Shown: positions 1 through 64,000, counted from the first letter of the stretch. The stretch: DNA of 64,000 nt from a virus (IMGVR_UViG_3300022220_000004:1-64000), one strand, 5' to 3'. The notes: generated by a model from the sequence alone, not told the origin. Numbers and translations are program-made.

Positions 1-487
1 GGATGCGCGTACAGCCACGCACCCCACGCACGCTTGCCCGCCTTGCTTGCCCACGTGCTAGACTACACCATGAGAGAAACAATTCAGAGTATACCGACGA
101 TACAGCCAAACCACGCCCGATTGCCCTATGGTACACACACACAAGCACAGTATAGCCGACTTGCCAGCCACGCCAGCCAGCCAGCCAGCGAGAGCCACGA
201 ACGACGACCGGCAGACATGGATCACGGCCGTGCACGCACGTGCATTGTATAACATGGATTAAACCAACCATGCGAGCCAGCCAGACCACGCCGGGCAGGC
301 AAAAACACCGCAGAATGTCAGAATCATCCACCCACGGCCGACCTATACCCCGTACCATGCACCCTCTTACATACTCTCGAACGGTCCTACCACCTTCCGA
401 TCCCTCTCTTTTCCCGGATTTACCCCCTCTAGGTTTTCCACTGCGCCTGTTCGCAAATTTTTTTCGCGCAAATTTTAGGCGTTTGGG
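1..487. other. Gene-free left end
   Basis: I see no convincing gene. The short reading frames lack ribosome binding sites and read as low-complexity Arg/Pro/Ser/His peptides. The plus strand is rich in A and C and poor in G, with runs of CCAGCC-type repeats (about 172-190), an ACAC run (about 131-141), the inverted repeat TGCACG-CA-CGTGCA at 231-244, and two copies of GCAAATTTT near 453-477. This texture differs from the coding DNA to the right. It could be an origin, a packaging or attachment region, or a stretch of host DNA. The sequence alone does not decide. Confidence 0.5.
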
Positions 488-531
488 GGAAAAAGAAAGG
501 GTCCCATCACCATATAGGTAGTTGGGACCCT
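488..531 (-). terminator. Terminator of the left leftward operon
   Basis: A 9-bp inverted repeat (AGGGTCCCA at 498-506 with TGGGACCCT at 523-531) is followed on the minus strand by a T-rich run at 490-497. This is a standard intrinsic terminator placed about 40 bp after the stop codon of the last leftward gene at 570. Confidence 0.8.
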
Positions 532-569
532 GTTTACTCGCTACCAGAGCCGTTCTAAGCGAGAATTAG

Positions 570-1283
570 TCAGAAGAGTGGGTCAGGTGGCTTCTTTACT
601 GGCTTCTTGCGCTTCACGGGCTTTACACGTGAGCCTCTGGATGCAGCCTGGCTGTTGAAGTCACCTTGCCATAGTGCACGGCAGGTTCGGGGTTTCTTGT
701 TCCGTGCCAGGTACCAGCATGAGCCTTTTGTCACTCCCCAGGCGAAGAGATCGCGAGTCAGCTGTACGTCGTCTTTGCAGTAGGCTGTCACCTTGCGCAT
801 CTCGCCATCTCGCAGCATCTGTGGTATCATCCTGGCCTCTACGCCTTCCGTCTTACCACGGCCGAGCGTTGACTTGGCGGCGTTGTCCAGCCCGATGTAT
901 TGGCCAGTCTCACGGTGTAGCCAGGCCATCAGATCTATGGTCGAGATGTGTTGTCCCCACGCCTCTGGAATACTGTTGACCAGCGGCAGCAACTCGATAG
1001 CGTGCATCGCCTGGCGCATGAGTCCGCCCCACAGGACTTTGTAATCAAAGCGCAGCAAATTCCAGCCGACCACAACCGGTGCCTCTATCAGGTACTTGAG
1101 CAGATCCACCAGATCTTCCTCATGCCAGGTGCGCCAGGTCACGTCTCGTTCGTCGTAGGTCACAGCTACGGCCAGGGTGAGCAGGTGTGTATTCTTCCAG
1201 CCGCCCACGTCCTCTGCCAACTCGTTGGTTTCCAGGTCCAGGAACACGGCGGGTAGCTCATGCTTCTTATCAGTCGTCTTCAT
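570..1283 (-). CDS. DEDDy-type 3'-5' exonuclease (RNase H-like fold)
   Basis: Predicted nuclease of 237 aa that would remove nucleotides from DNA or RNA 3' ends. Motif Exo I is FLDLETN near the N-terminus, Exo II is VVGWNLLRFDY, and the C-terminal motif YCKDD gives the Tyr-x3-Asp of the DEDDy class. This resembles the PolB-type proofreading or YprB-like exonucleases. The C-terminus is a basic Lys/Pro/Arg tail. I chose the ATG at 1283 because GGAAGG lies about 8 nt upstream; an in-frame GTG at 1316 has no such site. It is the last gene of the operon, overlaps the previous gene by 14 nt, and is followed by a terminator. No polymerase is visible nearby, so it may act alone or with the host replisome. 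Confidence 0.8.
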   Translation of the reverse strand: MKTTDKKHELPAVFLDLETNELAEDVGGWKNTHLLTLAVAVTYDERDVTWRTWHEEDLVDLLKYLIEAPVVVGWNLLRFDYKVLWGGLMRQAMHAIELLPLVNSIPEAWGQHISTIDLMAWLHRETGQYIGLDNAAKSTLGRGKTEGVEARMIPQMLRDGEMRKVTAYCKDDVQLTRDLFAWGVTKGSCWYLARNKKPRTCRALWQGDFNSQAASRGSRVKPVKRKKPVKKPPDPLF

Positions 1284-1518
1284 CTTGCGCCTTCCTTCCA
1301 CCAGGCACGCCCACACTTACGAGGACGCCGCCGGCAACTATGAGTTCTGCATCATCACTCAGCTTCCAGGCATCACGCTGCCCGTAATCATCTATGGCAG
1401 ACAGTTCCACTGACAGGCCACACTGCCGGCAGGACGAAACACAGATACTGGCCGGATCGTCGTGTTCTTCCCCACAGTCTGGACACTCCCAGGTACCCCA
1501 TTCCTCTTCACGTGGCAT
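1270..1518 (-). CDS. Small zinc-ribbon protein
   Basis: An 82-aa protein with two Cys pairs in its first half (WECPDCG and SCRQCG), which should bind one zinc ion. The rest is acidic and featureless. It overlaps both neighbours in the leftward operon. No enzyme motif is visible. Small zinc-binding adaptors like this are common in phage early regions, but the partner cannot be guessed from the sequence. Confidence 0.7.
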   Translation of the reverse strand: MPREEEWGTWECPDCGEEHDDPASICVSSCRQCGLSVELSAIDDYGQRDAWKLSDDAELIVAGGVLVSVGVPGGRKAQDEDD

Positions 1519-1699
1519 CTCTCAGTCTCCCTTCTATCTCAGTTATGATGTCGTTGATACACTGTGCCCGAGTCTCCCAGTACTCCCTGGCCCGTAGCTT
1601 GCCCTCTGGCGTCTCAGCCAGTGTCACAGCGGCTTCCAGGTTAGGCCACTGCAGCGCCTCTTTCTTGCGTAGCATCTCCAGTATCTCGCAGCAGGTCAT
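1508..1699 (-). CDS. Hypothetical protein, 63 aa
   Basis: A short, mostly helical, charged protein that I do not recognise. It starts at an ATG inside the end of the previous gene (59-nt overlap) and overlaps the zinc-ribbon gene downstream by 11 nt. The long overlap makes it less certain than its neighbours, but the reading frame fits the tiling of the operon. Confidence 0.55.
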   Translation of the reverse strand: MTCCEILEMLRKKEALQWPNLEAAVTLAETPEGKLRAREYWETRAQCINDIITEIEGRLRDAT

Positions 1700-1922
1700 C
1701 GTCTGTGTCTGGCTCCTGTAGTGTAAAGGTTATGTCGCCCTGCCTCAGTGGGCACCAACTTGGCGGTTCGTTGGGGTAGACGACGGCGCCGCCCTGTTCC
1801 TCTTCCGAGAACTCACGCAGGCTCTCTCGCCCATCGTTCCGGCACCCCGATGTCAGATTTCTGTAGTGGAAGAGGGGACATTCACGACAGCTGACGATCC
1901 CGAACACCCTATACCTCTTCAC
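1641..1922 (-). CDS. Small Cys-rich protein, C-x2-C...WCPL type
   Basis: A 93-aa protein with CRECPLFHYR near the start, a further Cys at about residue 27, and PSWCPL around residue 55. This spacing is typical of a recurrent family of tiny zinc-binding phage proteins of unknown role. The tail is acidic. It starts with GTG and overlaps the upstream gene by 14 nt. Confidence 0.65.
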   Translation of the reverse strand: MKRYRVFGIVSCRECPLFHYRNLTSGCRNDGRESLREFSEEEQGGAVVYPNEPPSWCPLRQGDITFTLQEPDTDDDLLRDTGDATQERGAAVA

Positions 1923-2346
1923 TGGCCGGCTTCCCTGGCAGCGGGTACCAGTGCGTGATCAAGTTGGCCTCAACTGGCACCACGTTCCCGCTATCCGCAT
2001 GCCAGCAGTCAATCCCCATTCTCCGCACCTGGCGGATCTGTACCTCATCGATCCCCTGCACGTACACCAGTACCCTGATCCCTGGCGCCGGCATCCCATC
2101 CTTGACGCTGATCCACCTTTCCGGGATAGGTAGAGCCAGCAGCAGGCCGGCATCTGTGCAAGAGCGCATGAACTTGCCGTAGCTCTCAGGCGTGTTCAGC
2201 ACCAACGGCCCTTCCCCTGGCTCGATGACCACGGCCTGAGTCCCCTCAAAGACTGTGAGGACCCGCCACTTACCCCTACCCCGCACCCTTGCCGCATCCA
2301 GCTTTGCCTGCCGGCGCCGCCACCACCCCAGTGTCCTACGTCTCAT
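1909..2346 (-). CDS. DUF551-domain protein
   Basis: A 145-aa protein whose C-terminal half carries the DUF551 signature: WISVKDGMPAPG, then VLVYVQG, then ITHWYPLP near the end. DUF551 is a small phage and prophage domain without an assigned function. The first 60 residues are very basic (RRRTLGWWRRRQ), which could allow nucleic-acid contact. ATG start. Confidence 0.75.
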   Translation of the reverse strand: MRRRTLGWWRRRQAKLDAARVRGRGKWRVLTVFEGTQAVVIEPGEGPLVLNTPESYGKFMRSCTDAGLLLALPIPERWISVKDGMPAPGIRVLVYVQGIDEVQIRQVRRMGIDCWHADSGNVVPVEANLITHWYPLPGKPASEEV

Positions 2347-2379
2347 CTTCCCTGGCCTCCTTTGCCATCCTGTTTTCCC

Positions 2380-2829
2380 CTAGACATGATCGCCATGCCT
2401 CTCCTTCGACGGCCGGTATCCCTTGTCTTGGGCCTCATCCAGGCATGCAGCCATTTGCGAGATGATGGCCATGAAGTTGTGGTTGCTCTGAGTCACCACC
2501 ATCCTGTGAGACGCCAGATCGTGCCCGCCCATCCCCATGTAGTCCCTGCAGGTCTGGATCAACTCTATGGCCGGCACGGCGAACAGTTCCCGCCACTCTG
2601 TGATCGGCGCTGCCTCTTCCCTCCGCACGCAGGCCATGCACTTGATATTGCCTAACGGCATCACCCCGCCACAGTCCGGGCACTTGGTGCCCTTTAGGAA
2701 CGCAGCCCTTGCACACGGCGTGCACCTTGTAGGTCCGCCGGCGACAAGCACGCCGCAGTCAAGGCACGCCCGCACTGTGCCGATGCCGTCTATGAATCCA
2801 GTCAGGACCTCCCCTAGCTCACTGCCCAT
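2380..2829 (-). CDS. Double zinc-ribbon protein
   Basis: A 149-aa protein with four Cys pairs in the first half (CLDCG, CTPC, CPDCG, CMAC), enough for two zinc ribbons. The helical C-terminal half is unrecognised. An ATG at 2829 follows GAGGGG and is preferred over the adjacent GTG at 2832. It starts 4 nt past the stop codon of the upstream gene. A role in nucleic-acid or protein contact is likely but unproven. Confidence 0.65.
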   Translation of the reverse strand: MGSELGEVLTGFIDGIGTVRACLDCGVLVAGGPTRCTPCARAAFLKGTKCPDCGGVMPLGNIKCMACVRREEAAPITEWRELFAVPAIELIQTCRDYMGMGGHDLASHRMVVTQSNHNFMAIISQMAACLDEAQDKGYRPSKERHGDHV

Positions 2830-2832
2830 CAC

Positions 2833-3180
2833 TCACCCCTCCCCCCTCTTCAACGCCCAGTATCTGTCTTGCCACATCTTCTTCTCTCCCCTGACCCGCA
2901 TCCACTGCGACTTGTAGCCAGCAGCTGACAACAGCGCCTTTGTGGCCCGCTCTCTCTCAGTCGCCAGGAACTCACTCAGGCGCCCGGCGTACTCTTCCCA
3001 CTCCGCAAGCCTGACCTCCAGCCCGACTACCTTTAGCTCTAGCTCTGCCTTCGTCGGCCTAAAGTGCATGGAATGGCCGGCCGGACAAAAGAACTCTTCC
3101 CCGGTGTCCACTTTACCTTTGTGGAAGCTCACGCTCACCCCGAATGTTATGTCACACGTTGGACATCTAACCTGCTGCAT
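2833..3180 (-). CDS. Zinc-finger / coiled-coil protein
   Basis: A 115-aa protein that begins with a zinc site (RCPTCDI, then FFCPAGHSMHF) and continues as one long helix with heptad character, so it probably forms a coiled coil. The ATG at 3180 is chosen because GGAAGG lies just upstream. The longer open frame to 3339 is mostly a shadow of the neighbouring gene. The short Cys-x2-Cys plus His layout recurs in phage early regions. Confidence 0.7.
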   Translation of the reverse strand: MQQVRCPTCDITFGVSVSFHKGKVDTGEEFFCPAGHSMHFRPTKAELELKVVGLEVRLAEWEEYAGRLSEFLATERERATKALLSAAGYKSQWMRVRGEKKMWQDRYWALKRGEG

Positions 3181-3194
3181 AGTTCCTTCCTCTC

Positions 3195-3551
3195 CTATCC
3201 CACACCCATGATCGGCACGCCGGCATTTCCCAGTACCCGGCCGGCCCATCTCTCGTGCTTCTCCGCCACGCTGAAACAGAGCGTGTCCCACACTACCACA
3301 AAGCCCCACGCCTCCACGCCTTTCTTGCTCAGCAGCCACATGATCTCGCGCCCACTAAGCGGGCAGCAGTCATAGTCTACCATGAAGACAGCGTGAGGCC
3401 CACGAACCATATCCTGGACGACCGCACCAACTGGCCCGATCCAGTCCGCAGACGCCGCAATCTTTAGCAGAAAGTCGGCAACATCGAACTCACCCTCTGC
3501 CGGCCTGGCATCTACCCCATCCAGCTGCATAACCGCCGCATCTGTGCTCAT
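3195..3551 (-). CDS. Hypothetical protein, 118 aa
   Basis: No family recognised. It is alpha/beta in character, with a central VFMVDYDCCPLSGREIM segment and a hydrophobic VEAWGFVVVW strand. ATG start. It lies in the leftward operon between two small hypotheticals. Confidence 0.6.
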   Translation of the reverse strand: MSTDAAVMQLDGVDARPAEGEFDVADFLLKIAASADWIGPVGAVVQDMVRGPHAVFMVDYDCCPLSGREIMWLLSKKGVEAWGFVVVWDTLCFSVAEKHERWAGRVLGNAGVPIMGVG

Positions 3552-3570
3552 TAGACTTTGCTCACCAACT

Positions 3571-3792
3571 CTATGGACCCTGGAAGATTAGCACTTCACC
3601 GGCCGTGGTGCGGTAGTACGTCTCACCGTCCTGCAGCTTCGGGCATGGCAGATAGCGCTTGGGCACGTCTTCGTCCAAGGCTTCGTCTTCTGGATCAACC
3701 TCAAACCAAAGTATCCTGCGTGTCTCTTGCTCCCCAGTGTGCGAGATCTTGACGTGCATGAAGCCTGTAGGTAGGTTATCCGCCATGGCCAT
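3571..3792 (-). CDS. Hypothetical protein, 73 aa
   Basis: A short acidic protein with likely beta strands (GFMHVKIS, TRRILWFEV, GEVLIF). Not recognised. It overlaps the end of the upstream gene by 17 nt, and AAGGGA lies before the ATG. Confidence 0.55.
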   Translation of the reverse strand: MAMADNLPTGFMHVKISHTGEQETRRILWFEVDPEDEALDEDVPKRYLPCPKLQDGETYYRTTAGEVLIFQGP

Positions 3793-4186
3793 TATCCCTT
3801 GCCGCTTCCTCTACCTTGTCGGCGCTCATACCGGCAAAGTCATCAGTCTCCAGGATGGCGGCAACCTCTTCCCGAGTCAACTCTACCACCATTCCGGTGT
3901 CCCAGTCCTGGCTGTGCACCCTGGCCATCCAGTCTTCCTTGTCGCCCCATCCATCCAGCCCGGTCAGCGGTGTCCTGTAGGCGACGGCGCAGCGGCCGAC
4001 CATCTCTGCTACCTTCTCCGCAGTGCTCAAGCCGCCCTTGTCTGGCGACATGTCGTAAAAGTTTTTCTGCCAGCCATCTATTTCTACAGCGTCGATCACT
4101 TCCTGGTCCAGGTCCAGGATGGCGGCGCAGCGGACCACGATCCCAAAGTACCTGGTCACCTTTTCCTCTTTGTCAGACGAGTTCAT
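3776..4186 (-). CDS. Hypothetical protein, 136 aa
   Basis: A soluble, acidic, mostly helical protein. No motif recognised. GGAGGAA lies about 8 nt before the ATG, and both neighbours overlap it, so expression is likely strong and coupled. Confidence 0.6.
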   Translation of the reverse strand: MNSSDKEEKVTRYFGIVVRCAAILDLDQEVIDAVEIDGWQKNFYDMSPDKGGLSTAEKVAEMVGRCAVAYRTPLTGLDGWGDKEDWMARVHSQDWDTGMVVELTREEVAAILETDDFAGMSADKVEEAARDNGHGG

Positions 4187-4514
4187 AGCCCAGTTCCTCC
4201 AGTTCTGCCCCGGTCACCCAGTTATCACCGAACGGCCACTTTATCTCTGTGTCCTCATCCCACTCATCGCCGGCAATGCACTCGCAGCGCCAGTACAGCA
4301 ACCAGCCATCACCAGTGTTGTGCGCAACCTTGGTTAGTCTCCGGTCACACCACCCGCAAAGCCCGATCTCCTGACGCCAGATCTTGACGCCGCACATGGG
4401 GAGGAAGCAGATATAGATGGCCGATTCTTTCCACTTGATATAGGCGCCGATCCACAGGTCGTACCAGCGGAAAAAGCGCTTGACCCGCCATCGCTTAGCC
4501 GTCTTTATGGCCAC
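4173..4514 (-). CDS. Phage protein with FRWYDLWIGAY and zinc-knuckle motifs
   Basis: A 113-aa protein. Its N-terminus (RFFRWYDLWIGAYIKWK, then YICFLPMCGVKI) matches a common short phage protein family of unknown function, and here it is followed by a zinc site (CGWCDRRL and RCEC). I use the GTG at 4514, behind GGAAGGGGG; the longer frame to 4955 is a shadow of the next gene. It overlaps that gene by 10 nt. Confidence 0.7.
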   Translation of the reverse strand: MAIKTAKRWRVKRFFRWYDLWIGAYIKWKESAIYICFLPMCGVKIWRQEIGLCGWCDRRLTKVAHNTGDGWLLYWRCECIAGDEWDEDTEIKWPFGDNWVTGAELEELGYELV

Positions 4515-4912
4515 CTGGCTGTACCCCCTTCCAGCTTGGTGTAGTTCTCTTTGATAGCCCTGGCCACAGCTGCGCACTTGCTGCAGATCTGGCCGGCCTT
4601 GGGCCTGGACTTGTCCGGCCCTGGCCACAGGCCGCACAGGGACATGGCCGCAGAGCGTACACCCCAAATATGATCCTTCATACCACCCTTGGCTGTCTGC
4701 CCGAGGTCGGCGCCATGCTGCCTTGCCCACTCTTCCAGATCCTGATAGTAGGGCAGCGTCATGTCCCCGCTTTGGGCTGGCCGATCCTTCACAGAGGCCC
4801 GTAGCTCTTGGGCTGTCTCCTGCAGCACGTCGGCCAGCTGCCTCATGGATTCGTCGTGATCCTCTGCCGTTTCCGGCAACTCCACAATCTCGTACTCTTC
4901 CCCCTGGCTCAC
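4505..4912 (-). CDS. Hypothetical protein with one CxxC
   Basis: A 135-aa protein, helical at the start, with a single CSKC near residue 109 plus another Cys in AMSLCGLW. GTG start behind GGAAAGGGGGG, with a GTGA overlap to the upstream stop codon. Function unknown. Confidence 0.6.
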   Translation of the reverse strand: MSQGEEYEIVELPETAEDHDESMRQLADVLQETAQELRASVKDRPAQSGDMTLPYYQDLEEWARQHGADLGQTAKGGMKDHIWGVRSAAMSLCGLWPGPDKSRPKAGQICSKCAAVARAIKENYTKLEGGTARWP

Positions 4913-5316
4913 CGATCCCCCCTTTCCAGGACACGCATGAGTTTTCGTAGCACACAGGGATCTTTCACCCGGATCTGGAATGACAGGTCACTAAAGACGG
5001 TCCACCCCTCTTTCGTGCCCAGTACTTCCTCTAGCAGGGCCTCGACCTCTGGTGCCATCGAGCGCATCTTAGACTCGTTCCGCTTCCTTTGCTTCCACCT
5101 GGCGTCTGCGGCATCCTGCCTGGCCTTGTGCGCTGCCCACAGTTCCACTACCCGATTGGCCTGCACTGTGACCTGGCGCGTGAGGTAGACACCCTCCATC
5201 AGAACAGCGGCCTTGGCATACTCTGACTGCTTATAACCAACCTCGATCACCTTCATCGGCTGGCTATGGCCCTTGCACTTGTACGTCTCGCCCACTTGGA
5301 TGTCTACCATCTTCAT
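4909..5316 (-). CDS. Hypothetical protein, tandem paralogue A
   Basis: A 135-aa protein that looks like a diverged copy of the next upstream gene. Both have an N-terminal VGxxY segment, a central VVELWAAHKARQDA / IIEPWADHEARNDA block and a helical C-terminus with EVEALLEEVLG / LPALEAALG. The ATG at 5316 overlaps the upstream stop as ATGA and follows GGAAG. The longer frame to 5421 lies inside the neighbour and is rejected. The role is unknown. The N-terminal half may be a small beta barrel. Confidence 0.65.
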   Translation of the reverse strand: MKMVDIQVGETYKCKGHSQPMKVIEVGYKQSEYAKAAVLMEGVYLTRQVTVQANRVVELWAAHKARQDAADARWKQRKRNESKMRSMAPEVEALLEEVLGTKEGWTVFSDLSFQIRVKDPCVLRKLMRVLERGDR

Positions 5317-5723
5317 GACTCTTCCACCATCCTTTCCAGTGCCTCTGTGAGGACTGCCACGGCATTGGGGGTAAGTAGCTCGATAGACACACGGGACAGG
5401 CGGCAAACATCGTAGGACCACTCACCACCGACGACCTTGCCCAGTGCGGCCTCCAGTGCCGGCAGAAGAGGATCTACCGCAGCCCTGTAGGCAATGTCGG
5501 CCTCATCCCTCTGCCGCCAGGCATCATTGCGGGCTTCGTGATCTGCCCATGGCTCGATGATCTCCCTTGGGTGCACAATTCGCTCGCGTATCCCACCTTT
5601 GTTGCACACCTTGATCCCACGGTGCGCAAAGGCCGTGGTGACAACGCCCTTCTCTAGGACGACGGCCATCTGGTCATCCCGCATCCGGTAGTACACGCCA
5701 ACCTTGATCTTTTTCGCCTTCAT
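5313..5723 (-). CDS. Hypothetical protein, tandem paralogue B
   Basis: A 136-aa partner of the preceding entry, sharing its overall layout (beta-rich first 60 residues, WADHEARNDAW block, helical tail) at low identity. Adjacent position and shared layout point to an old tandem duplication. ATG start overlapping the upstream stop. Confidence 0.65.
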   Translation of the reverse strand: MKAKKIKVGVYYRMRDDQMAVVLEKGVVTTAFAHRGIKVCNKGGIRERIVHPREIIEPWADHEARNDAWRQRDEADIAYRAAVDPLLPALEAALGKVVGGEWSYDVCRLSRVSIELLTPNAVAVLTEALERMVEES

Positions 5724-6142
5724 GTCCCCGCCTCTTCCGCCAGCTTTTCCTTGGCCACATCATCTTCCAGGGAGAGCATCACCACCAGGCACAGATCGTG
5801 ATCCCACAAGACACTTGTGACCGTGGGCACCATGCCCAGGAAGCTCTCTTGCCATCTGTCCAGGTTGAACTGCACCATGGCCGTAAGGTTGTCAGAGTCC
5901 ATGACTATCTCTGCCGGCACCGTTGAGGAAGAGGGCATTGTCACCACCAGGGAAGTGCCGGCAACCCCCGGCGTCTCTATTGTGGCATCTAGCCCGATAA
6001 CGATGTCTGCGCCTGGCCCACCCTGCAGCACCTTCTCCCTTACCCACCTGCCAACCAACTCTTCCAGCAAGTAGTGCGGAATGACCAGGCTCATGCTGTA
6101 TTGTGGTAGCGCTTCGTACTCCGCCTTGTTCTCAGTCACCAC
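5720..6142 (-). CDS. Hypothetical protein, 140 aa
   Basis: A soluble alpha/beta protein, not recognised. GTG start within the end of the upstream gene. No metal site or membrane segment is seen. Confidence 0.55.
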   Translation of the reverse strand: MVTENKAEYEALPQYSMSLVIPHYLLEELVGRWVREKVLQGGPGADIVIGLDATIETPGVAGTSLVVTMPSSSTVPAEIVMDSDNLTAMVQFNLDRWQESFLGMVPTVTSVLWDHDLCLVVMLSLEDDVAKEKLAEEAGT

Positions 6143-6476
6143 GCACCGCCCTTACGCACTCCTGGTACAGTTCGGCCGTGCGATCCTGCGCACGTGACTG
6201 GAGTAGCAGGCCGTTCAGCCTGGCGAGCCTGGCCGCATCCTCTGCGTCTGGCGCCCGCTTCTTGCTCAGCGCCATGGCCTCCACAACCATGGCCTCTACA
6301 ACGCCCGGCCAGTCCCTGTCAACCTGGACGGCCCCGATCTTGACCAGCGCGATCTCTGCTACCCTGGCCAGCGCCGCTGCCTCTTCGTCGCCCAACTCGT
6401 AACCGGCCTCCATCATATCGGCCAGCCAGTTAAGCTCTCTAATGATCCGCCCCACCTTCTTTTCCGTCTTGCTCAT
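6132..6476 (-). CDS. Hypothetical helical protein, 114 aa
   Basis: An all-helical, Ala/Glu/Arg-rich protein with no recognised motif. The ATG overlaps the stop of the upstream membrane/HTH gene (ATGA), so the two are translationally coupled. Confidence 0.55.
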   Translation of the reverse strand: MSKTEKKVGRIIRELNWLADMMEAGYELGDEEAAALARVAEIALVKIGAVQVDRDWPGVVEAMVVEAMALSKKRAPDAEDAARLARLNGLLLQSRAQDRTAELYQECVRAVRGD

Positions 6477-7198
6477 TCCGCCCCCCTTTCTTTGAGTTTC
6501 CTTGCCCAGTTACGCCCAGTTCGAGCACTCACGCCGGCAGCTTCTGCGATCTGCCTGCCGGTCCACCCGGCAGCTTCCGGGTGCTCACGTAACAGTCTTT
6601 CCGGTGTCATCCGGCCATTGCCGGAAACCACCCCCACCCTTCCGGCAGTTGCCGGAAGATTGCCGGAAGACCTAGCCTTCTCTGCCCTGGCCCTGGCCCT
6701 CTCTTGCGCCGTCTTTTCCTTGGCCAGTCGCAGTTCCTGTTCCCTGCCCTGCCTCACCAGATCAACCTCTTCCCTGGCAGAGATCTCCTGGATACCCACC
6801 ACCACGCCGGCCAGGACAGCCGTCATAATCGCTACACTTGGTGCAGAAAGTCCAAGGATGACAGACTGCCACCACTGCCAGGAGAGCGCAGCTGCTGGCG
6901 AGTACTTGGTGTAGTAGGCGATATTGGCCACGGCGCTGAATGCACCCATGACCAGGGTCCCGGACACAAGCAGTGCCATGTAGCGCCGCTTGCCCTGGAT
7001 CTCCCTGGCCATGAAAAAAGCAAAGAGCGCAAAGCCAGCCTCTAGCGCCACAGCCGCCAAGATGGCGTCCCAGGACTGCAGGAGAGAGCCAGGCCGGCCA
7101 AGGCCGATCATGACATCAGCAGCCTTGCGCACGTTGGCGACGATGGCCAGCGCCATCACGGTTATGGAGGCCCACGACATTAGGCGTTCGCTAGTCAC
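6473..7198 (-). CDS. Four-span membrane protein with C-terminal helix-turn-helix
   Basis: A 241-aa protein with about four hydrophobic helices in the first 140 residues, then a charged helical linker (QGREQELRLAKEKTAQERARA) and a C-terminal helix-turn-helix: GRQIAEAAGVSARTGRNWAR. This is a membrane-anchored DNA-binding layout. The GTG at 7198 is chosen because GAGGA lies upstream and it overlaps the previous stop as GTGACTAG; a TTG at 7216 is also possible. It might tether phage DNA to the membrane or sense the envelope. DUF2637-type transfer proteins have a similar plan, but I cannot claim homology. Confidence 0.65.
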   Translation of the reverse strand: MTSERLMSWASITVMALAIVANVRKAADVMIGLGRPGSLLQSWDAILAAVALEAGFALFAFFMAREIQGKRRYMALLVSGTLVMGAFSAVANIAYYTKYSPAAALSWQWWQSVILGLSAPSVAIMTAVLAGVVVGIQEISAREEVDLVRQGREQELRLAKEKTAQERARARAEKARSSGNLPATAGRVGVVSGNGRMTPERLLREHPEAAGWTGRQIAEAAGVSARTGRNWARKLKERGAE

Positions 7199-7538
7199 CG
7201 CTCTGTTCCTCTTCAATCTCTCTCATCATGCGCCGGCGCTCCACTGCCAGGTAGGTGATAAGATCTGGAAACCTACTGGCCTCTGCATAGGAGATCTGCA
7301 GACTGCGCCGATGGCCGTCAAGGTCATAGCTCACATGCAGAATGCCTGGCCAGTCGCCAACCCATTCAACCTCTGTGGTGTCCAGCGCCCGCTTGGCCTC
7401 TATTTGCAGATCGTTCCTGGTCACGGCCGTTTTCTCGCACCTGGTGCAGATCCCGGTCTGTAACCGCCTATTGAAGATCCAGGCAGTCCTGCACATCCGA
7501 CAAAGATACATACCGCCCTTGGTCTGTTGTAGTTTCAT
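7191..7538 (-). CDS. Zinc-ribbon protein, 115 aa
   Basis: An N-terminal zinc ribbon (LCRMC, ICTRC) is followed by an alpha/beta domain with basic helices near the end. ATG overlaps the upstream stop codon. Function unknown. Confidence 0.65.
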   Translation of the reverse strand: MKLQQTKGGMYLCRMCRTAWIFNRRLQTGICTRCEKTAVTRNDLQIEAKRALDTTEVEWVGDWPGILHVSYDLDGHRRSLQISYAEASRFPDLITYLAVERRRMMREIEEEQSGD

Positions 7539-7753
7539 GATGTAAGAGTCGCCAGTAGGGCACAGGCCACGGCAAAGGCCAGCGGAACACCTGGCCAGAT
7601 GGCGTCAACCGCGCCCTCCTGGTACAGGTGAAACAAGAGCAGGAAGAGGATGAAGAAGATCGCCACCCCGTGCACCAGCGCCATGCTCACTGGGTAGCGG
7701 CGCCAGTTGAACTTATAGTCATGAATTGTGTACTTTAGCCGATGCGGGATCAC
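7535..7753 (-). CDS. Small two-span membrane protein
   Basis: A 72-aa protein with two hydrophobic helices (about 23-43 and 50-71) separated by an acidic turn, and a basic N-terminus (HRLKYTIHDYKFNWRR). GTG start with GTGA coupling. It could belong with the other membrane proteins of this operon. Confidence 0.65.
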   Translation of the reverse strand: MIPHRLKYTIHDYKFNWRRYPVSMALVHGVAIFFILFLLLFHLYQEGAVDAIWPGVPLAFAVACALLATLTS

Positions 7754-8211
7754 TCTTCTTCTCCTGCTATGCGCCTTATGGCGCCCATCTGATCCTCAAG
7801 ATCCACCAGCGTGCGCTCCAGACGCTCGCTGCCCTCCAGGCTACTTATGTCCGCACTGCTGGCCAGGTAGCTGGTCAGGCTGGCGACCGTCAACAGCTGC
7901 CCGGCGACGGTCTTGACCAGCGCCTCTATGACAAGCGTAGCCGCCTTGATCTCTTCCACGTCTTCTGCGCCGTTCCCGTTCAGCAGCGCCAGAATGGCCC
8001 TGGCGTGCGGCCCCGGTTCCCAGTGCGGCTTTGTCACGCCCCCAACTGTCTGGCTGCGATCTATGGGCGGTTCTTTGAGGATTACGTACGGCTTGAGACT
8101 GCCCATGTCCTGGATCACGACCGTCGGCGGATCGCCCTTTACCTTCCCTTCCATGCTGTACCTGATCTCGTACACTGGTGAATCCCCTTTCAGTTTGGTA
8201 TATGCCCCCAC
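7750..8211 (-). CDS. Hypothetical protein, 153 aa
   Basis: The N-terminal third is beta-rich (VYEIRYSM, PTVVIQDM); the remainder is helical. There is no signal peptide and no known motif. GTG start, 22-nt overlap with the gene upstream. Confidence 0.55.
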   Translation of the reverse strand: MGAYTKLKGDSPVYEIRYSMEGKVKGDPPTVVIQDMGSLKPYVILKEPPIDRSQTVGGVTKPHWEPGPHARAILALLNGNGAEDVEEIKAATLVIEALVKTVAGQLLTVASLTSYLASSADISSLEGSERLERTLVDLEDQMGAIRRIAGEEE

Positions 8212-8663
8212 GGCCAGCCACGTAGAGTTAGTGGCCCATCACAGTTGACGGTATCCCAGGCCGTGAGAGATGCCTGTGATGGCGTCCACCAACTTTGTTC
8301 AGAAACTCTATAGAATTGCATGGTCATCCTGCCGGTGTGGAAGTTCCCGTACCACTCCCTCATGTGCAGCGGGATGTCTAGGCCAAATGGCATACGATCT
8401 TCCACTGGCCAGACCGGATAGTGCAGCAGGCACCCGGTGTCCCGTACGGGTACACCGTCCAGGCAGTGGCCATTGGGTAGACAGCCGTAGGCCAGATCCT
8501 TGCAGTCCAGGTACCCGCCCAGTAGCCACTCTGTTGGCACGGCTACCCATTCTTTACTCGTGTCGTAGGCGTGGCCCCTGCAGGCCAGGCCCGTACCCTC
8601 TGGCGCCTCGTAGATGGTGACACCCATCGTGATGGCGATTGTCGCTGTGATGATTTGTGTCAC
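8190..8663 (-). CDS. Possible secreted 3D/RlpA-like beta-barrel protein
   Basis: A 157-aa protein with a hydrophobic start (TATIAITMGVTIYEA) and a series of conserved-looking blocks: CRGHAYDTSKEWVAVP, LDCKDLAY, then PVRDTGCLLHYP. The last block resembles the Asp-containing 'xxDTG' loop of small double-psi barrel domains such as 3D and RlpA. Five cysteines could form disulfides outside the cytoplasm. GTG start next to a gene with a signal-anchor. The barrel assignment is tentative. Confidence 0.4.
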   Translation of the reverse strand: MTQIITATIAITMGVTIYEAPEGTGLACRGHAYDTSKEWVAVPTEWLLGGYLDCKDLAYGCLPNGHCLDGVPVRDTGCLLHYPVWPVEDRMPFGLDIPLHMREWYGNFHTGRMTMQFYRVSEQSWWTPSQASLTAWDTVNCDGPLTLRGWPWGHIPN

Positions 8664-8890
8664 TAGAACATCTCCATTGGCGCCGGCCGTGGCCTGCCCG
8701 GCAGGTAGTGGGTCCCACCATCCGGCAGGCAGATAGGTGTCGGTGTTGGCAGTGGCGACAGCGGCGACTCGAACGGTGATGTGAAGGTGGTGCCGTTCGA
8801 TGGCGCGACAGGTAGCCCGAGCAAGACAATGAACAGCGCACTGAGCGCTATGAGAAGTAGTAGCAACCTAACGCCTCGCTTGTTTGTCAT
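8663..8890 (-). CDS. Small signal-anchor / Pro-rich protein
   Basis: A 75-aa protein: basic start (TNKRG), one strong hydrophobic helix (residues 8-27), then a Ser/Pro/Thr-rich extracellular-type tail. It could be a lipoprotein-like or type I membrane peptide. There is no lipobox cysteine. ATG start. Confidence 0.55.
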   Translation of the reverse strand: MTNKRGVRLLLLLIALSALFIVLLGLPVAPSNGTTFTSPFESPLSPLPTPTPICLPDGGTHYLPGRPRPAPMEMF

Positions 8891-8892
8891 GG

Positions 8893-10092
8893 CTACACAT
8901 CCACCACGGCGAACGGGTCAGCGCTGCCGGCAAGTTCCCTGTCTTCCGTCATCATCCCCTGGTCCATGTCCACAATCGCCGGGATGTCTGGCTTGCCACT
9001 GTAGACAACTAGTGCCGGCACCCCCATACAGCCTTGCAGGCACTCCACAGCCTCTTCCCCGCGCCCAACGGGCACGACCGCAACGGCACCAAGTCTGCAC
9101 TCAGAGTCCATGCGCCTGGGTACTTGCTCATACATCCGCCACGGCTCTATATGGGCTAGCTCGATGGCGATCCCTACCTCGTGCAGCACTGTCACGACGT
9201 TGATCGGCCCTTCCCCGCCCATTGCCCACTTGATCACGTCGCACTCAGCGCCGCCCGAGATCTCCATAAGCGAGCGTTGCCTTTCCTGGCGTGCGTGGTG
9301 GTACAGATCGTTCAGTTCGTTAGCCATGAAGCTGAAAAAGGCTCGCAAGCCAACGTGCTGGTGCTCAGTCACATCAACGGCCTGGGCCTGCCTTAGTCTT
9401 GAGTCCATAATCTCTATCAGTCCCCCCAGGTGATTCATTGCTGCCCGTACGCGATGGACGTGCATCTGTTCCATATCCTCGTGCGGGTAGATGGTCACCG
9501 TAAAGTCGCAAGTGTGGTCACTGGCGATCCAGTTGATCCTGCAGTATCTGTGGCTGACATCGCCCACTTTCTCATCTGGATGCCGCACTGTGGCCAAGGG
9601 CTGCGGCCTGGGTGATGTCCACTGAGCCATGTTCCCCACTGTCTCCCCTGCCGCCCTTGCTGCCTGTCCCGCCTGATCGAAGGCGATCACCATATCAGCT
9701 ACTGACTGCTGCGAATGGCCCATGAGCGCCGCCATTTCGGCCAGGACCTCATCACTTATGGTAGTGACGCTACTGCCGAACCTGACCTGGCGACTCGTGC
9801 GCAGCATATCTTCCTCGTACGGCTCACTCACGAGAATCCTTGGCGTGTAGCCGGCATAGGCAGCGGCTACTCCCCTGGCTAGCTGCGGACTAAGGTTGAT
9901 AAATCCTTCATCATTGGACGGTGCGGCCACTTCCTGGCCCTCATCTTCCGCCAGGGCCTCAGGCTCATCAGTCACTATGACGCACCTGCAGTTTTGGTGA
10001 GTCAGCGTCCCCTGATCGCTGATAACTTCCAACATCTTCTGTTCTAACAGCTGTCTGAACCGGGCGGTAAGGTATGCGGGCATTTCTTCCAT
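8893..10092 (-). CDS. Hypothetical protein, 399 aa
   Basis: The longest unknown in this operon. It is soluble, acidic and mixed alpha/beta, without a recognisable catalytic motif. The middle has a His-rich segment (DVTEHQHVGLRAFFSFMANE) that could be a four-helix region. I use the ATG at 10092, just after GGGGAG, rather than the ATG at 10116. The start lies 125 nt inside the end of the upstream membrane gene, an unusually long overlap. Confidence 0.6.
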   Translation of the reverse strand: MEEMPAYLTARFRQLLEQKMLEVISDQGTLTHQNCRCVIVTDEPEALAEDEGQEVAAPSNDEGFINLSPQLARGVAAAYAGYTPRILVSEPYEEDMLRTSRQVRFGSSVTTISDEVLAEMAALMGHSQQSVADMVIAFDQAGQAARAAGETVGNMAQWTSPRPQPLATVRHPDEKVGDVSHRYCRINWIASDHTCDFTVTIYPHEDMEQMHVHRVRAAMNHLGGLIEIMDSRLRQAQAVDVTEHQHVGLRAFFSFMANELNDLYHHARQERQRSLMEISGGAECDVIKWAMGGEGPINVVTVLHEVGIAIELAHIEPWRMYEQVPRRMDSECRLGAVAVVPVGRGEEAVECLQGCMGVPALVVYSGKPDIPAIVDMDQGMMTEDRELAGSADPFAVVDV

Positions 10093-10540
10093 TCTCCCCA
10101 AAGCGGATTGGCTCACCGGGAATCCAAAGCTCTGTAGTGCCGTACTGCAGCTGCAAAGTGTGTCGTTCCTTGGCCCGGCCGTCCATGTACAGTATAACCG
10201 CTACCACAGCAGCCGCAACTGCCAGGAAGCACAGGGCGATCACAAGATAGGGGAACATGCCGGCGGCGACCGTTCCGATCTGTGCCGTCCTGGCGTCCAC
10301 CAAGTTGGCCTGCGCATCCAGCTGCGCAGCCCTGGCCCACGCATGCTCTGCCTTCGCCTTCCCGATGTTTTCAATCGTTCTCAGCAGGATCATCCCCATG
10401 ATTGCCAGCGCACCGGCGATAACGACAAAGATCCCGCCGATTCTGACCAGAAAGTCCACGCCATCACCCCCGTTCCCCGCACCGGCCTCTATTGCGGCCC
10501 TTGCTTCGAGATAGTCTACAAATTCGAGATCTCCCGACAT
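9968..10540 (-). CDS. Two-span membrane protein
   Basis: A 190-aa protein with hydrophobic helices at about 34-55 and 98-122, separated by an Ala-rich amphipathic helix (AKAEHAWARAAQLDAQ) likely to be a coiled coil on one side of the membrane. The ATG at 10540 follows GGAGGT at good spacing. Its last 40 codons overlap the next gene. Function unknown. Confidence 0.6.
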   Translation of the reverse strand: MSGDLEFVDYLEARAAIEAGAGNGGDGVDFLVRIGGIFVVIAGALAIMGMILLRTIENIGKAKAEHAWARAAQLDAQANLVDARTAQIGTVAAGMFPYLVIALCFLAVAAAVVAVILYMDGRAKERHTLQLQYGTTELWIPGEPIRFGENGRNARIPYRPVQTAVRTEDVGSYQRSGDADSPKLQVRHSD

Positions 10541-11265
10541 ATCTTGTCTACCTCCGCATCCAACACCCAACCAGTCTTCTTGATTGGCTTGCCGTCATCG
10601 TCGTAGTGCGTCCATCGCGCCCACCCCGCATCGATCAGGGCGTCCCGGTAGTTCATGTACCGCTTCCTGCCCAACAACGGTTCCCATTGCCGGCCCACTG
10701 TCCCGATCTCTGCAGCCACCCTTACGAACCACTGGAATGTGTTTTCACCAGCGACAAATGGGTACCGCAACCCCACTTCCCGAACCGTGAGAAGTTCCGG
10801 CCCGGCCTCTTCCCCTTCCTCTGGTTCCTCTCTCACCCTCTGGTTGACCTTGCCAGAGATCCCCCTTGGCGACTGCTGGCGGCGCCCCTTGATAATGGGC
10901 CTGTCGCCTATTCGCCCACTCCGATCCAGATCCCTGTTGGTTAGCGTCTCGAACGCCGCCCATAACAAGCTCCAGACCGCCACAGTCCCGATGAGGTAGG
11001 TGAGTGCGGCAGTGATCAGAAAGGTGAGGAACCACAACGCAGTCAAGGGCACATCCCAGTCTTTCAGGATGGCCACTGTCCACAGGATGCAGGCGATGAT
11101 GACCCCCCAGGTCATGGCGTGAGCTACGGGCACCAGGTAGTCGGAAACTAACCCAGGCGCCCTTGTGGGAGCCTTCACTGTGTGGGTGTCGTACTGCTGG
11201 TGTCGCCTGTACGCATCCAGGATGTCTGCCGTGCTACGATCCAGCTTTCGACGCCGCCTGAACAT
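10516..11265 (-). CDS. Membrane protein with basic N-terminus and soluble C-terminal domain
   Basis: A 249-aa protein: a very basic start (FRRRRKLDRSTADI), two hydrophobic helices at about 48-66 and 73-105, an Arg-rich linker, then a soluble domain (about 160-245) with NTFQWFVRVAAEIG and DALIDAGWARW that resembles a winged-helix region. Like the membrane/HTH gene at 6473 it may place a nucleic-acid-binding domain at the membrane. ATG behind TAGGAGGGGG. Confidence 0.55.
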   Translation of the reverse strand: MFRRRRKLDRSTADILDAYRRHQQYDTHTVKAPTRAPGLVSDYLVPVAHAMTWGVIIACILWTVAILKDWDVPLTALWFLTFLITAALTYLIGTVAVWSLLWAAFETLTNRDLDRSGRIGDRPIIKGRRQQSPRGISGKVNQRVREEPEEGEEAGPELLTVREVGLRYPFVAGENTFQWFVRVAAEIGTVGRQWEPLLGRKRYMNYRDALIDAGWARWTHYDDDGKPIKKTGWVLDAEVDKICREISNL

Positions 11266-11274
11266 AGCCCCCTC

Positions 11275-11703
11275 CTAGTTCAGCAGGGTATTCATGGACT
11301 TGACCCACTGTTCCACTGTGTTGTCAGCGCCCACCGGGACGTACACGGCCGCATCCTGTCCATAGTGGGTGATCAGCCCTGGCAGGCCAGTAGAAGAGAT
11401 CTGTAGGTAAAATGCCGTCGCAGTGCGCCGCAACTCAGTCTGCGAAACCCGCCGGGGATGTTCTGGTATCGGCGTATCCCCCCTCCGCCCTACTGCATGA
11501 TTGGCCACATTCAGAGACTTGACCACTTGGGCGATCCTGGTTCGCATCGCACCCTCATCCGTCAAGTCCCGAGCCGGCCAGATCAGCATTAGTGGTCTGC
11601 CGTGGCGCCTGACCACATACACAACTTCCGGGTTTGGCTGCGTAAGCTCTCCGAGAATGAAACGTAGCTCAGAAGCCGACACATCTACCGCCTGTTTGAT
11701 CAT
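11275..11703 (-). CDS. Phd/YefM-like regulator
   Basis: A 142-aa protein whose first 50 residues resemble Phd/YefM antitoxins: VDVSASELRFILGEL, then EVVYVVRRHGRPLMLIWPARDL, corresponding to the strand-helix-strand DNA-binding fold and the 'RRGRP' turn. The C-terminal part is unrecognised, and no toxin gene is next to it. ATG at 11703 behind a perfect TAGGAGGT. It is the first gene of the leftward operon and sits directly at the divergent promoter pair, so it may repress both promoters. The longer frame to 12171 is antisense to the terminase gene and is rejected. Confidence 0.6.
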   Translation of the reverse strand: MIKQAVDVSASELRFILGELTQPNPEVVYVVRRHGRPLMLIWPARDLTDEGAMRTRIAQVVKSLNVANHAVGRRGDTPIPEHPRRVSQTELRRTATAFYLQISSTGLPGLITHYGQDAAVYVPVGADNTVEQWVKSMNTLLN

Positions 11704-11730
11704 TGGCGTACCTCCTATCATAGTGCGCCA

Positions 11731-11759
11731 ATTGTACCAAATATGTCCCGATGTGTCAA
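11731..11759 (-). promoter_or_regulatory. Promoter of the left leftward operon
   Basis: On the minus strand: TTGACA, a 17-nt spacer, TACAAT. This is close to sigma-70 consensus. The predicted start lies about 20 nt before the ribosome binding site of the Phd-like gene at 11703. Confidence 0.85.
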
Positions 11760-11783
11760 ATTGCGACATGGACGTATTTGACA
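11754..11783. promoter_or_regulatory. Inverted repeat joining two divergent -35 boxes
   Basis: TGTCAAAT at 11754-11761 and ATTTGACA at 11776-11783 form a perfect 8-bp inverted repeat with a 14-nt spacer. Each arm contains the -35 box of one of the two divergent promoters. A repressor bound here would block both. The symmetry may also just reflect two -35 boxes facing apart. Confidence 0.5.
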
Positions 11784-11806
11784 ATCCATCAGCTTTGGTA
11801 TAAAAT
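11778..11806 (+). promoter_or_regulatory. Late operon promoter 1
   Basis: TTGACA, 17-nt spacer, TAAAAT on the plus strand, about 18 nt before the start codon of the terminase small subunit. The spacer and flank (ATCAG, TTTG, TATAAAATAC) are shared with promoter 2 at 22705. Confidence 0.85.
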
Positions 11807-11824
11807 ACCAGCGAGAGGGTTAGC

Positions 11825-12637
11825 ATGACAGATTTTGACAACGGCCAGGATCTCTTTGACCTTGACGATGATGAGGAACTTGCCCCAGGCGCCCTCCCCC
11901 ACAGGAAGTGGGTGCCGTCTGATTGGACCCGATGGGGCAGGAGGCCAGAGGCGTCAGATCCGCTCATTGTCCCGTTCTCCTGGGTCACTGAGGAAGTGTC
12001 AGCCGCACTTGATCGTATCACCACCGGGGAAATAGCCAAGCGGCGAAGAACGCTGCTAAAGATGGCGGACGCCGTAGCCTCCACCAACCGTGAGATCACT
12101 GCCGTCCTCCAGGACGAAGATACGGTTGGGCACTCCGCCTGGTACCAGAGGATGAAGCCAGACCCGATCATCCAGGAGGTCTATCAGCTTTGCTTACAAA
12201 CCGCAAGGCACTGGTATGACCAGCTGGAAGGCCAGAGGATGATGAAACGGGCCAACGTGGTAGAGGAATCCCACGACAAACTGATTGACCTGACCGGCGT
12301 TGCGATCCAGGTGATGGCCGACATGCTATCAAGTCCTGAGACGGCCGATACTGTACGCCGGCAACTTGTGGTGGATGTCCTGGACCGGGCTGCGGAAGAG
12401 ACGGCTACCAAGTCTACTCATACGGTCAAGGCTGGCCAGCAGACCATGCGAGAACTTGCCAACCAGCGCCGTCGGGACAAGCCAGATCGCAGCCTGGCCA
12501 CAGGTGGCATGCCGGCAGTGGAAGCCGCCGGCGGCGCCAGGCTGATAGTTGGTGGCGCCACGCTTGCGGAACTTGGGGACGATGAGGCAGTGGAAGCAGA
12601 GGTAGTGATAGAGGACGATGGAACAGTGGGAGAGTGA
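11825..12637 (+). CDS. terS: Terminase small subunit (predicted)
   Basis: A 270-aa protein placed directly before, and overlapping, the large terminase, where small subunits usually lie. It would bind the packaging site and present DNA to the motor. The sequence is acidic at the start (DLFDLDDDEELA), then helical, with a possible helix-turn-helix around residues 75-105 (ADAVASTNREITAVL) and an acidic C-terminus. Its RBS region GAGAGGGTTAGC resembles those of later genes. The assignment rests mainly on position, because small subunits are poorly conserved. Confidence 0.65.
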   Translation: MTDFDNGQDLFDLDDDEELAPGALPHRKWVPSDWTRWGRRPEASDPLIVPFSWVTEEVSAALDRITTGEIAKRRRTLLKMADAVASTNREITAVLQDEDTVGHSAWYQRMKPDPIIQEVYQLCLQTARHWYDQLEGQRMMKRANVVEESHDKLIDLTGVAIQVMADMLSSPETADTVRRQLVVDVLDRAAEETATKSTHTVKAGQQTMRELANQRRRDKPDRSLATGGMPAVEAAGGARLIVGGATLAELGDDEAVEAEVVIEDDGTVGE

Positions 12638-14375
12638 TCTTCTCGACCTACATCTGAATATGTGGTACGACTCCGATGCCGTGGAGGCGATCTACGACTC
12701 TGAAACGCCGGCCAGGGAAGTGGCGGCAATGATGTCGCAGACTGACAGCGCCTTCTTCCTAAAGTACTACTTTCCCCACTACTTTTCCGAGCCGTGGGCA
12801 CTTTGCCACTGGGATCTTGTGGACGAGATGCAGAAGGCGATCACTAACGACTACCCCGACCGCCTGGCGCAAAGCCTTCCCCGTGGCTTCGGCAAGTCTA
12901 CCATTGTTTGCGTGGGCTTTACCCTCTGGTGTATTGTGGGACAGGCGCCACTAGGCGTGATGGGCGCCGCCAGGAGGGCGCTCAAAGAGTACATCATCCT
13001 CACCAAAGATAGCTTTGACCAGGCCAAGCTAGAGTTGGCGGCTATCAAATATGAGATAGAGTCAAACGACAAGCTGCGGGATGACTGGGGTGACTTTATG
13101 GGCCAGCCATGGGGCGCCGCCGAGATCGTCACGTCCAACGGCGTGCGCATCGACGCCCTTGGCACAGGCCAGAAGATCCGTGGCCGGCGGCACTTTGCCA
13201 GGCGTCCCGAGTTGGTGATCCTGGATGACCTGGAGAATGACAAGACCGTGAGGTCCCCTGCCCAACGCATGAAGGTCAAAGAGTGGGTGACTAGGGCTGT
13301 AGAGAAGGCTGGCGATCCCAAGACGTGCGACTATATCTTTATTGGGACTCACCTGCACTATGATTGTACGCAGGCTTGGATGGTGACCAGGCCAGGTGTC
13401 AGAGCCAGGGTATACAGGGCACTGCTGGAGCACTCAGAAAGGCAGGACCTGTGGGATGAGTGGCGCAAGCTACTCTTTGACCTTTTTGATCCAGACCGGG
13501 AGACTACAGCCCGGAACTTCTACGAGTCCAACTTGACGGAAATGATGGCCGGCGTGAAAGTCTCCTGGCCTGACAGGTTCGACTATTACACCCTACAGCT
13601 AATGCTTGCCGGCGAGCAAGCGGACGCACAGGGACGCACGATCCGATCATTCTCTGCCGAGATGCAGAACGAGCCAATTGACGACGATGACCGACTGTTC
13701 AAGACCTTCCATTACTGGCACTGGGAGAGAGAACATTCGTTCTCGTACCTTGTACCGGACGACAGCGGCCACAGGGTGAACCTGCAAAGCTGCCGGCTAT
13801 TCGGAGCCTGTGACCCATCCCTTGGTGAGACTCAGAGCGGCGCCTACACTGCCATCGTGGACATTCTGGTGGCGCCAAACAACATGATGTTTGTAGCCCA
13901 CGCCAATGTTGAGCGCCGGCATCCAGATCGGGTGATTGACTACATCGGGACCCGCATGAAGTACTGGCTGGACCGTGGCAAGACATACTCAGCGTTCGGC
14001 ATCGAGACTGTACAGTTTCAGAAGCTGTTTGCGTCTCGCACCGGCCAGGACCTGCTGAGCGCAGGCTTGCGCTTGCCCATCGTGGAGGTCAAGAGTACGG
14101 CGAACAAGAACGCCAGGATTGACAGCTTGCAGCCGGACTTGACCAATGGGTACTTGCGCCTATTCAAGGCACAGTCAGAGGCCACGCCTGGCGACCAGGC
14201 CAGGCTGTATGACCAGCTGTGGCAGTACCCGATGGGCGACTACGTTGACGGACCAGACGCCTTGGAGATGGCCAGGACCCTGGCAGCGCCTGGCGGGCCA
14301 CCGATAGCGGCGCCGGCACCAAAGGCAGAGATGGCCTGGGGCGGGCTATCGGTCGGTAAGGACCCATTCAGCTAA
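12618..14375 (+). CDS. terL: Terminase large subunit
   Basis: A 585-aa DNA packaging motor with an ATPase and a nuclease. The Walker A motif is RGFGKST (89-95), the Walker B is LVILDDLEND (199-208), and the RNase H-like nuclease has FGACDPSLG (Asp399), FGIET (Glu463) and a late acidic GDYVDGPD (541-548). It belongs near the Mu gp28 / TIGR01630 type. It starts 20 nt inside the small subunit gene, which suggests coupling. It is followed 15 nt later by the portal gene behind GGAGG. Confidence 0.95.
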   Translation: MEQWESDLLDLHLNMWYDSDAVEAIYDSETPAREVAAMMSQTDSAFFLKYYFPHYFSEPWALCHWDLVDEMQKAITNDYPDRLAQSLPRGFGKSTIVCVGFTLWCIVGQAPLGVMGAARRALKEYIILTKDSFDQAKLELAAIKYEIESNDKLRDDWGDFMGQPWGAAEIVTSNGVRIDALGTGQKIRGRRHFARRPELVILDDLENDKTVRSPAQRMKVKEWVTRAVEKAGDPKTCDYIFIGTHLHYDCTQAWMVTRPGVRARVYRALLEHSERQDLWDEWRKLLFDLFDPDRETTARNFYESNLTEMMAGVKVSWPDRFDYYTLQLMLAGEQADAQGRTIRSFSAEMQNEPIDDDDRLFKTFHYWHWEREHSFSYLVPDDSGHRVNLQSCRLFGACDPSLGETQSGAYTAIVDILVAPNNMMFVAHANVERRHPDRVIDYIGTRMKYWLDRGKTYSAFGIETVQFQKLFASRTGQDLLSAGLRLPIVEVKSTANKNARIDSLQPDLTNGYLRLFKAQSEATPGDQARLYDQLWQYPMGDYVDGPDALEMARTLAAPGGPPIAAPAPKAEMAWGGLSVGKDPFS

Positions 14376-14390
14376 AGTGGAGGCCACCGT

Positions 14391-16466
14391 ATGGCAAAGG
14401 TAAGACAGAATGTTCTGGTGGAAAAGGGATGGACTGGCCTAAAGTTCATGTCTGGCCAGATCCAGGAAGACCCGAACAGCCTACTGCAGGGGCGCCAGGG
14501 TGCAGAAGAGTACAACACGATGCGCTACACAGATCCCACGGTGGCCGGCGTCCTTCTGGCCCTCTCCCTCCCCATTCGTGAGGCCCAGTGGCAAGTCAAC
14601 CCGGCAAGCGACTCTGAGGCAGACCAGGAAGCTGCGGAGTTCGTAGAATCCTGCCTGCACGACATGAGTTCATCGCTGGATGATGTTCTGACCGAGGCGT
14701 CCACCATGTTCTGCTTTGGGTGGGCCTATATGGAATGGGTGCTAAAGCGCCGCCTTGGCCGAAAACCTGGGGGAAAGCGGGCATCATCTGCCCACGACGA
14801 CGGCCGCATAGGATTCAGGAAAATCACACTGCGGAAACAGACCAGTCTGTGGGAGTGGGAACTTGACGAAACTGGCGGGATCTTGGGGATGTGGCAGCAG
14901 CGCATGATGAAGCCACCAGTGTACATCCCCATCGAGAAGGCCCTGCTGTTCAGGACGACACGGGAGGGGAACAATCCAGAAGGGCTTTCGATCCTCAGGC
15001 CGGCTTACCGGGACTGGACGTACAAGAAAGAGATTGAGCGCATCGAGGCCATTGGCCTGCAGCGAGCACTTATGGGCGTTCCCGTTGTCACCCTTGGCCA
15101 GGGTGCCTCTGGCGACATCACCGATCCCAACGATAGCCACGAGGCCAGGGCCAGGCAGATCCTCTCCAGCCTGCACAAGAATGACACCGTTGGCATCCTT
15201 GAAGAGGGTGAAGCGCTCACCTTCCGGTTCGAGACTCCAGAGATGACCGGCGTCACCGGTGACTCAGACCGGGTGATCCAGCGCAAGGATGAAGGCATTG
15301 CCAGATCTGCCCTGGCCAGTTGGCTACTGCTTGGCACGAGAGAGAAAGGTTCCTACGCACTGGCGCGGGAATTGGGTGACATGTTCTTCATCGCCGTGGA
15401 AGGCTACCTACAGACCATTAGCGAGGTCTTCACCCGATGGGCAGTGCCTACCCTGTTCAGCTACAACGCCTTCCCTGGTATCACCGGTTACCCCGAGATC
15501 ACCACGTCAATCAACCGCCGGGTGGACCTAGAGGCCATATCGGCCGTCGTCAATGACCTTGTGGGTGGCCTGGTCCTCACCCCTGACATCGCGCTTGAGC
15601 AGCACATGCGTGAACTGGCCGGCCTACCCCGCCGGGCAGTGGAAGTGGAGGGAGATGAGCCGGTAACGCCGGCGCCGTCCGATGAGGGCGAAGACGTGAT
15701 CGCCGGGCCGCACGTGGAAGAGAAAGAGAGTTCTGCCACACCGCCGGCCGAGAAGTTTGCCAGCCGCCCCACCCTGGACCGTTACACTTCTGCCACAGAT
15801 GAGTACAAAGCTGCCCTGGTGGCGGAGTTCGAGGCGTGGGCAGATAGCACGGCCGGTGATTTTGCCACAGTGGCACCAGAGGACGTGGGCAGCTGGTACG
15901 CCGACAACTGGCCGACCAAGGTCACCATACTCGTGGGCCTACTAAAGGCCCTGGCCTGGTCATGGCTACCACTTGGCTATGAGCTTGGTTTCAAAAGTTC
16001 AGCGATCCCACCAGAGCAGCGCAGGGAGATAGAGTACGAGATGGCTCAGAACGACGGCTGGATGGACGCCAGCCTGGCCACGGCGATCCAGGGCCAGGTC
16101 CACCTGCCAAGCCTGGTGGAGATCTCTCACATGGTAGAGGCAGAGCGTCGGGAAGCGTTCAAGGCCCTGGTTGTGGGCAGGCGTGGGCACGTGGGACTGT
16201 ACGCCGGCGCCTTCTGGCGCACTATATGGGTTGGCGCCATTGCCTACTACCTGCTGCGTGGCGAGGATCACCAGATCCGGTGGGTGACCGACGTGACGGC
16301 AAAGCACTGCCCTGACTGCCTACTCTTTGGCGACGTGACTTACCAGAACTACAACACACTCATGCGCCACACGGGTGGGATTCTCCCTGGAAACGGCACC
16401 ACGTGCGACGGCAACTGTAGATGTCACCTGGCCAGAGATGACGGCGGGACACTTATTGTGTTATAA
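14391..16466 (+). CDS. Portal protein (DUF935, Mu gp29-like) fused to MuF-like C-terminal domain
   Basis: A 691-aa protein. Residues 1-420 match the DUF935 portal family (NTMRYTDPTVAGVLLAL, MEWVLKRR, ASWLLLGTREKGSYALA), which forms the dodecameric ring for DNA entry. After an acidic linker (about 420-460), residues 470-691 resemble a Mu F-type head morphogenesis domain, ending in a Cys/His cluster: HCPDC (Cys640, Cys643), then CDGNCRCHL (Cys672, 676, 678). In Mu-like phages these are separate genes; here they are one chain. The last codons carry a TATAAT that might be a weak promoter for the next gene. Confidence 0.9.
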   Translation: MAKVRQNVLVEKGWTGLKFMSGQIQEDPNSLLQGRQGAEEYNTMRYTDPTVAGVLLALSLPIREAQWQVNPASDSEADQEAAEFVESCLHDMSSSLDDVLTEASTMFCFGWAYMEWVLKRRLGRKPGGKRASSAHDDGRIGFRKITLRKQTSLWEWELDETGGILGMWQQRMMKPPVYIPIEKALLFRTTREGNNPEGLSILRPAYRDWTYKKEIERIEAIGLQRALMGVPVVTLGQGASGDITDPNDSHEARARQILSSLHKNDTVGILEEGEALTFRFETPEMTGVTGDSDRVIQRKDEGIARSALASWLLLGTREKGSYALARELGDMFFIAVEGYLQTISEVFTRWAVPTLFSYNAFPGITGYPEITTSINRRVDLEAISAVVNDLVGGLVLTPDIALEQHMRELAGLPRRAVEVEGDEPVTPAPSDEGEDVIAGPHVEEKESSATPPAEKFASRPTLDRYTSATDEYKAALVAEFEAWADSTAGDFATVAPEDVGSWYADNWPTKVTILVGLLKALAWSWLPLGYELGFKSSAIPPEQRREIEYEMAQNDGWMDASLATAIQGQVHLPSLVEISHMVEAERREAFKALVVGRRGHVGLYAGAFWRTIWVGAIAYYLLRGEDHQIRWVTDVTAKHCPDCLLFGDVTYQNYNTLMRHTGGILPGNGTTCDGNCRCHLARDDGGTLIVL

Positions 16467-16467
16467 T
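16438..16467 (+). promoter_or_regulatory. Weak promoter-like site at end of portal gene
   Basis: ATGACG, 18-nt spacer, perfect TATAAT at 16462-16467. The -35 matches only four of six positions and the site lies in coding sequence, so it may be chance. It is 24 nt before the next start codon. Confidence 0.25.
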
Positions 16468-16490
16468 AGAGCAGCAGAAAGGAGAGTGCC

Positions 16491-16961
16491 ATGAACGCAC
16501 CGATTAAGGGAAGTGGGATAGTTGAGCTTGTCGGCATCAATGATCAGGTGGACCAGAACGATTTTGGCGCCAGTGTTGCTGTCACCCTGGTTCCACTGGT
16601 CCAGGCGAGCGGAGAGATTGTCCAGTGGGGACTTTTCAGCACTGAGGATGGGACCGGCGCTGTACAGACTCCAGCCGGGACGTTGCTGGTCTTCTCTGCC
16701 GATCCGGCCATCACAGCAGGGGACACAACGATCACGGCAGCGGAGCGCCTGACCCTGATCGGCCAGATCGCAGTAGCGGCCGCAAACTGGAAGGCGGACG
16801 CCAACGGGGCCAGCGTTTTTGTCCATGACCAGCCGCTGATCTTCCCCCCGCTGAGCACGCTATACCTGGCCTGGCTTCATGAAGACGCTACTTCCTTCAA
16901 TGACGGCGCTGGTGACGATGAGCAGCTAGAAGTAGCCTTTTGGTATCGGAGAGATAGTTAG
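16491..16961 (+). CDS. Hypothetical virion protein, 156 aa
   Basis: A beta-rich protein (SGIVELVGI, ASVAVTLVPLV, TLLVFSADPAI) ending in FWYRRDS. The layout suggests a small head or decoration protein, but I do not recognise a family. ATG behind AAAGGAG, located after the portal gene in the late operon. Confidence 0.55.
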   Translation: MNAPIKGSGIVELVGINDQVDQNDFGASVAVTLVPLVQASGEIVQWGLFSTEDGTGAVQTPAGTLLVFSADPAITAGDTTITAAERLTLIGQIAVAAANWKADANGASVFVHDQPLIFPPLSTLYLAWLHEDATSFNDGAGDDEQLEVAFWYRRDS

Positions 16962-16993
16962 CGGTTCTAACCATTACCCCTGGAGGTATGACG

Positions 16994-17245
16994 ATGAATC
17001 AAGAGACATTGGACAAGGTGCAGCTGAAAGAGTCTGCACTGAACCTACTGGACGCTGCGGCCGGCGAGTCCTCATGGAACAACATGCAGGAGCAGTACCC
17101 TGCCTTGGCTACGAGGCTTGAGCAGGCAATCCGCGCCGGCGTTAGCAGCGACGAGATCTTTAGGCGCCTACGGGCCAACCATGGCGCGGAGTTCTGCAAG
17201 TGGTGCAGGACTGTAGCACGGTACCTGGAGAGCGTGGTTTCATGA
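16994..17245 (+). CDS. Hypothetical helical protein, 83 aa
   Basis: A short helical protein with two cysteines near the end (FCKWC). GGAGG lies 8 nt before the ATG at 16994, so I prefer this over the ATG at 16988, which is too close. Function unknown. Confidence 0.6.
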   Translation: MNQETLDKVQLKESALNLLDAAAGESSWNNMQEQYPALATRLEQAIRAGVSSDEIFRRLRANHGAEFCKWCRTVARYLESVVS

Positions 17246-17248
17246 CCT

Positions 17249-17506
17249 ATGGATTCTCCCGACTGGCACGCAGTGCTGCGTGCAAGGGTGGACGCATTGC
17301 AGGAGCCATTCAGGGCGTTTGGCATAAGGCAGTGCGAAGAAGCGTTGAACACTTTTCGCGCCTTTCCCGCGCACGGCATGGTGATTTCATGGGAATTGGC
17401 GGAGATCGTGGAGTCGCTGGAGTACAGCGATTCACAGATCCTGGCGATGTCACATGGACATCGGCGGGAGGCACTGGCGCAGGCCGGCTGGTGGCTGTAT
17501 ATTTAG
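17249..17506 (+). CDS. Hypothetical protein, 85 aa (uncertain)
   Basis: Starts with ATG 3 nt after the previous stop, with no good ribosome binding site. Helical, ends GWWLYI. A different frame across the same DNA, open to 17571, ends with a stretch resembling part of the next virion protein (DVTWTSAGGTGAG compared with DVVWTASGGSIPG), so this region may hold a decayed gene instead. Confidence 0.4.
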   Translation: MDSPDWHAVLRARVDALQEPFRAFGIRQCEEALNTFRAFPAHGMVISWELAEIVESLEYSDSQILAMSHGHRREALAQAGWWLYI

Positions 17507-17597
17507 GGGACGATGCGGACGAAACGGGCCTCCCACAGGCTGTCTGGTTCTTCCGCAACGGAAAACGGTAGTGCACATCAGAAGAGGGGGTTAGCAC

Positions 17598-18062
17598 ATG
17601 GCTGGTTTTACGAACAGAGGGTTGTACCTCATGTTGGGATGGGTGTTTCGCGGAGACACCATCCCTACCAATTTCTATGTTGGGCTAGTCACCAGCGCAA
17701 CGGCGCCAGGCGATGACATCAACACGTTTAGTGAACTCACCGAGATCGCAGCCGGCAACGGGTACACCACTGGTGGGTACCAGTTGACCCCCGGCGCTAC
17801 AGATTTCGATGTTCACTCAGAGGACGACACCAGCAACTATGCGTATGTCCAGATCAAAGACGTGGTGTGGACGGCAAGTGGCGGCTCGATCCCTGGTTCA
17901 GGCAACGGTGCCCGCTACGCCGTCTTGCTGGACGACAACGGCACGGTTGCCAACCGCCAGGTGATCGCCTGGTGGGATCTCACAAGTGATCGCACCGTGT
18001 CTGTTGGCCAGGCGTTGACCCTGGAAGATCTAGAGTCGCAGTTACGCCAAGCAGCGCCGTAA
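17598..18062 (+). CDS. Virion protein, 154 aa
   Basis: Recognisable as a recurrent small virion protein: FTNRGLYLMLGWVFRG, PTNFYVGLVT, LTEIAAGNGY, DVVWTASGG, GARYAVLLDDNG. It is beta-rich and has the look of a tail or head fibre/decoration component. The exact location in the particle is unknown. ATG behind GAGGGGGTTAGCAC, a start region shared with other late genes. Confidence 0.65.
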   Translation: MAGFTNRGLYLMLGWVFRGDTIPTNFYVGLVTSATAPGDDINTFSELTEIAAGNGYTTGGYQLTPGATDFDVHSEDDTSNYAYVQIKDVVWTASGGSIPGSGNGARYAVLLDDNGTVANRQVIAWWDLTSDRTVSVGQALTLEDLESQLRQAAP

Positions 18063-18098
18063 CCCAGTACGGCGTTTGTCTTCCTTCCTCCTATTGGT

Positions 18099-18129
18099 CC
18101 GGGGATCGTGTGAGGGGCACGATCCCCGG
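18099..18129. other. Perfect 12-bp hairpin in late operon
   Basis: CCGGGGATCGTG and CACGATCCCCGG with a 7-nt loop (TGAGGGG). No T-run follows on either strand, so it is not a standard terminator. It lies between two virion genes and could adjust RNA stability or expression between them. Confidence 0.6.
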
Positions 18130-18176
18130 CCAGGGAGGGTATCTATGGTGCACCACAAGACGGAGGTTGATCGCCC

Positions 18177-18776
18177 GTGGCCACTCTGACTCTGACGTAC
18201 CCCTTTGCCACAACGGTGGAGGGGTGGGCGGATATGAACACCACAGCCACCAGGGAGTATGACGCCTCTTACGGCAACCCTTCTGGCTCGCTGAAAGAAC
18301 GCCTGCAGGGCCGCAACAAGACGGATACTGGCGGCTGGCGACTGGAAGGGACCTGGGAAGACCTGGGGGTCCCCTCTGGCGCTACAGTAACCCATATCCG
18401 CCTGGAGGGGTGCGACTATCGCTGTACAGAGTACAGCGCCGTAGACTCTGCCACAGACCTAATCGTCAAGCTACAAAATAGCATCTACGTCGATCAGGCC
18501 ACTATGCACAGTGGCGTGTCCATCACTGCCGCTCACGGATCGTGGCAAAGTCTTGGGGCGCAGTCTGACCAAGCGGTGCCAGCCGGGCTACAGGCCAGCA
18601 CCAGTTCGATCTGCATCTTCACCGGGGTCAACTTAGACCTGGCCAATGATGGCGGCGCAGCCATCACCCTCTATGATGACAATGTAGAGATCGTCATCAC
18701 CTATGAAACCGCATCGTCTTTTCCGCCAGTGCCAGACGCACAGCGCTTGCGAAGGACGCCACTTATCAGGATGTAG
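18177..18776 (+). CDS. Virion protein, 199 aa
   Basis: A beta-rich protein resembling a carbohydrate-binding or fibre-type jelly roll, with NGWADMNTT-like start, WRLEGTWEDLGVPSGATVT and a C-terminal VEIVITYET strand. Starts with GTG about 12 nt after GGAGG. It lies in the late operon among small virion proteins. Function unknown. Confidence 0.6.
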   Translation: MATLTLTYPFATTVEGWADMNTTATREYDASYGNPSGSLKERLQGRNKTDTGGWRLEGTWEDLGVPSGATVTHIRLEGCDYRCTEYSAVDSATDLIVKLQNSIYVDQATMHSGVSITAAHGSWQSLGAQSDQAVPAGLQASTSSICIFTGVNLDLANDGGAAITLYDDNVEIVITYETASSFPPVPDAQRLRRTPLIRM

Positions 18777-18785
18777 GAGGCAACC

Positions 18786-19238
18786 ATGGGTAGAATGTAC
18801 GTGGGAGTGTTCGAGCAGGTATCCGTCAGTGCGATCCAGGACCTGTTTGAACTGAACGCGCCCGCCGACGCTGCGGTGATCGTTCACCGGATCTTGATCA
18901 CTCAGAGTGCAGGGGAGACATCGGAGCAATTACCGATCTTGATTCACAGGGCCAGCACGTCCGGCTCTGGCGGCACCACCCCCACAGCCTCCCCACTGGA
19001 GGTAGGATCGCCGGCATTCGGCGGAACAGTGGAGGCCAATAACACTTCTCAGGGGACCGAGGGAACTTTCATTCATGCCGAGGGGTTCAACGTGCTGAAT
19101 GGGTTCGACTTCCATCCTACGCCAGAGTGCCGACCTGTGATCTCGCCAAGCGGCAGGCTAGTCGTGGAATTGCAGGCTGCGCCCGCAGCCGCCCTGACGA
19201 TGAACGGCATCATACTCTTTGAGGAAGTGGGCGGCTAA
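18786..19238 (+). CDS. Virion protein, 150 aa
   Basis: A beta-rich protein of a recurring phage type: RMYVGVFEQVSVSAIQDLFEL, AVIVHRILI, IHRASTSGSGG, FGGTVEANNTSQGTEG, VISPSGRLVVEL. The plan is consistent with a trimeric head or tail fibre/decoration domain. ATG behind AGGAGGCAACC. The next gene follows after 3 nt. Confidence 0.65.
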   Translation: MGRMYVGVFEQVSVSAIQDLFELNAPADAAVIVHRILITQSAGETSEQLPILIHRASTSGSGGTTPTASPLEVGSPAFGGTVEANNTSQGTEGTFIHAEGFNVLNGFDFHPTPECRPVISPSGRLVVELQAAPAAALTMNGIILFEEVGG

Positions 19239-19241
19239 ACA

Positions 19242-20714
19242 ATGCCAGGGCACGTCTATCGCCGGCCATCTGTTCGCCGTCAGCCAAGGGGGTGGGTACT
19301 CCCATTCCTGGATGTTGGCGGCGGCGTCACGGTTTCACCTACCGCTGGCCATGCCATTGGCGACGGCGACAACCCTGTAGTTATCATTGGCAGCGTCACC
19401 GTTGCCCCCACACCAGGACACGGGATCGACTCCGGCGCCGATCCGACAGTCATCATGGGCAGCGTCACCGTTGCCCCCACAGCCGGACACGGGATCGGCG
19501 CAGGCGCTGACCCGACGGTGGTCCATGGCAGCATCGTGGTTGGTCCTGCAGCTGGTCATGCCGTCGGCGGCGCCACAGATCCTCTGGTTGTCTTGGGTAG
19601 CGTTACTGCCACCCCTGCTGCCGGGCATGGGATAGGATCTGGCGCCGATCCCGATGTTGTCTTAGGCGATGTAACGGTTTCACCTGCCGTCGGCTATGCC
19701 ATTGGCCACGGCATTGACCCAACGGTCACGGAGGGTGGAGACGTTACAGTCTCGCCATCTGCCGGCCACGCCATCGGCCACGGTGTTGATCCCGACGTTG
19801 GCCAGAGCAGCATGACGGTTTCACCAGCTGCCGGCCATGCCATTGGCCACGGCGTTGACCCAACCACGCACCAGGGCAGCTTGACACTCAGTCCGAGTGC
19901 AGGCCACGGGATTGGATCTGGCATCGATCCCGACGTTGGCCAGAGCAGCATGACGGTTTCGCCAGCTGCAGGCCATGCCATTGGCCATGGCGTTGACCCG
20001 ACCACGCACCAGGGCAGCTTGACGCTCAGCCCGAGCGCAGGCCACGGGATAGGATCTGGCGTTGATCCCGATGTCATACTGGGCAATGTCACTGCTTCAC
20101 CTGCCGCTGGCCATGCCATTGGCCACGGTATTGACCCAACGGTCATAGAGGGCGGAGATGTTTCTGTTTCACCAGCCGCCGGCTATGCCATTGGCCACGG
20201 TGTTGATCCCGGCGTTGGCCAGAGCAGCATGACGGTTTCGCCAGGCGCCGGCTACGGACTTGGCGACGGTGCCAACCCGGCCGTTGTCCTGGGTAGCCTG
20301 GCCATCTCGCCGGCTGCGGGCCACGGGATCGGTGATGGCGTTGACCCAACCACGCACCAGGGCAACTTGGTGCTCAGCCCGAGCGCTGGCCACGGGATCG
20401 GTAACGGCGTTGATCCTACCACCCTCTTGGGTAGCCTGGCCATCTCGCCGGCCGCAGGTCACGGGATCGGCAGCGGTACCAACCCGGCCGTTGTCCTGGG
20501 TAGCCTGGCCATCTCGCCAGCTGCCGGCTACGGGGTCGGCAACGGCGTCGATCCAACGGTCCTGGTGGGCACTGCTGTCTCAGTCGCTATGGCGGCGACT
20601 TCCTACGTTTTTGTAACAAAGTCCGTAGTGTCCAGGGTGTGGCATGGCATAGAAGCGGACTCGCAGGTGTGTGACTCGATGCAGGTGATCAGTAGAGTGG
20701 GAGGTACGGACTAA
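19242..20714 (+). CDS. Virion-associated protein made of 18 repeats of 23 residues
   Basis: A 490-aa protein with a 28-residue basic start, 18 consecutive repeats (residues 29-444) and a 46-residue end. The repeat consensus is roughly VTVSPAAGHAIGxGVDPTV, then two to four residues and GS. Each repeat has a beta strand, a Gly-His turn and an Asp-Pro turn, suggesting a beta-solenoid rod. It may be a head fibre, a host-binding stalk or a packaged rod. The tail part carries a few cysteines and hydrophobic residues. It overlaps the next gene as TAATG. I know no family with this repeat. Confidence 0.8.
   Translation: MPGHVYRRPSVRRQPRGWVLPFLDVGGGVTVSPTAGHAIGDGDNPVVIIGSVTVAPTPGHGIDSGADPTVIMGSVTVAPTAGHGIGAGADPTVVHGSIVVGPAAGHAVGGATDPLVVLGSVTATPAAGHGIGSGADPDVVLGDVTVSPAVGYAIGHGIDPTVTEGGDVTVSPSAGHAIGHGVDPDVGQSSMTVSPAAGHAIGHGVDPTTHQGSLTLSPSAGHGIGSGIDPDVGQSSMTVSPAAGHAIGHGVDPTTHQGSLTLSPSAGHGIGSGVDPDVILGNVTASPAAGHAIGHGIDPTVIEGGDVSVSPAAGYAIGHGVDPGVGQSSMTVSPGAGYGLGDGANPAVVLGSLAISPAAGHGIGDGVDPTTHQGNLVLSPSAGHGIGNGVDPTTLLGSLAISPAAGHGIGSGTNPAVVLGSLAISPAAGYGVGNGVDPTVLVGTAVSVAMAATSYVFVTKSVVSRVWHGIEADSQVCDSMQVISRVGGTD
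19326..20573 (+). repeat. 69-bp tandem DNA repeat array in coding sequence
   Basis: Eighteen units of 69 bp (two of 72 bp). Some blocks are nearly identical over two units (for example about 19800-19930 and 19935-20065), which shows recent internal duplication, while the outer units have diverged. Copy number is likely to vary between relatives and to be hard to assemble. Confidence 0.85.
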
Positions 20715-21031
20715 TGGAGATCGTCAGGCCGGCCAGGGACGACTACGGCGCCACGGTAACTTTCACCATGCGCAAGCAGGATGAGACAGTGCTTGACTTG
20801 AGCACTGCTACGGCAGTTCAAGGGTACTTAGTGCAACCAGATGGAACCGTGGTGAGCAAGGAAGCCACCAAAGTTGGCGACGGCAGCACAGGTCAGATAG
20901 TGATCACATTCGATGAAGACGACCTGGACCAGAACGGCGAGTACATCTTAGAGCCAGACATCATATTCGCAACCGCACAATATGGCGGCACCCCGCACAG
21001 ATTTACTGTAAGGCCGTCCGCAAGGGGGTAG
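20714..21031 (+). CDS. BppU-like small virion protein
   Basis: A 105-aa protein with the plan of baseplate upper protein N-terminal domains: YGATVTFTMRKQDETVLDLS, AVQGYLVQPDGT, GQIVITF, NGEYILEPDI. These immunoglobulin-like domains join fibres to phage particles. Coupled to the repeat protein by TAATG, so it may be the adaptor that anchors the repeat rod. Confidence 0.6.
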   Translation: MEIVRPARDDYGATVTFTMRKQDETVLDLSTATAVQGYLVQPDGTVVSKEATKVGDGSTGQIVITFDEDDLDQNGEYILEPDIIFATAQYGGTPHRFTVRPSARG

Positions 21032-21033
21032 TT

Positions 21034-21720
21034 ATGATGTTCAACACTTTCCCGGCATTCAGGGAACTAAGGGATGGCAGGGTGGCTTCTGTGAGAGAGA
21101 TGCGTGTATCGACTCTCAGGATCTTTTTGCGAGCAACCATCACGATGGCTTTGATCTACTCTCTGTACAGTTCTATTATTTACGCACTCTCCTGGATCAC
21201 ATCGCTCGCCTTTGTGACAGCCCTGCTAGCCACCAGCTTTGTGGTGGTTGCCTGTCACGTACTCTTCATTGCGGGACCGCACAGAAGGTGGGTTGCCCCA
21301 TGCTATCTTGCGGTCATCGTCGCCGGCATTCTCATAGGCGAGACTGAGCCACAGGGCTTCTACCTTGGAGAGAGCGTCATCTATATGGCTATACCGATTG
21401 TGATTGCACCTGCGATTTGCCCCCCCCCATCAGCCTTTGTTTTGTGGGCGGCGTTCACCGGCGGCGCCACAGCTTATGGCCTGAGTCAAAACCAGGGTAC
21501 CCAGGTAAACTTCTACGCCTTTGTATCCCTGTTCTTTGTTTCACTCATCGTCTACATCATCAACGCACGGTCTGAGGCCGTGGTGAGACGCACCCTTGCA
21601 GACAAAAGCGTGCTGAATCAGGCAATGGATGTCGTGATCGAGCACGAAAGGGGCGCTATCAGGGGGTACCAGGCAAATGGAAGATCAAGACAAGATACTA
21701 GAGTTAATCAAGGTAACTGA
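21034..21720 (+). CDS. Six-span membrane protein
   Basis: A 228-aa protein with about six hydrophobic helices between residues 28 and 176, a basic inside loop (GPHRRW) and a charged cytoplasmic C-terminus. Such membrane domains are known from bacterial sensor proteins; no kinase domain follows. It lies in the middle of virion genes, where it looks foreign. The frame passes through nine consecutive C at 21420-21428, so a sequencing slip there would alter the product. It overlaps the next gene by 44 nt. It may act in superinfection exclusion, which is inference only. Confidence 0.6.
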   Translation: MMFNTFPAFRELRDGRVASVREMRVSTLRIFLRATITMALIYSLYSSIIYALSWITSLAFVTALLATSFVVVACHVLFIAGPHRRWVAPCYLAVIVAGILIGETEPQGFYLGESVIYMAIPIVIAPAICPPPSAFVLWAAFTGGATAYGLSQNQGTQVNFYAFVSLFFVSLIVYIINARSEAVVRRTLADKSVLNQAMDVVIEHERGAIRGYQANGRSRQDTRVNQGN

Positions 21721-22045
21721 GGAACGCACCCTGGCCGAAGAGAGGGTGCGCATGATGCTGACCGAGATCACCACCGGACAGGACGGCGTGCGCTCTGAGG
21801 TTGGGCACTTGGCTAACCAGCTGGTGATGCTGTCCAGGTGTATCGAGGGCCTGCAGCAAATGATCACCATCGTGGTAGAGTACATGGCGGTCATTGCCGG
21901 GCGCGATCATGACGAGATTCGGGAAATACGTGAACGCCTACTGGCCAGCCTGGCCGGCAAGGGTGACGGCATTTCGTTTGGCGAGCACGCCAAGGTTGGG
22001 ATCGGCGGTGATGTGGTTGGCGGCGATCAGAAAGGAACAAAGTGA
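21677..22045 (+). CDS. Coiled-coil protein with C-terminal GGDVVGGD motif
   Basis: A 122-aa protein, mostly amphipathic helix (likely coiled coil, residues 1-95), ending in ISFGEHAKVGIGGDVVGGDQ. The same ISFG...GGD..GGDQ motif starts the next protein. In bacteria such motifs occur as repeated beta-type tags in modular signalling and conflict proteins. The exact role is unknown. It stops 1 nt before the next ATG. Confidence 0.6.
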   Translation: MEDQDKILELIKVTEERTLAEERVRMMLTEITTGQDGVRSEVGHLANQLVMLSRCIEGLQQMITIVVEYMAVIAGRDHDEIREIRERLLASLAGKGDGISFGEHAKVGIGGDVVGGDQKGTK

Positions 22046-22046
22046 C

Positions 22047-22364
22047 ATGGGCATCTCGTTTGGGGACGACGCAGAGGTTACGGTTGAAGGCGACATGGTT
22101 GGTGGTGACCAGATCATCTCCGAGGGAGCTTGGGAGAGCGTGGCTGCTGTGATTGCGAGTTCTGGTGGAGGTCTACCGCAGAGAACGGACGCCATGCAGG
22201 CGCTTAGCGCAATACGTGAGGAAATGAAGGCAGAGGACCCTTCCCCCGAGAAACTGGGAAGGTTCACAGACACAATCAAGTTGCTCGCGCCAGGCGCCAT
22301 CACGGCACTAGTCACCGCCGTGCCGAAGATCCTGGAAGTCCTGCCGGCACTGGTGGTGAAATGA
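22047..22364 (+). CDS. Protein with N-terminal GDMVGGD motif
   Basis: A 105-aa protein that starts ISFGDDAEVTVEGDMVGGDQ, matching the end of the upstream protein, followed by a helical domain with a hydrophobic C-terminus (ITALVTAVPKILEVLPALVV) that may touch the membrane. I set the ATG at 22047 (junction TGACATG); longer frames run inside the previous gene. It probably pairs with the upstream protein. Confidence 0.65.
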   Translation: MGISFGDDAEVTVEGDMVGGDQIISEGAWESVAAVIASSGGGLPQRTDAMQALSAIREEMKAEDPSPEKLGRFTDTIKLLAPGAITALVTAVPKILEVLPALVVK

Positions 22365-22708
22365 AACTCGTGGTACCAGTTCCGGCCATGACCATACGCC
22401 ATGACGTTGACAGCGATCTTGTTGTCGGCATGCGGATAGAGTACCAGGAAGAGGGCCAGATCCAGGCGATACTGGAGGCCCTGGAGAGGCGCATTTATAT
22501 CGAGCAGGGCCGCGCCGGCCTTGATCCGTCTACGCCTGGCCTGTGCCTGGTCGGCATCGTGATGCCGTGCGGGTATCGGTACATCTTCCATGGCAGGGAT
22601 GACCTACCCGAGACATCTATGCCGTGCGGTTGCGGCCGGGATGGCCACTGGGTTGTGCTGTACGATAGGGTCAGCCAGCTTGCTTCACCGGCAGCTATCT
22701 GGCCTTGA
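22361..22708 (+). CDS. Hypothetical protein, 115 aa
   Basis: Alpha/beta protein with IRHDVDSDLVVGMRIEY, a helix, then a Cys-containing C-terminal part (MPCGYRYIF, MPCGCGRDGHWVVLYD). Starts with ATGA overlap. Its stop codon overlaps the -35 box of the following promoter. It closes the apparent insert of membrane and VGGD genes. Confidence 0.55.
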   Translation: MKLVVPVPAMTIRHDVDSDLVVGMRIEYQEEGQIQAILEALERRIYIEQGRAGLDPSTPGLCLVGIVMPCGYRYIFHGRDDLPETSMPCGCGRDGHWVVLYDRVSQLASPAAIWP

Positions 22709-22733
22709 CAATTTATCAGGTTTGCTATAAAAT
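22705..22733 (+). promoter_or_regulatory. Late operon promoter 2
   Basis: TTGACA, 17-nt spacer, TAAAAT, 18 nt before the protease start codon. It matches promoter 1 outside the core boxes as well (ATCAG, TTTG and ATAC at the same spacing), so both probably answer to the same factor or share descent. Confidence 0.85.
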
Positions 22734-22751
22734 ACTAGGGAGGGTTACACG

Positions 22752-24272
22752 ATGCCACAGGATGGAAAGATCGACCAGGAAAACCCCCGTAGCAGGTGGG
22801 TCGATGAATACTCAGCGGATCTAGTGCTGGCCGGTGAGCCAGTGAGACTCTTGCCTGTGATGCCGGGCGGCTACCACCGATGGGGCATAAAGAGAGATCC
22901 GATCACCTTCGACACACTGCAGGAATTTGTCAGGAACTTCCTTCAACGCCTGAACATTGGCGGTCTAGTCAAGAATCTGCCACTGAACGTGGAGCACGAT
23001 GAGGGCGCCGGCAAGGTTGGCAGCATCTCCAACATGGAAGCCAGGCAGGATGGCCTGTACGCCTGGTTCGACCTGACAGAGGAAGGCCGTGAACTACTGG
23101 AGGGCGGCAAGTTTGACTATCTATCCCCCGAGATCGTATGGGAATTTGAGGACATCATAACAGGCGAGGCAAAGGGGCCTGTGGTTGTGGGCGCAGCCTT
23201 GACCAATTACCCATTCTTTGGTGAGAGCACCGCTATGTACAGTGACGGCGCAGCCGCACAGATTGCAGAGCGGTTTTCTTCTGAGTTGCCTGCGGGCACC
23301 TTGAACAGCGGGGTTGGCGACCTGATTTCAGAGGTCACGGCCATGGTGGGCCGTTACGGGTTTGAACTATTCGATCTGGAGCTATGGGGGGACAATCCTG
23401 TCCTGGCCTTTAGCCGCCTGTCATACGCTCTGGACAAACCAGAGCGGGTGCAATTCTTTTTCACGCTCGCGCAATGTGATGCGCAGCAAGGGGAGGGTGA
23501 GGCGTACTACCCACGCTCAGCCTTCCTCTTCCATGAAGGACCGGCTGGCGATTGGAAGTACAGGGTCAAGGGGTACAGCGGGCACTTGCTGCAGCACGAC
23601 AGGCGCCTGGTGCAGCAGGCGCACTCAGACATGCTTGACTCAGAACCTGGCGCAGTTGGGCGCCATGCCAGCCTCTTTGAGGCGTTCGCAGACCACACAC
23701 AGGAGGAAACGATTATGCCGCCAGAAGGACAGACAGAAGAAGGTGCGGTGGTATCGGCCGAGGACTTTGCAGCCATGCAGGAACGGGCCACCACCTTGAG
23801 CGATCAGGTGGAATTGCTCACTCGCCAGGCAGCTGCGCGAGAGCAGCAGGTTCTTGACCTGCGGCACCAGCGGGTGGTTGATCAGTTCAGCCGAGAGGCC
23901 GAACAGTTCTCAGCCCTTGGCGTTGGGGTTGACGAGTATGCCGGGCACTTTGCCTGGCTGCAGTCCGTTGACCAGGACGGCGAGCACTTGCCGTGGTTCC
24001 AGTCGGTATTCAGCACTGCCGACGAAGCACTGGCACAGAGCGCTGCGTTCCAGGAGAGCGGTACCGGCGAGCAGGCGCCAGCCGGCAACGAGCCGTTCAC
24101 CAGGATTCAGCAGCTTATGGATGCCAAGGCCAAGGCCAAGGGGGTGACCCTCACGGCCGGCACCGAGGCGTACAACGATGCCATGTCAGAAGTCATGGCC
24201 GAGAATCCGGGACTTTACGAAGAGTACCGGGCAAGACTGGTGAACGGTCCTAGCGAGCCGCTGGTAGACTAG
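22752..24272 (+). CDS. Head maturation protease with C-terminal scaffold (Mu I-like)
   Basis: A 506-aa protein. The first 165 residues match Mu-type prohead proteases: LPLNVEHDEGAGKVG (His82, Asp83), DGLYAWFDLTEEG, FDYLSPEIVWEF (Ser125) and VVGAALTNYPFFGE. It should cut the scaffold and capsid precursors during head assembly. Residues 170-310 are an extra domain I do not recognise. Residues 322-506 are a scaffold, also made separately from an internal start at 23715. First gene after promoter 2. Confidence 0.85.
   Translation: MPQDGKIDQENPRSRWVDEYSADLVLAGEPVRLLPVMPGGYHRWGIKRDPITFDTLQEFVRNFLQRLNIGGLVKNLPLNVEHDEGAGKVGSISNMEARQDGLYAWFDLTEEGRELLEGGKFDYLSPEIVWEFEDIITGEAKGPVVVGAALTNYPFFGESTAMYSDGAAAQIAERFSSELPAGTLNSGVGDLISEVTAMVGRYGFELFDLELWGDNPVLAFSRLSYALDKPERVQFFFTLAQCDAQQGEGEAYYPRSAFLFHEGPAGDWKYRVKGYSGHLLQHDRRLVQQAHSDMLDSEPGAVGRHASLFEAFADHTQEETIMPPEGQTEEGAVVSAEDFAAMQERATTLSDQVELLTRQAAAREQQVLDLRHQRVVDQFSREAEQFSALGVGVDEYAGHFAWLQSVDQDGEHLPWFQSVFSTADEALAQSAAFQESGTGEQAPAGNEPFTRIQQLMDAKAKAKGVTLTAGTEAYNDAMSEVMAENPGLYEEYRARLVNGPSEPLVD
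23715..24272 (+). CDS. Internal scaffold protein from nested in-frame start
   Basis: An in-frame ATG at 23715 follows AGGAGG with 8-nt spacing, the best ribosome binding site in this region. The product of 185 aa is acidic and coiled-coil rich (VSAEDFAAMQERATTLSDQV), as expected for a scaffold, and ends together with the protease. Phage Mu (I/Z) and lambda (C/Nu3) use the same arrangement. Confidence 0.8.
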   Translation: MPPEGQTEEGAVVSAEDFAAMQERATTLSDQVELLTRQAAAREQQVLDLRHQRVVDQFSREAEQFSALGVGVDEYAGHFAWLQSVDQDGEHLPWFQSVFSTADEALAQSAAFQESGTGEQAPAGNEPFTRIQQLMDAKAKAKGVTLTAGTEAYNDAMSEVMAENPGLYEEYRARLVNGPSEPLVD

Positions 24273-24324
24273 CTGGCTCATGGCCAGATCGGCACACCTG
24301 AGAGATTGACACGGAGGTAAGACC

Positions 24325-24759
24325 ATGGCAGTTAGTGGACAGTTTAACATCGTCAGGGCGTTCGTCGCTGGTGTAGACCTGACCGGCCACAAGTTCAAGG
24401 CCGTGATGCTCTCCAGCGGCAACATCATCGTGCCGCTTGCTGCAGCCGGTGATGGCGCCGATATGATCGGTATCCTGCAGGATGAACCAGAGAGCGGCCA
24501 GGTTGGCGAAGTGGTCATTTTCGGTTTCTCCAAGGTGGTTGCCAAGGAAGCGATTGCGGTTGGCAACTTCATCATGGCCACCGGCAGCGACACTGCAGCG
24601 GACTCAGGCAAGGTCCTGGTGGCGACCGAGCAGGGCACGGATGAAGCCGCCGAGATGATGATCGGCCGGGCGTTGCAGGCAGCTGCCGCCGATGGCAACA
24701 TCATCGAGGCGTGGATCACCGGGTCAGTGCCGGCCGACCGCAGGATCGCCGCAGCCTAG
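24325..24759 (+). CDS. Head decoration protein (DUF2190-like)
   Basis: A 144-aa protein of the small capsid-stabilising type: beta-rich with AVMLSSGNIIVPLAAAGDGADMIG, GKVLVATEQGTDEAAEMMIG and an Ala/Gly-rich end. It lies between the protease/scaffold and major capsid genes, the usual place. ATG 7 nt after GGAGGTAA. Confidence 0.75.
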   Translation: MAVSGQFNIVRAFVAGVDLTGHKFKAVMLSSGNIIVPLAAAGDGADMIGILQDEPESGQVGEVVIFGFSKVVAKEAIAVGNFIMATGSDTAADSGKVLVATEQGTDEAAEMMIGRALQAAAADGNIIEAWITGSVPADRRIAAA

Positions 24760-24826
24760 AAGCCGGTAGCGATTGGAGCACCGGCCACTTAGAGTTTCTT
24801 AGTAAACACCATGGAGGTTTAGCACA

Positions 24827-25798
24827 ATGCCACAGCCTGGATATAATGATCGTCACGTTGACAGGCCCTTGACGCAAATGTCCATCGCTTATATGAACGA
24901 GATGTACATTGCCAAGGAGATCTTTCCCGAGGTCTTGGTGAACAACCGCAGTGACATTGTTCCCAAGTACGACCAGTCCTACTGGTTCCGGGATGAGGTT
25001 GCGGAACTGGCACCCATGCAGCCCGCACCCCTTGCCGGTTACGAAGTCGATCTGACAGACACGTACTTCTGCCGCAAGTACGGCCTAGCGCACCCGATCC
25101 CCGACGAGAGCCGGGCGAACACCGATCAGCCGTTTGACGTGGACCGGGACGGCACCGAGTTCCTGGTTGATCGGGTGGACGCATCGAGAGAGCGAAAATT
25201 CGTCACGGACTTTTGGAAGACGTCCGTGTGGGGCACCGACTGGACAGGCGGAACCACGTTCACCAAGTGGTCTGACTACACAGACGGCACCCCCATTGTT
25301 GACCTGCGAACTGCCAAGCGCACCATGCGCCGCAAGATCGCCCGCAACCCCAACACCTTTGTGATGGGGGATCTGACCTGGGATGTCCTGGCCGATGCGC
25401 CTGACATGCTGGAGCGCATCAAGTACGGCTCTAGCGACTCTGCGCCGGCCATCGTAACACCCAACCTCATCGCTCAGCTGCTGGAGATCGAGAAGATCCT
25501 TGTCGGTACCAGCATCTATACCGCCAGCCCTGAGGGCACGGCGGAAGCCTCTGTCACCTACACCGCAGATTGGGACGATGACGCCCTACTCCTGTACCAG
25601 CCGCGCCGACCGAGCTTGCGCACGCCGGCCGCTGGCTACTGCTTCACCTGGAAGAACGTTTTTGGCACCGGCCGCTATATCCGCCGGCGCCGAGAGCCGC
25701 TTTCGGAGATGGGCGATCTGTTGGAGATCTATGAATACTGGAACATGAAAGTGACTGCCGCGAACGCCGGCCTGTTCATGGTTGACGCTGCAGACTAG
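24827..25798 (+). CDS. Major capsid protein
   Basis: A 323-aa HK97-fold capsid protein: VDRPLTQMSIAYMNEMYIA, IFPEVLVNN at the N-terminus, TWDVLADAPDMLERIKYG in the middle, and VFGTGRYIRRRREPLSEMGD near the end. It forms the head shell and is processed or assembled with the protease and scaffold encoded upstream. ATG behind GGAGGTTTAGCACA. Confidence 0.9.
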   Translation: MPQPGYNDRHVDRPLTQMSIAYMNEMYIAKEIFPEVLVNNRSDIVPKYDQSYWFRDEVAELAPMQPAPLAGYEVDLTDTYFCRKYGLAHPIPDESRANTDQPFDVDRDGTEFLVDRVDASRERKFVTDFWKTSVWGTDWTGGTTFTKWSDYTDGTPIVDLRTAKRTMRRKIARNPNTFVMGDLTWDVLADAPDMLERIKYGSSDSAPAIVTPNLIAQLLEIEKILVGTSIYTASPEGTAEASVTYTADWDDDALLLYQPRRPSLRTPAAGYCFTWKNVFGTGRYIRRRREPLSEMGDLLEIYEYWNMKVTAANAGLFMVDAAD

Positions 25799-25831
25799 CC
25801 TGGCTAGCGCCAGAGGAAGAGGGGGTGCCCT

Positions 25832-26284
25832 GTGGCAACAAAATCTTCTGCTAAGACAAGCAAGGTTGTCGCCAAGGCCGGTGACGACTATGTAAAGGCA
25901 AAGGCGCCGTTTCACTACATGGATCTGCGCTTGAGCCGGCAACAGGTGTTCGAGCTTCGGGGCAGGCCGGGTGACGCCAGGCTGATCGCCATGGGTTACG
26001 TGTCGGTGGTGAAAAAGGGCACTGCCTTGCACCAGTGTGCCGAGTGCGGTGCCCTTTTCGACAACCCTCACTGGTTGAAGGTGCATGGTGACATGTGGCA
26101 CCTGTACAAGTGCGAGTGTGGGTGGCAACCGCAGCCCGGTGTCCTGGATCTGGAATCAGCGATGCAGCGCCATGCCCGACAGTGCGACCTGATGCAGGCA
26201 GTCAAGTTGGCGGCTCACAAAGAACACGTGGCCAAGGCCAAAGAGATCCAGAAGGCTGGCGGGGCAGAGCCGGCAGGAGCATAA
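25832..26284 (+). CDS. Late protein with zinc-finger-like motif
   Basis: A 150-aa protein with a C2H2-like pattern (HQCAECGALFDNPHWLKVHGDMWH) followed by KCECGW and a second Cys/His set (HARQC). Lys-rich ends. GTG start after AGAGGGGG. It follows the capsid gene, so it may be a head or connector component. The zinc site is unusual for that place. Confidence 0.6.
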   Translation: MATKSSAKTSKVVAKAGDDYVKAKAPFHYMDLRLSRQQVFELRGRPGDARLIAMGYVSVVKKGTALHQCAECGALFDNPHWLKVHGDMWHLYKCECGWQPQPGVLDLESAMQRHARQCDLMQAVKLAAHKEHVAKAKEIQKAGGAEPAGA

Positions 26285-26287
26285 GTC

Positions 26288-26809
26288 ATGGCCAGTATTA
26301 CCCGGCGAAAGGTAGCAGAGGTCGTTCATCGCAAGACTGACGATCTTGGCGGCGGACTCAAGTACACGCAGTTAGGCGACGATCAGCCAGAGGGCGATTA
26401 CACCGATGCCATAGACGCCGCCTTGCGGACATGCCGCTTTGCTACCATAGCCGATGCCGACACTGATGACAAGATCTCCGCCGTCCTGACTGGTGCCGAG
26501 TACTATATCATGCAGCGCCTGCTTAACAAGTGGATCTCGCGCCCAACCGTACAACAGGGCGCCGGCGCATCTGGCCTACACCTAATGGTGCAGACAGAAA
26601 GCACCATAGCTTCCCTGCGGATGAGCGTCAAGGGCCTCAGGCAGGAACTGTCAGACGCCTTGGCCAGGATCGGCGTGAGTATAGACAGGGCCGACTCTAT
26701 CCTTGCCGGGACCGTTGAGATCGACCACGAGAATGAAGTGACCCAGGATCTCGTGGACGGTTCCCACGCCCTGCCGTGGTTTGAAGAGTCTTACTGGCCA
26801 ACATCATGA
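26288..26809 (+). CDS. Head-tail connector protein
   Basis: A 173-aa helical protein located just after the capsid gene, with SITRRKVAEVVHRKT at the start and VLTGAEYYIMQRLLNKW in the middle, typical of the adaptor that docks to the portal. It overlaps the next gene as ATGA. Confidence 0.65.
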   Translation: MASITRRKVAEVVHRKTDDLGGGLKYTQLGDDQPEGDYTDAIDAALRTCRFATIADADTDDKISAVLTGAEYYIMQRLLNKWISRPTVQQGAGASGLHLMVQTESTIASLRMSVKGLRQELSDALARIGVSIDRADSILAGTVEIDHENEVTQDLVDGSHALPWFEESYWPTS

Positions 26810-27339
26810 CGGCGATCATTGAGTCCTTTGCCACACTCGTAGAAGATGCTCTATTCGACAGGTTGACGGACGCGATGGGAGAGGGCGGGACCTACCAGGA
26901 CCCGTTCTATCTCCAGATCAAAACGGCGGCCAGGACGGCCGGCGAGCCGATCCCTCACCTGTCGGAAGATGACATGCCCTTCATCTGGCTGGAGTACGTA
27001 GGGGGCATGGACAGGGGCGGCGTGATCGGCAACGCTGTCGGTATGGCGAACGAGATCTTTATGTTGTACGGGAGCATCGTTCTCACCCCGGAGATCTTGG
27101 GTGTGTCGCCAGACGATCAGGAAGCCTTTGTCACCAGATCAAGGGCCAACGCTGACACGTGGGCCAGGCGTATCAGGAGGCTGCTACTTGGCTGGTCCCC
27201 TGGTATCACTGACACAGTGACCGGGCAGAAAACGACACGGGGTAGGCCCACGGTGTATGGCGTGGCTGCTACTTTCGTCAATGAGTACAAGCGGCAGTTC
27301 ACCGTCACGATCCGTTGGGAGTTGGAGATGGAACCATGA
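26806..27339 (+). CDS. Tail completion / neck protein
   Basis: A 177-aa alpha/beta protein in the place of gpU-type tail terminators: IIESFATLVEDALFDRL, PFIWLEYVGG, RANADTWARRIRRLL, then a C-terminal ATFVNEYKRQFTVTIRWEL strand. It would close the tail at the head side. Coupled to both neighbours by ATGA junctions. Confidence 0.65.
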   Translation: MTAIIESFATLVEDALFDRLTDAMGEGGTYQDPFYLQIKTAARTAGEPIPHLSEDDMPFIWLEYVGGMDRGGVIGNAVGMANEIFMLYGSIVLTPEILGVSPDDQEAFVTRSRANADTWARRIRRLLLGWSPGITDTVTGQKTTRGRPTVYGVAATFVNEYKRQFTVTIRWELEMEP

Positions 27340-27590
27340 GAATCTACTACATCGGTGGAGAGGACGGCCACACTGACAGGCGCCTGGCCGGCGTTGTCTT
27401 GAACTACGGTGACGCCGTTGACGTTCACGACGACAAGCTGGTGAGGAAGCTACTGAAACTCCGCCACTTCGCAGAAGAGATTGGGCCTGCACAGGTGGTG
27501 GAGGATACCAGGCATGAGAAGCGTGCTGTCATGCCCGCACGTGCCGCTAAGGCGGATGATGCGGAGCCAGACGGCGCGACGGAGGGATAA
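27336..27590 (+). CDS. Hypothetical neck-region protein, 84 aa
   Basis: A small protein starting RIYYIGGEDG, with VVLNYGDAVDVHDDKLVRKLLKL in the middle and a charged, disordered C-terminus. ATG overlaps the previous stop codon. Its position suggests head-tail joining. Family not recognised. Confidence 0.6.
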   Translation: MRIYYIGGEDGHTDRRLAGVVLNYGDAVDVHDDKLVRKLLKLRHFAEEIGPAQVVEDTRHEKRAVMPARAAKADDAEPDGATEG

Positions 27591-27593
27591 GAA

Positions 27594-28961
27594 ATGACCA
27601 CACCTTCTGGTGATGAAGGATATGTTGGCTTTGCCGTACAGTCCGCAAAGGAAACGGCGGCTAGCGCATTCTTTGGCATCTATCACACGTCTTTCTCCTG
27701 GGAACCGCAAGTAGTCCAGGATGAGGAACCAGAGTCAGAGATCGGCGCTGCCGGCATCGACGTGGCCCTGCCTGAGAGGTTTGGGCACGAGGGCGCCACC
27801 TTCCGTGGCGAACTAAGGTGCAGACCTGGCAACGCCGGCTTTATCTTGCGAGCGTTCGGGATGGAAGCGACAGAGGGACCCTTTGTCATCATCCCGACCG
27901 TCAACGACGTGCTGAGTGTCACCGACGATGGAGGCGGGCCAGTTTCCGTGAACCTCGTTTCTGGCACCGGCGCTACCCTGGAGTACCTGACAGTGTACAC
28001 CGGCGCAGAGGTTGCCGCCGGGATCAAGGCAGCGCTCGATGGGGACACAACCTTGTCGGAGACGTACACTGTAGCGTACGCCACTAACAAGTTCACCATC
28101 TCCCACGCCGGCAGCACGCTGTCCCTGCACCACACCACAGAGCCACAGACTGCCGAGTGGTTGGGCTACAACTACGCAGCGGACGACACCGGCGGCACAA
28201 GCTACGAGTCCGACAATGACTGCAACTGGCCCAATAGCCATGCGTTCGCACCGATTGACAGCGTGGCGGACTTCGAGTGGATGACCATTCTGGACAAGTT
28301 CAATAGCTCTGCCGATCTCGATACCCTGCTGATAGACGCCAGGGTGAACAGTATTACCTTCACGGCGGACGCTAACGGCCTGGTCAGGATGTCCTACGAG
28401 GGTGTAGCACTCTCGTTTGAGGACGCCGCCGGCACTGAGACAAACACGGCGGACGCTGCCACCATCTCTACCCCGAACACTGGCAATGAAGATGGCTACG
28501 TGTTCATGAATGAGGTAGACTACTGGATCGCCAGCTTCGAGGCCACCCTGCAGTGGGAACAGAGCACCCTGCCCAAGCTCACACAGATGGGACCAGAAGA
28601 GGTTTCTGCATCCAGGCGCCGGATGGGCGGGAACGCAGACATCTATTTTGGAAGTGATGACGGGGTGATGTTCAGGAAGGCTTACTACGGCGGTGCTTCT
28701 GGCACCACGTTCTCGACCAGCCTGACGCAGGAGCCTCTACACATCAAGTTCTGTGCCGGCACGGACACGCCGACTGGCACCGATGAGCCGGTACCCTACG
28801 GCATCATCTTCTCGATGAACGAGTGCAATATCCTTGGCTACCCGCTGGAGAAGACTGGCGGGGAACCAGTAGACGCCGGCATGACTTTCATGGTCAGTCG
28901 GGAGAGCCAGGATTATGGCATTGTCCTGGTGAACGGCTACGCAGCAAACTACTATGACTAG
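27594..28961 (+). CDS. Major tail tube protein
   Basis: A 455-aa protein, long for a tail tube. It starts GDEGYVGFAVQSAKETAA and ends with the typical 'IIFSMNECNILGYPLEK...GMTFMVSRES' strands. Residues about 105-210 look like an inserted immunoglobulin-like domain that would face outward. It would polymerise into the tube around the tape measure. ATG 3 nt after the previous stop. Confidence 0.8.
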   Translation: MTTPSGDEGYVGFAVQSAKETAASAFFGIYHTSFSWEPQVVQDEEPESEIGAAGIDVALPERFGHEGATFRGELRCRPGNAGFILRAFGMEATEGPFVIIPTVNDVLSVTDDGGGPVSVNLVSGTGATLEYLTVYTGAEVAAGIKAALDGDTTLSETYTVAYATNKFTISHAGSTLSLHHTTEPQTAEWLGYNYAADDTGGTSYESDNDCNWPNSHAFAPIDSVADFEWMTILDKFNSSADLDTLLIDARVNSITFTADANGLVRMSYEGVALSFEDAAGTETNTADAATISTPNTGNEDGYVFMNEVDYWIASFEATLQWEQSTLPKLTQMGPEEVSASRRRMGGNADIYFGSDDGVMFRKAYYGGASGTTFSTSLTQEPLHIKFCAGTDTPTGTDEPVPYGIIFSMNECNILGYPLEKTGGEPVDAGMTFMVSRESQDYGIVLVNGYAANYYD

Positions 28962-28991
28962 CCCCAAGGGCTAGCAGAAACGGAGGGGCCT

Positions 28992-29540
28992 GTGCCTAAC
29001 GTTTTGGTAAAAACTCTGTACCGACCTGTCGGGCAAACAGCCTTGGCTAGATTTGCGGCCAGGGCTGTTGAGCTTGGACTGGATGCGCCAACGACGGAAG
29101 AGATTATTGAAGCTCTCAGCGTCAACATTGCCTTCTTCTCTATCACCCGCCAGCAGGGCATGCTCAGATCCCACAACCGAGACAAGATCGTGGAGTGGGT
29201 CAGCGAGATCACCGGCTTGAAGCGGGATGAGATAAACCTAAAGGAACTCGATTTCGAGCACTCATCTGAACTTCTCATGCAGCTGCAGGCCGTTGACATC
29301 CTGTCCGGCCTGTCGTGGGAAGACTGTGCCGGCATCGAGTTCGGCGGGAAGGTTCCGCCATGGTTCAGCGAGCACCCCGAGGATCTGTGGGTGGCCAATG
29401 AAGATCCCGCCCACTGGAGCAAGGCAGAGGACTGGTTTGTCACTGAATGCCTTTCGCTCTTGTGGGAAGCTAACCCACAACTGGCCCTTTCGGTGGGCCA
29501 AGTCCCTTTAGCCTTAGAGCCAGAGCCAGAGAAGACCTAG
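28992..29540 (+). CDS. Tail assembly chaperone, short form
   Basis: A 182-aa acidic protein in the gpG position between tail tube and tape measure: ALARFAARAVELGLDAPTTEEIIEAL, RDEINLKELDFEHSSELL. GTG start after GGAGGGGCCT. Ribosomes that slip at 29504-29510 make the longer form. The short form should be the more abundant partner that wraps the tape measure before tube assembly. Confidence 0.8.
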   Translation: MPNVLVKTLYRPVGQTALARFAARAVELGLDAPTTEEIIEALSVNIAFFSITRQQGMLRSHNRDKIVEWVSEITGLKRDEINLKELDFEHSSELLMQLQAVDILSGLSWEDCAGIEFGGKVPPWFSEHPEDLWVANEDPAHWSKAEDWFVTECLSLLWEANPQLALSVGQVPLALEPEPEKT

Positions 29541-29863
29541 ATCGACTTGATAGGTTTATCGGTAACTGGCTCAGTGAGGATGAGGGGACCAAAGAGTGGG
29601 ACCCGCTAGATCCAGACAACATCATAGTTGATCTGGATGGCTCGCTGCCTATGTGGGCGCTGTGTCAGGCATTCCAATGGCGTCATCTACCGAGGTCCGG
29701 CGGTATACAGGACCAGGATGACGCTTTTTTGCATGACGCTGCTATCATATCTCGCCGGCTTGGCCTGCTAAAGGCGGCACGGGACAGGAACAAGAAGCGC
29801 CGGGAAGATGCAGCAAAGCGCCTTGGCCTGTTCGACAGACTCAGGGGCAAACAACGTGGCTAA
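28992..29863 (+). CDS. Tail assembly chaperone, -1 frameshift long form
   Basis: Reading shifts by -1 at the heptamer CCCTTTA, giving a product of about 290 aa: 173 residues of the short form plus 117 from the second frame. That frame stays open from the slip site to 29863, has no start of its own before 29651, and encodes a conserved-looking acidic then basic stretch (FIGNWLSEDEG, HDAAIISRRLGLLKAARDR). This matches the G/GT arrangement of lambda-like tails. Confidence 0.8.
29504..29510 (+). promoter_or_regulatory. Slippery heptamer C CCT TTA
   Basis: The heptamer follows the X-XXY-YYZ rule in the reading frame of the chaperone gene (GTC CCT TTA). After a -1 slip the next codon begins at 29510 and the new frame is open to 29863. 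Confidence 0.85.
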
Positions 29864-30467
29864 AGTACGAGTGAACGTGCACACCGTCTGCCGGCTAACA
29901 CCGACATTCCGGCTGGTCATGCCCAACCCGGCAGACGCCTGGCAAGAGGGCATACAGCTGGCGTATGCGTTCGCCCTAATGAGCACAGATCGCCTGAACT
30001 ACGTGACCGCACCGATTCTGGAGGGTTTCAGGGCGAACTTTAGGAGTGAAGGATCTGCAGCTGGCGGCTGGCACCCCTTGGCCGGCCGGACAGTCTTTGA
30101 GCGTGAAGAACTCTTGCACCAGCAAGGCTTTGCGGGCGCAGGTTCCGGCAGTCTTGTGCCGGGCTTCACGTCAAGGCACCCGATCTTGCAGCGCACTGGC
30201 GGCTATATGGCGTCCTGGGTAGAGCGTGGCCATCATGATCACGGCCGTGAAGATTTGTCTGTGGGGCGGGTAAGTAGAACGATTATGGAGGGGAGTGACG
30301 ACTATAGGGCAGAGGCCCTGTCTTTAGGGGACAACTCTGGTGGGGAGGGCGCAGAGGGCACCCTGCCACCGAGGCCGGTGAACTATATCGACGGACTGTA
30401 TGAGACATCTATCAAGGCAAAACTGGACGCCCTGCTGACGGCGTACGTCCAGACGGTGCACCCATGA
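29856..30467 (+). CDS. Virion morphogenesis / tail completion protein
   Basis: A 203-aa protein with the Mu gpG / tail completion signature: AFALMSTDRLNYVTAPILEGFRANF, GGWHPLAGRTVFEREEL, HPILQRTGGYMASWV. GTG at 29856 overlaps the chaperone long-form stop (GTGGCTAA). Its place between the chaperone and tape measure is unusual; such genes normally lie near the capsid. Confidence 0.7.
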   Translation: MAKVRVNVHTVCRLTPTFRLVMPNPADAWQEGIQLAYAFALMSTDRLNYVTAPILEGFRANFRSEGSAAGGWHPLAGRTVFEREELLHQQGFAGAGSGSLVPGFTSRHPILQRTGGYMASWVERGHHDHGREDLSVGRVSRTIMEGSDDYRAEALSLGDNSGGEGAEGTLPPRPVNYIDGLYETSIKAKLDALLTAYVQTVHP

Positions 30468-30658
30468 TTGGGGCACCGGCGCCGCTCTCGCTGCTACCTA
30501 ATCGGCAAGCTGGCCAAGGCTCGACACTCGTCAGTGTCAGGGCGATTGGTGCAGTATGCGGTGTCTCAGACCGTCGTCACGCCGGTGGCCCATGGGCCAT
30601 GGGCTTTCATCACAAAGCCCATAGATCTACTGAATTATACCACGCATGCCTGTTATAG
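30464..30658 (+). CDS. Possible small gene before tape measure (doubtful)
   Basis: A 64-codon frame that starts at an ATGA overlap with the previous stop. The predicted peptide is low in recognisable structure, and the same DNA holds a 9-bp hairpin (30599-30622) and a strong leftward promoter-like site, so the stretch may be regulatory rather than coding. Confidence 0.3.
   Translation: MIGAPAPLSLLPNRQAGQGSTLVSVRAIGAVCGVSDRRHAGGPWAMGFHHKAHRSTELYHACLL
30599..30622. other. 9-bp hairpin before the tape measure gene
   Basis: ATGGGCTTT and AAAGCCCAT with a 6-nt loop, preceded by the 12-bp palindrome GGCCCATGGGCC at 30587-30598. No T-run follows. It lies just downstream of the leftward promoter-like site and would form near the 5' end of that RNA. 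Confidence 0.5.
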
Positions 30659-30662
30659 TCAA
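30634..30662 (-). promoter_or_regulatory. Antisense promoter inside the late operon
   Basis: On the minus strand: TTGACT, 17-nt spacer, perfect TATAAT. The surrounding GTGGTATAATTC-AGT-GATC is shared with the replication operon promoter at 59302-59331. RNA from here would run against the morphogenesis gene and the tail chaperone region. The first codons after the start could also encode an 18-residue peptide beginning MGFVMKAHG. Confidence 0.6.
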
Positions 30663-30676
30663 GGGGAGTCAGAACG

Positions 30677-33600
30677 ATGCCAGGAAAAGCTGAATACTGG
30701 TACGTGCTGCGGCTCGACAGTGAGCAGGCGCTAAAGCAAGCGGAGGCGTTTGCCAAAGCTGTACAGCAGCAGATGAAGGAGATCAGGACTACGGCCAACA
30801 TAGTCCTGAAAGCCACTGTTGACACGAGCGCGACTAAAAAGGCCGTCAAGACAGAGGCGCAGAAGGTTGCTGCAGAGTACAAGAAAGCACTTGGCACTGC
30901 GCAGCGCGACTTTGCCACTACCACATCGAGGGCCGGCGCACAGCAGTTCACGCAGGGCTTCCGTTCCATGTGGGAAGAGGGCACGATCAACCCATCTGCC
31001 GAGGCAGTGCAGGGCATACGCAAGGCAGAGTCAGCCGTTGCTGCACTGGGCAAGACCGCCAAGACTATGGGGGTGTCCACTGACGACTTGGTGGACATGG
31101 GCGGCGTGGACCGTGCGATCACGGCCGTGCAGTCTGTACAGCGCAGGATGTGGGGCTTGCGTGGCCTTGGCTATCAGCTGGAGTCATACGGCCGCAGCAT
31201 GACGATGACGGCAACTGCCATGGGTGCCGCAGCTGCAGCTGCGAGTAATGAGTACCTAAAGTTTGCCGATCCCCTTGGTCGTGCTGCCAGGAACCTTGAT
31301 CTAAACTCAGAGTTGACCGGGGTGCTGGACAAGCGACTAACGGAGTTGGCCGGCACAGTGTCCATGATGTCCCCGAGAGAGCAGGCAGAGGGCCTGTACC
31401 TTTGGGCAGCTGCCACCGGTGCCGTGGTAGACTCAGAGACAGAACTAAACAACGTGCTGACACAGGCGGATCACGTGCAGCGCCTGGCCAAGCTAGGCAA
31501 CGTCTCGTACGGTGTTGCTGTAGAGGCCACAACTGACATCCTCTCCCAGTATCAACTGAACATCTCCGAGACAGAGCGGGTTGTTGGTACCTTGATCAAA
31601 GTGGCCGCAGTGTCAAAGGCAGAGGTCGGGGACTTGGCACAGGCGTTCTCTTTTGCCGGCGCCAGGGCCGACCAGGCCAACACCACCTTTGAGGAAACGG
31701 CCGCTGCCTTCCAGCTGCTGAGCGCCTTTGGCTTGCGTGGATCTCGCGCCGGCCGTGGCTTTGCAATGCTCATGGAGAACTTGATCGCACCTAGCGAGAA
31801 AGCCCGTGGTGAACTAGACGCCTTGTTCGGATCTGTCTTTGGCAGAACAGATGTGCTGGAAACCGCAGAGGGTCAGTTTGTGGGCATGGCGGAGGCAATC
31901 AACATCCTGGCGGAGGCAACAAGCGGCTTGACCGAGATGAGGACCCAGGAGATCGTGGCCAACCTCACTTCTCAGAACGCCAGCCGTGCCCTGGTCCCCC
32001 TTCTCAAGCTAGAGACACAGGCTAGGGAGCAGGGGATCAGCGCCATCGAGGCCACAGCCAACATCCTTGAAGGCCAGGTGGGTGCCCAAGAGCGGGCCTT
32101 TGTCGCACTAATGGAGGCTCAGACCGGCTACGAGATGAGCACGGAAAGTTCTACGGCCACAGCTGAGCGCTACTGGACTCAGCTAGCTGAGTCCATGGTT
32201 GGGCAGGCGGAGTTCATGAAAGCCCGCTTTGCCGGCGCCGTTGGTGACATCGGTAGAGAGATGACCATTGTCCTCTTGCCCGTTATGAGGGAGGCGGCGG
32301 AGATCGCCAGCAAGCTGGCTGCATATACCTCAGAACACCCGAACGCAGCCAAGGCCGTCGTGGGCGCCGTGGCCATCGTCGGCCTGGCCGGCCTGCTGAC
32401 CACTGCGGTGGGCAAGGGTATCCGCTTAGTGGCAGATGTCAAGACGCTGGCCATGGCCACTTCACTGTACAACACCGCCACCAGGCAGATAGAGGCCGCA
32501 GCGCTACAGATGGCAGCTAGCGAGAACCAGATCCGGGCTGCAGGAATGCAGATAACTACACGGCCGGCGCTGCCCGGACCTGTCGGCGCCGGAATGGGCC
32601 TTGGTAGGGCTGGCAGCATCCTTGGTTCGGTTGGCGCCGTAGTTGGCGTGGCTGCTGCCCTGGCCCTGGTCTACAGCGAGATGAAGCGGGTGGACGACGA
32701 GCACAGGGAAGAGGCCAGCCTGATCGCCGCTACCACTGACTCGTACGCCGACTACGTTGAGGCAATGGAGGACGCCGGGGAAGGGAAGTACGCCCTCACT
32801 GAGGCCACCTACGCCCTGCTGGAGGCTGAGAGAGAGCGGGGCAAGTTCGCAGACTCTGAGGCAGAGAAGGAACGTGCCAAGGAACTGTTGCGGGCGCAAG
32901 ACAACATGGAAGCCGCCATAAGGCAGATGCTCAAGGCCAATAAAGGGTGGGCATTTGTCACCAGCGGGCAGATGGAAGAGGGGTACGGGGAACAAGTCAA
33001 AGAAGCAGTGGCCAACATGGGCGAACTGGAAAGGTCACTGCTGAGACAGCGCGATCTGGTTGCCGAGGTTGCAGCCTCTAGCGGTATAACCGCACCTGGC
33101 ATGGCGGAGTACCTGGCTCAGATGTTTGAGCTAGAGGCTATGTACGAGTCTGTAGCCGGGGAAGAGGCGTGGCAGTCCATGCGTCCACCAGAGGACCTGG
33201 TATCAGAGGCGCTGCTGGTAGCCGAGGCCCAAGGGGAGATTGAGGAAAAGACCAGGGCAGCTGCAGCTGCGGCCGCAGCTGCAAAGGTGACGTGGGACGA
33301 CTGGCTGGAAACGATGGGCACCATGGACAGTGCCCTGTCCAGGACCAGGGACGGTATTCTGGAAGTGATCGCAGCCCTACGGCTGCTTCCTGGAACAGAG
33401 GGCGCCATATCTGCCCTGGAGGCCAAGCTATCCGGCATCGAGGGCAGCATGGAAACTATGCGCTTCGAGGCTATTGGCCACGGGATAGAAGAAGGCGCCA
33501 AGCTAGGGGTTGCGTCACTGGAGGATCTGGCGGCGGCGGCGGAGTCAGCCGCAGAGAGCGGCTTTGGCATGTTCGAGGGCCTGGCCGACTACATGCCGAA

Positions 33601-34606
33601 CGAGGCGATCCTTGCCAACTACCAGACCTACCTGGAAGAGATGGACCAGACCTACAAGGAAGCCGCCCTGATGGGCGAGCGGGCCGGACAGCTACATATC
33701 TTACGATGGCAGCAAACCTGGGACGATTGGGCGGACTCTCACAAGGAAGCACAGGACCAGATCACGAGGGATGCAGAACAGGCACAGAAGGACAGAGAGC
33801 AGTTCCTGAAAGATGCGCAGTCGGGCTTCGAGGGCCTGGTCAGGGACGCACTAAAGCCGACGGATGTCACCGATCTGGACATGCTAGACACCGCCTTGGG
33901 CAACTACGCCGACAAGTGGGATGAGCAGGCCAGGCGGATGAAGGCAGCGCTGGCAGATCCGATGAACGAGTGGCGGGCATCCATGATCCCGGCCGATGTC
34001 CTGGCCGGCGGAGAGGATGCGATCCAGGCGTTCGGCAAGCGCTGGCTAGACTCCTTCTACAAAGGTATGAATCCAGATGCGATTGACTGGCCAGCCTTCG
34101 TGCAGTCGTTCAAGGACAACCTGGCCGCTGCCACAGCGCAGGAGAACCTGCTGCAGATCGCTATCGGTGAACTGGCGGCGGCAGGGATCACGGCCACGAG
34201 TGATGAAGTTCTCGCTGCGCTTGGCTTACAAAGTCCAATACAGCAGATGTTCCTTGGCGGGCTGTCCACAAAGGCTGCGAGTGACAGCCTGTCAGGGACC
34301 ATGGGCAGCGTTGTGTCTGGCATGTCGATTGAAGACGGCGCCTTCGACACTGCGGCCGGCACGGTCAAGGCTGCATTTGACACCAGCTTGACCGGCAAAC
34401 TGGCCGAGATGAACCTGCCTAGTACTCTAAACTCTGCATGGACCAAGCAGATAGCTGACACTCCAGACCCCATCATTAGTGTGGGCAGGATGGCCGGCGC
34501 CCTGTTCTGGCAGGGCTTTGAAGGCAGTGTCGCTGCCGGTGGCCTGATCGATACCGTGGTAGGGATCGTGATGGAGGAAATACTAGCCGCCATTGAGGCA
34601 GATTAG
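30677..34606 (+). CDS. Tape measure protein
   Basis: A 1309-aa protein, the longest in the window, which sets tail length. Residues about 170-480 match the TP901-type tape measure core (LAGTVSMMSPREQAEGLYLWAAATGA, VAKAEVGDLAQAFSFAGARADQAN-like, GLRGSRAGRGFAMLMENLI). Two hydrophobic stretches (about 555-580 and 635-665) could insert in the host membrane at DNA entry. The second half is helical, Ala/Glu-rich coiled coil. ATG after AGGGGAG. A length of 1309 residues suggests a tail of roughly 190-200 nm by the usual 0.15 nm per residue. Confidence 0.95.
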   Translation: MPGKAEYWYVLRLDSEQALKQAEAFAKAVQQQMKEIRTTANIVLKATVDTSATKKAVKTEAQKVAAEYKKALGTAQRDFATTTSRAGAQQFTQGFRSMWEEGTINPSAEAVQGIRKAESAVAALGKTAKTMGVSTDDLVDMGGVDRAITAVQSVQRRMWGLRGLGYQLESYGRSMTMTATAMGAAAAAASNEYLKFADPLGRAARNLDLNSELTGVLDKRLTELAGTVSMMSPREQAEGLYLWAAATGAVVDSETELNNVLTQADHVQRLAKLGNVSYGVAVEATTDILSQYQLNISETERVVGTLIKVAAVSKAEVGDLAQAFSFAGARADQANTTFEETAAAFQLLSAFGLRGSRAGRGFAMLMENLIAPSEKARGELDALFGSVFGRTDVLETAEGQFVGMAEAINILAEATSGLTEMRTQEIVANLTSQNASRALVPLLKLETQAREQGISAIEATANILEGQVGAQERAFVALMEAQTGYEMSTESSTATAERYWTQLAESMVGQAEFMKARFAGAVGDIGREMTIVLLPVMREAAEIASKLAAYTSEHPNAAKAVVGAVAIVGLAGLLTTAVGKGIRLVADVKTLAMATSLYNTATRQIEAAALQMAASENQIRAAGMQITTRPALPGPVGAGMGLGRAGSILGSVGAVVGVAAALALVYSEMKRVDDEHREEASLIAATTDSYADYVEAMEDAGEGKYALTEATYALLEAERERGKFADSEAEKERAKELLRAQDNMEAAIRQMLKANKGWAFVTSGQMEEGYGEQVKEAVANMGELERSLLRQRDLVAEVAASSGITAPGMAEYLAQMFELEAMYESVAGEEAWQSMRPPEDLVSEALLVAEAQGEIEEKTRAAAAAAAAAKVTWDDWLETMGTMDSALSRTRDGILEVIAALRLLPGTEGAISALEAKLSGIEGSMETMRFEAIGHGIEEGAKLGVASLEDLAAAAESAAESGFGMFEGLADYMPNEAILANYQTYLEEMDQTYKEAALMGERAGQLHILRWQQTWDDWADSHKEAQDQITRDAEQAQKDREQFLKDAQSGFEGLVRDALKPTDVTDLDMLDTALGNYADKWDEQARRMKAALADPMNEWRASMIPADVLAGGEDAIQAFGKRWLDSFYKGMNPDAIDWPAFVQSFKDNLAAATAQENLLQIAIGELAAAGITATSDEVLAALGLQSPIQQMFLGGLSTKAASDSLSGTMGSVVSGMSIEDGAFDTAAGTVKAAFDTSLTGKLAEMNLPSTLNSAWTKQIADTPDPIISVGRMAGALFWQGFEGSVAAGGLIDTVVGIVMEEILAAIEAD

Positions 34607-34615
34607 GAGGACGGC

Positions 34616-34981
34616 ATGCCTTTTCAGATAAACGCGACAGACCCGCCTGCTGGCGGCACGCCGGTTGGCAAGGGGTACAAGTTCGTCTTGCCAGAGGCTA
34701 TGGGAGTAGATGGTAATGGCCTCCCGTGCGGTGCGGTTGGATACCCTAGAGTCATTGTCAGGTTCAATCGAGTCACGGGCACTGTGTGGGACTGGTATAA
34801 GGACTTCACTGGCGATGAGCCGTCAGTGGAACTGACATCCTTGCAAGTGTGGAACCCATATGCGGCTACTCCAGCGTGGACGACGTACAGCACGTCAGCA
34901 ATCATGCACAGGCCCACCTATGAGGATATATCTGGCGGCGACTACCTGGACGTAGAGATCAAGTTTACAAAGCTGAGTTAG
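34616..34981 (+). CDS. Minor tail protein, 121 aa
   Basis: A small beta-rich protein directly after the tape measure: GYKFVLPEAMG, YPRVIVRFNRVTGTVWDWYKDF and a C-terminal YLDVEIKFTKLS strand. Its position fits a distal tail component. ATG behind AGGAGGACGG. Family not recognised. Confidence 0.6.
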   Translation: MPFQINATDPPAGGTPVGKGYKFVLPEAMGVDGNGLPCGAVGYPRVIVRFNRVTGTVWDWYKDFTGDEPSVELTSLQVWNPYAATPAWTTYSTSAIMHRPTYEDISGGDYLDVEIKFTKLS

Positions 34982-34985
34982 GCCA

Positions 34986-37850
34986 ATGGCAACTACGAGC
35001 GATCAAGACTCGCGCACAGCAGCACCCTGGACCGACTTTGAACTAAAGTTCTTTGTGGGCGCAGATCGGATGCTTGGCGATGTCGAGTTGACAGCCGGCG
35101 GCGCCTACGATCCAGAGGCGTCCACATATCTCACGACAGACGTAGGGACCGATGATGACCACGTGTATGTGGCAAGCACGGTTGGGTTCACCACGGGATT
35201 CATCGCCATACACCCTGAGGCCGCAGGGGAGCACTACGAGGTCATGGCCTACGATGATACGTACAGCAATGAGTTTTACCACTTGACCAGATTTGAGCCT
35301 GATGGAGAGAAGCGCTTCCACTCTGCCGGTGCCACGGTTTCAGAGTGGATGGAGGTCACAGAATATCTCTATGGCGATGTCTCCATAGACCTGAACCACG
35401 ACGATGAGATCTCTGACTGGTCGGCTAACATCAAGGGTCACAGTTACCTGTCTACCGTCTTCCAGCCAGACAGAGCCTTCCTGTGCATGTGGCGTTTCAG
35501 GCCGTACAATGGTAGTATGTCAACTTGGTCAAGCTGGCAGGTCGGCTTTATCGGCTTCCTCCAGGATGTGAGCATAGATGGTGACTGGAAAGAGGCGAAC
35601 CTGTGGACGGCCAAGGTTGTGAGCCTGGGATTCTACGTGAACAAGACCGATGTTGTTTCTGGTGTAACCTATGGAAAGATCGATCTTGCGAGCGGCAGGA
35701 CAGTAGAGGTTTCAAGTCACCTAGAGGATGTATACCAGGAGGCGGAGTCCGGTGAGTTCTACGGGACGCCAAGCCTGGACGGCGACAGGGCTGTAGACGA
35801 TGACATATCTACGCTTTGGGTGAGTGACGGTGAGCCGGCGCCTACCATAGAGACACCCGTTGCCAGTGGCGGCAACATAAATGAGGTCTACCTTCGGGCA
35901 GAGCCTTGGATGCCCGACGGCCTGCAGTGGTTTGAGTTACGTGGATCGCTTTACCCAAACGGTTTCAGCGGAAGCTACATAGCCAGCAAGGTTACAACGT
36001 GGGGATGGACCGGGTGGGACCCTGACGGACGGCACCCCAAGTGGAATTACTTGAAGCTACCGCCCACCCCACCCTTGGGTGACTTTTTTGGCGTGTTCAC
36101 AAACGACAAGGCCATGTTTATGGCTCATTTTCCAGGGTGCACCGCAAATGTGTATGACTGGCGATCCCTCCAGGTCGGGAACTTTTCGCTAGACCCGACC
36201 GGCGACTTTATTTCCCTTCGCCTGTTGGGCGTGCAACACGTGGATATTATCTGGTGGGACGGTGGCCTTGGCGGTTGGGCGCTGTACGACTTTTGCGGGG
36301 GCGGAAGCCATTATTATGATGCCGGGGGGACCAATTATTCTGGCTGGACAGGTGCCATGTGCACCGTGCCGCCGGTCGGCCACACGATCAGGTCTGATCC
36401 GACTGGCAATAGGGGCGGGACCATTGCGTTTTATGAGCAGGATGAAGATCACCCCACGCCAGGGGACGCCATCACTGGAGAGCCAGAGTACATCATAGTG
36501 GACCTTGGCTCTTTGGGTATATCGCTCGATTCAGCGCTGGCAATGGGCGCCACGACCGAGGCGGCGCTAGACGGACACTTGGGACTGACGGATGGCCCGG
36601 CCTACGCCTCTATAGATCCTGGCGGAGCTAGTCACGAGATCATTTCATACCAGTCGGTGGACAGGATCAACAACAAACTCCTAACGTTGACCAGGGGAGA
36701 GGGGGGCACGTCAGATCAGGCCCACTCTGCCGGCGAAGCAGTCCAGCAATATGAGAGTGGAGCGGCCACGGACAACCACTTGTTGCAGACTGTGCGCTGG
36801 AGGCGCAGGCCAGTCCTTGATTCATCGGGTTTGTCATACGTTGTGCCACGCCACTTCGATGTATATGCCACAATCTATAGCACCGGCTTTCCAAAGCCAG
36901 ATGAGGCTGAATGGGACGACGGCATTGGTAGTGGTGGGTGGGAAGACTACTGGGACAGGATCGCAAGCGTTAGGTGGTACAGCCAAACAGGCTGGCAGAA
37001 AACCCTCTCCGCACCTATCAGGGCTAGAAACATCATGGTGTCCTTCATGGGGATGTCCGACGGAGGCCGGGTCAAACTCAATAGCCTGTACGCCTATGGC
37101 CCAACCGGGTACGTCCTCACAGCCGGGGAAGAGGACGACAGCTTTGACGCCGGCTTTTCCAGCAGTATCATATCGAGCCTGTTAGAGACTTGGCTTGCCA
37201 TGGACGAATCTAACATCACATTGTCAGCAGGTGGCCGGCAGGTTTACAAGCTAGACGTGACCAGAGATCGCATAGCAAATGCGATTAGAGACATCTGCAA
37301 GAGCGCCGGGACGACGGTGTACTTTCGCCTGGACAATACCGTCGAAGTGGACTGGAACACACTGCTTGGCATGGGCGGTTGGCCGTCGGTATTCTTCTAC
37401 TGGACTCGCAGCAATTCCAGATCCATACAATTTTCTCGCAAAACCCGTACAAATGTGGCCCAAGTCATTGTCAAGCTCACTGACTCCGAGAACGAAGAGA
37501 TGTTTGAGGCTGTTTGGCCATCGTCGCCATTCCCACTGGGTGACATCATAGAAGAAAACGAGAGCTTGCTAATTGGCGATGAGGATGACGCTGCGAGCAT
37601 TGCCGAGATGCTATATCATAGCCGGAGCCAGACTGACACCGTGGATATTGTGGTTAAGGGCATAGCAGAGTGGGCGTTGCCAGGTCAGCGTCACGTGATA
37701 ACCTTCGACGTGGACGGCGACGACACCTACCTGAACGGTCATAATATAGTCGTAACCGGCGTGACTCACAGCATTGCCCTTGGCGATACAGACGGCACGG
37801 GCAAGCAGTGGATAACAAGGATCACAGCCAAGAGGGTGGAATATGCCTAA
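34986..37850 (+). CDS. Large tail tip / hub protein
   Basis: A 954-aa protein. The N-terminus (DFELKFFVGADRMLGDVEL) starts a tail-hub-like region with virion 'E-Y-L-Y-G-D-V-S' strands; the middle (about 230-600) has repeated jelly-roll-like segments (for example EVYLRAEPWMPDGLQWFELRG) that may bind sugars; and the C-terminal 200 residues return to a hub-like alpha/beta domain (YKLDVTRDRIANAIRDICKSAG, VVKGIAEWALPGQRHVITF). It would form the tail end and present receptor-binding parts. It overlaps the next gene by 8 nt (ATGCCTAA). Confidence 0.7.
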   Translation: MATTSDQDSRTAAPWTDFELKFFVGADRMLGDVELTAGGAYDPEASTYLTTDVGTDDDHVYVASTVGFTTGFIAIHPEAAGEHYEVMAYDDTYSNEFYHLTRFEPDGEKRFHSAGATVSEWMEVTEYLYGDVSIDLNHDDEISDWSANIKGHSYLSTVFQPDRAFLCMWRFRPYNGSMSTWSSWQVGFIGFLQDVSIDGDWKEANLWTAKVVSLGFYVNKTDVVSGVTYGKIDLASGRTVEVSSHLEDVYQEAESGEFYGTPSLDGDRAVDDDISTLWVSDGEPAPTIETPVASGGNINEVYLRAEPWMPDGLQWFELRGSLYPNGFSGSYIASKVTTWGWTGWDPDGRHPKWNYLKLPPTPPLGDFFGVFTNDKAMFMAHFPGCTANVYDWRSLQVGNFSLDPTGDFISLRLLGVQHVDIIWWDGGLGGWALYDFCGGGSHYYDAGGTNYSGWTGAMCTVPPVGHTIRSDPTGNRGGTIAFYEQDEDHPTPGDAITGEPEYIIVDLGSLGISLDSALAMGATTEAALDGHLGLTDGPAYASIDPGGASHEIISYQSVDRINNKLLTLTRGEGGTSDQAHSAGEAVQQYESGAATDNHLLQTVRWRRRPVLDSSGLSYVVPRHFDVYATIYSTGFPKPDEAEWDDGIGSGGWEDYWDRIASVRWYSQTGWQKTLSAPIRARNIMVSFMGMSDGGRVKLNSLYAYGPTGYVLTAGEEDDSFDAGFSSSIISSLLETWLAMDESNITLSAGGRQVYKLDVTRDRIANAIRDICKSAGTTVYFRLDNTVEVDWNTLLGMGGWPSVFFYWTRSNSRSIQFSRKTRTNVAQVIVKLTDSENEEMFEAVWPSSPFPLGDIIEENESLLIGDEDDAASIAEMLYHSRSQTDTVDIVVKGIAEWALPGQRHVITFDVDGDDTYLNGHNIVVTGVTHSIALGDTDGTGKQWITRITAKRVEYA

Positions 37851-40800
37851 CAAGAGCGGTATCGCAAGGCGGCTGGCAAAAGCCCTGACTCGCCGCTTCG
37901 AGCCAAGACAGAGGGTGTCAAGGGCAGTCATTACGTCTGTGCAAAAGGATGTGGCCGACAGGGTGATCGGTGCCACTGCCAGCATTGACGGCCTGGTTTC
38001 TCAGCGTGTGTACATAGACCATGGCTCTAACCTGCAGACTGGCGACATTCTTGACGTGGTGAACCGTGGCGGCGCTGCCGGCCCGGCCTGGTACGCCCTG
38101 CGCCGGGTCAGGACCACAGTCCCGATCCCCACGCTGCCCTTCGGCACCACCTTGCCCACGCCAACGGCGCTGACCCTAACCACGGGCACATACTCGCCTG
38201 CGACCGGCGGCGGCACAGCTGCCTGGATCTATGCCTCATTTAGGACTATAAACCCGGTGTATGGCTCTGTTGGCTACCAGTGCGAGTATCGCATGAACGA
38301 TGAGTTGGATGACGATCCAACGGTACTTGGCAATTTGGACCCACGCACCTACACCACGCTGACTGGCTCACTTTCCAGTAGTATGACAGTCATACCCCGT
38401 GCGGCAACAGAAGACTACGATTTTGCCAAGACTGGCGTCATCCAGATCGACTCCGAGCTTATACACTACACTGGCGCAACGCGAACCGCTGGCATTTGGC
38501 TGTACCCATACTCACTTGGCGGAACATCCTTCTCGCTGCGGGATTATGTTGAAGACACCTTCACCGACACAGACACGACGAACATCACCGCACACACACC
38601 CGACTATGATCGGTACGCCGGCGGGTGGTACGTGATCCCGACCTACTCCAGCAACTGGGCGATCTCCAGTAACAAGATTGCGGCCACGCCGGGCGGGACA
38701 TGGCCATACTCTGCGGCGATCATAGACTCCATGGCTACTTCCTGGTACGCACACAGGCTGCGTGGTGACTGGACATGGCCAGCGTCTGGCCAGTTCGGGT
38801 ACATCGTGGACTATGTGGACGCATCTAACTTTGTGTACGTCCGCTACGACATGACCAATGAGCAGTTCGAGATCGTGGAGCGTATCAGTGCTGTCGAGAC
38901 TACGGTGTGGACGCAGGCGGATGACAGTTTTACAGCCGCACAGGTGTACACCTTCGAGGCGCAGGCGGTTGCCAAGACGGTCCATATCAAGATCTCTGGT
39001 GGAGATCTTGACGCCGACATAGAATACACGGCCACTGACGCCCTGACAAACATTGCAGAATCCTCTAGTGTGGGTATCTGGTCAGATGTGGCCGTCACAA
39101 TGGACAACTTCTGGCTAGATGACGCACGCGAGCGCTCGCTAGTGGACGATGAGTGGATCGACTTTGTGTATTACGCTGTCGGCTTTGATCGGGTCAAGAT
39201 CACTGGCAATGAGTACAGTGCCGTGGCACACTCACACACCTTCGATACATCTGGAGATCCCGGCGCCACTGGCGGATCTACCTATCCCGCCTTTGTCGGG
39301 TGCACCCGAGGGTACGACAATACCACAGCCACCACCCACGCTGCGGGCGCTGGTATTTATGCACAAAGTCTAGGGTTCATGCTGCAGCCGCTGGTCGGCT
39401 CGATGGATTACAATGTCCGTGTGCGTGCCCACCTGTCTGAGACGGTGTTTTCTCCGTGGTCTGACTGGTCTACGATAAAGAGTGCGGCGGACACTACGGC
39501 GCCGACGGCGCCGACCGGCTTTGTGGTGACCAACATGCCCGGTGCGCTGGAGTTCAGCTGGACAGGTCCGAGTATGGGTGATGTGCCGGACCTTGCGGGG
39601 TTCAACATTTACACGGCCACTGATGGGTATGGTGCCGGCGCAACACTTTTGAGATCCCTGTCCGTCGGCCTCTCAAGCGTAGTTCAGATCGGTGCCGGCA
39701 CTGTCGCCTACTATAATATCAAGGCTGTTGACCACAGCGAAAACCTGAGTGGCTATGGCGCATCTCCATGGGAAAGGGGAGAGTCCCTGTACCCGCCTGG
39801 TGAACAGTGGTTGACCAACTCAGATTTTGAGCGAGACGCTGTAACTTCTGGCGATCCTGATGAATGGAACATTGCGTCTGTCGGTGGCACTTACGCACTT
39901 GGCGCCTATGGTTGGGGTGGAGGGCAGGGCATTAGGTTTTCGCTAGACAATACCGACACTGCCGATCTGGATTGGCCCAAGAGCTTGACCGACACTTCGA
40001 TCCAGCGCCCGATTGAACAGTATGTAACGTACGTCATAGCGATCAAGATGAAGTGCAGTGACACTGCGTGGGAGTGGAACATGGGCGACACTCCGCCGAT
40101 TGGCAAGACAAGGATTAAGATCTGGCCAAAGTTCTACGGTGGTGTGACGAACCCGGTTGGGGCATGGGGCTATGACTGGTCTGCCGGCATCGGTGGCGCT
40201 GTGGACCTGGGCAGTGGGTGGGAATTGATCTGGGCCACCGTCACTGTTTGGATTGACACCGACGACTTTATAGGCTTCGACTTTGTAGTAGGCAACGGCA
40301 GTGGTAGTTCGATCACGGTCGATGTGGATCAAGCGCAGCTTGGGCGCGGGGTCACCTATGCGGACTGGGTGCCAAGTCTGTCACGGGTGGACGGTTCGGC
40401 CGGCCTCTTGTTCGACACTGCCGGCCTTGAGAGTGACGGCCTGGTCGTGAGCGCCGACGGCAGAATCACGTCTGATATTCCCTACGATGGGGACTTGAAA
40501 CCCACCCGCAGCGGCGATGAGTACACCGGGGAGGTAATCCTCGACCATGGGTATGTCACTGGCACTGGCGACAGTAGTGATCCTGGCACTTCGGCACTTG
40601 CCGTACTGTCACAGACTGGTGTAGTTGTCCCGGCTGGATGCACACTCAGGGTTAGTGGGGTCTTAACCTGTCACGCCACTGCCTACACTGCCCCTGTTGT
40701 GATACTTGCACAGGTCTTATCTAGTAGTGGATCATACAATAGAATTTCGGCTATGTCTATTCGGGGCAATGCGCACTACATTGCCCTGCCAGTCGAACTT

Positions 40801-40923
40801 AATTGGACCTATTCATCTAAGGTTACCACTACCGTTTCCCTGCGCTTTTGGAAAAACGCGACACTCAATACCGTGATAGCGCAGAAGACCTATTGCAGTC
40901 TGGCCTGGGAGGTCGTAGGTTGA
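37843..40923 (+). CDS. Tail fibre / receptor-binding protein with fibronectin III domain
   Basis: A 1026-aa beta-rich protein. The basic start (GIARRLAKALTRRF) likely docks to the hub. A laminin-like or lectin-like jelly roll spans about 235-430 (DNFWLDDARERS). A fibronectin III domain lies at about 550-650 (APTAPTGFVVTNMPGALEFSW, DLAGFNIYTATDG). A second carbohydrate-binding type domain follows (about 665-850, QWLTNSDFERDAVTSGDPDEW). The end resembles a fibre tip. It is the best candidate for host recognition. Confidence 0.75.
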   Translation: MPNKSGIARRLAKALTRRFEPRQRVSRAVITSVQKDVADRVIGATASIDGLVSQRVYIDHGSNLQTGDILDVVNRGGAAGPAWYALRRVRTTVPIPTLPFGTTLPTPTALTLTTGTYSPATGGGTAAWIYASFRTINPVYGSVGYQCEYRMNDELDDDPTVLGNLDPRTYTTLTGSLSSSMTVIPRAATEDYDFAKTGVIQIDSELIHYTGATRTAGIWLYPYSLGGTSFSLRDYVEDTFTDTDTTNITAHTPDYDRYAGGWYVIPTYSSNWAISSNKIAATPGGTWPYSAAIIDSMATSWYAHRLRGDWTWPASGQFGYIVDYVDASNFVYVRYDMTNEQFEIVERISAVETTVWTQADDSFTAAQVYTFEAQAVAKTVHIKISGGDLDADIEYTATDALTNIAESSSVGIWSDVAVTMDNFWLDDARERSLVDDEWIDFVYYAVGFDRVKITGNEYSAVAHSHTFDTSGDPGATGGSTYPAFVGCTRGYDNTTATTHAAGAGIYAQSLGFMLQPLVGSMDYNVRVRAHLSETVFSPWSDWSTIKSAADTTAPTAPTGFVVTNMPGALEFSWTGPSMGDVPDLAGFNIYTATDGYGAGATLLRSLSVGLSSVVQIGAGTVAYYNIKAVDHSENLSGYGASPWERGESLYPPGEQWLTNSDFERDAVTSGDPDEWNIASVGGTYALGAYGWGGGQGIRFSLDNTDTADLDWPKSLTDTSIQRPIEQYVTYVIAIKMKCSDTAWEWNMGDTPPIGKTRIKIWPKFYGGVTNPVGAWGYDWSAGIGGAVDLGSGWELIWATVTVWIDTDDFIGFDFVVGNGSGSSITVDVDQAQLGRGVTYADWVPSLSRVDGSAGLLFDTAGLESDGLVVSADGRITSDIPYDGDLKPTRSGDEYTGEVILDHGYVTGTGDSSDPGTSALAVLSQTGVVVPAGCTLRVSGVLTCHATAYTAPVVILAQVLSSSGSYNRISAMSIRGNAHYIALPVELNWTYSSKVTTTVSLRFWKNATLNTVIAQKTYCSLAWEVVG

Positions 40924-41250
40924 ATGGACATCATAGAACTGTTGAGACTACTAGCACTGGCCGTAAGGCTACTTCTGATCCTATCTGCCTTCGTGGACAG
41001 TTCTGTCATCCCTGCATACCGTGCAGGTATGGACTCTTGTATCCACTTTTTGTGGGGATCTTCTGTGGGTTTGTTGACGTGGGGATTGACGCTTGGGATC
41101 ACGTCATTGATCTGGCTCTTACTGGTCAAGCGGTCACTTGGGAGAATGTTTTTCACCCGCAGGGTCGTGGTAGCCATCTTGGCATTCTCATTATCATGTG
41201 CTGCTTTGTCGGCTGTATGGCAGCATGGCTCGCAAGACGGTTTGTGGTAG
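40924..41250 (+). CDS. Small membrane protein, holin or accessory lysis factor
   Basis: A 108-aa protein with about three hydrophobic helices (8-24, 43-67, 80-98). The ATG abuts the previous stop (TGAATG). Its place before the lysin gene suggests a lysis role, alongside the second holin-like gene at 43538. A different frame across the same DNA is also open, but lacks this coupling. Confidence 0.55.
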   Translation: MDIIELLRLLALAVRLLLILSAFVDSSVIPAYRAGMDSCIHFLWGSSVGLLTWGLTLGITSLIWLLLVKRSLGRMFFTRRVVVAILAFSLSCAALSAVWQHGSQDGLW

Positions 41251-41287
41251 AGCTTGCGGCACTGCAGGATGGCGCCGATGGGTGAAC

Positions 41288-41316
41288 TTGCGCAGATTGC
41301 GATGATTTGGTACACT
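41288..41316 (+). promoter_or_regulatory. Possible lysis-gene promoter
   Basis: TTGCGC, 17-nt spacer, TACACT, with TTTGGTACA just as in the promoter at 11731. Core match is only moderate, but it lies in a 131-bp gap before the lysin gene. Confidence 0.35.
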
Positions 41317-41381
41317 GAGTCCAGCAGGAGTTTGCTTGTCTGATCGAGCTACATTCTAGTGTTCCCTGGAGGAACAGAAAG

Positions 41382-43493
41382 GTGGCGCCTATGAGATTTC
41401 CCCTGCCGATTTCCTGGCACTTGCAGGACATGTGCGATCCCAGGATTGCCGAGTACATTAGGAAAGTCCTGCCCTTCTTCGTGGAAACAGATTTCCCATT
41501 CTGGATCAAGGCTTTAGATCCACCAGAGCAGAAGCCCGATTGGGTACTGCCCGGCGTCAGCGTGTGCGGCCGCATGTTTGAGGCGGACGGCGTGACGTGG
41601 GCAGATATGGCCAGGGGTGAGGAAGGTGCCGTAGACTTCTTCAACCGCTGGATCGATCACTGGCTGGCCAGGCCATGGGTCACGACGTGGAATACCGGCA
41701 ATGAGCCGCACCCGCCAGAGGACTTGAACTTTTTACGCCAACTTAATAAATTCCTCTGCCGCCTGGCCGACCTCATGCACGAGGCCGGCCTGCAGTGTGC
41801 CGGCCCGAACTTCTCTGTTGGCCAGCCCGACATCGGGCACGCCGTCTACCTTGGCCCGGCCGTGGAAAAGCTGGACCAGCTGTGCCTACACGAGTACGGG
41901 TGCCCCATGTGGGATCGGTACCCCTGGCACTGTGGGCGCTACAACATGTTCATTGACGAACTGAAAACTGCGGGCTTCACAAAGATCCCGCCCGCCCTAC
42001 TTGGTGAAACTGGGATAGATGGAGGCGTGGCACCTGTGCACCAGGCTGGCACTGGCTGGAAGACGCATGCCGCCAGTGAGGAAGAGTACGTAGAGCAGCT
42101 GGTGTGGCAGGCAAAGAAACACCTGGACGACTACCCCACAGTGCACGGCGCCTTCATCTTCACCGTGGCGCCATGGGGTTGGGGATGGGACGACTTTATC
42201 CCAACAGACACGTTGATCGACAAGATAGCGGCGGCGGTACTGGAAGGGTACGACGTAGAGGAACAGCCCAAGCCAGAGCCACCACCCTTCGAGATCCTGG
42301 ACGTGTCAGACGAACTGCCCACGCATCCCACCAAGGAGTACGAAACCAGAGACTGGGACCCCGACGAGATCATCATCCACCACGCCGGCTACGACTACCC
42401 GGCCGACGCTACAATGGAGCAGGTGCGTGCCCACCTGGATGTGATCGCCAACTACCACATCAATAGAAAGGACTGGCCCGGCATTGCCTACCACTATGTG
42501 GTGGACGGCATGGGCAGGATCTGGCAAGTCAACCATCAAGACACAATCGCCTTTCACGCCGGAGAACAGCACAACCCATACTCATACGGCATCTGCATGC
42601 TAGGCGCCTTCCATCTGGAGACAGTACCGACGGATGCACAGCTGCACTCGATGAATTGCCTGTGCCAGTGGCTGGAGATCCCGCCGGCCGAGATCTTGGC
42701 ACACAAGCAGATAACGGCAACCGCCTGCCCTGGCAAGATTGCCAGGTGGTGGGACAAGATCGTGGTTCCTGACCAGAGTTGTCAGGAGGAAGAGGAAGAG
42801 GATATGACTATTGAAGTAGTGAACGCAAACGGGACGCCGGCCGACATGACATTTGAGGAAGCCTGTGAACAATTCGGACTGGTGTACTTCCCGGCAGCGC
42901 CGCCCGAGGGCGCCACTGTGTTTAGGCTAAAGCGGATCATCTACGAGAGTTCCGACGTTACCAACTGGCGCGTGTACATAAAGGACAAGAACGGCGCACC
43001 ACTTTCCGGCCATGCCGCCTTCCTGGGGATCAGGCCACCGAGTGGAGAGGACCTGCCGGACGACGCCGCCCCACGCCTTGCACCAGACTTTTGGCAGCAG
43101 CCCGCTGACTATCCCAACCGCGCAGAAACGTCCGGTGAGAACTTCACCGGCCTGCACGGCTACATCCAGCGCTCGCTTGGCCCTGGCTCAAACTATGTCG
43201 CCCCGGTGGACGGCGGCAGTGGCGGCGGCACCCACTGGACATGGGTCATGTGCATGGGTCCCGATGAAGACCCGATCTGGTATACCGATGTCTTGGGCGG
43301 GATCGGGATGTTCCGTGCCCACGAGATGTTTTGGGCAGAGTTCTGGAAGATGACAGGTGATGGCGACGGTCCTGACCCCGATCCTGATCCAGAGGGCGGC
43401 GACTACGTTGCCCGTGTGCCCGAGATCAGTGTCATGGTCCCAGTTGTGATCCCGGCATTCTCTGTGCCTGTGGAACGAGTTGAAGAGGGGTAA
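41382..43493 (+). CDS. Two-enzyme lysin: glycoside hydrolase plus N-acetylmuramoyl-L-alanine amidase
   Basis: A 703-aa protein without a signal peptide. Residues 1-295 form a TIM-barrel-type glycoside hydrolase with WNTGNEP (acid/base Glu108) and LLGETGIDGG (nucleophile Glu209). Residues 325-460 are an Amidase_2 zinc domain: IIHHAG (His333), AFHAGEQHNPYSYGI, AHKQITATACPG (His441, Cys449). An acidic linker (QEEEEEDM) leads to a 240-residue C-terminal region that may bind the cell wall, followed by a Pro/Asp hinge and a short hydrophobic tail. It probably cuts both glycan and peptide links. GTG start about 9 nt after GGAGGA. Confidence 0.85.
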   Translation: MAPMRFPLPISWHLQDMCDPRIAEYIRKVLPFFVETDFPFWIKALDPPEQKPDWVLPGVSVCGRMFEADGVTWADMARGEEGAVDFFNRWIDHWLARPWVTTWNTGNEPHPPEDLNFLRQLNKFLCRLADLMHEAGLQCAGPNFSVGQPDIGHAVYLGPAVEKLDQLCLHEYGCPMWDRYPWHCGRYNMFIDELKTAGFTKIPPALLGETGIDGGVAPVHQAGTGWKTHAASEEEYVEQLVWQAKKHLDDYPTVHGAFIFTVAPWGWGWDDFIPTDTLIDKIAAAVLEGYDVEEQPKPEPPPFEILDVSDELPTHPTKEYETRDWDPDEIIIHHAGYDYPADATMEQVRAHLDVIANYHINRKDWPGIAYHYVVDGMGRIWQVNHQDTIAFHAGEQHNPYSYGICMLGAFHLETVPTDAQLHSMNCLCQWLEIPPAEILAHKQITATACPGKIARWWDKIVVPDQSCQEEEEEDMTIEVVNANGTPADMTFEEACEQFGLVYFPAAPPEGATVFRLKRIIYESSDVTNWRVYIKDKNGAPLSGHAAFLGIRPPSGEDLPDDAAPRLAPDFWQQPADYPNRAETSGENFTGLHGYIQRSLGPGSNYVAPVDGGSGGGTHWTWVMCMGPDEDPIWYTDVLGGIGMFRAHEMFWAEFWKMTGDGDGPDPDPDPEGGDYVARVPEISVMVPVVIPAFSVPVERVEEG

Positions 43494-43537
43494 GGCGCCG
43501 GACTGGCCGGCGTAACACATATCACGGAGGTTGTAGC

Positions 43538-43963
43538 ATGAAGAGGCGCATCACTATCCTTGCGGTCCTGGTACTGCTGTTCTCGCTCGCCTTGAGCATC
43601 ACTGCCTTTGCGCAGGTGGAAGAACCGCTACCGGGTGAACTGAAAGACCTGGCCGCGCCGGCAGGTCTTGGCGTCGTGGTTGTCGTGGTCGTCGGCCTGC
43701 TAAAGAGGCTCAATTCAGAGAAGCATGGCACGGTCGGCAAGTTCGGTGACTGGCTGAATGCCGGCGGACTGAACGCATTTCTTGTGTCGGTGATCGTCGC
43801 CGGCATTGTACTTGGCGTGGTCCAGCTGATCATCTACTTTGGTGTGTATGACCAGGCGCAGGGGTTTTGGGCCAACTTTGTCGTGGCCTGGACCGTTTCG
43901 CAGGGATTCTACAACCTGCAGAAGGCTGGCACCACTGGCGTGAAGATGGCACTGGAGGGGTGA
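43538..43963 (+). CDS. Holin-like membrane protein
   Basis: A 141-aa protein with a signal-like first helix (ITILAVLVLLFSLALSITAFA, cut possible after AFA), a hydrophobic helix at about 44-56 and another at 79-105. The plan suits a holin or spanin-like lysis protein. ATG behind GGAGGTTGTAGC. It lies between the lysin and the M23-like gene, a lysis cassette. Confidence 0.6.
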   Translation: MKRRITILAVLVLLFSLALSITAFAQVEEPLPGELKDLAAPAGLGVVVVVVVGLLKRLNSEKHGTVGKFGDWLNAGGLNAFLVSVIVAGIVLGVVQLIIYFGVYDQAQGFWANFVVAWTVSQGFYNLQKAGTTGVKMALEG

Positions 43964-43966
43964 TCG

Positions 43967-44362
43967 GTGCCACTATTCTGGCCACTCATGGACCACCACA
44001 GCCATGTCTGCTGTGACTATGCTTGTCATTTGCTAAGAAACTCTAAGGCGCCGGGCATGGACATCTCAGCACCGTTGTTCGCACTCGTGCTGGCCAGCGC
44101 CGATGGCAAAGTCTTGCGTAGCAGGGCCACAAGGCGAGCAGGCCGCAGCCTGTGGATTGATCACGGGCAGGGCACCAGGGGATTTTACAGTCATCTCGCC
44201 GTAGCCCTTGTCCTTGAGGGGGAATGGGTGAGCCGTGGGCAGATCGTTGGCCTGGTCGGTAGTACCGGCCTGTCTACCACTGAGCCGCACCTGCACTTTG
44301 GCTTCAAGTTTGTGGGGGAGTGGATTGACCCCGCACGACTGTTGAGGGCGCCAACGGGCTAG
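43967..44362 (+). CDS. M23/LytM-like peptidase, first zinc ligand missing
   Basis: A 131-aa protein with the lysostaphin-type core: GMDISAP, GRSLWIDHGQGTRGFYSHL, GQIVGLVGSTGLST, PHLHFGF. The histidine four residues before the GMD aspartate, a usual zinc ligand, is Ala here (KAPGMD), while the later SHL and HLHF histidines are kept. An unusual His/Cys stretch (MDHHSHVCCDYACH) lies just before and might supply a ligand. It may be a cell-wall peptidase or an inactive binding module. GTG start. Last rightward gene. Confidence 0.7.
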   Translation: MPLFWPLMDHHSHVCCDYACHLLRNSKAPGMDISAPLFALVLASADGKVLRSRATRRAGRSLWIDHGQGTRGFYSHLAVALVLEGEWVSRGQIVGLVGSTGLSTTEPHLHFGFKFVGEWIDPARLLRAPTG

Positions 44363-44374
44363 TGACCCGGAAAC

Positions 44375-44421
44375 GCGAAAAAAGCGGGGAAAGTAGGTTG
44401 ACAACCTACCTTCCCCGCTTT
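44375..44421. terminator. Bidirectional terminator between converging operons
   Basis: A 19-position stem with one mismatch (44381-44399 with 44403-44421) and a 3-nt loop. On the minus strand six T follow directly; on the plus strand three T end the stem. It ends the late operon and the leftward replication operon. Confidence 0.85.
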
Positions 44422-44425
44422 GGCG

Positions 44426-44749
44426 TCATTTGGACCTGGACGCTGAGTACACTACCGCTGGCTCGCTGGTGACGTTCCACTTCTCCTTCTTGTCTGGCTC
44501 TCCCCTTGGCCACACGATGACATCCATATCTGACCCGTAACTAATGTCACCGTCGTCCCACTTTTCCATGAATGCCTCTGCCGCATCTTCCGCATCTGAG
44601 GCATATACTGTGGTGGCGTCCTCTTCTTCGTAGCCAGAATCTGCTGGTATCGCCCGCCAGGCTGGCTTGCACCTGTGCGTCCGGCCCATCACATCGGCCA
44701 TTACGTCATACTCGCCACAGATCTGGCAAGTCCCACTAAAGCCGCTCAT
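44426..44749 (-). CDS. Small zinc-binding protein, 107 aa
   Basis: Starts with TCQICGEYDVM, then RTHRCKPAWRAI, a likely zinc site of Cys/His type, followed by an acidic helix with Asp/Glu repeats and a C-terminal beta region. Last gene of the leftward operon. ATG behind AAGGGGGG. Function unknown. Confidence 0.6.
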   Translation of the reverse strand: MSGFSGTCQICGEYDVMADVMGRTHRCKPAWRAIPADSGYEEEDATTVYASDAEDAAEAFMEKWDDGDISYGSDMDVIVWPRGEPDKKEKWNVTSEPAVVYSASRSK

Positions 44750-44780
44750 ACACCCCCCTTTTCGAGTCAGATTTTTCCCA

Positions 44781-44819
44781 GGAATTTGCTCTGCCGGGCT
44801 GGCCAGCAGAGCAAATTCC
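44781..44819. other. 14-bp hairpin between leftward genes
   Basis: GGAATTTGCTCTGC (44781-44794) pairs with GCAGAGCAAATTCC (44806-44819). It begins GGAAT and ends ATTCC like the best-paired copy of the dispersed hairpin family, but the rest of the stem and the loop differ. No T-run follows on either strand. Confidence 0.6.
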
Positions 44820-44823
44820 GCTT

Positions 44824-44851
44824 AGAAACGCTCTGGTAGCGTTTCTTTTTT
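44824..44851 (+). terminator. Rightward backup terminator
   Basis: AGAAACGCT and AGCGTTTCT (9-bp stem, 5-nt loop) followed on the plus strand by six T. It faces RNA that reads through the end of the late operon, protecting the leftward genes from antisense RNA. Confidence 0.75.
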
Positions 44852-44853
44852 CG

Positions 44854-45549
44854 CTACAGATCGACCGCTATCCCGAGGTCTGCCAGGTCGCCAGTGTACC
44901 ACGCATCCTTCCAGGCGAACTTGCCCCAACCCCATATGACCAGCATCGAACCAACGGCCGGGCTATTTGACGATTTCTTGAGCCAGCTAACCACGTCCTT
45001 TGCCTGGCACATGTCGCACAGAGGGAATGACATCTTGTCATCCACGTCCATGCCGGCGTCCTCAAGTGCTACCAGCTTGGCCAGCGATGGCTTGCGCCGG
45101 CGATCTGTCTCTTCCCCGCACTCGTGGCATGGCAGCAGGAACTTTACCCGGTTCCGCATGAAGAGGATGCCGGAGGCTTTCGAGCAGTTTTCATGGAACC
45201 AGGCGGCGTCCGTGCGAGCCGCCAGCAGTGCTACGATTGTCATGCCATGCAGGTGTTGCTCTGCGGCCCTGGCAGTCCACGGCCCGACCTGATCACCGTA
45301 CTCTGGATTCATCCAGGCGGCGAACTCCCTGCCGGCGTGCTCTGGCCCAGTAGGGCGCAGCGTGTGCCAGTCGGTGGACAAGCCGTCCATCTCTGGCGTG
45401 ATGTAGTTGTCCGGTACCTTGGTATTCCATTCCTCTGCGCACACGTCCAGCCCGAACCGGAAGACGCCATTGATCTTGTTGAACAGCGGCTGCGGTGTGC
45501 TGTAGTCGGTGCGTGCCGATGAGTACATGCCCGATGTCATCCTTGCCAT
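44854..45549 (-). CDS. dam: Phage DNA N6-adenine methyltransferase (Dam family) with zinc insert
   Basis: A 231-aa protein of the phage Dam type (PF05869): DYSTPQPLFNKIN, FGLDVCA, AAWMNPEYG, VALLAARTDAAWFH, ILFMRNRVKFL. It would methylate adenine in DNA, perhaps against host restriction. The catalytic tetrad, normally NPPY, is NPEY (residues 81-84). A Cys insert (CHECGEE, CDMCQA) not usual in the family follows RVKFL. ATG behind GGAG. It overlaps the gene upstream by 13 nt. Confidence 0.85.
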   Translation of the reverse strand: MARMTSGMYSSARTDYSTPQPLFNKINGVFRFGLDVCAEEWNTKVPDNYITPEMDGLSTDWHTLRPTGPEHAGREFAAWMNPEYGDQVGPWTARAAEQHLHGMTIVALLAARTDAAWFHENCSKASGILFMRNRVKFLLPCHECGEETDRRRKPSLAKLVALEDAGMDVDDKMSFPLCDMCQAKDVVSWLKKSSNSPAVGSMLVIWGWGKFAWKDAWYTGDLADLGIAVDL

Positions 45550-45875
45550 TCTCTTCTACTCCGTGAAAGTTCCTGACAGGTCCACTCCAGGCGGAACCTG
45601 GGAAAGAACTGCTGCAGGCAGGTCACTTCCCCGAGGGGCACGCTGGACAATTCCAGCAGCATCTCCACGGTCTTGGCATTGTAGCGATCCGACGATGCGC
45701 CAAACACTTGGAATGATTGATCCGCATCATACTCAGGCGGCGCCACGTCCAACAGAGGCTTGATCGCCTCTGCGGTTCTGAGCGCACGGCGCAGCCACCG
45801 GCCATGGTACCACATCCCCCTGGCGCCATCCAGCAGCGGCCCTTTTCCAGCGTACTTGGCCAAGTGATTAGTCAT
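45537..45875 (-). CDS. Hypothetical protein, 112 aa
   Basis: A helical, basic protein, not recognised. ATG at 45875 overlaps the upstream stop as ATGACTAA; the longer frame is a shadow. It sits between the TopoVI-A-like and Dam genes. Confidence 0.6.
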   Translation of the reverse strand: MTNHLAKYAGKGPLLDGARGMWYHGRWLRRALRTAEAIKPLLDVAPPEYDADQSFQVFGASSDRYNAKTVEMLLELSSVPLGEVTCLQQFFPRFRLEWTCQELSRSRREWQG

Positions 45876-46818
45876 CGTCGTAGGCCAGGTCCACATACCA
45901 GTCCGGCACGTAGTCCAGATCGCCGGCGTCCAGGTCTTCTCTCCAGTCATCTGCGTTGGCTTCCAGGCTTTCCCGCATGGCTGTCTCCATCTCCATGAGA
46001 TCTGTGTACAGATCCTCATCCCGCAGTGCCAGCACGGCGTCCTTTACAACCTGTGCCAGGTCCGGCGGATCGAGCGCATCCAGTTCCCACACGTCGTAGC
46101 CAAACTCTGCGACATAGGCAGGGGACCGGCTGTCACCGGCCTTGGCCCACTGCGGCGGCGGGTCCTTCTCTTGGATCTGTGCCATGGTCAAGGCCACACG
46201 CTCAAAGTTGATCGTCGCGCCAGATGAGAATAGGTCAAGGCGCTCTACGATGTCGCGATCCATGTCCATGCCAGACGGATCGTGGTCGCCAACATAGATG
46301 ATGTAGATCTCTTTGTCGTCCAGGCGTTCCCGGAAGTACAGGCGCCGGCCGTGGTCAAACATCTTGGACAGGCTGGAGTACCCACGGTTTGGATGCAGTC
46401 GCACATCCAGTTCCCTGCACACTGGCCCGAGTACGCCGGCGAGCGCATCCTTTTCCAGGAACACTTCAACGTGCTTTGGCTGGTTGATCCAGCGATTGAC
46501 CCTGAACTGTTCCGCCAGGCTCTTGGTCGCAGTGGACGGATCTGTCCAGTGCGGCGGGTAGACCTGGCGCCGGCCGCGATCCTCGATGGCACTCCAGTCG
46601 AGCATGCCGGCCATACGCGCCTTGCCGGCGATGCTGACGATCCTCTTGTAGGATCTCTGGCTGTTGGGTATGATGTCCCTGGCTACCAGCTGGTAGTACA
46701 GCTGGCGTACTGTGAGCCTGTAGCCCATCTCTCCGTACTCAGTCAGGATCGCGTCCATTCTTGCGATCAGATCCTTTGTCGCCTTGGTGAACTTGATCGT
46801 TTTGAACTTTCGTCTCAT
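45868..46818 (-). CDS. TopoVI-A / Spo11-like protein (Mini-A type)
   Basis: A 316-aa protein with both domains of the Spo11/TopoVI-A family. The winged-helix part has RLTVRQLYYQLV, with Tyr41/42 in the place of the catalytic tyrosine that cuts DNA. The TOPRIM part has VEVFLEKDAL (Glu122) and YVGDHDPSGMDMD (Asp178, Asp180) for metal binding. No TopoVI-B ATPase is seen in the window. Such lone A-type proteins of mobile elements were named Mini-A. It may cut DNA to start recombination or aid replication. The C-terminus is strongly acidic. Starts 62 nt after the integrase gene region. Confidence 0.8.
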   Translation of the reverse strand: MRRKFKTIKFTKATKDLIARMDAILTEYGEMGYRLTVRQLYYQLVARDIIPNSQRSYKRIVSIAGKARMAGMLDWSAIEDRGRRQVYPPHWTDPSTATKSLAEQFRVNRWINQPKHVEVFLEKDALAGVLGPVCRELDVRLHPNRGYSSLSKMFDHGRRLYFRERLDDKEIYIIYVGDHDPSGMDMDRDIVERLDLFSSGATINFERVALTMAQIQEKDPPPQWAKAGDSRSPAYVAEFGYDVWELDALDPPDLAQVVKDAVLALRDEDLYTDLMEMETAMRESLEANADDWREDLDAGDLDYVPDWYVDLAYDDD

Positions 46819-46847
46819 GCGATGTTCCCCCTTTCAGTGTAGTACAG

Positions 46848-46880
46848 GAACAAGGGCGGCGCAGCTGCACCGCCCTTGCT
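46848..46880 (-). other. Hairpin between Mini-A and integrase genes
   Basis: CAAGGGCGG (46851-46859) pairs with CCGCCCTTG (46870-46878), loop 10 nt. On the minus strand TTCC follows the stem, as in the dispersed hairpin family, but stem and loop are unrelated in sequence. Placed directly after the integrase gene's stop codon. Confidence 0.6.
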
Positions 46881-47828
46881 TTACAGGTCTGCCTTTGCGT
46901 GCACGGCCTTCATCTGTACCTTTGCCAGCCTGGCATACTCACGGGTGGTATCCGTGCTTGCGTGCCCCATGAGATCTGCGGCGGCGCCCAGGCCAGCAGC
47001 GATGTAGAGAGCCGTGCCGAACCTGTGCCGCATCATGTGTGGCGTGATCCTCTTCACGCCGGCCCGCTTGCACAGTTCCCGCATGATGAAGCGCACTGAC
47101 TCTGAGGTCAGCGCCATCTGGTAGTCATCTATCTGCCGATCCAGGCGAACAAAGACCGGCACATTGTTGCCGCCGTCTGGATGTTCGTGAATCCAGCCGC
47201 TCACCCACTGGGTGGCATCATTATCAAAGAAGACGATCCGTTCCTTCTCGCCCTTGCCGATCACCCTGGCATAGCCGGTGCCGCCACCGTCCCAGGTGAT
47301 GTCACCGATCTTGAGGTCCAGCATCTCCTGTACACGGACGCCGGTAGAGCGCAGGGTGTGCAGCATTGCCGCATTGCGCATCGCCGCCCACGTCTGCCGA
47401 TCTGTCCCAGGATCAGCCGTATCCCTTTCCGCCAACTTGATTATGGCCTGTACGGCCTCTTCGTCCGGTAGCTTGGGCAGCGTTTTAGGCTCGCGCCCAT
47501 TCCTGCTGGCCATGATTTCCTTGGCCAACTCCAGATCGTCAGTCGTGAACGTCACCATCTTGCGCAGCGCCAGGTACTTGAAGAACCGTGTAGCCATGCC
47601 GGTGTACGTCTTCACGCTCTTGAACTTTAGGCCGTCCTCACGCAGCGAATGGTGGTAGTCGATCAAGTCGTTCGTTTCCAGATCGCCCAGTTCCAGATCG
47701 TCGCCGGTGATAGGGATGAGCCTATTGAGAGCACTCCGCATGGTCGCCACGGTGTGTGGCGACTTCTGCTGCGAGTCCAGGTACTCGTTGATCGCGTCCA
47801 CTATCAGAACAGTCCCGTTTGTCGCCAT
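46881..47828 (-). CDS. int: Tyrosine recombinase / integrase (XerC/D-like)
   Basis: A 315-aa recombinase with an N-terminal SAM-like DNA-binding domain (about 8-95) and a C-terminal catalytic domain. Catalytic residues are visible: Arg165 (TGVRVQEM), Lys192 (GKGEKER), His264 and Arg267 (TPHMMRHRF), His289 (LMGHAS), Tyr298 (TREYARL). It could integrate the phage or resolve genome multimers. No obvious att core repeat lies next to it. ATG start. Confidence 0.92.
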   Translation of the reverse strand: MATNGTVLIVDAINEYLDSQQKSPHTVATMRSALNRLIPITGDDLELGDLETNDLIDYHHSLREDGLKFKSVKTYTGMATRFFKYLALRKMVTFTTDDLELAKEIMASRNGREPKTLPKLPDEEAVQAIIKLAERDTADPGTDRQTWAAMRNAAMLHTLRSTGVRVQEMLDLKIGDITWDGGGTGYARVIGKGEKERIVFFDNDATQWVSGWIHEHPDGGNNVPVFVRLDRQIDDYQMALTSESVRFIMRELCKRAGVKRITPHMMRHRFGTALYIAAGLGAAADLMGHASTDTTREYARLAKVQMKAVHAKADL

Positions 47829-48487
47829 TTCTCTTCCCCTCCTTCCTCAGTTTCTGATGTTTGTTTGATAAGTCCATAGACAGGGTACATGCCTGTGCTA
47901 CCCCGCTTGTTGGCCGCAATGCAAAACCTGTCGCTGGTCTTGGCCAGCTTGCGGATCATGTAGGCGCTACTACTCGATACCCGGCTGAGCGGTCCTATGC
48001 TGAGTATCCCGTACTTTGTGAGAGCGGCCACAATCCTTTCGTGTGGCGTCTTACCTTTGACAGGTAGCGCCATAAACCATACGGTGCCGCCAGGGTCAGC
48101 CACCAGTTCGCCCTGCCTCATCTGTTCCATGGCGCCCTGTGCCTTGTCGCCAAACGCCTGTTCTACGAACATGGCCTGGGTGGTCCCGCCGTACATTGTG
48201 AACGTGCCCCCAGGCGTCCTAGAGTACACCATTGCATCCACTTCGTGGTACCTCCCTCTCTTGACTTGCCGGCAACCGCTCACGCTTTCATCGTGCTGCC
48301 ACAGGTAGTCACTGCAGCGCCGGTTCGTTTTCTCTGGCCCGAGTATGGCCATGTCCTCTATATGTGTACCCTTCCTTGGCGCCGTGCATCGCCCCGTGCC
48401 CGGCTCACACTCTGGCAGAGGCCCGACGTTGTAGTGACAGGTGTCGCAGTCCCAGTGGTGCCACATCTTCCGACGCATCTTAGCCAT
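47804..48487 (-). CDS. Cys-rich protein, 227 aa
   Basis: The first 75 residues are Cys/His-rich (WDCDTCHYN, PECEPGTGRCTAP, RRCSDYLWQHDESVSGCRQ), likely binding one or two metal ions. A mixed domain follows, with KTPHERIVAALTKYGILSIGPLSRVS resembling a helix-turn-helix. Start overlaps the RusA stop (ATGGCTAAG). It sits between recombination genes, so a DNA role is plausible. Confidence 0.55.
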   Translation of the reverse strand: MAKMRRKMWHHWDCDTCHYNVGPLPECEPGTGRCTAPRKGTHIEDMAILGPEKTNRRCSDYLWQHDESVSGCRQVKRGRYHEVDAMVYSRTPGGTFTMYGGTTQAMFVEQAFGDKAQGAMEQMRQGELVADPGGTVWFMALPVKGKTPHERIVAALTKYGILSIGPLSRVSSSSAYMIRKLAKTSDRFCIAANKRGSTGMYPVYGLIKQTSETEEGGEEKWRQTGLF

Positions 48488-48980
48488 CTCTAAGCCTCCC
48501 TATCGCCGCCCTCATCGCACCGATCATACCGTGCTCGCGCACCATACCCCTGGAGATATTGAGCGCCCTCAGGGCCAGCCAGTCCTTGTTGACCGTCTTG
48601 ATCCGCACATGGGCCATAGCCGTGCCAGTTGGTGACCAGCTGCGGATCATGTACATCTCATCTATCCAGGCGTCATTCCTAAAGACGGTGCCCTGCATCC
48701 CATCTATGATGCCCTTTAGTTCGTTGTCGGCGTCTACGTTGTTGTAGTTCCTCACCCCGGTGAGCAGGCGCACTTCCATGACCAGATGCGTGCGTTCGGG
48801 CAACATCTCCCACCCATGCTCAGCCATCTGGAGTTTCAGATCTGTGCGCAGTTCGTCCCGGCTAGCAAGGTACGCTTTCCAGCGCTTGTCCACCCACTGT
48901 TGCCGGCGTGTCGTCCTCGTGTATGGATGAGGACGATGGTTGATCACGAATGTCATTTCCCACTTGGTACCCTTTGGCAT
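48480..48980 (-). CDS. rusA: RusA-like Holliday junction resolvase
   Basis: A 166-aa nuclease that would cut four-way DNA junctions made during replication or recombination. The RusA core is visible: NVDADNELKGIIDGM (Asp83, Asp85, Lys89, Asp93) then FRNDAWIDEMYMIR (Asp103). N-terminal FVINHRPHPYTRT gives the first strand. It starts 119 nt inside the gene upstream. ATG behind GGGGG. Confidence 0.85.
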   Translation of the reverse strand: MPKGTKWEMTFVINHRPHPYTRTTRRQQWVDKRWKAYLASRDELRTDLKLQMAEHGWEMLPERTHLVMEVRLLTGVRNYNNVDADNELKGIIDGMQGTVFRNDAWIDEMYMIRSWSPTGTAMAHVRIKTVNKDWLALRALNISRGMVREHGMIGAMRAAIGRLRDG

Positions 48981-49470
48981 TTAGCACCCCCACGGCTATA
49001 AGGTGATCTCTCAGGGTGCAGCTGGCCCTCTTAGGCCGACTGCCCGTGAAAGGCGCATCCCAACAAACCACGACGTTGGGACACTTTGGCGTGCAGGCCC
49101 TCACGGACCCGCTGGCGTGGAACAGCAGTAATCGCTTTAGTTCCTTGCTGTATCCCTCTCCGATGGCGTGTACCGCAGACAGATCCAGTGGCGGCAGCGC
49201 CTTTTCCTTCTTCTTCTTTCCCACCGACTGGTAGGCGCCGCCCCGCTTGTTCAGCGGTATGTCATGGATCACCAGCACCGCTTTGACACGATTGTCTGTC
49301 AGCCCAACCATCTTGGCCAGCTTGCGCATCCCACGGGCTTGCTTGTAGGCTGCAGCCAGCTTGTCCCTGTCCAGTACTGTGTCCCAGTCAACTTCCCACT
49401 TCCACTTGATTGTCAGGCGTAGAGCGTCCCTAATCTCTCGTTCTGTTTCCATGTTACATCTGGCCATCAT
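48862..49470 (-). CDS. Hypothetical protein with helix-turn-helix
   Basis: A 202-aa protein with MRKLAKMVGLTDNRVKAVLVIH near residues 45-70, a clear helix-turn-helix shape, and a Lys-rich loop (GKKKKEK). The Cys pattern ACTPKCPNVVVC may bind metal. The last 40 codons overlap rusA. ATG at 49470, after GGGGGAT, is preferred over 49497. Confidence 0.55.
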   Translation of the reverse strand: MMARCNMETEREIRDALRLTIKWKWEVDWDTVLDRDKLAAAYKQARGMRKLAKMVGLTDNRVKAVLVIHDIPLNKRGGAYQSVGKKKKEKALPPLDLSAVHAIGEGYSKELKRLLLFHASGSVRACTPKCPNVVVCWDAPFTGSRPKRASCTLRDHLIAVGVLNAKGYQVGNDIRDQPSSSSIHEDDTPATVGGQALESVPC

Positions 49471-49500
49471 ATCCCCCTTCTGGCGATGTTGTTGCACGGG

Positions 49501-49534
49501 AAAAACGGCCCGTGGCGGGGATCGCCACAGGCCG
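49501..49534 (-). terminator. Terminator after the DUF2997 gene
   Basis: A 12-bp stem with one mismatch (49506-49517 with 49523-49534), loop 5 nt, followed on the minus strand by TTTTTCCC. It closes the Ycf46/DUF1257/DUF2997 gene group. Confidence 0.75.
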
Positions 49535-49542
49535 CTTGGTCG

Positions 49543-49734
49543 CTACGCTGTTGCCCTTACCCTTTCACCCCCTTCCCGCCCATGTTCCGGCTTGTATTTG
49601 ATCTCGCTCTCGCCAAGTCCAACCAGGAACTCTACAGCAGCTTCGCAACCTTCCCCTTGGAAGCCCTGTGCATCCAACTCGAACTTGCCGTCTACGATCT
49701 TGAAGTCTACCACCCTGGCCCGTGTGTCGCTCAT
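49543..49734 (-). CDS. DUF2997-like protein
   Basis: A 63-aa protein matching the DUF2997 outline: a beta hairpin (VVDFKIVDGKFELDAQGFQG), then GCEAAVEFLVGLG and a final YKPEH. In several bacteria this small protein is encoded beside a DUF1257 (Ycf35) protein and a Ycf46-type ATPase, exactly as here. Start overlaps the DUF1257-like stop codon as ATGA. Biochemical role unknown. Confidence 0.7.
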   Translation of the reverse strand: MSDTRARVVDFKIVDGKFELDAQGFQGEGCEAAVEFLVGLGESEIKYKPEHGREGGERVRATA

Positions 49735-50201
49735 CTCGCCAGCCCCCTTCTCGCAGGCACAGCTGCCATGGTAGGAACAGAGGGGATCACCCTGCCGGTG
49801 ATGTGCCCTGTGTCACGGTCCAGGTCATACTCGAAAGAGAAGCCTCTTGGCAGCGCTCGCTGTGCCAACTTGGCCGCATAGAGGTTCTGTACCGCCTGCC
49901 AGTTGGCCGGCGCATTCCCGTGGGCAATGTCGATCTCTGCCCTGTAGCCGCCCTCTGCGTTCTGCACGAACGCCGTGTCACCACAGTACCTTCGTGGCGT
50001 GGTGTCCAGCCCGCCGTTCAGCCGGCCGATCACCAGGGTAGCATCGTTGCCCCTGGCCTGGTTCGCTCTCCGCCACTTGTGGTATGCCAGCTGGCCGTTG
50101 GGATCGTACACGTAGTCCAGCCCCAGTTCGTCCAGCACCTGGCACAGTAGCGACATGTCTGTTATCTCTGTCTGTACTTGCCCGTAGATACTCACGTCCA
50201 T
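49731..50201 (-). CDS. DUF1257 (Ycf35)-like protein
   Basis: A 156-aa protein. The start VQTEITDMSLLCQVLDELGLDY fits the DUF1257 opening ('lKTeItdl..L..aL.dLG'), and the later GGYRAEIDIAHG and NLYAAKLAQRALPRGFSFEY fit its second half. The middle carries a longer loop than usual. Encoded between a Ycf46-like ATPase and a DUF2997-like protein. Known in chloroplast and cyanobacterial genomes as Ycf35; function unsettled. ATG behind AAAGGGGGATGG. Confidence 0.7.
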   Translation of the reverse strand: MDVSIYGQVQTEITDMSLLCQVLDELGLDYVYDPNGQLAYHKWRRANQARGNDATLVIGRLNGGLDTTPRRYCGDTAFVQNAEGGYRAEIDIAHGNAPANWQAVQNLYAAKLAQRALPRGFSFEYDLDRDTGHITGRVIPSVPTMAAVPARRGLAR

Positions 50202-50229
50202 CCCCCTTTGATTCGATTTGTCCTACATA

Positions 50230-50262
50230 GGAATAACGCCTGACAGCTTGTAAAACTGTCAG
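50230..50262 (-). repeat. Dispersed hairpin element, copy 1 (truncated) with second hairpin
   Basis: Only the inner 7 bp (CTGACAG/CTGTCAG) of the family stem is paired; the outer arm is replaced. The stop-proximal side has another perfect 9-bp hairpin, GGCGGGGTG (50269-50277) with CACCCCGCC (50290-50298). The core GACAGTTTTACA and the CGTTATTCC end, followed by TATGTAGGACAAATC, are intact. Confidence 0.8.
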
Positions 50263-50304
50263 ACTCCTGGCGGGGTGACCGCAGCCGGCCACCCCGCCGA
50301 TAGT

Positions 50305-52032
50305 TTACACATCCAGGATCTCTTCCTCATTGGTGGTGTCCCTGTCGGGAACCGCCGATGACGTTTCAGATGCCCACCGTCGTGCGTCGGCACGCATCTG
50401 ATCGATGGAAGAGGCAGTGCGAGCGCTCATCTTGACCCGGCGCTCGATCTCGTTGGCCAGGTCTGAGAAGGTCATGTCACGGCCTTCCCCCCAGGCGAAC
50501 CGATGCGCAGCCTCTATACCTTGCTCGATGCCCCGAGGATTCAGGCTACCCTTCACCGTGGAGGCGGCGAGTTCCCGCATCTGGCTCATGTTGCCAGTGA
50601 GGATGTCGCCAAGGTCACGCTTGCCCAGGTGGATCTCAAAGACTGCCAGGGCCTCTGTTGCGTTCCTGGGCAGGTCTACGAACCACCTGTCTTCAAACCG
50701 ATCCCGGAGAGGATCGGGCAGGCGTCCAGGGTGGTTGGTGGTCGCAGCCACGATCACCATGCTCTTGCGTTCCTGCATCCAGGATAGCAGCATCTGCTGT
50801 GTCTCGTTGCTGACCTCGTGCTGGCCCTCACTGTCCGATACCAGTAGGTCGATTTCGTCCAGCCAGAGCACGCAGGTGTTGATCGCGTCCGCAGCGTCCA
50901 GGACACCACGGATGTTGGCCGCTGTCTCACCAAGCCATTTCGATTTCGATTCTGCCACTGACCAGCGCAGGATGGGCAGCAGTCCGCCACCGATGGTCTT
51001 GCACGCCAGTGACTTGCCAGTGCCGGCAGGTCCAGCAAACAAGATGGCCCGAGGCGGGCGCACCTTGGCGTCCAGCGCAGCCTGGCTCAGCAACTTGGGG
51101 TAGTGCCTGACAGCTGCCTTGAGAAGGTCCAGGCCGGCCACGTCGGTGATCGGTTCAGGCTCGATCAACTCTATGCCCTGCTGCTTCTTCAAGATTGCAG
51201 CTTTCATGCTGGATACCAGCGGCCCGCACTTCTCTACCGACAGTTCCCTGGCTTCCACTATGGCCTGGCGGAGTACAAACCCCGCCTGTGTCCATGAGAG
51301 AGCCGCAAGGGCCTGCGCCAGGATCTCAGCGCCGCCGTTCTGGATCTCTTCACTGACCGGGATGCTCACCCGTTCCGCCGTGGTCTGCACCATCCCGACC
51401 AGTTCCTGCACGTCGGGCAGTGGCCACTTGATAGTCACGATCTCTTTTTCGCTGTCACCAAGGGCGCTCAGATCCGGCGCCGTGATCACGGCGTAGCTCT
51501 TTGTTTTGAGCAGCCCATAGAACAGGTCCCGCACCGCCCTGATCGACAGTGCGTCACCCTTTGCGTCACCACCACCACCAAGGAACCGGTGCAGATCGTG
51601 CATGATGAGTACACTGGCGTGGTCCACCATGGCCGGCCCTGTCTCATCTGCCTGTGCCCATGCTACAAAGTCCGCCACTGCCGCAAAGGGCTGGTTGGTT
51701 GCCTGCAGCGTTTCCAGATGGGCCTCTGCCTCTGAGTACCGGCGTTCAAGTTTCTCCGACAGCGGTGCAACCATGCCCCCCTTGTCCAGGAACTTGGGGC
51801 GCAAGATCTCCAGCCCGCCGGTGAGAGTCCAGCGCCACACGATCCGCTCTGGCGCCGCCTCTTTGTTCGACCCTGCGCCGCTCGCAAGGCTCATCATTGG
51901 ACTTGCCGAGATTGCCCGGATGTACTTCAAGATCCGTGCCTCTTCCGTGGTTTCGATCCCGATGACCGGGATGCGTGCCCGGATTGCCGTGTCAAACTGC
52001 TGTAGTGCCTTTTCCGTTGCCGTCATCTTCAT
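50305..52032 (-). CDS. ycf46: Ycf46-type AAA+ ATPase
   Basis: A 575-aa protein with Ycf46 architecture. Residues 10-290 are a degenerate ATPase-like half (FDTAIRARIPVIGIETTEEARIL, VLIMHDLHRFL, IVTIKWPLPDVQELV). Residues 300-480 are the active AAA+ domain: Walker A GPAGTGKS (334-341), Walker B VLWLDEID (388-395), sensor TTN (431-433), Arg finger region LRDRFEDR. Ycf46 is best known from chloroplasts and cyanobacteria; the family likely remodels proteins. Downstream lie DUF1257- and DUF2997-like genes, upstream two unknown genes. ATG behind AGGGGGAAG. Confidence 0.88.
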   Translation of the reverse strand: MKMTATEKALQQFDTAIRARIPVIGIETTEEARILKYIRAISASPMMSLASGAGSNKEAAPERIVWRWTLTGGLEILRPKFLDKGGMVAPLSEKLERRYSEAEAHLETLQATNQPFAAVADFVAWAQADETGPAMVDHASVLIMHDLHRFLGGGGDAKGDALSIRAVRDLFYGLLKTKSYAVITAPDLSALGDSEKEIVTIKWPLPDVQELVGMVQTTAERVSIPVSEEIQNGGAEILAQALAALSWTQAGFVLRQAIVEARELSVEKCGPLVSSMKAAILKKQQGIELIEPEPITDVAGLDLLKAAVRHYPKLLSQAALDAKVRPPRAILFAGPAGTGKSLACKTIGGGLLPILRWSVAESKSKWLGETAANIRGVLDAADAINTCVLWLDEIDLLVSDSEGQHEVSNETQQMLLSWMQERKSMVIVAATTNHPGRLPDPLRDRFEDRWFVDLPRNATEALAVFEIHLGKRDLGDILTGNMSQMRELAASTVKGSLNPRGIEQGIEAAHRFAWGEGRDMTFSDLANEIERRVKMSARTASSIDQMRADARRWASETSSAVPDRDTTNEEEILDV

Positions 52033-52067
52033 TTGCTTCCCCCTATGAGATTGGTTTTTGTTTCACA

Positions 52068-52110
52068 GGAATAACGCCCGACAGCCTGTAAAACTGTCAG
52101 GCGTTTTTCC
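52068..52110 (-). repeat. Dispersed hairpin element, copy 2
   Basis: Full 12-position stem between the ATPase gene and the gene upstream. Loop CCTGTAAAA on the plus strand; core GACAGTTTTACA on the minus strand; minus-strand end CGTTATTCC. TTTTT flanks the stem on the plus strand. Confidence 0.85.
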
Positions 52111-52114
52111 AAGT

Positions 52115-52564
52115 TCACAAGTCCACATCCCATGCCTCTGGCACTTCTGGCTCTGTGCTGGCGTAGACCGGATTGGCCAAGTCGTAGTAGTTCTGGCTGG
52201 TGACCACGGTCTGCAGGTCGGTGTCCGAGTAGCGGCCCGTGACTACATAGGTCGCAAGTGCCCCTTTCATGTAGGAGAAGGCAACTGGCACATGATTGCC
52301 GTCGGGCACCTGCGACAGCAGTTCATGAAGTGCTGCCTGCAGGTGCGCCGGCGCCTTGTCCAGATCCTCTATCCGTAGGAACTTTGCCTCTGGCGTAGCC
52401 TCTGGCGTGTATACGACTATGCCAGGCCCGAGATCGCCCGACATGTCAGAGAAGAGGGTGAAGATAGAGTCAAACGCACGCCGCACGTTTGCAACCTCTC
52501 CGCTTGCATGCTCATGCCCAAGCGGGTGCGTGTTTCGCTTTGTCCTACTTGTTCCCTGGCTCAT
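52115..52564 (-). CDS. Hypothetical protein, 149 aa
   Basis: An alpha/beta protein, not recognised. ATG at 52564 with AGGTGA upstream, starting 9 nt after the previous stop. It is encoded between the coiled-coil protein and the Ycf46-like ATPase and is probably part of the same functional group. Confidence 0.6.
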   Translation of the reverse strand: MSQGTSRTKRNTHPLGHEHASGEVANVRRAFDSIFTLFSDMSGDLGPGIVVYTPEATPEAKFLRIEDLDKAPAHLQAALHELLSQVPDGNHVPVAFSYMKGALATYVVTGRYSDTDLQTVVTSQNYYDLANPVYASTEPEVPEAWDVDL

Positions 52565-52573
52565 AGTCATCAC

Positions 52574-53866
52574 CTATAGGTCCATCATGGAGAGTTCGTC
52601 CATCTCCAGGTTAGCTGCCACGGTAGCAGCGTCGGTCAGCGATGTTGCTACCGCACTGCGGATAGAGGAAAGCACGGCGTCCGTATCATACGACTTGCCG
52701 CTGCCCTCTGTCCTGCTTTCCACTGTAGCTGACAGCTTTTCCAGTTGCTTGGCCATCTCGCTGTCAGAAGTGATGTTCATGAGATTGAACCACTCCGCCA
52801 GGTTGCGGATGGCTGCTGCTTCCTTGCCGTGTACCCACCCACGCTTGGCGATGTTGCTCTGCAGCTTTGACAGCGTGGCGTAGATCTTGTCACGGTTCTC
52901 TTTGACGATCTCCAGCAGGGGGTTGACAGTATCGGCAACCGCCTTGCGAGCGATCTCTACCTGTGCGGCCCGGATGGCCCGCATGGCCTCTTCCTCTTCA
53001 AACTGTACCACCCGCAACTGGGCGGCAACCTGTTCCTCAGTCAGGCGCTGTTCCTCTTTGGCCGCAGCGGCATCAGCCTCTGCCTTTTCCATCTGAGCTT
53101 TGCGATCCCGTGCCCACGTGTCCCGTTCCAACCGCTCTTTTTCCGCTTCGTCCCGGCGAGTTGCCGACAGGCGCTGTGCCCGTAGCATCTCTGCCTGGTA
53201 CTCCGACTCCAGCAGGAAGGTTGCCGGCGGTTTCAGGGTCACGTTCAGTTCCGCCAGTATACGTGCCTTGGTCGGGAACCGTGCCAGTGCGTCCGCTACT
53301 ACCGCATTCACAAAGGCGTCCAGTTCGTAGCTGCCTTGCAGGGCAGGAGTCCGGCCCCAGGTGTCCTTGGCGTGGTCCGTGAAGTCCGCCCGGCAGTCGA
53401 GCTTGATCTGGTCATAGTTGTCCAGGACCCATTTCTTGTACTGTTCCCACTCTTTGACTAGCGCCTGGTGCCGTTCGTGCCAGCGCATGAAGGCGCTGTA
53501 CGGCACGTACCTGTAACCAGGGAAGATGCTGATCCCCTGGCTGTAGTCCAGTAGGTTCTGGCGAATCCGCTGTGCGATGCTCTGCAGCCTGGTGTTTGAT
53601 AACAAATTCTTGCGCCCAGGCCGGATGCGCTTGGTGATCCGCCGGCTGTCGCCCTTGGTCACCCCGAGATCCAGGTTCCAACTGATCCGTGCGTCGAACA
53701 TTGTAAGCCCGGTGATGTCCAGGTCCAGCAACATGCCGGACTCTCGTAGTGCCTTGGCGTTGGCGTAGAAGACTTCCACATCGCCGTCAAAGCCCATCTC
53801 ATACAGATTGCTCAGTGCCCGCTGCCTGACCTGTTCGTGGGTCAGTTCCATCAGATTGTCAGTCAT
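52574..53866 (-). CDS. Coiled-coil protein, DUF3150-like outline
   Basis: A 430-aa protein. The N-terminal 200 residues (MFDARISWNLDLGVTKGDSR, KRIRPGRKNLLS, GYRYVPYSAFMRWHERH) resemble the DUF3150 outline seen beside MoxR/CobS-type ATPases in phages. Residues 225-320 are a long Glu/Lys/Arg/Ala coiled coil (DEAEKERLERDTWARDRKAQ), and the end is helical. It could be the substrate or adaptor of the ATPase encoded two genes downstream. The family link is tentative. Confidence 0.55.
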   Translation of the reverse strand: MTDNLMELTHEQVRQRALSNLYEMGFDGDVEVFYANAKALRESGMLLDLDITGLTMFDARISWNLDLGVTKGDSRRITKRIRPGRKNLLSNTRLQSIAQRIRQNLLDYSQGISIFPGYRYVPYSAFMRWHERHQALVKEWEQYKKWVLDNYDQIKLDCRADFTDHAKDTWGRTPALQGSYELDAFVNAVVADALARFPTKARILAELNVTLKPPATFLLESEYQAEMLRAQRLSATRRDEAEKERLERDTWARDRKAQMEKAEADAAAAKEEQRLTEEQVAAQLRVVQFEEEEAMRAIRAAQVEIARKAVADTVNPLLEIVKENRDKIYATLSKLQSNIAKRGWVHGKEAAAIRNLAEWFNLMNITSDSEMAKQLEKLSATVESRTEGSGKSYDTDAVLSSIRSAVATSLTDAATVAANLEMDELSMMDL

Positions 53867-53941
53867 GCCGCTGTCCCCTTTCCGCTATCTCTAGCGCTCG
53901 CTATCCCTAGCGTTTGTGATTTAAGTCCAGTGTGTCTCACA

Positions 53942-53990
53942 GGAATAACGCTTGGGCGGTTGTAAAACTGTCACAACCGCCCAAGGATTT
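53942..53990 (-). repeat. Dispersed hairpin element, copy 3, with a different stem
   Basis: The constant parts (GGAATAACG and TTGTAAAACTGTC on the plus strand) are kept, but the stem is new: CTTGGGCGGTTGT (53951-53963) pairs perfectly with ACAACCGCCCAAG (53973-53985), 13 bp. Both arms changed together. Just upstream of it, two copies of a GCTATC-CTAGCG motif lie at 53884-53911. Confidence 0.85.
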
Positions 53991-54003
53991 GGGGATCTTT
54001 TGA

Positions 54004-54540
54004 CTAGCCGGCCGCTTTGGCCAGCCCGATGAATGCCGCCAGGGCATCTGCCGTACCTGTCATCCACTCCAGCCATAGCTCTGTGCCGATCTCTTTGAAG
54101 TGTAGGGCATAATCCTCTGCGCCATCTGAGATCATGCCGCTGCCTACCATCTTGACCCGGATCTGGTTGGCCAGGTCCACGTGGGCCAGGGTCATCACAC
54201 GAGTAGGTTCCAGCATGCGAGTAGAGGCATTGATCAGCTGGAGATATGCGGCGCCGGCGTACTCTGCACGCCTCAGTCTGCAGATCCAGACGATTGCCCG
54301 ATCTGCCATGATGGACAGCCCGCCGTTCATTGGCACCGGCCAGGCGTAGTATTGATAAAACTGACTGCCCCGGTGCCACTCCTGGTGGATGTCCAGCAGG
54401 GCGCAAGCGGCCAGGCACTCTGCCATCCACTCAGGCCCGCCCACACTGTCAAGGCGTTCGCCGGCCACGCCGCCTTCCTTCAAGAGCCAGGTGTGCTTGC
54501 ACCCTGGCACCAGCGCCTTGGTTCTCAGGATCTTATTCAT
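54004..54540 (-). CDS. Hypothetical protein, 178 aa
   Basis: A helical protein with a central GGPEWMAECLAACALLDIHQEWHRG segment. Not recognised. It overlaps the upstream gene (ATGAATAA). It lies between the radical SAM gene and the coiled-coil/ATPase group. Confidence 0.6.
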   Translation of the reverse strand: MNKILRTKALVPGCKHTWLLKEGGVAGERLDSVGGPEWMAECLAACALLDIHQEWHRGSQFYQYYAWPVPMNGGLSIMADRAIVWICRLRRAEYAGAAYLQLINASTRMLEPTRVMTLAHVDLANQIRVKMVGSGMISDGAEDYALHFKEIGTELWLEWMTGTADALAAFIGLAKAAG

Positions 54541-54853
54541 CTTGTGGCGCCAAGTCCGGGTGCTTCTTGAGTACCCGGTGATAGTTCCTGGAAACAGTCT
54601 TGTAGTTCGGTACGCTCTTGTGTTCCCCGGCGATCACGTCCAGGATCTCTTCTACATCGCCGCGCCGGATCATGTGGTCAAACCCGTAGAACTCTTGCCA
54701 GACCTCTGCCACGGTGCGGCCCACGTTTCCCCTGCAGCGCTTATCAGTCTCCAGGACAAACTTGACCTGTGCAAAGGTGGTAGAGATTGCAGGGCGCACA
54801 TCATCTTCCCCGAACATGTCACCCTGTATCACGGTCATACGTCTATCAGTCAC
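54533..54853 (-). CDS. Hypothetical protein, 106 aa
   Basis: Contains VIQGDMFGEDD near the start and a helical second half with NYKTVSRNYHRVLKKHPDL that has helix-turn-helix character. GTG at 54853 overlaps the upstream stop (GTGACTGA) and follows AAAGGGGGAAG; the earlier GTG at 54880 is less likely. Confidence 0.6.
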   Translation of the reverse strand: MTDRRMTVIQGDMFGEDDVRPAISTTFAQVKFVLETDKRCRGNVGRTVAEVWQEFYGFDHMIRRGDVEEILDVIAGEHKSVPNYKTVSRNYHRVLKKHPDLAPQDE

Positions 54854-55523
54854 TACCCTTCCCCCTTTCTGCTTGGCCACACAGCGGCGCCTCAGTCACG
54901 GTGCCGATGCCAGCCACGTTGACTTCTTCCAGCCAGCCGCCGGCCATGGTCACCTGCCCATCCAGGATGGTGAACAGGGCGGCGCTGTCCCAGTCTTCCA
55001 GGACTAGCTGGCCACTCTCCAGGCTTTCCTTCACCCGGATCACACGTTGGTTGCTAGAGCCAACGTACTGCCTCTTGTCGTCGTCCAGTTCTGCAATGTA
55101 CGGCCCATCCACCAGGACATCGATCTGTTGCATGGCCAGACGTTCCGTGGCCGTCTTCCTGCCGGATGCTTGCAGTAACTCCCATGTGTACCCCGTGTAG
55201 ACTATCACGTGGGCATCAGGATCGTGCGCCCGCAGGCTAGAGAGCATGAGTGCCAGCGCCAGCGGCTGATCAAAAGGCTCGCCGCCGGTGACGGTGTACA
55301 GATGATTGCCCGCCGCACTGCTAAGCACGTTCACGATTCTAAGCATGTGCCCAAGCGCTACCACGTCCAGGCTGTTGCCGCCGGCCGGGTCCTGCAGGGC
55401 CTCGTTCTGGCATCCAGGGCACCTGTTGCGGCATCCCTGGAACCAGATTGTAGTTCGCACGCCGGGACCGTCCACCGTGGACGCATCTGCGATACGTGCG
55501 ATGTTTCCGACTAAGTTGCCCAT
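54846..55523 (-). CDS. Radical SAM protein, NrdG-like activase
   Basis: A 225-aa protein with the radical SAM cluster motif CRNRCPGC (Cys31, 35, 38), then TVTGGEPFDQP (79-89), the S-adenosylmethionine-binding turn. Overall it matches the small activases of anaerobic ribonucleotide reductase, which make a glycyl radical on NrdD. No NrdD gene is in the window, so the partner may be host-encoded, outside the window, or a different enzyme. ATG at 55523 is chosen, 8 nt after GGAGG. Confidence 0.8.
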   Translation of the reverse strand: MGNLVGNIARIADASTVDGPGVRTTIWFQGCRNRCPGCQNEALQDPAGGNSLDVVALGHMLRIVNVLSSAAGNHLYTVTGGEPFDQPLALALMLSSLRAHDPDAHVIVYTGYTWELLQASGRKTATERLAMQQIDVLVDGPYIAELDDDKRQYVGSSNQRVIRVKESLESGQLVLEDWDSAALFTILDGQVTMAGGWLEEVNVAGIGTVTEAPLCGQAERGKGSD

Positions 55524-55551
55524 GTCCAATACCTCCCCTTCTCTGATTGTA

Positions 55552-55594
55552 GGAATAACGCCCGACAGCTTGTAAAACTGTCAGGCGTTATTCC
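55552..55594 (-). repeat. Dispersed hairpin element, copy 4, longest stem
   Basis: The best-paired family member of the common type: GGAATAACGCCCGACAG and CTGTCAGGCGTTATTCC give 17 paired positions (one G-U in the minus-strand RNA), loop CTTGTAAAA on the plus strand. Located between the radical SAM and DnaB genes. Confidence 0.9.
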
Positions 55595-55597
55595 AAC

Positions 55598-57004
55598 TCA
55601 GTCCACGTTCTCCAGGTACTCATCGAGTGGCATGCGGTGCTGCAGCCCACCATCCAGGTTGGTCAGCTTGGTGGACACGACCTGGCCACTGTGCGCACGG
55701 AAGTGCAGTATACTCGTGCCGGTTGGCCCGTTCCGATGCTTGGCGGTGATCCACTCCATTTGCCCCTTGACCTCCGTTGCCTCTGGCTCATACATCTCCT
55801 GCCGGAAGAGGAAGGCCACGACATCGGCGTCTTGCTCTAGTGCACCGGACTCTCGTAGATCCGACAGCATAGGCCGCTTGTCCACCCTGGTTTCCACTCC
55901 ACGGCTCAGCTGTGACAGCGCCAGCAGTGGCACGTTCAGCTGCCTGGCCAGCAGCTTTAGGCTACGGCTTATATCGTCCACCTGCTCGCGCCGATTCTTG
56001 CGATCATCGTCGGCCGTCATCAGCTGCAGGTAGTCGATGCACAGTAGGTCAAGGCCGTGTTCTGCCTGCTGCCTGTGGGCAATCGCCCGGATCTGTGATG
56101 GCTTGTACGCACCGGCATAGGCCACGCAGATGGGCAGCTGTTCGATCCTGCCCATGGCGTCTATCAGGCGCGGCCAGTCGTTGCCCTCCAGCTTTCCCTG
56201 TCGCAGCTTGTGGATTGACAGCCCGCTCTCGATGCAGGCTAGGCGCTGCGACAGCTGCAGCGCACTCATCTCCAGGCTTATGATCAGGGTGTGCTTGCCC
56301 GCCTTGCCTGCAGCGAGCGCTATGTTCAGCATGGCGGCTGTCTTCCCAACTGCCGGCCGTGCGGCCAGGTAGATCACGTCAGAGTTGTGCATACCGCCCA
56401 GGATCTTGTCAACGTCCACCAGGCCAGTTGAGATGCCGGCCAGGCCCTGCCGCTTGCTGACTAGCTCTACCTCTTCATACAGTTCGGACATCAGTTTGCT
56501 ACTGTCCGCCAGGCCGTCATCACCCTTGCTGGTGGTCGCAGTGTAGAAATTTGTTTCCACCTTTGACAGCACGTCTTCCAGGTCCGTGGCTTCGTCGCAT
56601 GCGTCTATGGCGATGCGTTCCGCCAGGTCCAGCAGGGTGCGGCGCCTAGCAGCTGCCGACACGATGTCAGCATAGTGCTGCAGGTGCACACTTGTCGGCG
56701 TGCGGTCCTGGAGTTCCATCAGATACCCTACGCCGGTGTGACCGTCGGCCGAGATCTTGTTCAGGTACCCCTTGCTTTCCAGGTAGTCTGATACGGTCAG
56801 TAGGTCGATGGCCGTCTGGCTCTGGTATAGCCTCAGGATGGCGGTGTAGATCCAGCGGTGACTCTCGCGCCAGAAGTCGTGCGGGTCCAGCCCAAGAGAT
56901 ACAGATCTGATCCCGTGAGGATCGATCATTAGGGCGCCCAGTACGGCTTGTTCCGCATCCAGGTTGACTGGTAGTCCCTTCCTTGGTTTAGGTTGGCCAG
57001 CCAT
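55598..57004 (-). CDS. dnaB: Replicative DNA helicase DnaB
   Basis: A 468-aa hexameric helicase. The N-terminal domain (15-115) starts NLDAEQAVLGALMID; the RecA-like domain has Walker A RPAVGKTA (216-223), ISLEMSALQLSQRL, Walker B LLCIDYLQLM (320-329), and later SQLSRGVETR and DLRESGALEQDADVV. It would unwind DNA at phage forks. The putative loader and initiator are the two genes upstream. ATG start inside the loader gene's end. Confidence 0.95.
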   Translation of the reverse strand: MAGQPKPRKGLPVNLDAEQAVLGALMIDPHGIRSVSLGLDPHDFWRESHRWIYTAILRLYQSQTAIDLLTVSDYLESKGYLNKISADGHTGVGYLMELQDRTPTSVHLQHYADIVSAAARRRTLLDLAERIAIDACDEATDLEDVLSKVETNFYTATTSKGDDGLADSSKLMSELYEEVELVSKRQGLAGISTGLVDVDKILGGMHNSDVIYLAARPAVGKTAAMLNIALAAGKAGKHTLIISLEMSALQLSQRLACIESGLSIHKLRQGKLEGNDWPRLIDAMGRIEQLPICVAYAGAYKPSQIRAIAHRQQAEHGLDLLCIDYLQLMTADDDRKNRREQVDDISRSLKLLARQLNVPLLALSQLSRGVETRVDKRPMLSDLRESGALEQDADVVAFLFRQEMYEPEATEVKGQMEWITAKHRNGPTGTSILHFRAHSGQVVSTKLTNLDGGLQHRMPLDEYLENVD

Positions 57005-57572
57005 ACGGCTCTTGTCCCCCTTCCCCTAGCATGGCGGTTTCCCGCCCTGCTGATAGCTTCATCTGATTGTGCGCAGTGTCGTACCACTCTTCCAGTACCG
57101 CCGGGTAGATGTACCTGAACCAGTGCGCCCGGTCAGCACTCGTGTTCGCATTCCTGGACAGGTATGCGATCCCGCCTACCGCCTCTACCGCCCTGCCCAC
57201 GGCGGCATGTGACCAGCTTACAGGCGCATAGCCGCCAGTGTCCACCGGCTCACCACGCACGCCGTACAGCGAGATCCCCTGCTGTACCTCTGCCCACGCT
57301 GCCGCCGCAGAGGGTATGCCGTCGATCTCTGCCAGCACTTCCAGCGCAGCTGTGCGGATCACCGCAGGGGTTGGCAATATCGTCGCCTTATCCCATTCAC
57401 TCAGGACACGGAGCACCGCTTGCTCGATGATTGACACCGGCATCCCATCCAGCACCATGGCATAGGTTGCTATGGTGCGTGCGGTCATGCCCGGCGCCGA
57501 TGGCAGGCCGTCATTCAGGTACCGCAGGGCCATGCCGATACGTTCCAGTCGCTTTGGTTGGTTGTCGCTCAT
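56988..57572 (-). CDS. Helicase loader-like protein (G39P/DnaC position)
   Basis: A 194-aa helical protein encoded directly before DnaB. Its N-terminal TIATYAMVLDGMPVSIIEQAVLRVL and FPTPAVIR-like ILPTPAVIRTAA stretch recall phage SPP1 G39P-type loaders. Overlaps dnaB by 17 nt. The identification leans on position. Confidence 0.55.
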   Translation of the reverse strand: MSDNQPKRLERIGMALRYLNDGLPSAPGMTARTIATYAMVLDGMPVSIIEQAVLRVLSEWDKATILPTPAVIRTAALEVLAEIDGIPSAAAAWAEVQQGISLYGVRGEPVDTGGYAPVSWSHAAVGRAVEAVGGIAYLSRNANTSADRAHWFRYIYPAVLEEWYDTAHNQMKLSAGRETAMLGEGGQEPYGWPT

Positions 57573-57573
57573 G

Positions 57574-58782
57574 TCACACTCCCATCTGCGCTAGTTCGGC
57601 TACTGCGTTGGCAGTGATGTCACTGCCGGCCGCTCGATTGTTCCTGCTCTGTGGCTTGCTGGCGTAGAACTGCAGGATCTGCGCCTCGCTTGGCAGGTCG
57701 CCGTTCGTTTCGTACAGCTTCTCCATCTTGTGAAGGTCGCCGGCGATGACCCGCAGGGTGTTGGCTGTTGACGTTGGTGAAACAATGTCAAAGGTCCAGG
57801 CGTCACCGAGTTCACGGCGTGCGTGCAGGACCTGCAGTCCCCATCGTGCCCGGCGTACCAGGACCGATGGCCAGGGCACAGTATTGTCCGGGGACGCAGC
57901 CTGTAGCGCTTCGCCGTAGGCCACGAGTCCCTGTACTATGCCATGCCGCCACTGGCCCACACCGTTGCGGGTCAGCGGCAGTGGTATCCCGAATAGTTCA
58001 GAGAATAGCAAGGCATAGGCGTAGATGTCGTGCCAGGTCAGACTGTACGGGAAGGTGATCCGCCGGCAATACTCCTGCCATCTCAGCTGGCGCCGGTCCA
58101 CGCTCTTGCCTGGCGCCTCGCTACCAACAGGGGACGCGATCTGTGCCCGCTGTTCAGCCGAAAGATCGTCAGGGTTACCGTCCAGGATCGTCTTTCCTGA
58201 TCGGTCCACAGCTGCTGAGTCAGGAAAGGCAGCATCCAGAACAGGCGCCGCTTTGGCGGCGCTTTTTTCTGTTGTATCCTCTGGAGTAGTCTCGTGTGAA
58301 GTCTCTGAAATAGTTTGCGGGTTTCCTGCATCCTTGGTTGCGGGTTCCCCTGGCTCAGTTTGCGGGTTTCCTGCATCCTTGGTTGCGGGTTTCCTGCTTT
58401 GTGGCGGGGTTTCATCTTTGGCTTGCTCGACCAGTAGCCTGGTCAGTTCCTGGTAGTTCACCTTGAACCACAGCCTGGCGGGTACACCTTTCAGCTTCTC
58501 TTTCAGCACCCCGAGTGCTACCAGCTTCTTTCTGATCCGCTCTTGCTGGCTGCGGGTCAGTGCCGTCTCGTGGTAGATCTCAGCCTGTGTCTTGGCCACA
58601 TAGTCAGGGTCCCAGGTGCCCTTGTCACCCCAGTACATGATCTGTCCCAGGAAGAGGGCGGCGCCAACATCGTCACCCAGTGCCCTGGCGAGCGCCGGGT
58701 GAAATGCCACGGGTCTGTCACCCAGGACAGACCAGACGGCTAGGGCGTCCTCACTCCACGTGCCGTTAGACGCTTTTGTCAT
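57574..58782 (-). CDS. Replication initiator-like winged-helix protein
   Basis: A 402-aa protein. Residues 1-130 form a winged-helix domain like phage replication proteins (GAALFLGQIMYWGDKG, KTQAEIYHETALTRSQQERIR, LGVLKEKLKGVPARLWFKVN). A disordered Thr/Lys/Pro linker (about 135-215) contains two copies of ATKDAGNPQT. The C-terminal domain (about 230-402) is helical, as in DnaD-like or loader-binding regions. ATG at 58782, after GGAAG. It is the second gene of the leftward operon. Confidence 0.7.
   Translation of the reverse strand: MTKASNGTWSEDALAVWSVLGDRPVAFHPALARALGDDVGAALFLGQIMYWGDKGTWDPDYVAKTQAEIYHETALTRSQQERIRKKLVALGVLKEKLKGVPARLWFKVNYQELTRLLVEQAKDETPPQSRKPATKDAGNPQTEPGEPATKDAGNPQTISETSHETTPEDTTEKSAAKAAPVLDAAFPDSAAVDRSGKTILDGNPDDLSAEQRAQIASPVGSEAPGKSVDRRQLRWQEYCRRITFPYSLTWHDIYAYALLFSELFGIPLPLTRNGVGQWRHGIVQGLVAYGEALQAASPDNTVPWPSVLVRRARWGLQVLHARRELGDAWTFDIVSPTSTANTLRVIAGDLHKMEKLYETNGDLPSEAQILQFYASKPQSRNNRAAGSDITANAVAELAQMGV
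58245..58268 (+). terminator. Rightward terminator-like hairpin inside a leftward gene
   Basis: GCGCCGC (58245-58251) pairs with GCGGCGC (58256-58262), loop TTTG, then six T on the plus strand. It lies in the linker-coding part of the initiator gene, so it may stop antisense RNA or be a by-product of Ala-Lys codons. Confidence 0.45.
58312..58391. repeat. 35-bp perfect direct repeat in initiator gene
   Basis: Identical 35-bp blocks at 58312-58346 and 58357-58391, offset by 45 bp (15 codons). They encode the two ATKDAGNPQT copies in the linker. A recent slippage duplication, or possible iterons if the initiator binds its own gene. Confidence 0.8.
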
Positions 58783-59137
58783 CGCTTCCATCCTTTTCAT
58801 CGCCGGCCGCATCGCCGTCATCGCCGGCCGCATCGTCCAAGTCGAATGGCGATCCAGGCGCTGTTTCAACCCGCCCGAGTGTGTAGCCGACCAACTGACC
58901 ACCCTTCTTGACCGGAACCATCGGCCCCTCGTGCTGTTCCTGGCTGTCGTCCTGCCAGGTGACTGTCCCACGTGCCCACAGCTGGCCCTCTTTCATCCAG
59001 GTTTCCTCTATCTCCAGGCTCTTGATCTGTGGGAGTTCTGCCACGTCCTCTTCCGTGGCGTGGTTGCCGAAGCCCTGCAACCGCCGTATAGCGCTTGCCA
59101 TTGCCTCGCCAGTTGTCGATCCATTGCCTTGCGCCAT
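58766..59137 (-). CDS. First gene of the leftward replication operon, 123 aa
   Basis: A protein with a helical start, a beta region (EIEETWMKEGQLWARGTVTW, GPMVPVKKGGQLVGYTLG) and an Asp/Gly-rich acidic tail (DDAAGDDGDAAGDEKDG), which is typical of DNA-mimic or single-strand-binding-type C-termini. Not recognised. ATG at 59137 follows AAAGGA. A long structured leader precedes it. Confidence 0.6.
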   Translation of the reverse strand: MAQGNGSTTGEAMASAIRRLQGFGNHATEEDVAELPQIKSLEIEETWMKEGQLWARGTVTWQDDSQEQHEGPMVPVKKGGQLVGYTLGRVETAPGSPFDLDDAAGDDGDAAGDEKDGSDDKSV

Positions 59138-59176
59138 TGCGATCCTTTCCGTGGTGGTGTGCCACAGGGGTAGAAA

Positions 59177-59265
59177 AGAGGGGACCTGTAGTCTGACCCG
59201 ATGTACGGTTTCTGGCGGATCACCCGACACCGTGAAGGCATCGGGTCAGACTGCAAGTCCCCTCT
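59177..59265 (-). promoter_or_regulatory. Long leader hairpin of the replication operon
   Basis: Arms 59177-59203 and 59239-59265 pair over 27 positions with one mismatch. An inner 5-bp stem (ACGGT 59205-59209 with ACCGT 59229-59233) extends it. On the minus strand the stem is followed by TTTTC, so it could act as a terminator. It lies between the promoter and the first gene, in the untranslated leader. The 5' end of the RNA (GGATCACC) can also pair with GGTGATCC in the loop. Confidence 0.8.
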
Positions 59266-59301
59266 ATTGTACGCACTCTTGCTGTCAGGTGATCCACTGG
59301 A

Positions 59302-59331
59302 ATTATACCACAAAGGCGTCAAACGTGTCAA
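59302..59331 (-). promoter_or_regulatory. Promoter of the leftward replication operon
   Basis: On the minus strand: TTGACA, 18-nt spacer, TATAAT, both boxes perfect. Predicted start near 59295, giving a leader of about 158 nt. It shares GTGGTATAATTC with the antisense promoter at 30634. Confidence 0.9.
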
Positions 59332-59335
59332 GTCC

Positions 59336-59351
59336 GTGATCGCTCGATCAC
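59336..59351. promoter_or_regulatory. Dyad operator GTGATCG-CT-CGATCAC
   Basis: A perfect 7-bp dyad with a 2-nt spacer, ending 4 nt upstream of the -35 box. GTGATC or GATCAC also occurs at 59290-59294 and 59218-59223, around the start site and in the leader loop. Looks like a regulator binding site. Confidence 0.6.
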
Positions 59352-59357
59352 AACAGG

Positions 59358-59380
59358 AAAAAGGCGGGGTCGCCCCCGCC
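59358..59380 (-). terminator. Terminator of the right gene array
   Basis: GGCGGGG (59363-59369) pairs with CCCCGCC (59374-59380), 4-nt loop, followed on the minus strand by TTTTTCC. It ends the transcript entering from the right, just before the replication promoter. Confidence 0.85.
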
Positions 59381-59399
59381 AGCCCCCTTTCCTGGTTTG

Positions 59400-59789
59400 C
59401 TATCCTGCCGCTGTGATGAAGGAGTCCGATCCGTCTTTGACATAACCGATGGATCGGAAGCCGTAATCTGCAACCTCGAACGCCTCACCGTCCGGTGAGA
59501 CAATGACATCTCCGATGCTCATGCTGGTGTGGTTGATGCCACGGCGCCGCAGCAGCGGCCTGGCCTCACCGTGTGGTGACCAGTTCATGCCCTGCATCTG
59601 GTTGTAGACCCACTGCAAGTTGGTGCAGTGCGCCCAGTCTTCACCCATCACGTCCCGCTTGTGGTTCTGGTGCGTGATGTACTCGTGCGTACCCCGCAGG
59701 TCTTCCGCTCTCAGGCCCAGGTCAGACATGAAAATGGGTTCCCGCCGGTACCAGATCTCGTACAGCCCGTACAGTATCCTGCCTGCCAT
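59400..59789 (-). CDS. Hypothetical protein, 129 aa
   Basis: Contains an N-terminal YGLYEIWYRREPIFMSDLGL, a His-rich middle (HEYITHQNHKRDV) and a beta-rich end (SIGDVIVSPDGEAFEVADYGF). The latter resembles a short conserved phage motif for a small beta domain. ATG at 59789 behind AAAGGGGG; the longer frame upstream lies in spacer DNA. Confidence 0.6.
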   Translation of the reverse strand: MAGRILYGLYEIWYRREPIFMSDLGLRAEDLRGTHEYITHQNHKRDVMGEDWAHCTNLQWVYNQMQGMNWSPHGEARPLLRRRGINHTSMSIGDVIVSPDGEAFEVADYGFRSIGYVKDGSDSFITAAG

Positions 59790-59814
59790 TTGTCCTACCC
59801 CCTTTGATAGTCGT

Positions 59815-59856
59815 GAGCCAGGCCGGTGCCGACTTGCTAGGCACCAGCAGTGGCTC
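59815..59856. other. Spacer hairpin before the 59400 gene
   Basis: Nested inverted repeats GAGCCA/TGGCTC (59815-59820, 59851-59856) and GGTGCC/GGCACC (59825-59830, 59840-59845). It lies between hairpin element copy 5 and the gene. Function unknown. Confidence 0.5.
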
Positions 59857-59898
59857 TTTGATTGTAGTAGCCGCTCACTTGAAGTGTAGCGCCTCAAA

Positions 59899-59940
59899 GG
59901 AATAACGCCTGACAGTCTGTAAAACTGTCAGGCGTCGTCT
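59899..59940 (-). repeat. Dispersed hairpin element, copy 5
   Basis: Stem of the common type, loop TCTGTAAAA on the plus strand. The outer end abuts the stop codon of the gene at 59939, so the hairpin begins at the end of the coding region. Confidence 0.85.
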
Positions 59941-60373
59941 AGTATTGCCGTCGTCCATTCCACAGCTGCCTTTCCCCTGGCGCCGGTTCCTTCATGGTGA
60001 AGCGGGTGACCGGCCGGTCATTGCTTATCGGCGCGAACACGGGGTGCCCTACGCTTTGCGCCGTGTTCAGGGTCAGTGTCGTGTCCAGGAGTGTCTTGCG
60101 CCAGATCCCAGGTGCCCACTGTGTGTCACCGGGATTCCATACCATGGTGAAGAGGTCGCCAGGTGCCAGGTCCCCAAAAGTTATGGCGGGCACGGTGAAG
60201 ATCTCTACGTCCACCAGCTGCCCCACGCCGGCCCAGTCATTGGTGCCGACCTTTCGTGCATTGGACACGATCCCAGGTTCCTCTGCCTTTTCCCAAACGC
60301 CGTCAAGGCGCCCGCCGGGAACGGTGAACAGTTCCCCATTCTCCAGATCCTTGAACTGCCAAAGTGAAGCCAT
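59939..60373 (-). CDS. Two-repeat small beta protein
   Basis: A 144-aa protein made of two similar halves: FKDLENGELFTVPGGRLDGVWEKA and FGDLAPGDLFTMVWNPGDTQW, each followed by a beta-rich tail. Such 'dL..Gd.F' modules occur in many phage early proteins and look like SH3-type folds. ATG start behind AGAGGGGGATG. Function unknown. Confidence 0.65.
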   Translation of the reverse strand: MASLWQFKDLENGELFTVPGGRLDGVWEKAEEPGIVSNARKVGTNDWAGVGQLVDVEIFTVPAITFGDLAPGDLFTMVWNPGDTQWAPGIWRKTLLDTTLTLNTAQSVGHPVFAPISNDRPVTRFTMKEPAPGERQLWNGRRQY

Positions 60374-60407
60374 GTTGCATCCCCCTCTCAGCGATTTGTC
60401 CTACATA

Positions 60408-60449
60408 GGAATAACGCCTGACAGCGTGTAAAACTGTCAGGTGCATTCC
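60408..60449 (-). repeat. Dispersed hairpin element, copy 6
   Basis: Inner 9 bp and core as in the others; the outer arm differs slightly (GGTGCATTCC). Loop CGTGTAAAA on the plus strand. Leader TATGTAGGACAAATC follows on the minus strand. Confidence 0.85.
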
Positions 60450-60463
60450 CTCTCAGTTGTGTT

Positions 60464-60503
60464 GCCAGCTACGTAACCCGCATGCGGTAAGCCTACAGCT
60501 GGC
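60464..60503. other. Structured spacer between copy 6 and the 60528 gene
   Basis: Outer GCCAGCT/AGCTGGC (60464-60470, 60497-60503) enclosing the palindrome CCGCATGCGG (60478-60487). It lies directly upstream of copy 6 in the leftward RNA, so the two hairpins may stack. Confidence 0.5.
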
Positions 60504-60527
60504 GGCTTATATCTGCGTGGCCAGTTA

Positions 60528-60914
60528 TCAGATCAGCTGTGAGAAGTCCAGCGCCGGTGTGGTGTGGATGCGCAACGTCGTTAGATGCCCGTGCGTTTCC
60601 ACGTCAGGCACACTGTGCACGGTGCAGTCACTGCCGCACATCATGCACGCTAGCCCGCCAGTCTCAGTGCCGGTCACGTCCTTTGCCTTCATCTGCCAGC
60701 GGATGCCGCCGGCGATGCCGTGCAGGTCGCCTTCCTCACTGCGCGAGATCTTGGGTTCCACCCCTGCTTCTCTGTGGACTTCCAGCACCCTTTCTGACTC
60801 TTGGTGCAGGGCAACCACGCAGTAGGTGCACAGGTAACCCCGTGCTAGGAAACTAAAGATCCTGCATTCCGACCCGATGGGTGTCCAGGGCAGATTTTTG
60901 AAGTTCACGCCCAT
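60528..60914 (-). CDS. Hypothetical protein with zinc ribbon, 128 aa
   Basis: Two Cys pairs far apart (LCTYC at about 28-32 and CMMC at about 91-94) could form one zinc site. N-terminal FKNLPWTPIGSECRIFSFLARGY. ATG at 60914 behind GAGGG. The longer frame reads through hairpin copy 7 and is rejected. Confidence 0.6.
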   Translation of the reverse strand: MGVNFKNLPWTPIGSECRIFSFLARGYLCTYCVVALHQESERVLEVHREAGVEPKISRSEEGDLHGIAGGIRWQMKAKDVTGTETGGLACMMCGSDCTVHSVPDVETHGHLTTLRIHTTPALDFSQLI

Positions 60915-60929
60915 GGTTTGTCCCTCACA

Positions 60930-60970
60930 GGAATAACGCCCGACAGCTTGTAAAACTGTCAGGCGTTTCC
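60930..60970 (-). repeat. Dispersed hairpin element, copy 7
   Basis: Common type stem; loop CTTGTAAAA on the plus strand. It lies 8 nt after the stop of the small frame at 60977. Confidence 0.9.
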
Positions 60971-60976
60971 TTGGCC

Positions 60977-61105
60977 TCACATCCCACTCCGCCACCCGGC
61001 CCGCCTGAAACTGCATCGAGTGGCAGTTCTCAGGGCTTCCCAAAGTCTGCGGGTTATAGTGACCCGACCCAGGTCACCAGGGCTAGCATTAGCACATGAT
61101 TGCAC
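60977..61105 (-). pseudogene. Small or broken cassette gene
   Basis: A 42-codon frame (contains DLGRVTITRRLWEALRTA) that ends just before hairpin copy 7, where cassette genes normally end. The start codon expected after GAGGGGGTGCAATC reads ATG TGC TAA in another frame, so the gene is either broken by a frameshift at its start or begins with a GTG inside the ribosome binding site. Confidence 0.35.
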
Positions 61106-61129
61106 CCCCTCAGTGTGTCGTTCTACAGG

Positions 61130-61172
61130 AAAAAGGCCCGGTGACGCCCGCCCCACAGCGAGCGCCACCGGG
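61130..61172 (-). terminator. Terminator-like hairpin in gene array
   Basis: CCCGGTG (61137-61143) pairs with CACCGGG (61166-61172); inner bases can pair further. TTTTTCC follows on the minus strand. It lies in the gap downstream of the 61225 gene. Confidence 0.6.
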
Positions 61173-61192
61173 TTGAGAGGGTTAGCACATAG

Positions 61193-61216
61193 GAAAAACG
61201 GGCCAGCACTTGGCCG
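61193..61216 (-). terminator. Terminator-like hairpin after the 61225 gene
   Basis: AACGGGCC and GGCCCGTT with an 11-nt loop, followed on the minus strand by TTTCC. Together with the next hairpin it makes a tandem pair. The plus strand between them reads GAGAGGGTTAGCACAT, like the start regions of late genes but without an ATG. Confidence 0.6.
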
Positions 61217-61224
61217 GCCCGTTC

Positions 61225-61626
61225 CTAGTTCTTGCTCTTCTCCACTATCGTGCGGATCGACCTGTCAATCTCTCCGTGGATGTCGGAGTACGTGCCGTTC
61301 CGCCACATGCTGTCAACCAGGACCCCGCGATCCACGTCCCACGAGAAGGCAAAGCGCTCCGCGATCTTGCCAAGTGCTTCTGCCCACTCTATGGCCAGCT
61401 TGCGTGTCCTCAGGTATGGCGTGCGATCCACGGCGTAGCCTGACTGAATGTGCGATACCGTCCAGCCGTTCGCGTTCACCGTGGGATCATCCAGCCGTGC
61501 GACCCTTGATACAGCCAGACCGGCAGGGATGTCGCCGCCGATGTAGCCCGGCCAGTCATCCGCCCGCTTGGTGCCGTCCAGCCAGTGTGTCATCTTGCTG
61601 AATGTAATCCGTTTCAGTTTGCCCAT
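61225..61626 (-). CDS. Hypothetical protein, 133 aa
   Basis: Basic N-terminus (KLKRITFSKMTHWLDGTKR), mixed alpha/beta, ends EIDRSIRTIVEKSK. Not recognised. ATG at 61626 behind GAGGGGGTGCACG, the standard cassette start. Confidence 0.6.
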   Translation of the reverse strand: MGKLKRITFSKMTHWLDGTKRADDWPGYIGGDIPAGLAVSRVARLDDPTVNANGWTVSHIQSGYAVDRTPYLRTRKLAIEWAEALGKIAERFAFSWDVDRGVLVDSMWRNGTYSDIHGEIDRSIRTIVEKSKN

Positions 61627-61657
61627 CGTGCACCCCCTCAGTGTATTGTCCCTCATA

Positions 61658-61697
61658 GGAATAACGCCCGACAGCTTGTAAAACTGTCAGGCGTTCC
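61658..61697 (-). repeat. Dispersed hairpin element, copy 8
   Basis: Common type stem, loop CTTGTAAAA on the plus strand; leader on the minus strand is TATGAGGGACAATAC, slightly changed. Confidence 0.9.
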
Positions 61698-61699
61698 GG

Positions 61700-62053
61700 T
61701 TACCAGTTCATTGGCTCGATCAAGATGTCGTCCGGCATGATGTCGATGTCCGGCAGTGGTTGCCAGGCGTAGCCGCCGCCTGTCTCGTAGTGTGAGGATG
61801 GCAGGTCCAGCATGTAGCCAGGACCGTCAGGGATCTCCACGACCAGCCAGGCGTGGTCATCACCGTCGTGGCCACCGTCCCGGAAGTCGAACCCGTGTTC
61901 TGCCAGCACTCCGCCGAAGGCCATTGCGATGGCGTCACATGCGCCGCCGGTGTCCCAGTCGTGATCGTCCAGCGCCTCTTGTGCAGCGCCCGCCAGCAGG
62001 GTGTTCAGGTTCAGCAGCTGCACAACCTTGTCCAGCCTATCAGTTCCGCTCAT
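61700..62053 (-). CDS. Hypothetical protein, possible papain/transglutaminase-like fold
   Basis: A 117-aa protein with GGACDAIAMAFGGVL, then DDHAWLVVEIPDG, then MLDLP. The order Cys (at a helix start), His-Ala-Trp, Asp is that of small papain- or transglutaminase-like phage proteins. Whether it is an active enzyme cannot be told. ATG behind GAGGGGGTGCAAGT. Confidence 0.5.
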   Translation of the reverse strand: MSGTDRLDKVVQLLNLNTLLAGAAQEALDDHDWDTGGACDAIAMAFGGVLAEHGFDFRDGGHDGDDHAWLVVEIPDGPGYMLDLPSSHYETGGGYAWQPLPDIDIMPDDILIEPMNW

Positions 62054-62085
62054 ACTTGCACCCCCTCAGTGATTTGTCCTACATA

Positions 62086-62124
62086 GGAAAAACGCCCGAC
62101 AGTCTGTAAAACTGTCAGGCGTTC
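62086..62124 (-). repeat. Dispersed hairpin element, copy 9
   Basis: Common type stem, loop TCTGTAAAA on the plus strand. It reads GGAAAAACG instead of GGAATAACG, so the minus strand has five T after the stem, the most terminator-like copy. Confidence 0.85.
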
Positions 62125-62132
62125 ACTGAGGT

Positions 62133-62312
62133 CTATGTTGCCCGTACCCGTGGAGACTTGGCGCCGCCAGTGTAGATGTACCACACTCTCCAGCCAGCAC
62201 CAAAGAGGGCAGTGTACTCTGTGACTTTTCCTCTTGCCTTTTCGTCGGTGTCCGCCCAGTCTATGGGAATGTACTCATCATCCCCACACCTGGCGCGGAT
62301 TTCATATTTCAT
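62133..62312 (-). CDS. Hypothetical protein, 59 aa
   Basis: A tiny beta-alpha-beta protein (KYEIRARCGDDEYIPIDW, ARGKVTEYTALFGAGWRVWYIY). The outline resembles small phage proteins of unknown role. ATG at 62312 follows GGGGGA. Confidence 0.6.
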   Translation of the reverse strand: MKYEIRARCGDDEYIPIDWADTDEKARGKVTEYTALFGAGWRVWYIYTGGAKSPRVRAT

Positions 62313-62360
62313 AGCCCGAGTCCCCCATTCCTTAGAGTTTTTGAGCAAAGGCCAACCCGC

Positions 62361-62456
62361 CTATGCGGCGCAGGTGTGACTGCCGCCCCGATACCCCCGC
62401 CACAGGCTGTGACTTGTCCCGCCAGCCAAGACCTGCCAGCTGTCCGAGTCCGCCAT
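62361..62456 (-). CDS. Possible 31-aa peptide gene
   Basis: A short frame starting MADSDSWQVLAGG, with AGGGG 6 nt before the ATG and a TGATG coupling to an 8-codon frame upstream. It sits in a cassette slot (62313-62493) that has no larger gene. It might also be the remains of a lost gene. Confidence 0.35.
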   Translation of the reverse strand: MADSDSWQVLAGGTSHSLWRGYRGGSHTCAA

Positions 62457-62493
62457 CAGTTGCCCCTGTGGTTCCGGGCCATTTGCCCTCATA

Positions 62494-62531
62494 GGAATAA
62501 CGCCTGACAGCGTGTAAAACTGTCAGGCGTT
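62494..62531 (-). repeat. Dispersed hairpin element, copy 10
   Basis: Common type stem with full Watson-Crick pairing, loop CGTGTAAAA on the plus strand; leader TATGAGGGCAAATGG on the minus strand. Confidence 0.9.
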
Positions 62532-62538
62532 CTGTTTC

Positions 62539-63081
62539 CTAGAAAGGCTGTTCTTTGGTGCTGTCCAGATTGGCCTGGTCCCATCCTGCCAGCCAGTTGG
62601 TAAAGATGGCCTCGTGGTAGGGCGGGTCATTGGTTTTGAGCATGTATTGCACATTCTCGTCCATGTAGGGCGCTCGCATCTTGCCCTCTTGGAACGCCGC
62701 CCGACCGGTGACCTTGGCCAGCTCTATGACCGCTTCCATGGCGTTCTCTACGTACTTTTGGCCAAGCAGAAGCTCGATGTACTCAGCGCTGTCCACGGCC
62801 CGATCTGCCAGCCTGGTCATGTAGTCGCGCACGTTCTGTAGCTCCACGACGGACAGGTCTACCGTCCGCTGCGAGATGTCCAGCGCCGGCCCGGTGAGGA
62901 TTTCCAGCGCACGGCTCTCCGTGATCGTGACTGCCTGGAAGAACTCAAGGTGTGCCTGGCACTCGCCGCAGTAGCTTTCCGCCTCTTCCGGCGCGTGCTC
63001 ATTGCAGTAGGCGCCGCCGCCGTAGTATGTGGCCTTGTCCGGTGACAATGCCTTGGTGCACACGTCACAGTAGACGCTCAT
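62539..63081 (-). CDS. Zinc-ribbon protein, 180 aa
   Basis: N-terminal Cys/His cluster: YCDVCTKAL, GAYCNEHAPEE, YCGECQAHLEFF, enough for two zinc ions. The rest is helical (LQNVRDYMTRLADRAVDSAEYIELL). Found in a cassette between copies 10 and 11. Similar 'Cys-rich head, helical tail' proteins occur in many phages; role unknown. Confidence 0.65.
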   Translation of the reverse strand: MSVYCDVCTKALSPDKATYYGGGAYCNEHAPEEAESYCGECQAHLEFFQAVTITESRALEILTGPALDISQRTVDLSVVELQNVRDYMTRLADRAVDSAEYIELLLGQKYVENAMEAVIELAKVTGRAAFQEGKMRAPYMDENVQYMLKTNDPPYHEAIFTNWLAGWDQANLDSTKEQPF

Positions 63082-63115
63082 GATTGTACCCCCTCTCAGT
63101 GATTTGTCCTACATA

Positions 63116-63155
63116 GGAATAACGCCTGACAGCGTGTAAAACTGTCAGGCGTTCC
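63116..63155 (-). repeat. Dispersed hairpin element, copy 11
   Basis: Common type stem with full Watson-Crick pairing, loop CGTGTAAAA on the plus strand. Leader on the minus strand: TATGTAGGACAAATCACTGAGAGG. Confidence 0.9.
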
Positions 63156-63158
63156 GTT

Positions 63159-63599
63159 TCACTCTTGCAGAGACAAGGCAGCTGCACCCATTGCGGGCAC
63201 GCCCGCCATGATCTTTTCCTTGGCGATGTCCAGTGTGCGCAGCCAGGCAGTTTTCACAGCTTCCATTGCCGGGCACCAGTCCGCAGTGCAGTCATCAGCG
63301 CCGCCATCAGGGCAGCGATCCTCACAGGCGCCATCCTCAAAGAGGGTCATGACGCTGACCATGATCCGCTGTGCCGTGGCTGCTTCCTGCTGCTTGATGG
63401 TTTCGCGTACCCGGCCGACCTCAGTTGCCCACACCTTGCCGTTGCTGTCTTTCACCAAGACCCGCCGCTCGCCGCCCAGGCCATCGCTCAGCATGCACCA
63501 GCCCAGGACCTTGATCAGCCTGCCGTCGTATCCCTGGATGCCAGGGTGTCGCCCCTGGTAGATCTTGCCTGCCAGGTCGCACTTGTCTTTGTCGCTCAT
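63159..63599 (-). CDS. Hypothetical protein, 146 aa
   Basis: A protein with a beta-rich start (GRLIKVLGWCM, ERRVLVKDSNGKVWATEVG) and a Cys-containing middle (ACEDRCPDGGADDCTADWCPAM). Not recognised. ATG behind a G-rich leader with nine consecutive G. Confidence 0.6.
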   Translation of the reverse strand: MSDKDKCDLAGKIYQGRHPGIQGYDGRLIKVLGWCMLSDGLGGERRVLVKDSNGKVWATEVGRVRETIKQQEAATAQRIMVSVMTLFEDGACEDRCPDGGADDCTADWCPAMEAVKTAWLRTLDIAKEKIMAGVPAMGAAALSLQE

Positions 63600-63634
63600 C
63601 GTGCACCCCCCCCCTCAGTGATTTGTCCTACATA

Positions 63635-63672
63635 GGAATAACGCCTGACAGTGTGTAAAACTGTCAGGCGTT
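63635..63672 (-). repeat. Dispersed hairpin element, copy 12
   Basis: Common type stem with full Watson-Crick pairing, loop GTGTGTAAAA region on the plus strand. It follows the stop of the gene that runs off the window. Confidence 0.9.
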
Positions 63673-63677
63673 CTGTT

Positions 63678-64000
63678 CTACTTTTCCTCATCGGTCAGCA
63701 GTGACCCGATCCGCAAGCTGGAGTGTGTGGAGTAGAAGGTGTACGAGTGGGGGTACTTCCTGCTGCCCCGTGCCCACTTGATCGACCTGAATGCGCTGGC
63801 GCTAGGCATGTCCAGCCAGGCGCGATCAGACTTGACGATACTGCGATCATACTGGTTCACGCCGCCCCACTCGATCTGGTAATGCAGCCAGTCAGGCGCT
63901 GTTCCCAGGTGTGAGTACTCAGGGATCTCCGACTCGTACACAACGGCCGTGCACCTGACCTGTACATCGTCACTCAGCTGCGCAAACCAGACGATCTTGA
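63678..64000 (-). CDS. Partial hypothetical protein at right edge
   Basis: The frame is open from the stop at 63678 to the window edge, so the gene starts outside. Visible residues include IVWFAQLSDDVQVRCT, WLHYQIEWGGVNQYDRSIV and IKWARGSRKYPHSYTFYS. A GTG at 63941 is possible, but the upstream codons read as good protein. Function unknown. Confidence 0.6.
   Translation of the reverse strand, partial: KIVWFAQLSDDVQVRCTAVVYESEIPEYSHLGTAPDWLHYQIEWGGVNQYDRSIVKSDRAWLDMPSASAFRSIKWARGSRKYPHSYTFYSTHSSLRIGSLLTDEEK

Follow-up and report, generated by a model that had tools for sequence, protein, structure and literature searches.

Ycf46, Ycf35 (a DUF1257 protein) and DUF2997 proteins are conserved in cyanobacteria and partly in plastids. 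The genes for the two small families form a duf2997-ycf35-fed7 cluster in cyanobacteria, adjacent and on one strand, with an Fe-S gene (Fed7, sll0662) next door (PMC4284462). We found a ferredoxin-like ORF after the two small genes in most of 62 cyanobacterial-type loci. Full-length Ycf46-type ATPases are also present in cyanobacterial genomes, unlinked to this cluster. Synechocystis needs Fed7 when iron is limiting, and the protein has a DnaJ-like protein as a binding partner (PMC4284462). The presence of plastid ycf35 and ycf46 in red algae correlates with marine or freshwater habitat, a pattern that the authors link to iron (PMC5940233).

In viruses, the gene set is already labelled in part, as GenBank names DUF1257 and DUF2997 in Rhizobium phage RHph_I4. 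That phage, Rhizobium phage L338C, Aeromonas phage HJ05 and Pseudomonas phage SM1 are tailed phages that carry the three families in the same order as the window, the 64,000-nt stretch of DNA analysed here, which is part of a 64.8 kb virus record. Unlike the window, they have one or two extra genes between the ATPase and DUF1257, and no Fer4_12 gene was found in them. Their ATPases are only about 20–25% identical to that of the window. Plasmid, verrucomicrobial, planctomycete and nanoarchaeal sets (L108, L111, L119, L132, L156) hold all four families, often with the radical-SAM gene directly after DUF2997. Hsp70, GrpE or WD40 genes lie beside some of these, whereas none was seen beside the window set, where a 430-aa gene is found instead.

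Layout of the viral locus

The record has terminase, portal and tape-measure genes and an integrase, so the virus is a tailed phage. Three genes occupy 52032 to 49543 on the minus strand. The first encodes a Ycf46-type AAA+ ATPase, the second a divergent member of DUF1257 (Ycf35) and the third a DUF2997 protein. The initial annotation had proposed three adjacent genes of these families, and the coordinates, a full-length Ycf46 match and leave-out profiles all agree with it. The cyanobacterial cluster has DUF2997 first, a 4Fe-4S ferredoxin as its Fe-S partner and no linked ATPase gene; in the window the ATPase is adjacent and the Fe-S gene encodes a radical-SAM protein. The features discussed below are as follows, the sister contig being IMGVR_UViG_3300009509_000017.

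49503..49537, minus strand: intrinsic terminator, 15-pair stem and U tract, after DUF2997
49543..49734, minus strand: DUF2997 protein, 63 aa, with invariant G27 and C30; assigned by profile tests
49731..50201, minus strand: divergent DUF1257 (Ycf35-like) protein, 156 aa, supported by leave-out profiles and synteny; AlphaFold2 model without a confident fold match
50217..50262, minus strand: copy of the hairpin and GCGTTATTCCT element, between ATPase and DUF1257
50305..52032, minus strand: Ycf46-type AAA+ ATPase, 575 aa, assigned by Pfam, full-length alignment and motifs
52055..52100, minus strand: copy of the hairpin and GCGTTATTCCT element, upstream of the ATPase
52115..52573, minus strand: 152-aa protein with no assigned function, between the 430-aa gene and the ATPase; matched in size and place by 4411-4869 of the sister contig (L002)
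52574..53866, minus strand: 430-aa protein with no assigned function; relatives are encoded upstream of the ATPase gene, both in the sister contig and in three phage contigs (G009, G010, L032)
54846..55529, minus strand: radical-SAM protein resembling NrdG (PF13353, Fer4_12; motifs CxxxCxxC and GGEP); probable fourth member of the module

The DUF1257 and DUF2997 genes overlap by 4 nt (ATGA), with the DUF2997 start placed on the DUF1257 stop, and they do likewise in the sister contig. The terminator that had been noted after the set is borne out by a stem at 49537-49503 that ends in a U tract, the folded stretch having an energy of -35.6 kcal/mol (z = -3.5). Since a repeated hairpin element (about 50264-50229) lies between the ATPase and DUF1257/DUF2997, it is not certain that the three genes form a single transcription unit.

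The motif AGGAATAACGC has twelve copies, all in the same orientation, on the plus strand of the window when one mismatch is allowed (positions 50229, 52067, 53941, 55551, 59898, 60407, 60929, 61657, 62085, 62493, 63115 and 63634). About 0.6 matches are expected by chance over both strands. The three copies examined each sit beside a strong hairpin in front of a minus-strand gene, and the motif is also present in the sister contig, ahead of the matching genes. The motif is possibly a regulatory or processing element. Elsewhere in the window, a minus-strand gene at 45868-46818 encodes a protein with a match to a PHROG labelled DNA topoisomerase (phrog_6247, E = 3e-91).

Family assignments of the three proteins

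Judged by alignment and motifs, the ATPase is assigned as a full-length Ycf46-type AAA+ protein. Its residues 11-561 align end to end with residues 3-495 of a cyanobacterial Ycf46-type ATPase, the N-terminal lobe included (E = 3e-39), and its C-terminal half matches PF00004 in Pfam (E = 6e-27). There is one P-loop, a Walker A motif (GPAGTGKS, 334-341) in the C-terminal AAA domain, with Walker B at 388-393 (VLWLDE) and a classic-AAA pore loop at 365-369 (KWLGE); the N-terminal lobe has no P-loop. Similarity to FtsH is confined to the AAA domain.

Two other candidate relatives were set aside. The match to the defence ATPase IetA spans only residues ~321-536, which is the AAA half, and scores 54.4 bits against a curated cut-off of 510; with no full-length match, an IetA identity was dropped. 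ATV p529 (PMC4124505), which has been studied by experiment, was a candidate relative of the archaeal viral ATPase; it was excluded because it has its ATPase domain at the N-terminus and ATSV A525 does not.

The 156-aa protein was the most difficult to assign. It had no matches in Pfam, PHROG or NCBIfam, and Pfam was also blank for the sister protein; neither reached the Pfam gathering cut-off for DUF1257 (PF06868). A tblastn search against phages gave no match, hhalign with small profiles gave nothing useful, and a comparison with a 4-sequence profile was negative. In one DUF1257 alignment, no stretch was conserved enough to serve as a search query. A profile of viral DUF1257 members built without the 156-aa protein did recover it, at E = 0.0018 among 10,648 ORFs. 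We then used larger profiles to which plasmid relatives were added, with both the window and sister proteins left out. In hmmsearch these gave E-values of 7.7e-5 and 1.6e-4, while the best of 1000 shuffles reached 0.99 and 25, respectively. With a leave-out profile of 107 sequences, the hhalign match covered residues 3-148, and 60 shuffled pairs stayed at or below 3%. The N-terminal MSH motif, which is common among DUF1257 members but does not define them, is absent (MDVSIYG in the window, MSVYG in the sister). The AlphaFold2 model of the protein (pLDDT 82) had no confident match in BFVD or PDB. Because of the leave-out profile tests and its position, we take the 156-aa protein as a divergent DUF1257 (Ycf35-like) protein, an assignment that profile comparison supports. 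At another locus, one ORF (L049:7419-8060) has a DUF1257 match together with a weak one to DUF2997 (E = 0.007) and may be a fusion.

Against DUF2997 (PF11211), the 63-aa protein gave E = 0.009 and 16.3 bits, below the Pfam cut-off of 24.1, while the sister protein clears that cut-off (1e-6, 28.9 bits). A DUF2997 profile without either of them found the 63-aa protein by hmmsearch at 4e-6. The leave-out profiles confirm it as a predicted DUF2997 member, and G27 and C30 are invariant across 50 sequences of the family. The two small proteins could have belonged to families unrelated to those first proposed; they do not, since both assignments hold, DUF1257 included (hhalign 94.8% for DUF1257 and 96.2% for DUF2997). 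The predicted DUF2997 model was poor (pLDDT 50) and unfit for a fold search, and a weak match between DUF2997 and SufU (E about 0.5) was taken as chance.

DUF2997-like small proteins with His-rich C-termini and without the invariant cysteine were seen beside related ATPases at five loci (L026, L031, L034, L039 and L054). The one in L034 adjoins a DUF3150 protein and a weak DUF1257 match; the open literature searched yielded nothing on DUF3150.

A radical-SAM gene near the set

The product of the gene at 55529-54846 matched PF13353 (Fer4_12) with E = 4e-30, and the CxxxCxxC motif was seen in the aligned set. Its best NCBIfam match is NrdG, yet the score of 106.3 bits is under the equivalog cut-off of 126.1, and module-linked relatives are also under it (63.7–118.9 bits).

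Linkage of this gene to the trio recurs outside the window. Among cellular loci, which were picked by DUF1257 and not by Fer4_12, seven genomes have a Fer4_12 gene at most about 8 kb from DUF1257, and it is the sole strong Fer4_12 gene there or one of two. These seven include close relatives, so the independent linkage events are fewer than seven. In an eighth genome, by our reading, Fer4_12 lies ~15 kb from DUF1257 on the same contig; in a ninth its neighbour is a second Ycf46-type ATPase. Phages G009 and G010 carry the radical-SAM gene, the 430-aa gene, the ATPase, DUF1257 and DUF2997 on one strand and in the order of the window; the G010 ATPase was placed outside the neighbourhood stretch, but on the same strand and contig. 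A strong radical-SAM match was present in 6 of 33 module-bearing viral records (the window counted) versus 0 of 18 ATPase-only records, a difference that is suggestive only. Given that frequency, and a position four genes away from the trio in the window, we regard the gene as an optional member.

Another explanation is that the protein is an ordinary NrdG, unrelated to a trio that works alone. The identity of the best family match, the distance of four genes and the fact that phages do carry nrdG genes (PHROG 626) would all fit this, while the sub-threshold score and the recurrence of the linkage in plasmids, bacteria and archaea argue against it. So does the lack of the expected partner. The searches for NrdD, which took in the window record and its relatives, came up empty for eight elements, for phages G009 and G010 and for eight of nine cellular genomes that carry the radical-SAM gene, and no glycyl-radical domain was found in 14 records; in both searches some records were fragments or metagenome-assembled genomes. 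With NrdD not found, we rejected a plain NrdG identity for the gene, and we consider an unrelated NrdG improbable. The NrdG-like radical-SAM protein is instead a probable fourth component, added to the three described earlier.

Distribution, neighbours and possible function

Viral loci with DUF1257 and DUF2997 together number about 30, and most of them also have the ATPase. Among isolated phages, whole-record Pfam searches detected both families for Rhizobium, Aeromonas and Pseudomonas, and DUF2997 for Rhodobacter and Agrobacterium; iterated profiles added DUF1257 for the last two hosts and both families in Acidianus tailed spindle virus. Among 80 viral contigs fetched by the ATPase, 19 had DUF1257 or DUF2997 and 16 had both. 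The two small genes were on the same strand in all 114 loci that had both. The initial annotation gave ycf46 and ycf35 as clustered in other bacteria as well, which was right but understated, as archaea, plasmids and many viruses have the set too. The families were found together on plasmids of Trichormus, Pseudanabaena, Bacillus licheniformis, Paenibacillus polymyxa and Paenarthrobacter, and in cells of Verrucomicrobiota, Planctomycetota, Desulfomonilaceae and archaea including Borrarchaeum and Nanoarchaeia.

In Acidianus tailed spindle virus (L015:3320-5550), an archaeal virus of the Bicaudaviridae, the ATPase, DUF1257-like and DUF2997-like genes stand in a row. In two large viral contigs of 219 kb and 548 kb (L093 and L099), the ATPase and DUF2997 are far apart and not clustered, and the 219 kb contig also has a distant DUF1257.

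The initial annotation left open whether the set came from a host or was of phage origin and proposed a phylogeny. In the ATPase tree, viral, plasmid and cellular members are interleaved, and the window and sister ATPases form a long branch near phage contigs L026, L027, L028 and L032, where long-branch effects are possible, and have no close cellular relative. This bears on the idea that the set is auxiliary cargo, a group of chaperones for iron or oxidative stress that sustains host Fe-S metabolism with no phage-specific target. The interleaving of hosts and viruses fits such cargo, as do the phenotype that Fed7, encoded next door, shows under iron limitation in Synechocystis (PMC4284462) and the habitat-linked loss of ycf35 and ycf46 from red algal plastids (PMC5940233). 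However, the window lineage is deeply diverged from all cellular members found and gene order is kept across distant phages, which together suggest long phage-specific selection. We think that host-directed cargo is rather unlikely.

Chaperone genes are frequent cellular neighbours of the set. Hsp70 adjoins 9 of 18 cellular loci and one plasmid locus, which also has an annotated GrpE gene; WD40 genes lie next to several cellular loci. Because relatives in phages, plasmids and cells suggest a tie between the radical-SAM gene and the trio, the module is probably a travelling Fe-S-linked protein-handling machine. The initial annotation had suggested that the phage uses a protein-remodelling or cofactor-loading machine during infection; the classic-AAA pore loop, the Fe-S and Hsp70 neighbours and the DUF2997 cysteine fit this suggestion, and its functional side is what we infer from them.

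Our preferred reading, which we put forward tentatively, builds on the observed gene identities, motifs and conserved linkage. It is that the module is an Fe-S- or thiol-linked protein-remodelling machine, with Ycf46 as the motor, DUF1257 and DUF2997 as partners, and probably the radical-SAM protein as well. The ATPase would form a ring and thread or remodel a client protein via its W-L-G pore loop, while DUF1257 and DUF2997 would act as adaptors that pick out the client or keep hold of it. The invariant cysteine of DUF2997 and the Fe-S partner (radical-SAM here, a 4Fe-4S ferredoxin in cyanobacteria) may couple the reaction to Fe-S, thiol or radical chemistry. One outcome could be the maturation or repair of an oxidised or Fe-S/radical-modified protein needed in infection. 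Several observations count against this reading: the radical-SAM gene is optional among viruses, several phages have replication genes, not Fe-S genes, as neighbours, the DUF1257 model had no fold match and the DUF2997 model was poor, and a cysteine-less, His-tailed DUF2997-like variant lies beside related ATPases.

An accessory role in replication, with the ATPase and its two small partners loading, unloading or remodelling the replication proteins of the phage, is the main rival because of where the module sits. In the window, genes for the DnaB helicase and a replication initiator (55598-58971) flank it on one side and a RusA-like resolvase gene on the other. The Rhizobium phage sets adjoin DnaB and DNA polymerase genes, in the order ATPase, X, DUF1257, DUF2997, a small gene, a 475-aa gene, a 187-aa gene, DnaB and DNA polymerase I. 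Early phage regions hold many unrelated genes, though, and the cellular and plasmid versions are mostly beside Fe-S, Hsp70 and WD40 genes, not replication genes. The pore loop is also of the protein-threading type. We judge a replication role unlikely, while treating it as a serious alternative.

The same cellular neighbours (Hsp70, GrpE, WD40) are in the style of NTP-dependent conflict systems, and the module is spread over phages, plasmids and an archaeal virus. It might then serve defence, counter-defence or competition between mobile elements. FtsH ternary conflict systems (Kaur et al. 2020, PMC7159879) resemble it in combining an AAA-type ATPase, small proteins and a radical-SAM enzyme whose proposed substrate is a peptide effector. 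They differ in using another ATPase family and in being MoxR-vWA centred, and the main text of that paper does not mention Ycf46, DUF1257 or DUF2997 (PMC7159879). The AAA domain of the window ATPase is similar to that of IetA, but only in that half of the protein, and PADLOC matched neither the small proteins nor the radical-SAM protein. In addition, these families occur as regular genes of the genome, DUF1257 and DUF2997 in cyanobacteria and Ycf35 and Ycf46 in plastids. A conflict role therefore seems doubtful to us, and quite unlikely.

A more specific form of the remodelling machine is speculative and, in our estimate, very unlikely to be right in full. The radical-SAM protein might modify DUF2997 at or near its invariant G-x-x-C, with DUF1257 as a holder and the Ycf46 ring loading or releasing the product. 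The module would then be an ATP-driven system built on a radical-modified small protein and common to viruses, plasmids, bacteria and archaea.

In the open literature searched, where three papers name DUF1257 and two DUF2997, we found no description of the viral set or of its radical-SAM partner. We claim novelty for this combination relative to that searched literature only. The biochemistry of Ycf46, Ycf35 and DUF2997 is unsettled, and the compact sets in phages, plasmids and archaea offer small systems in which to test it. The recurrent orphan radical-SAM or ferredoxin partner leads to a concrete and testable idea, that of Fe-S-linked protein remodelling.
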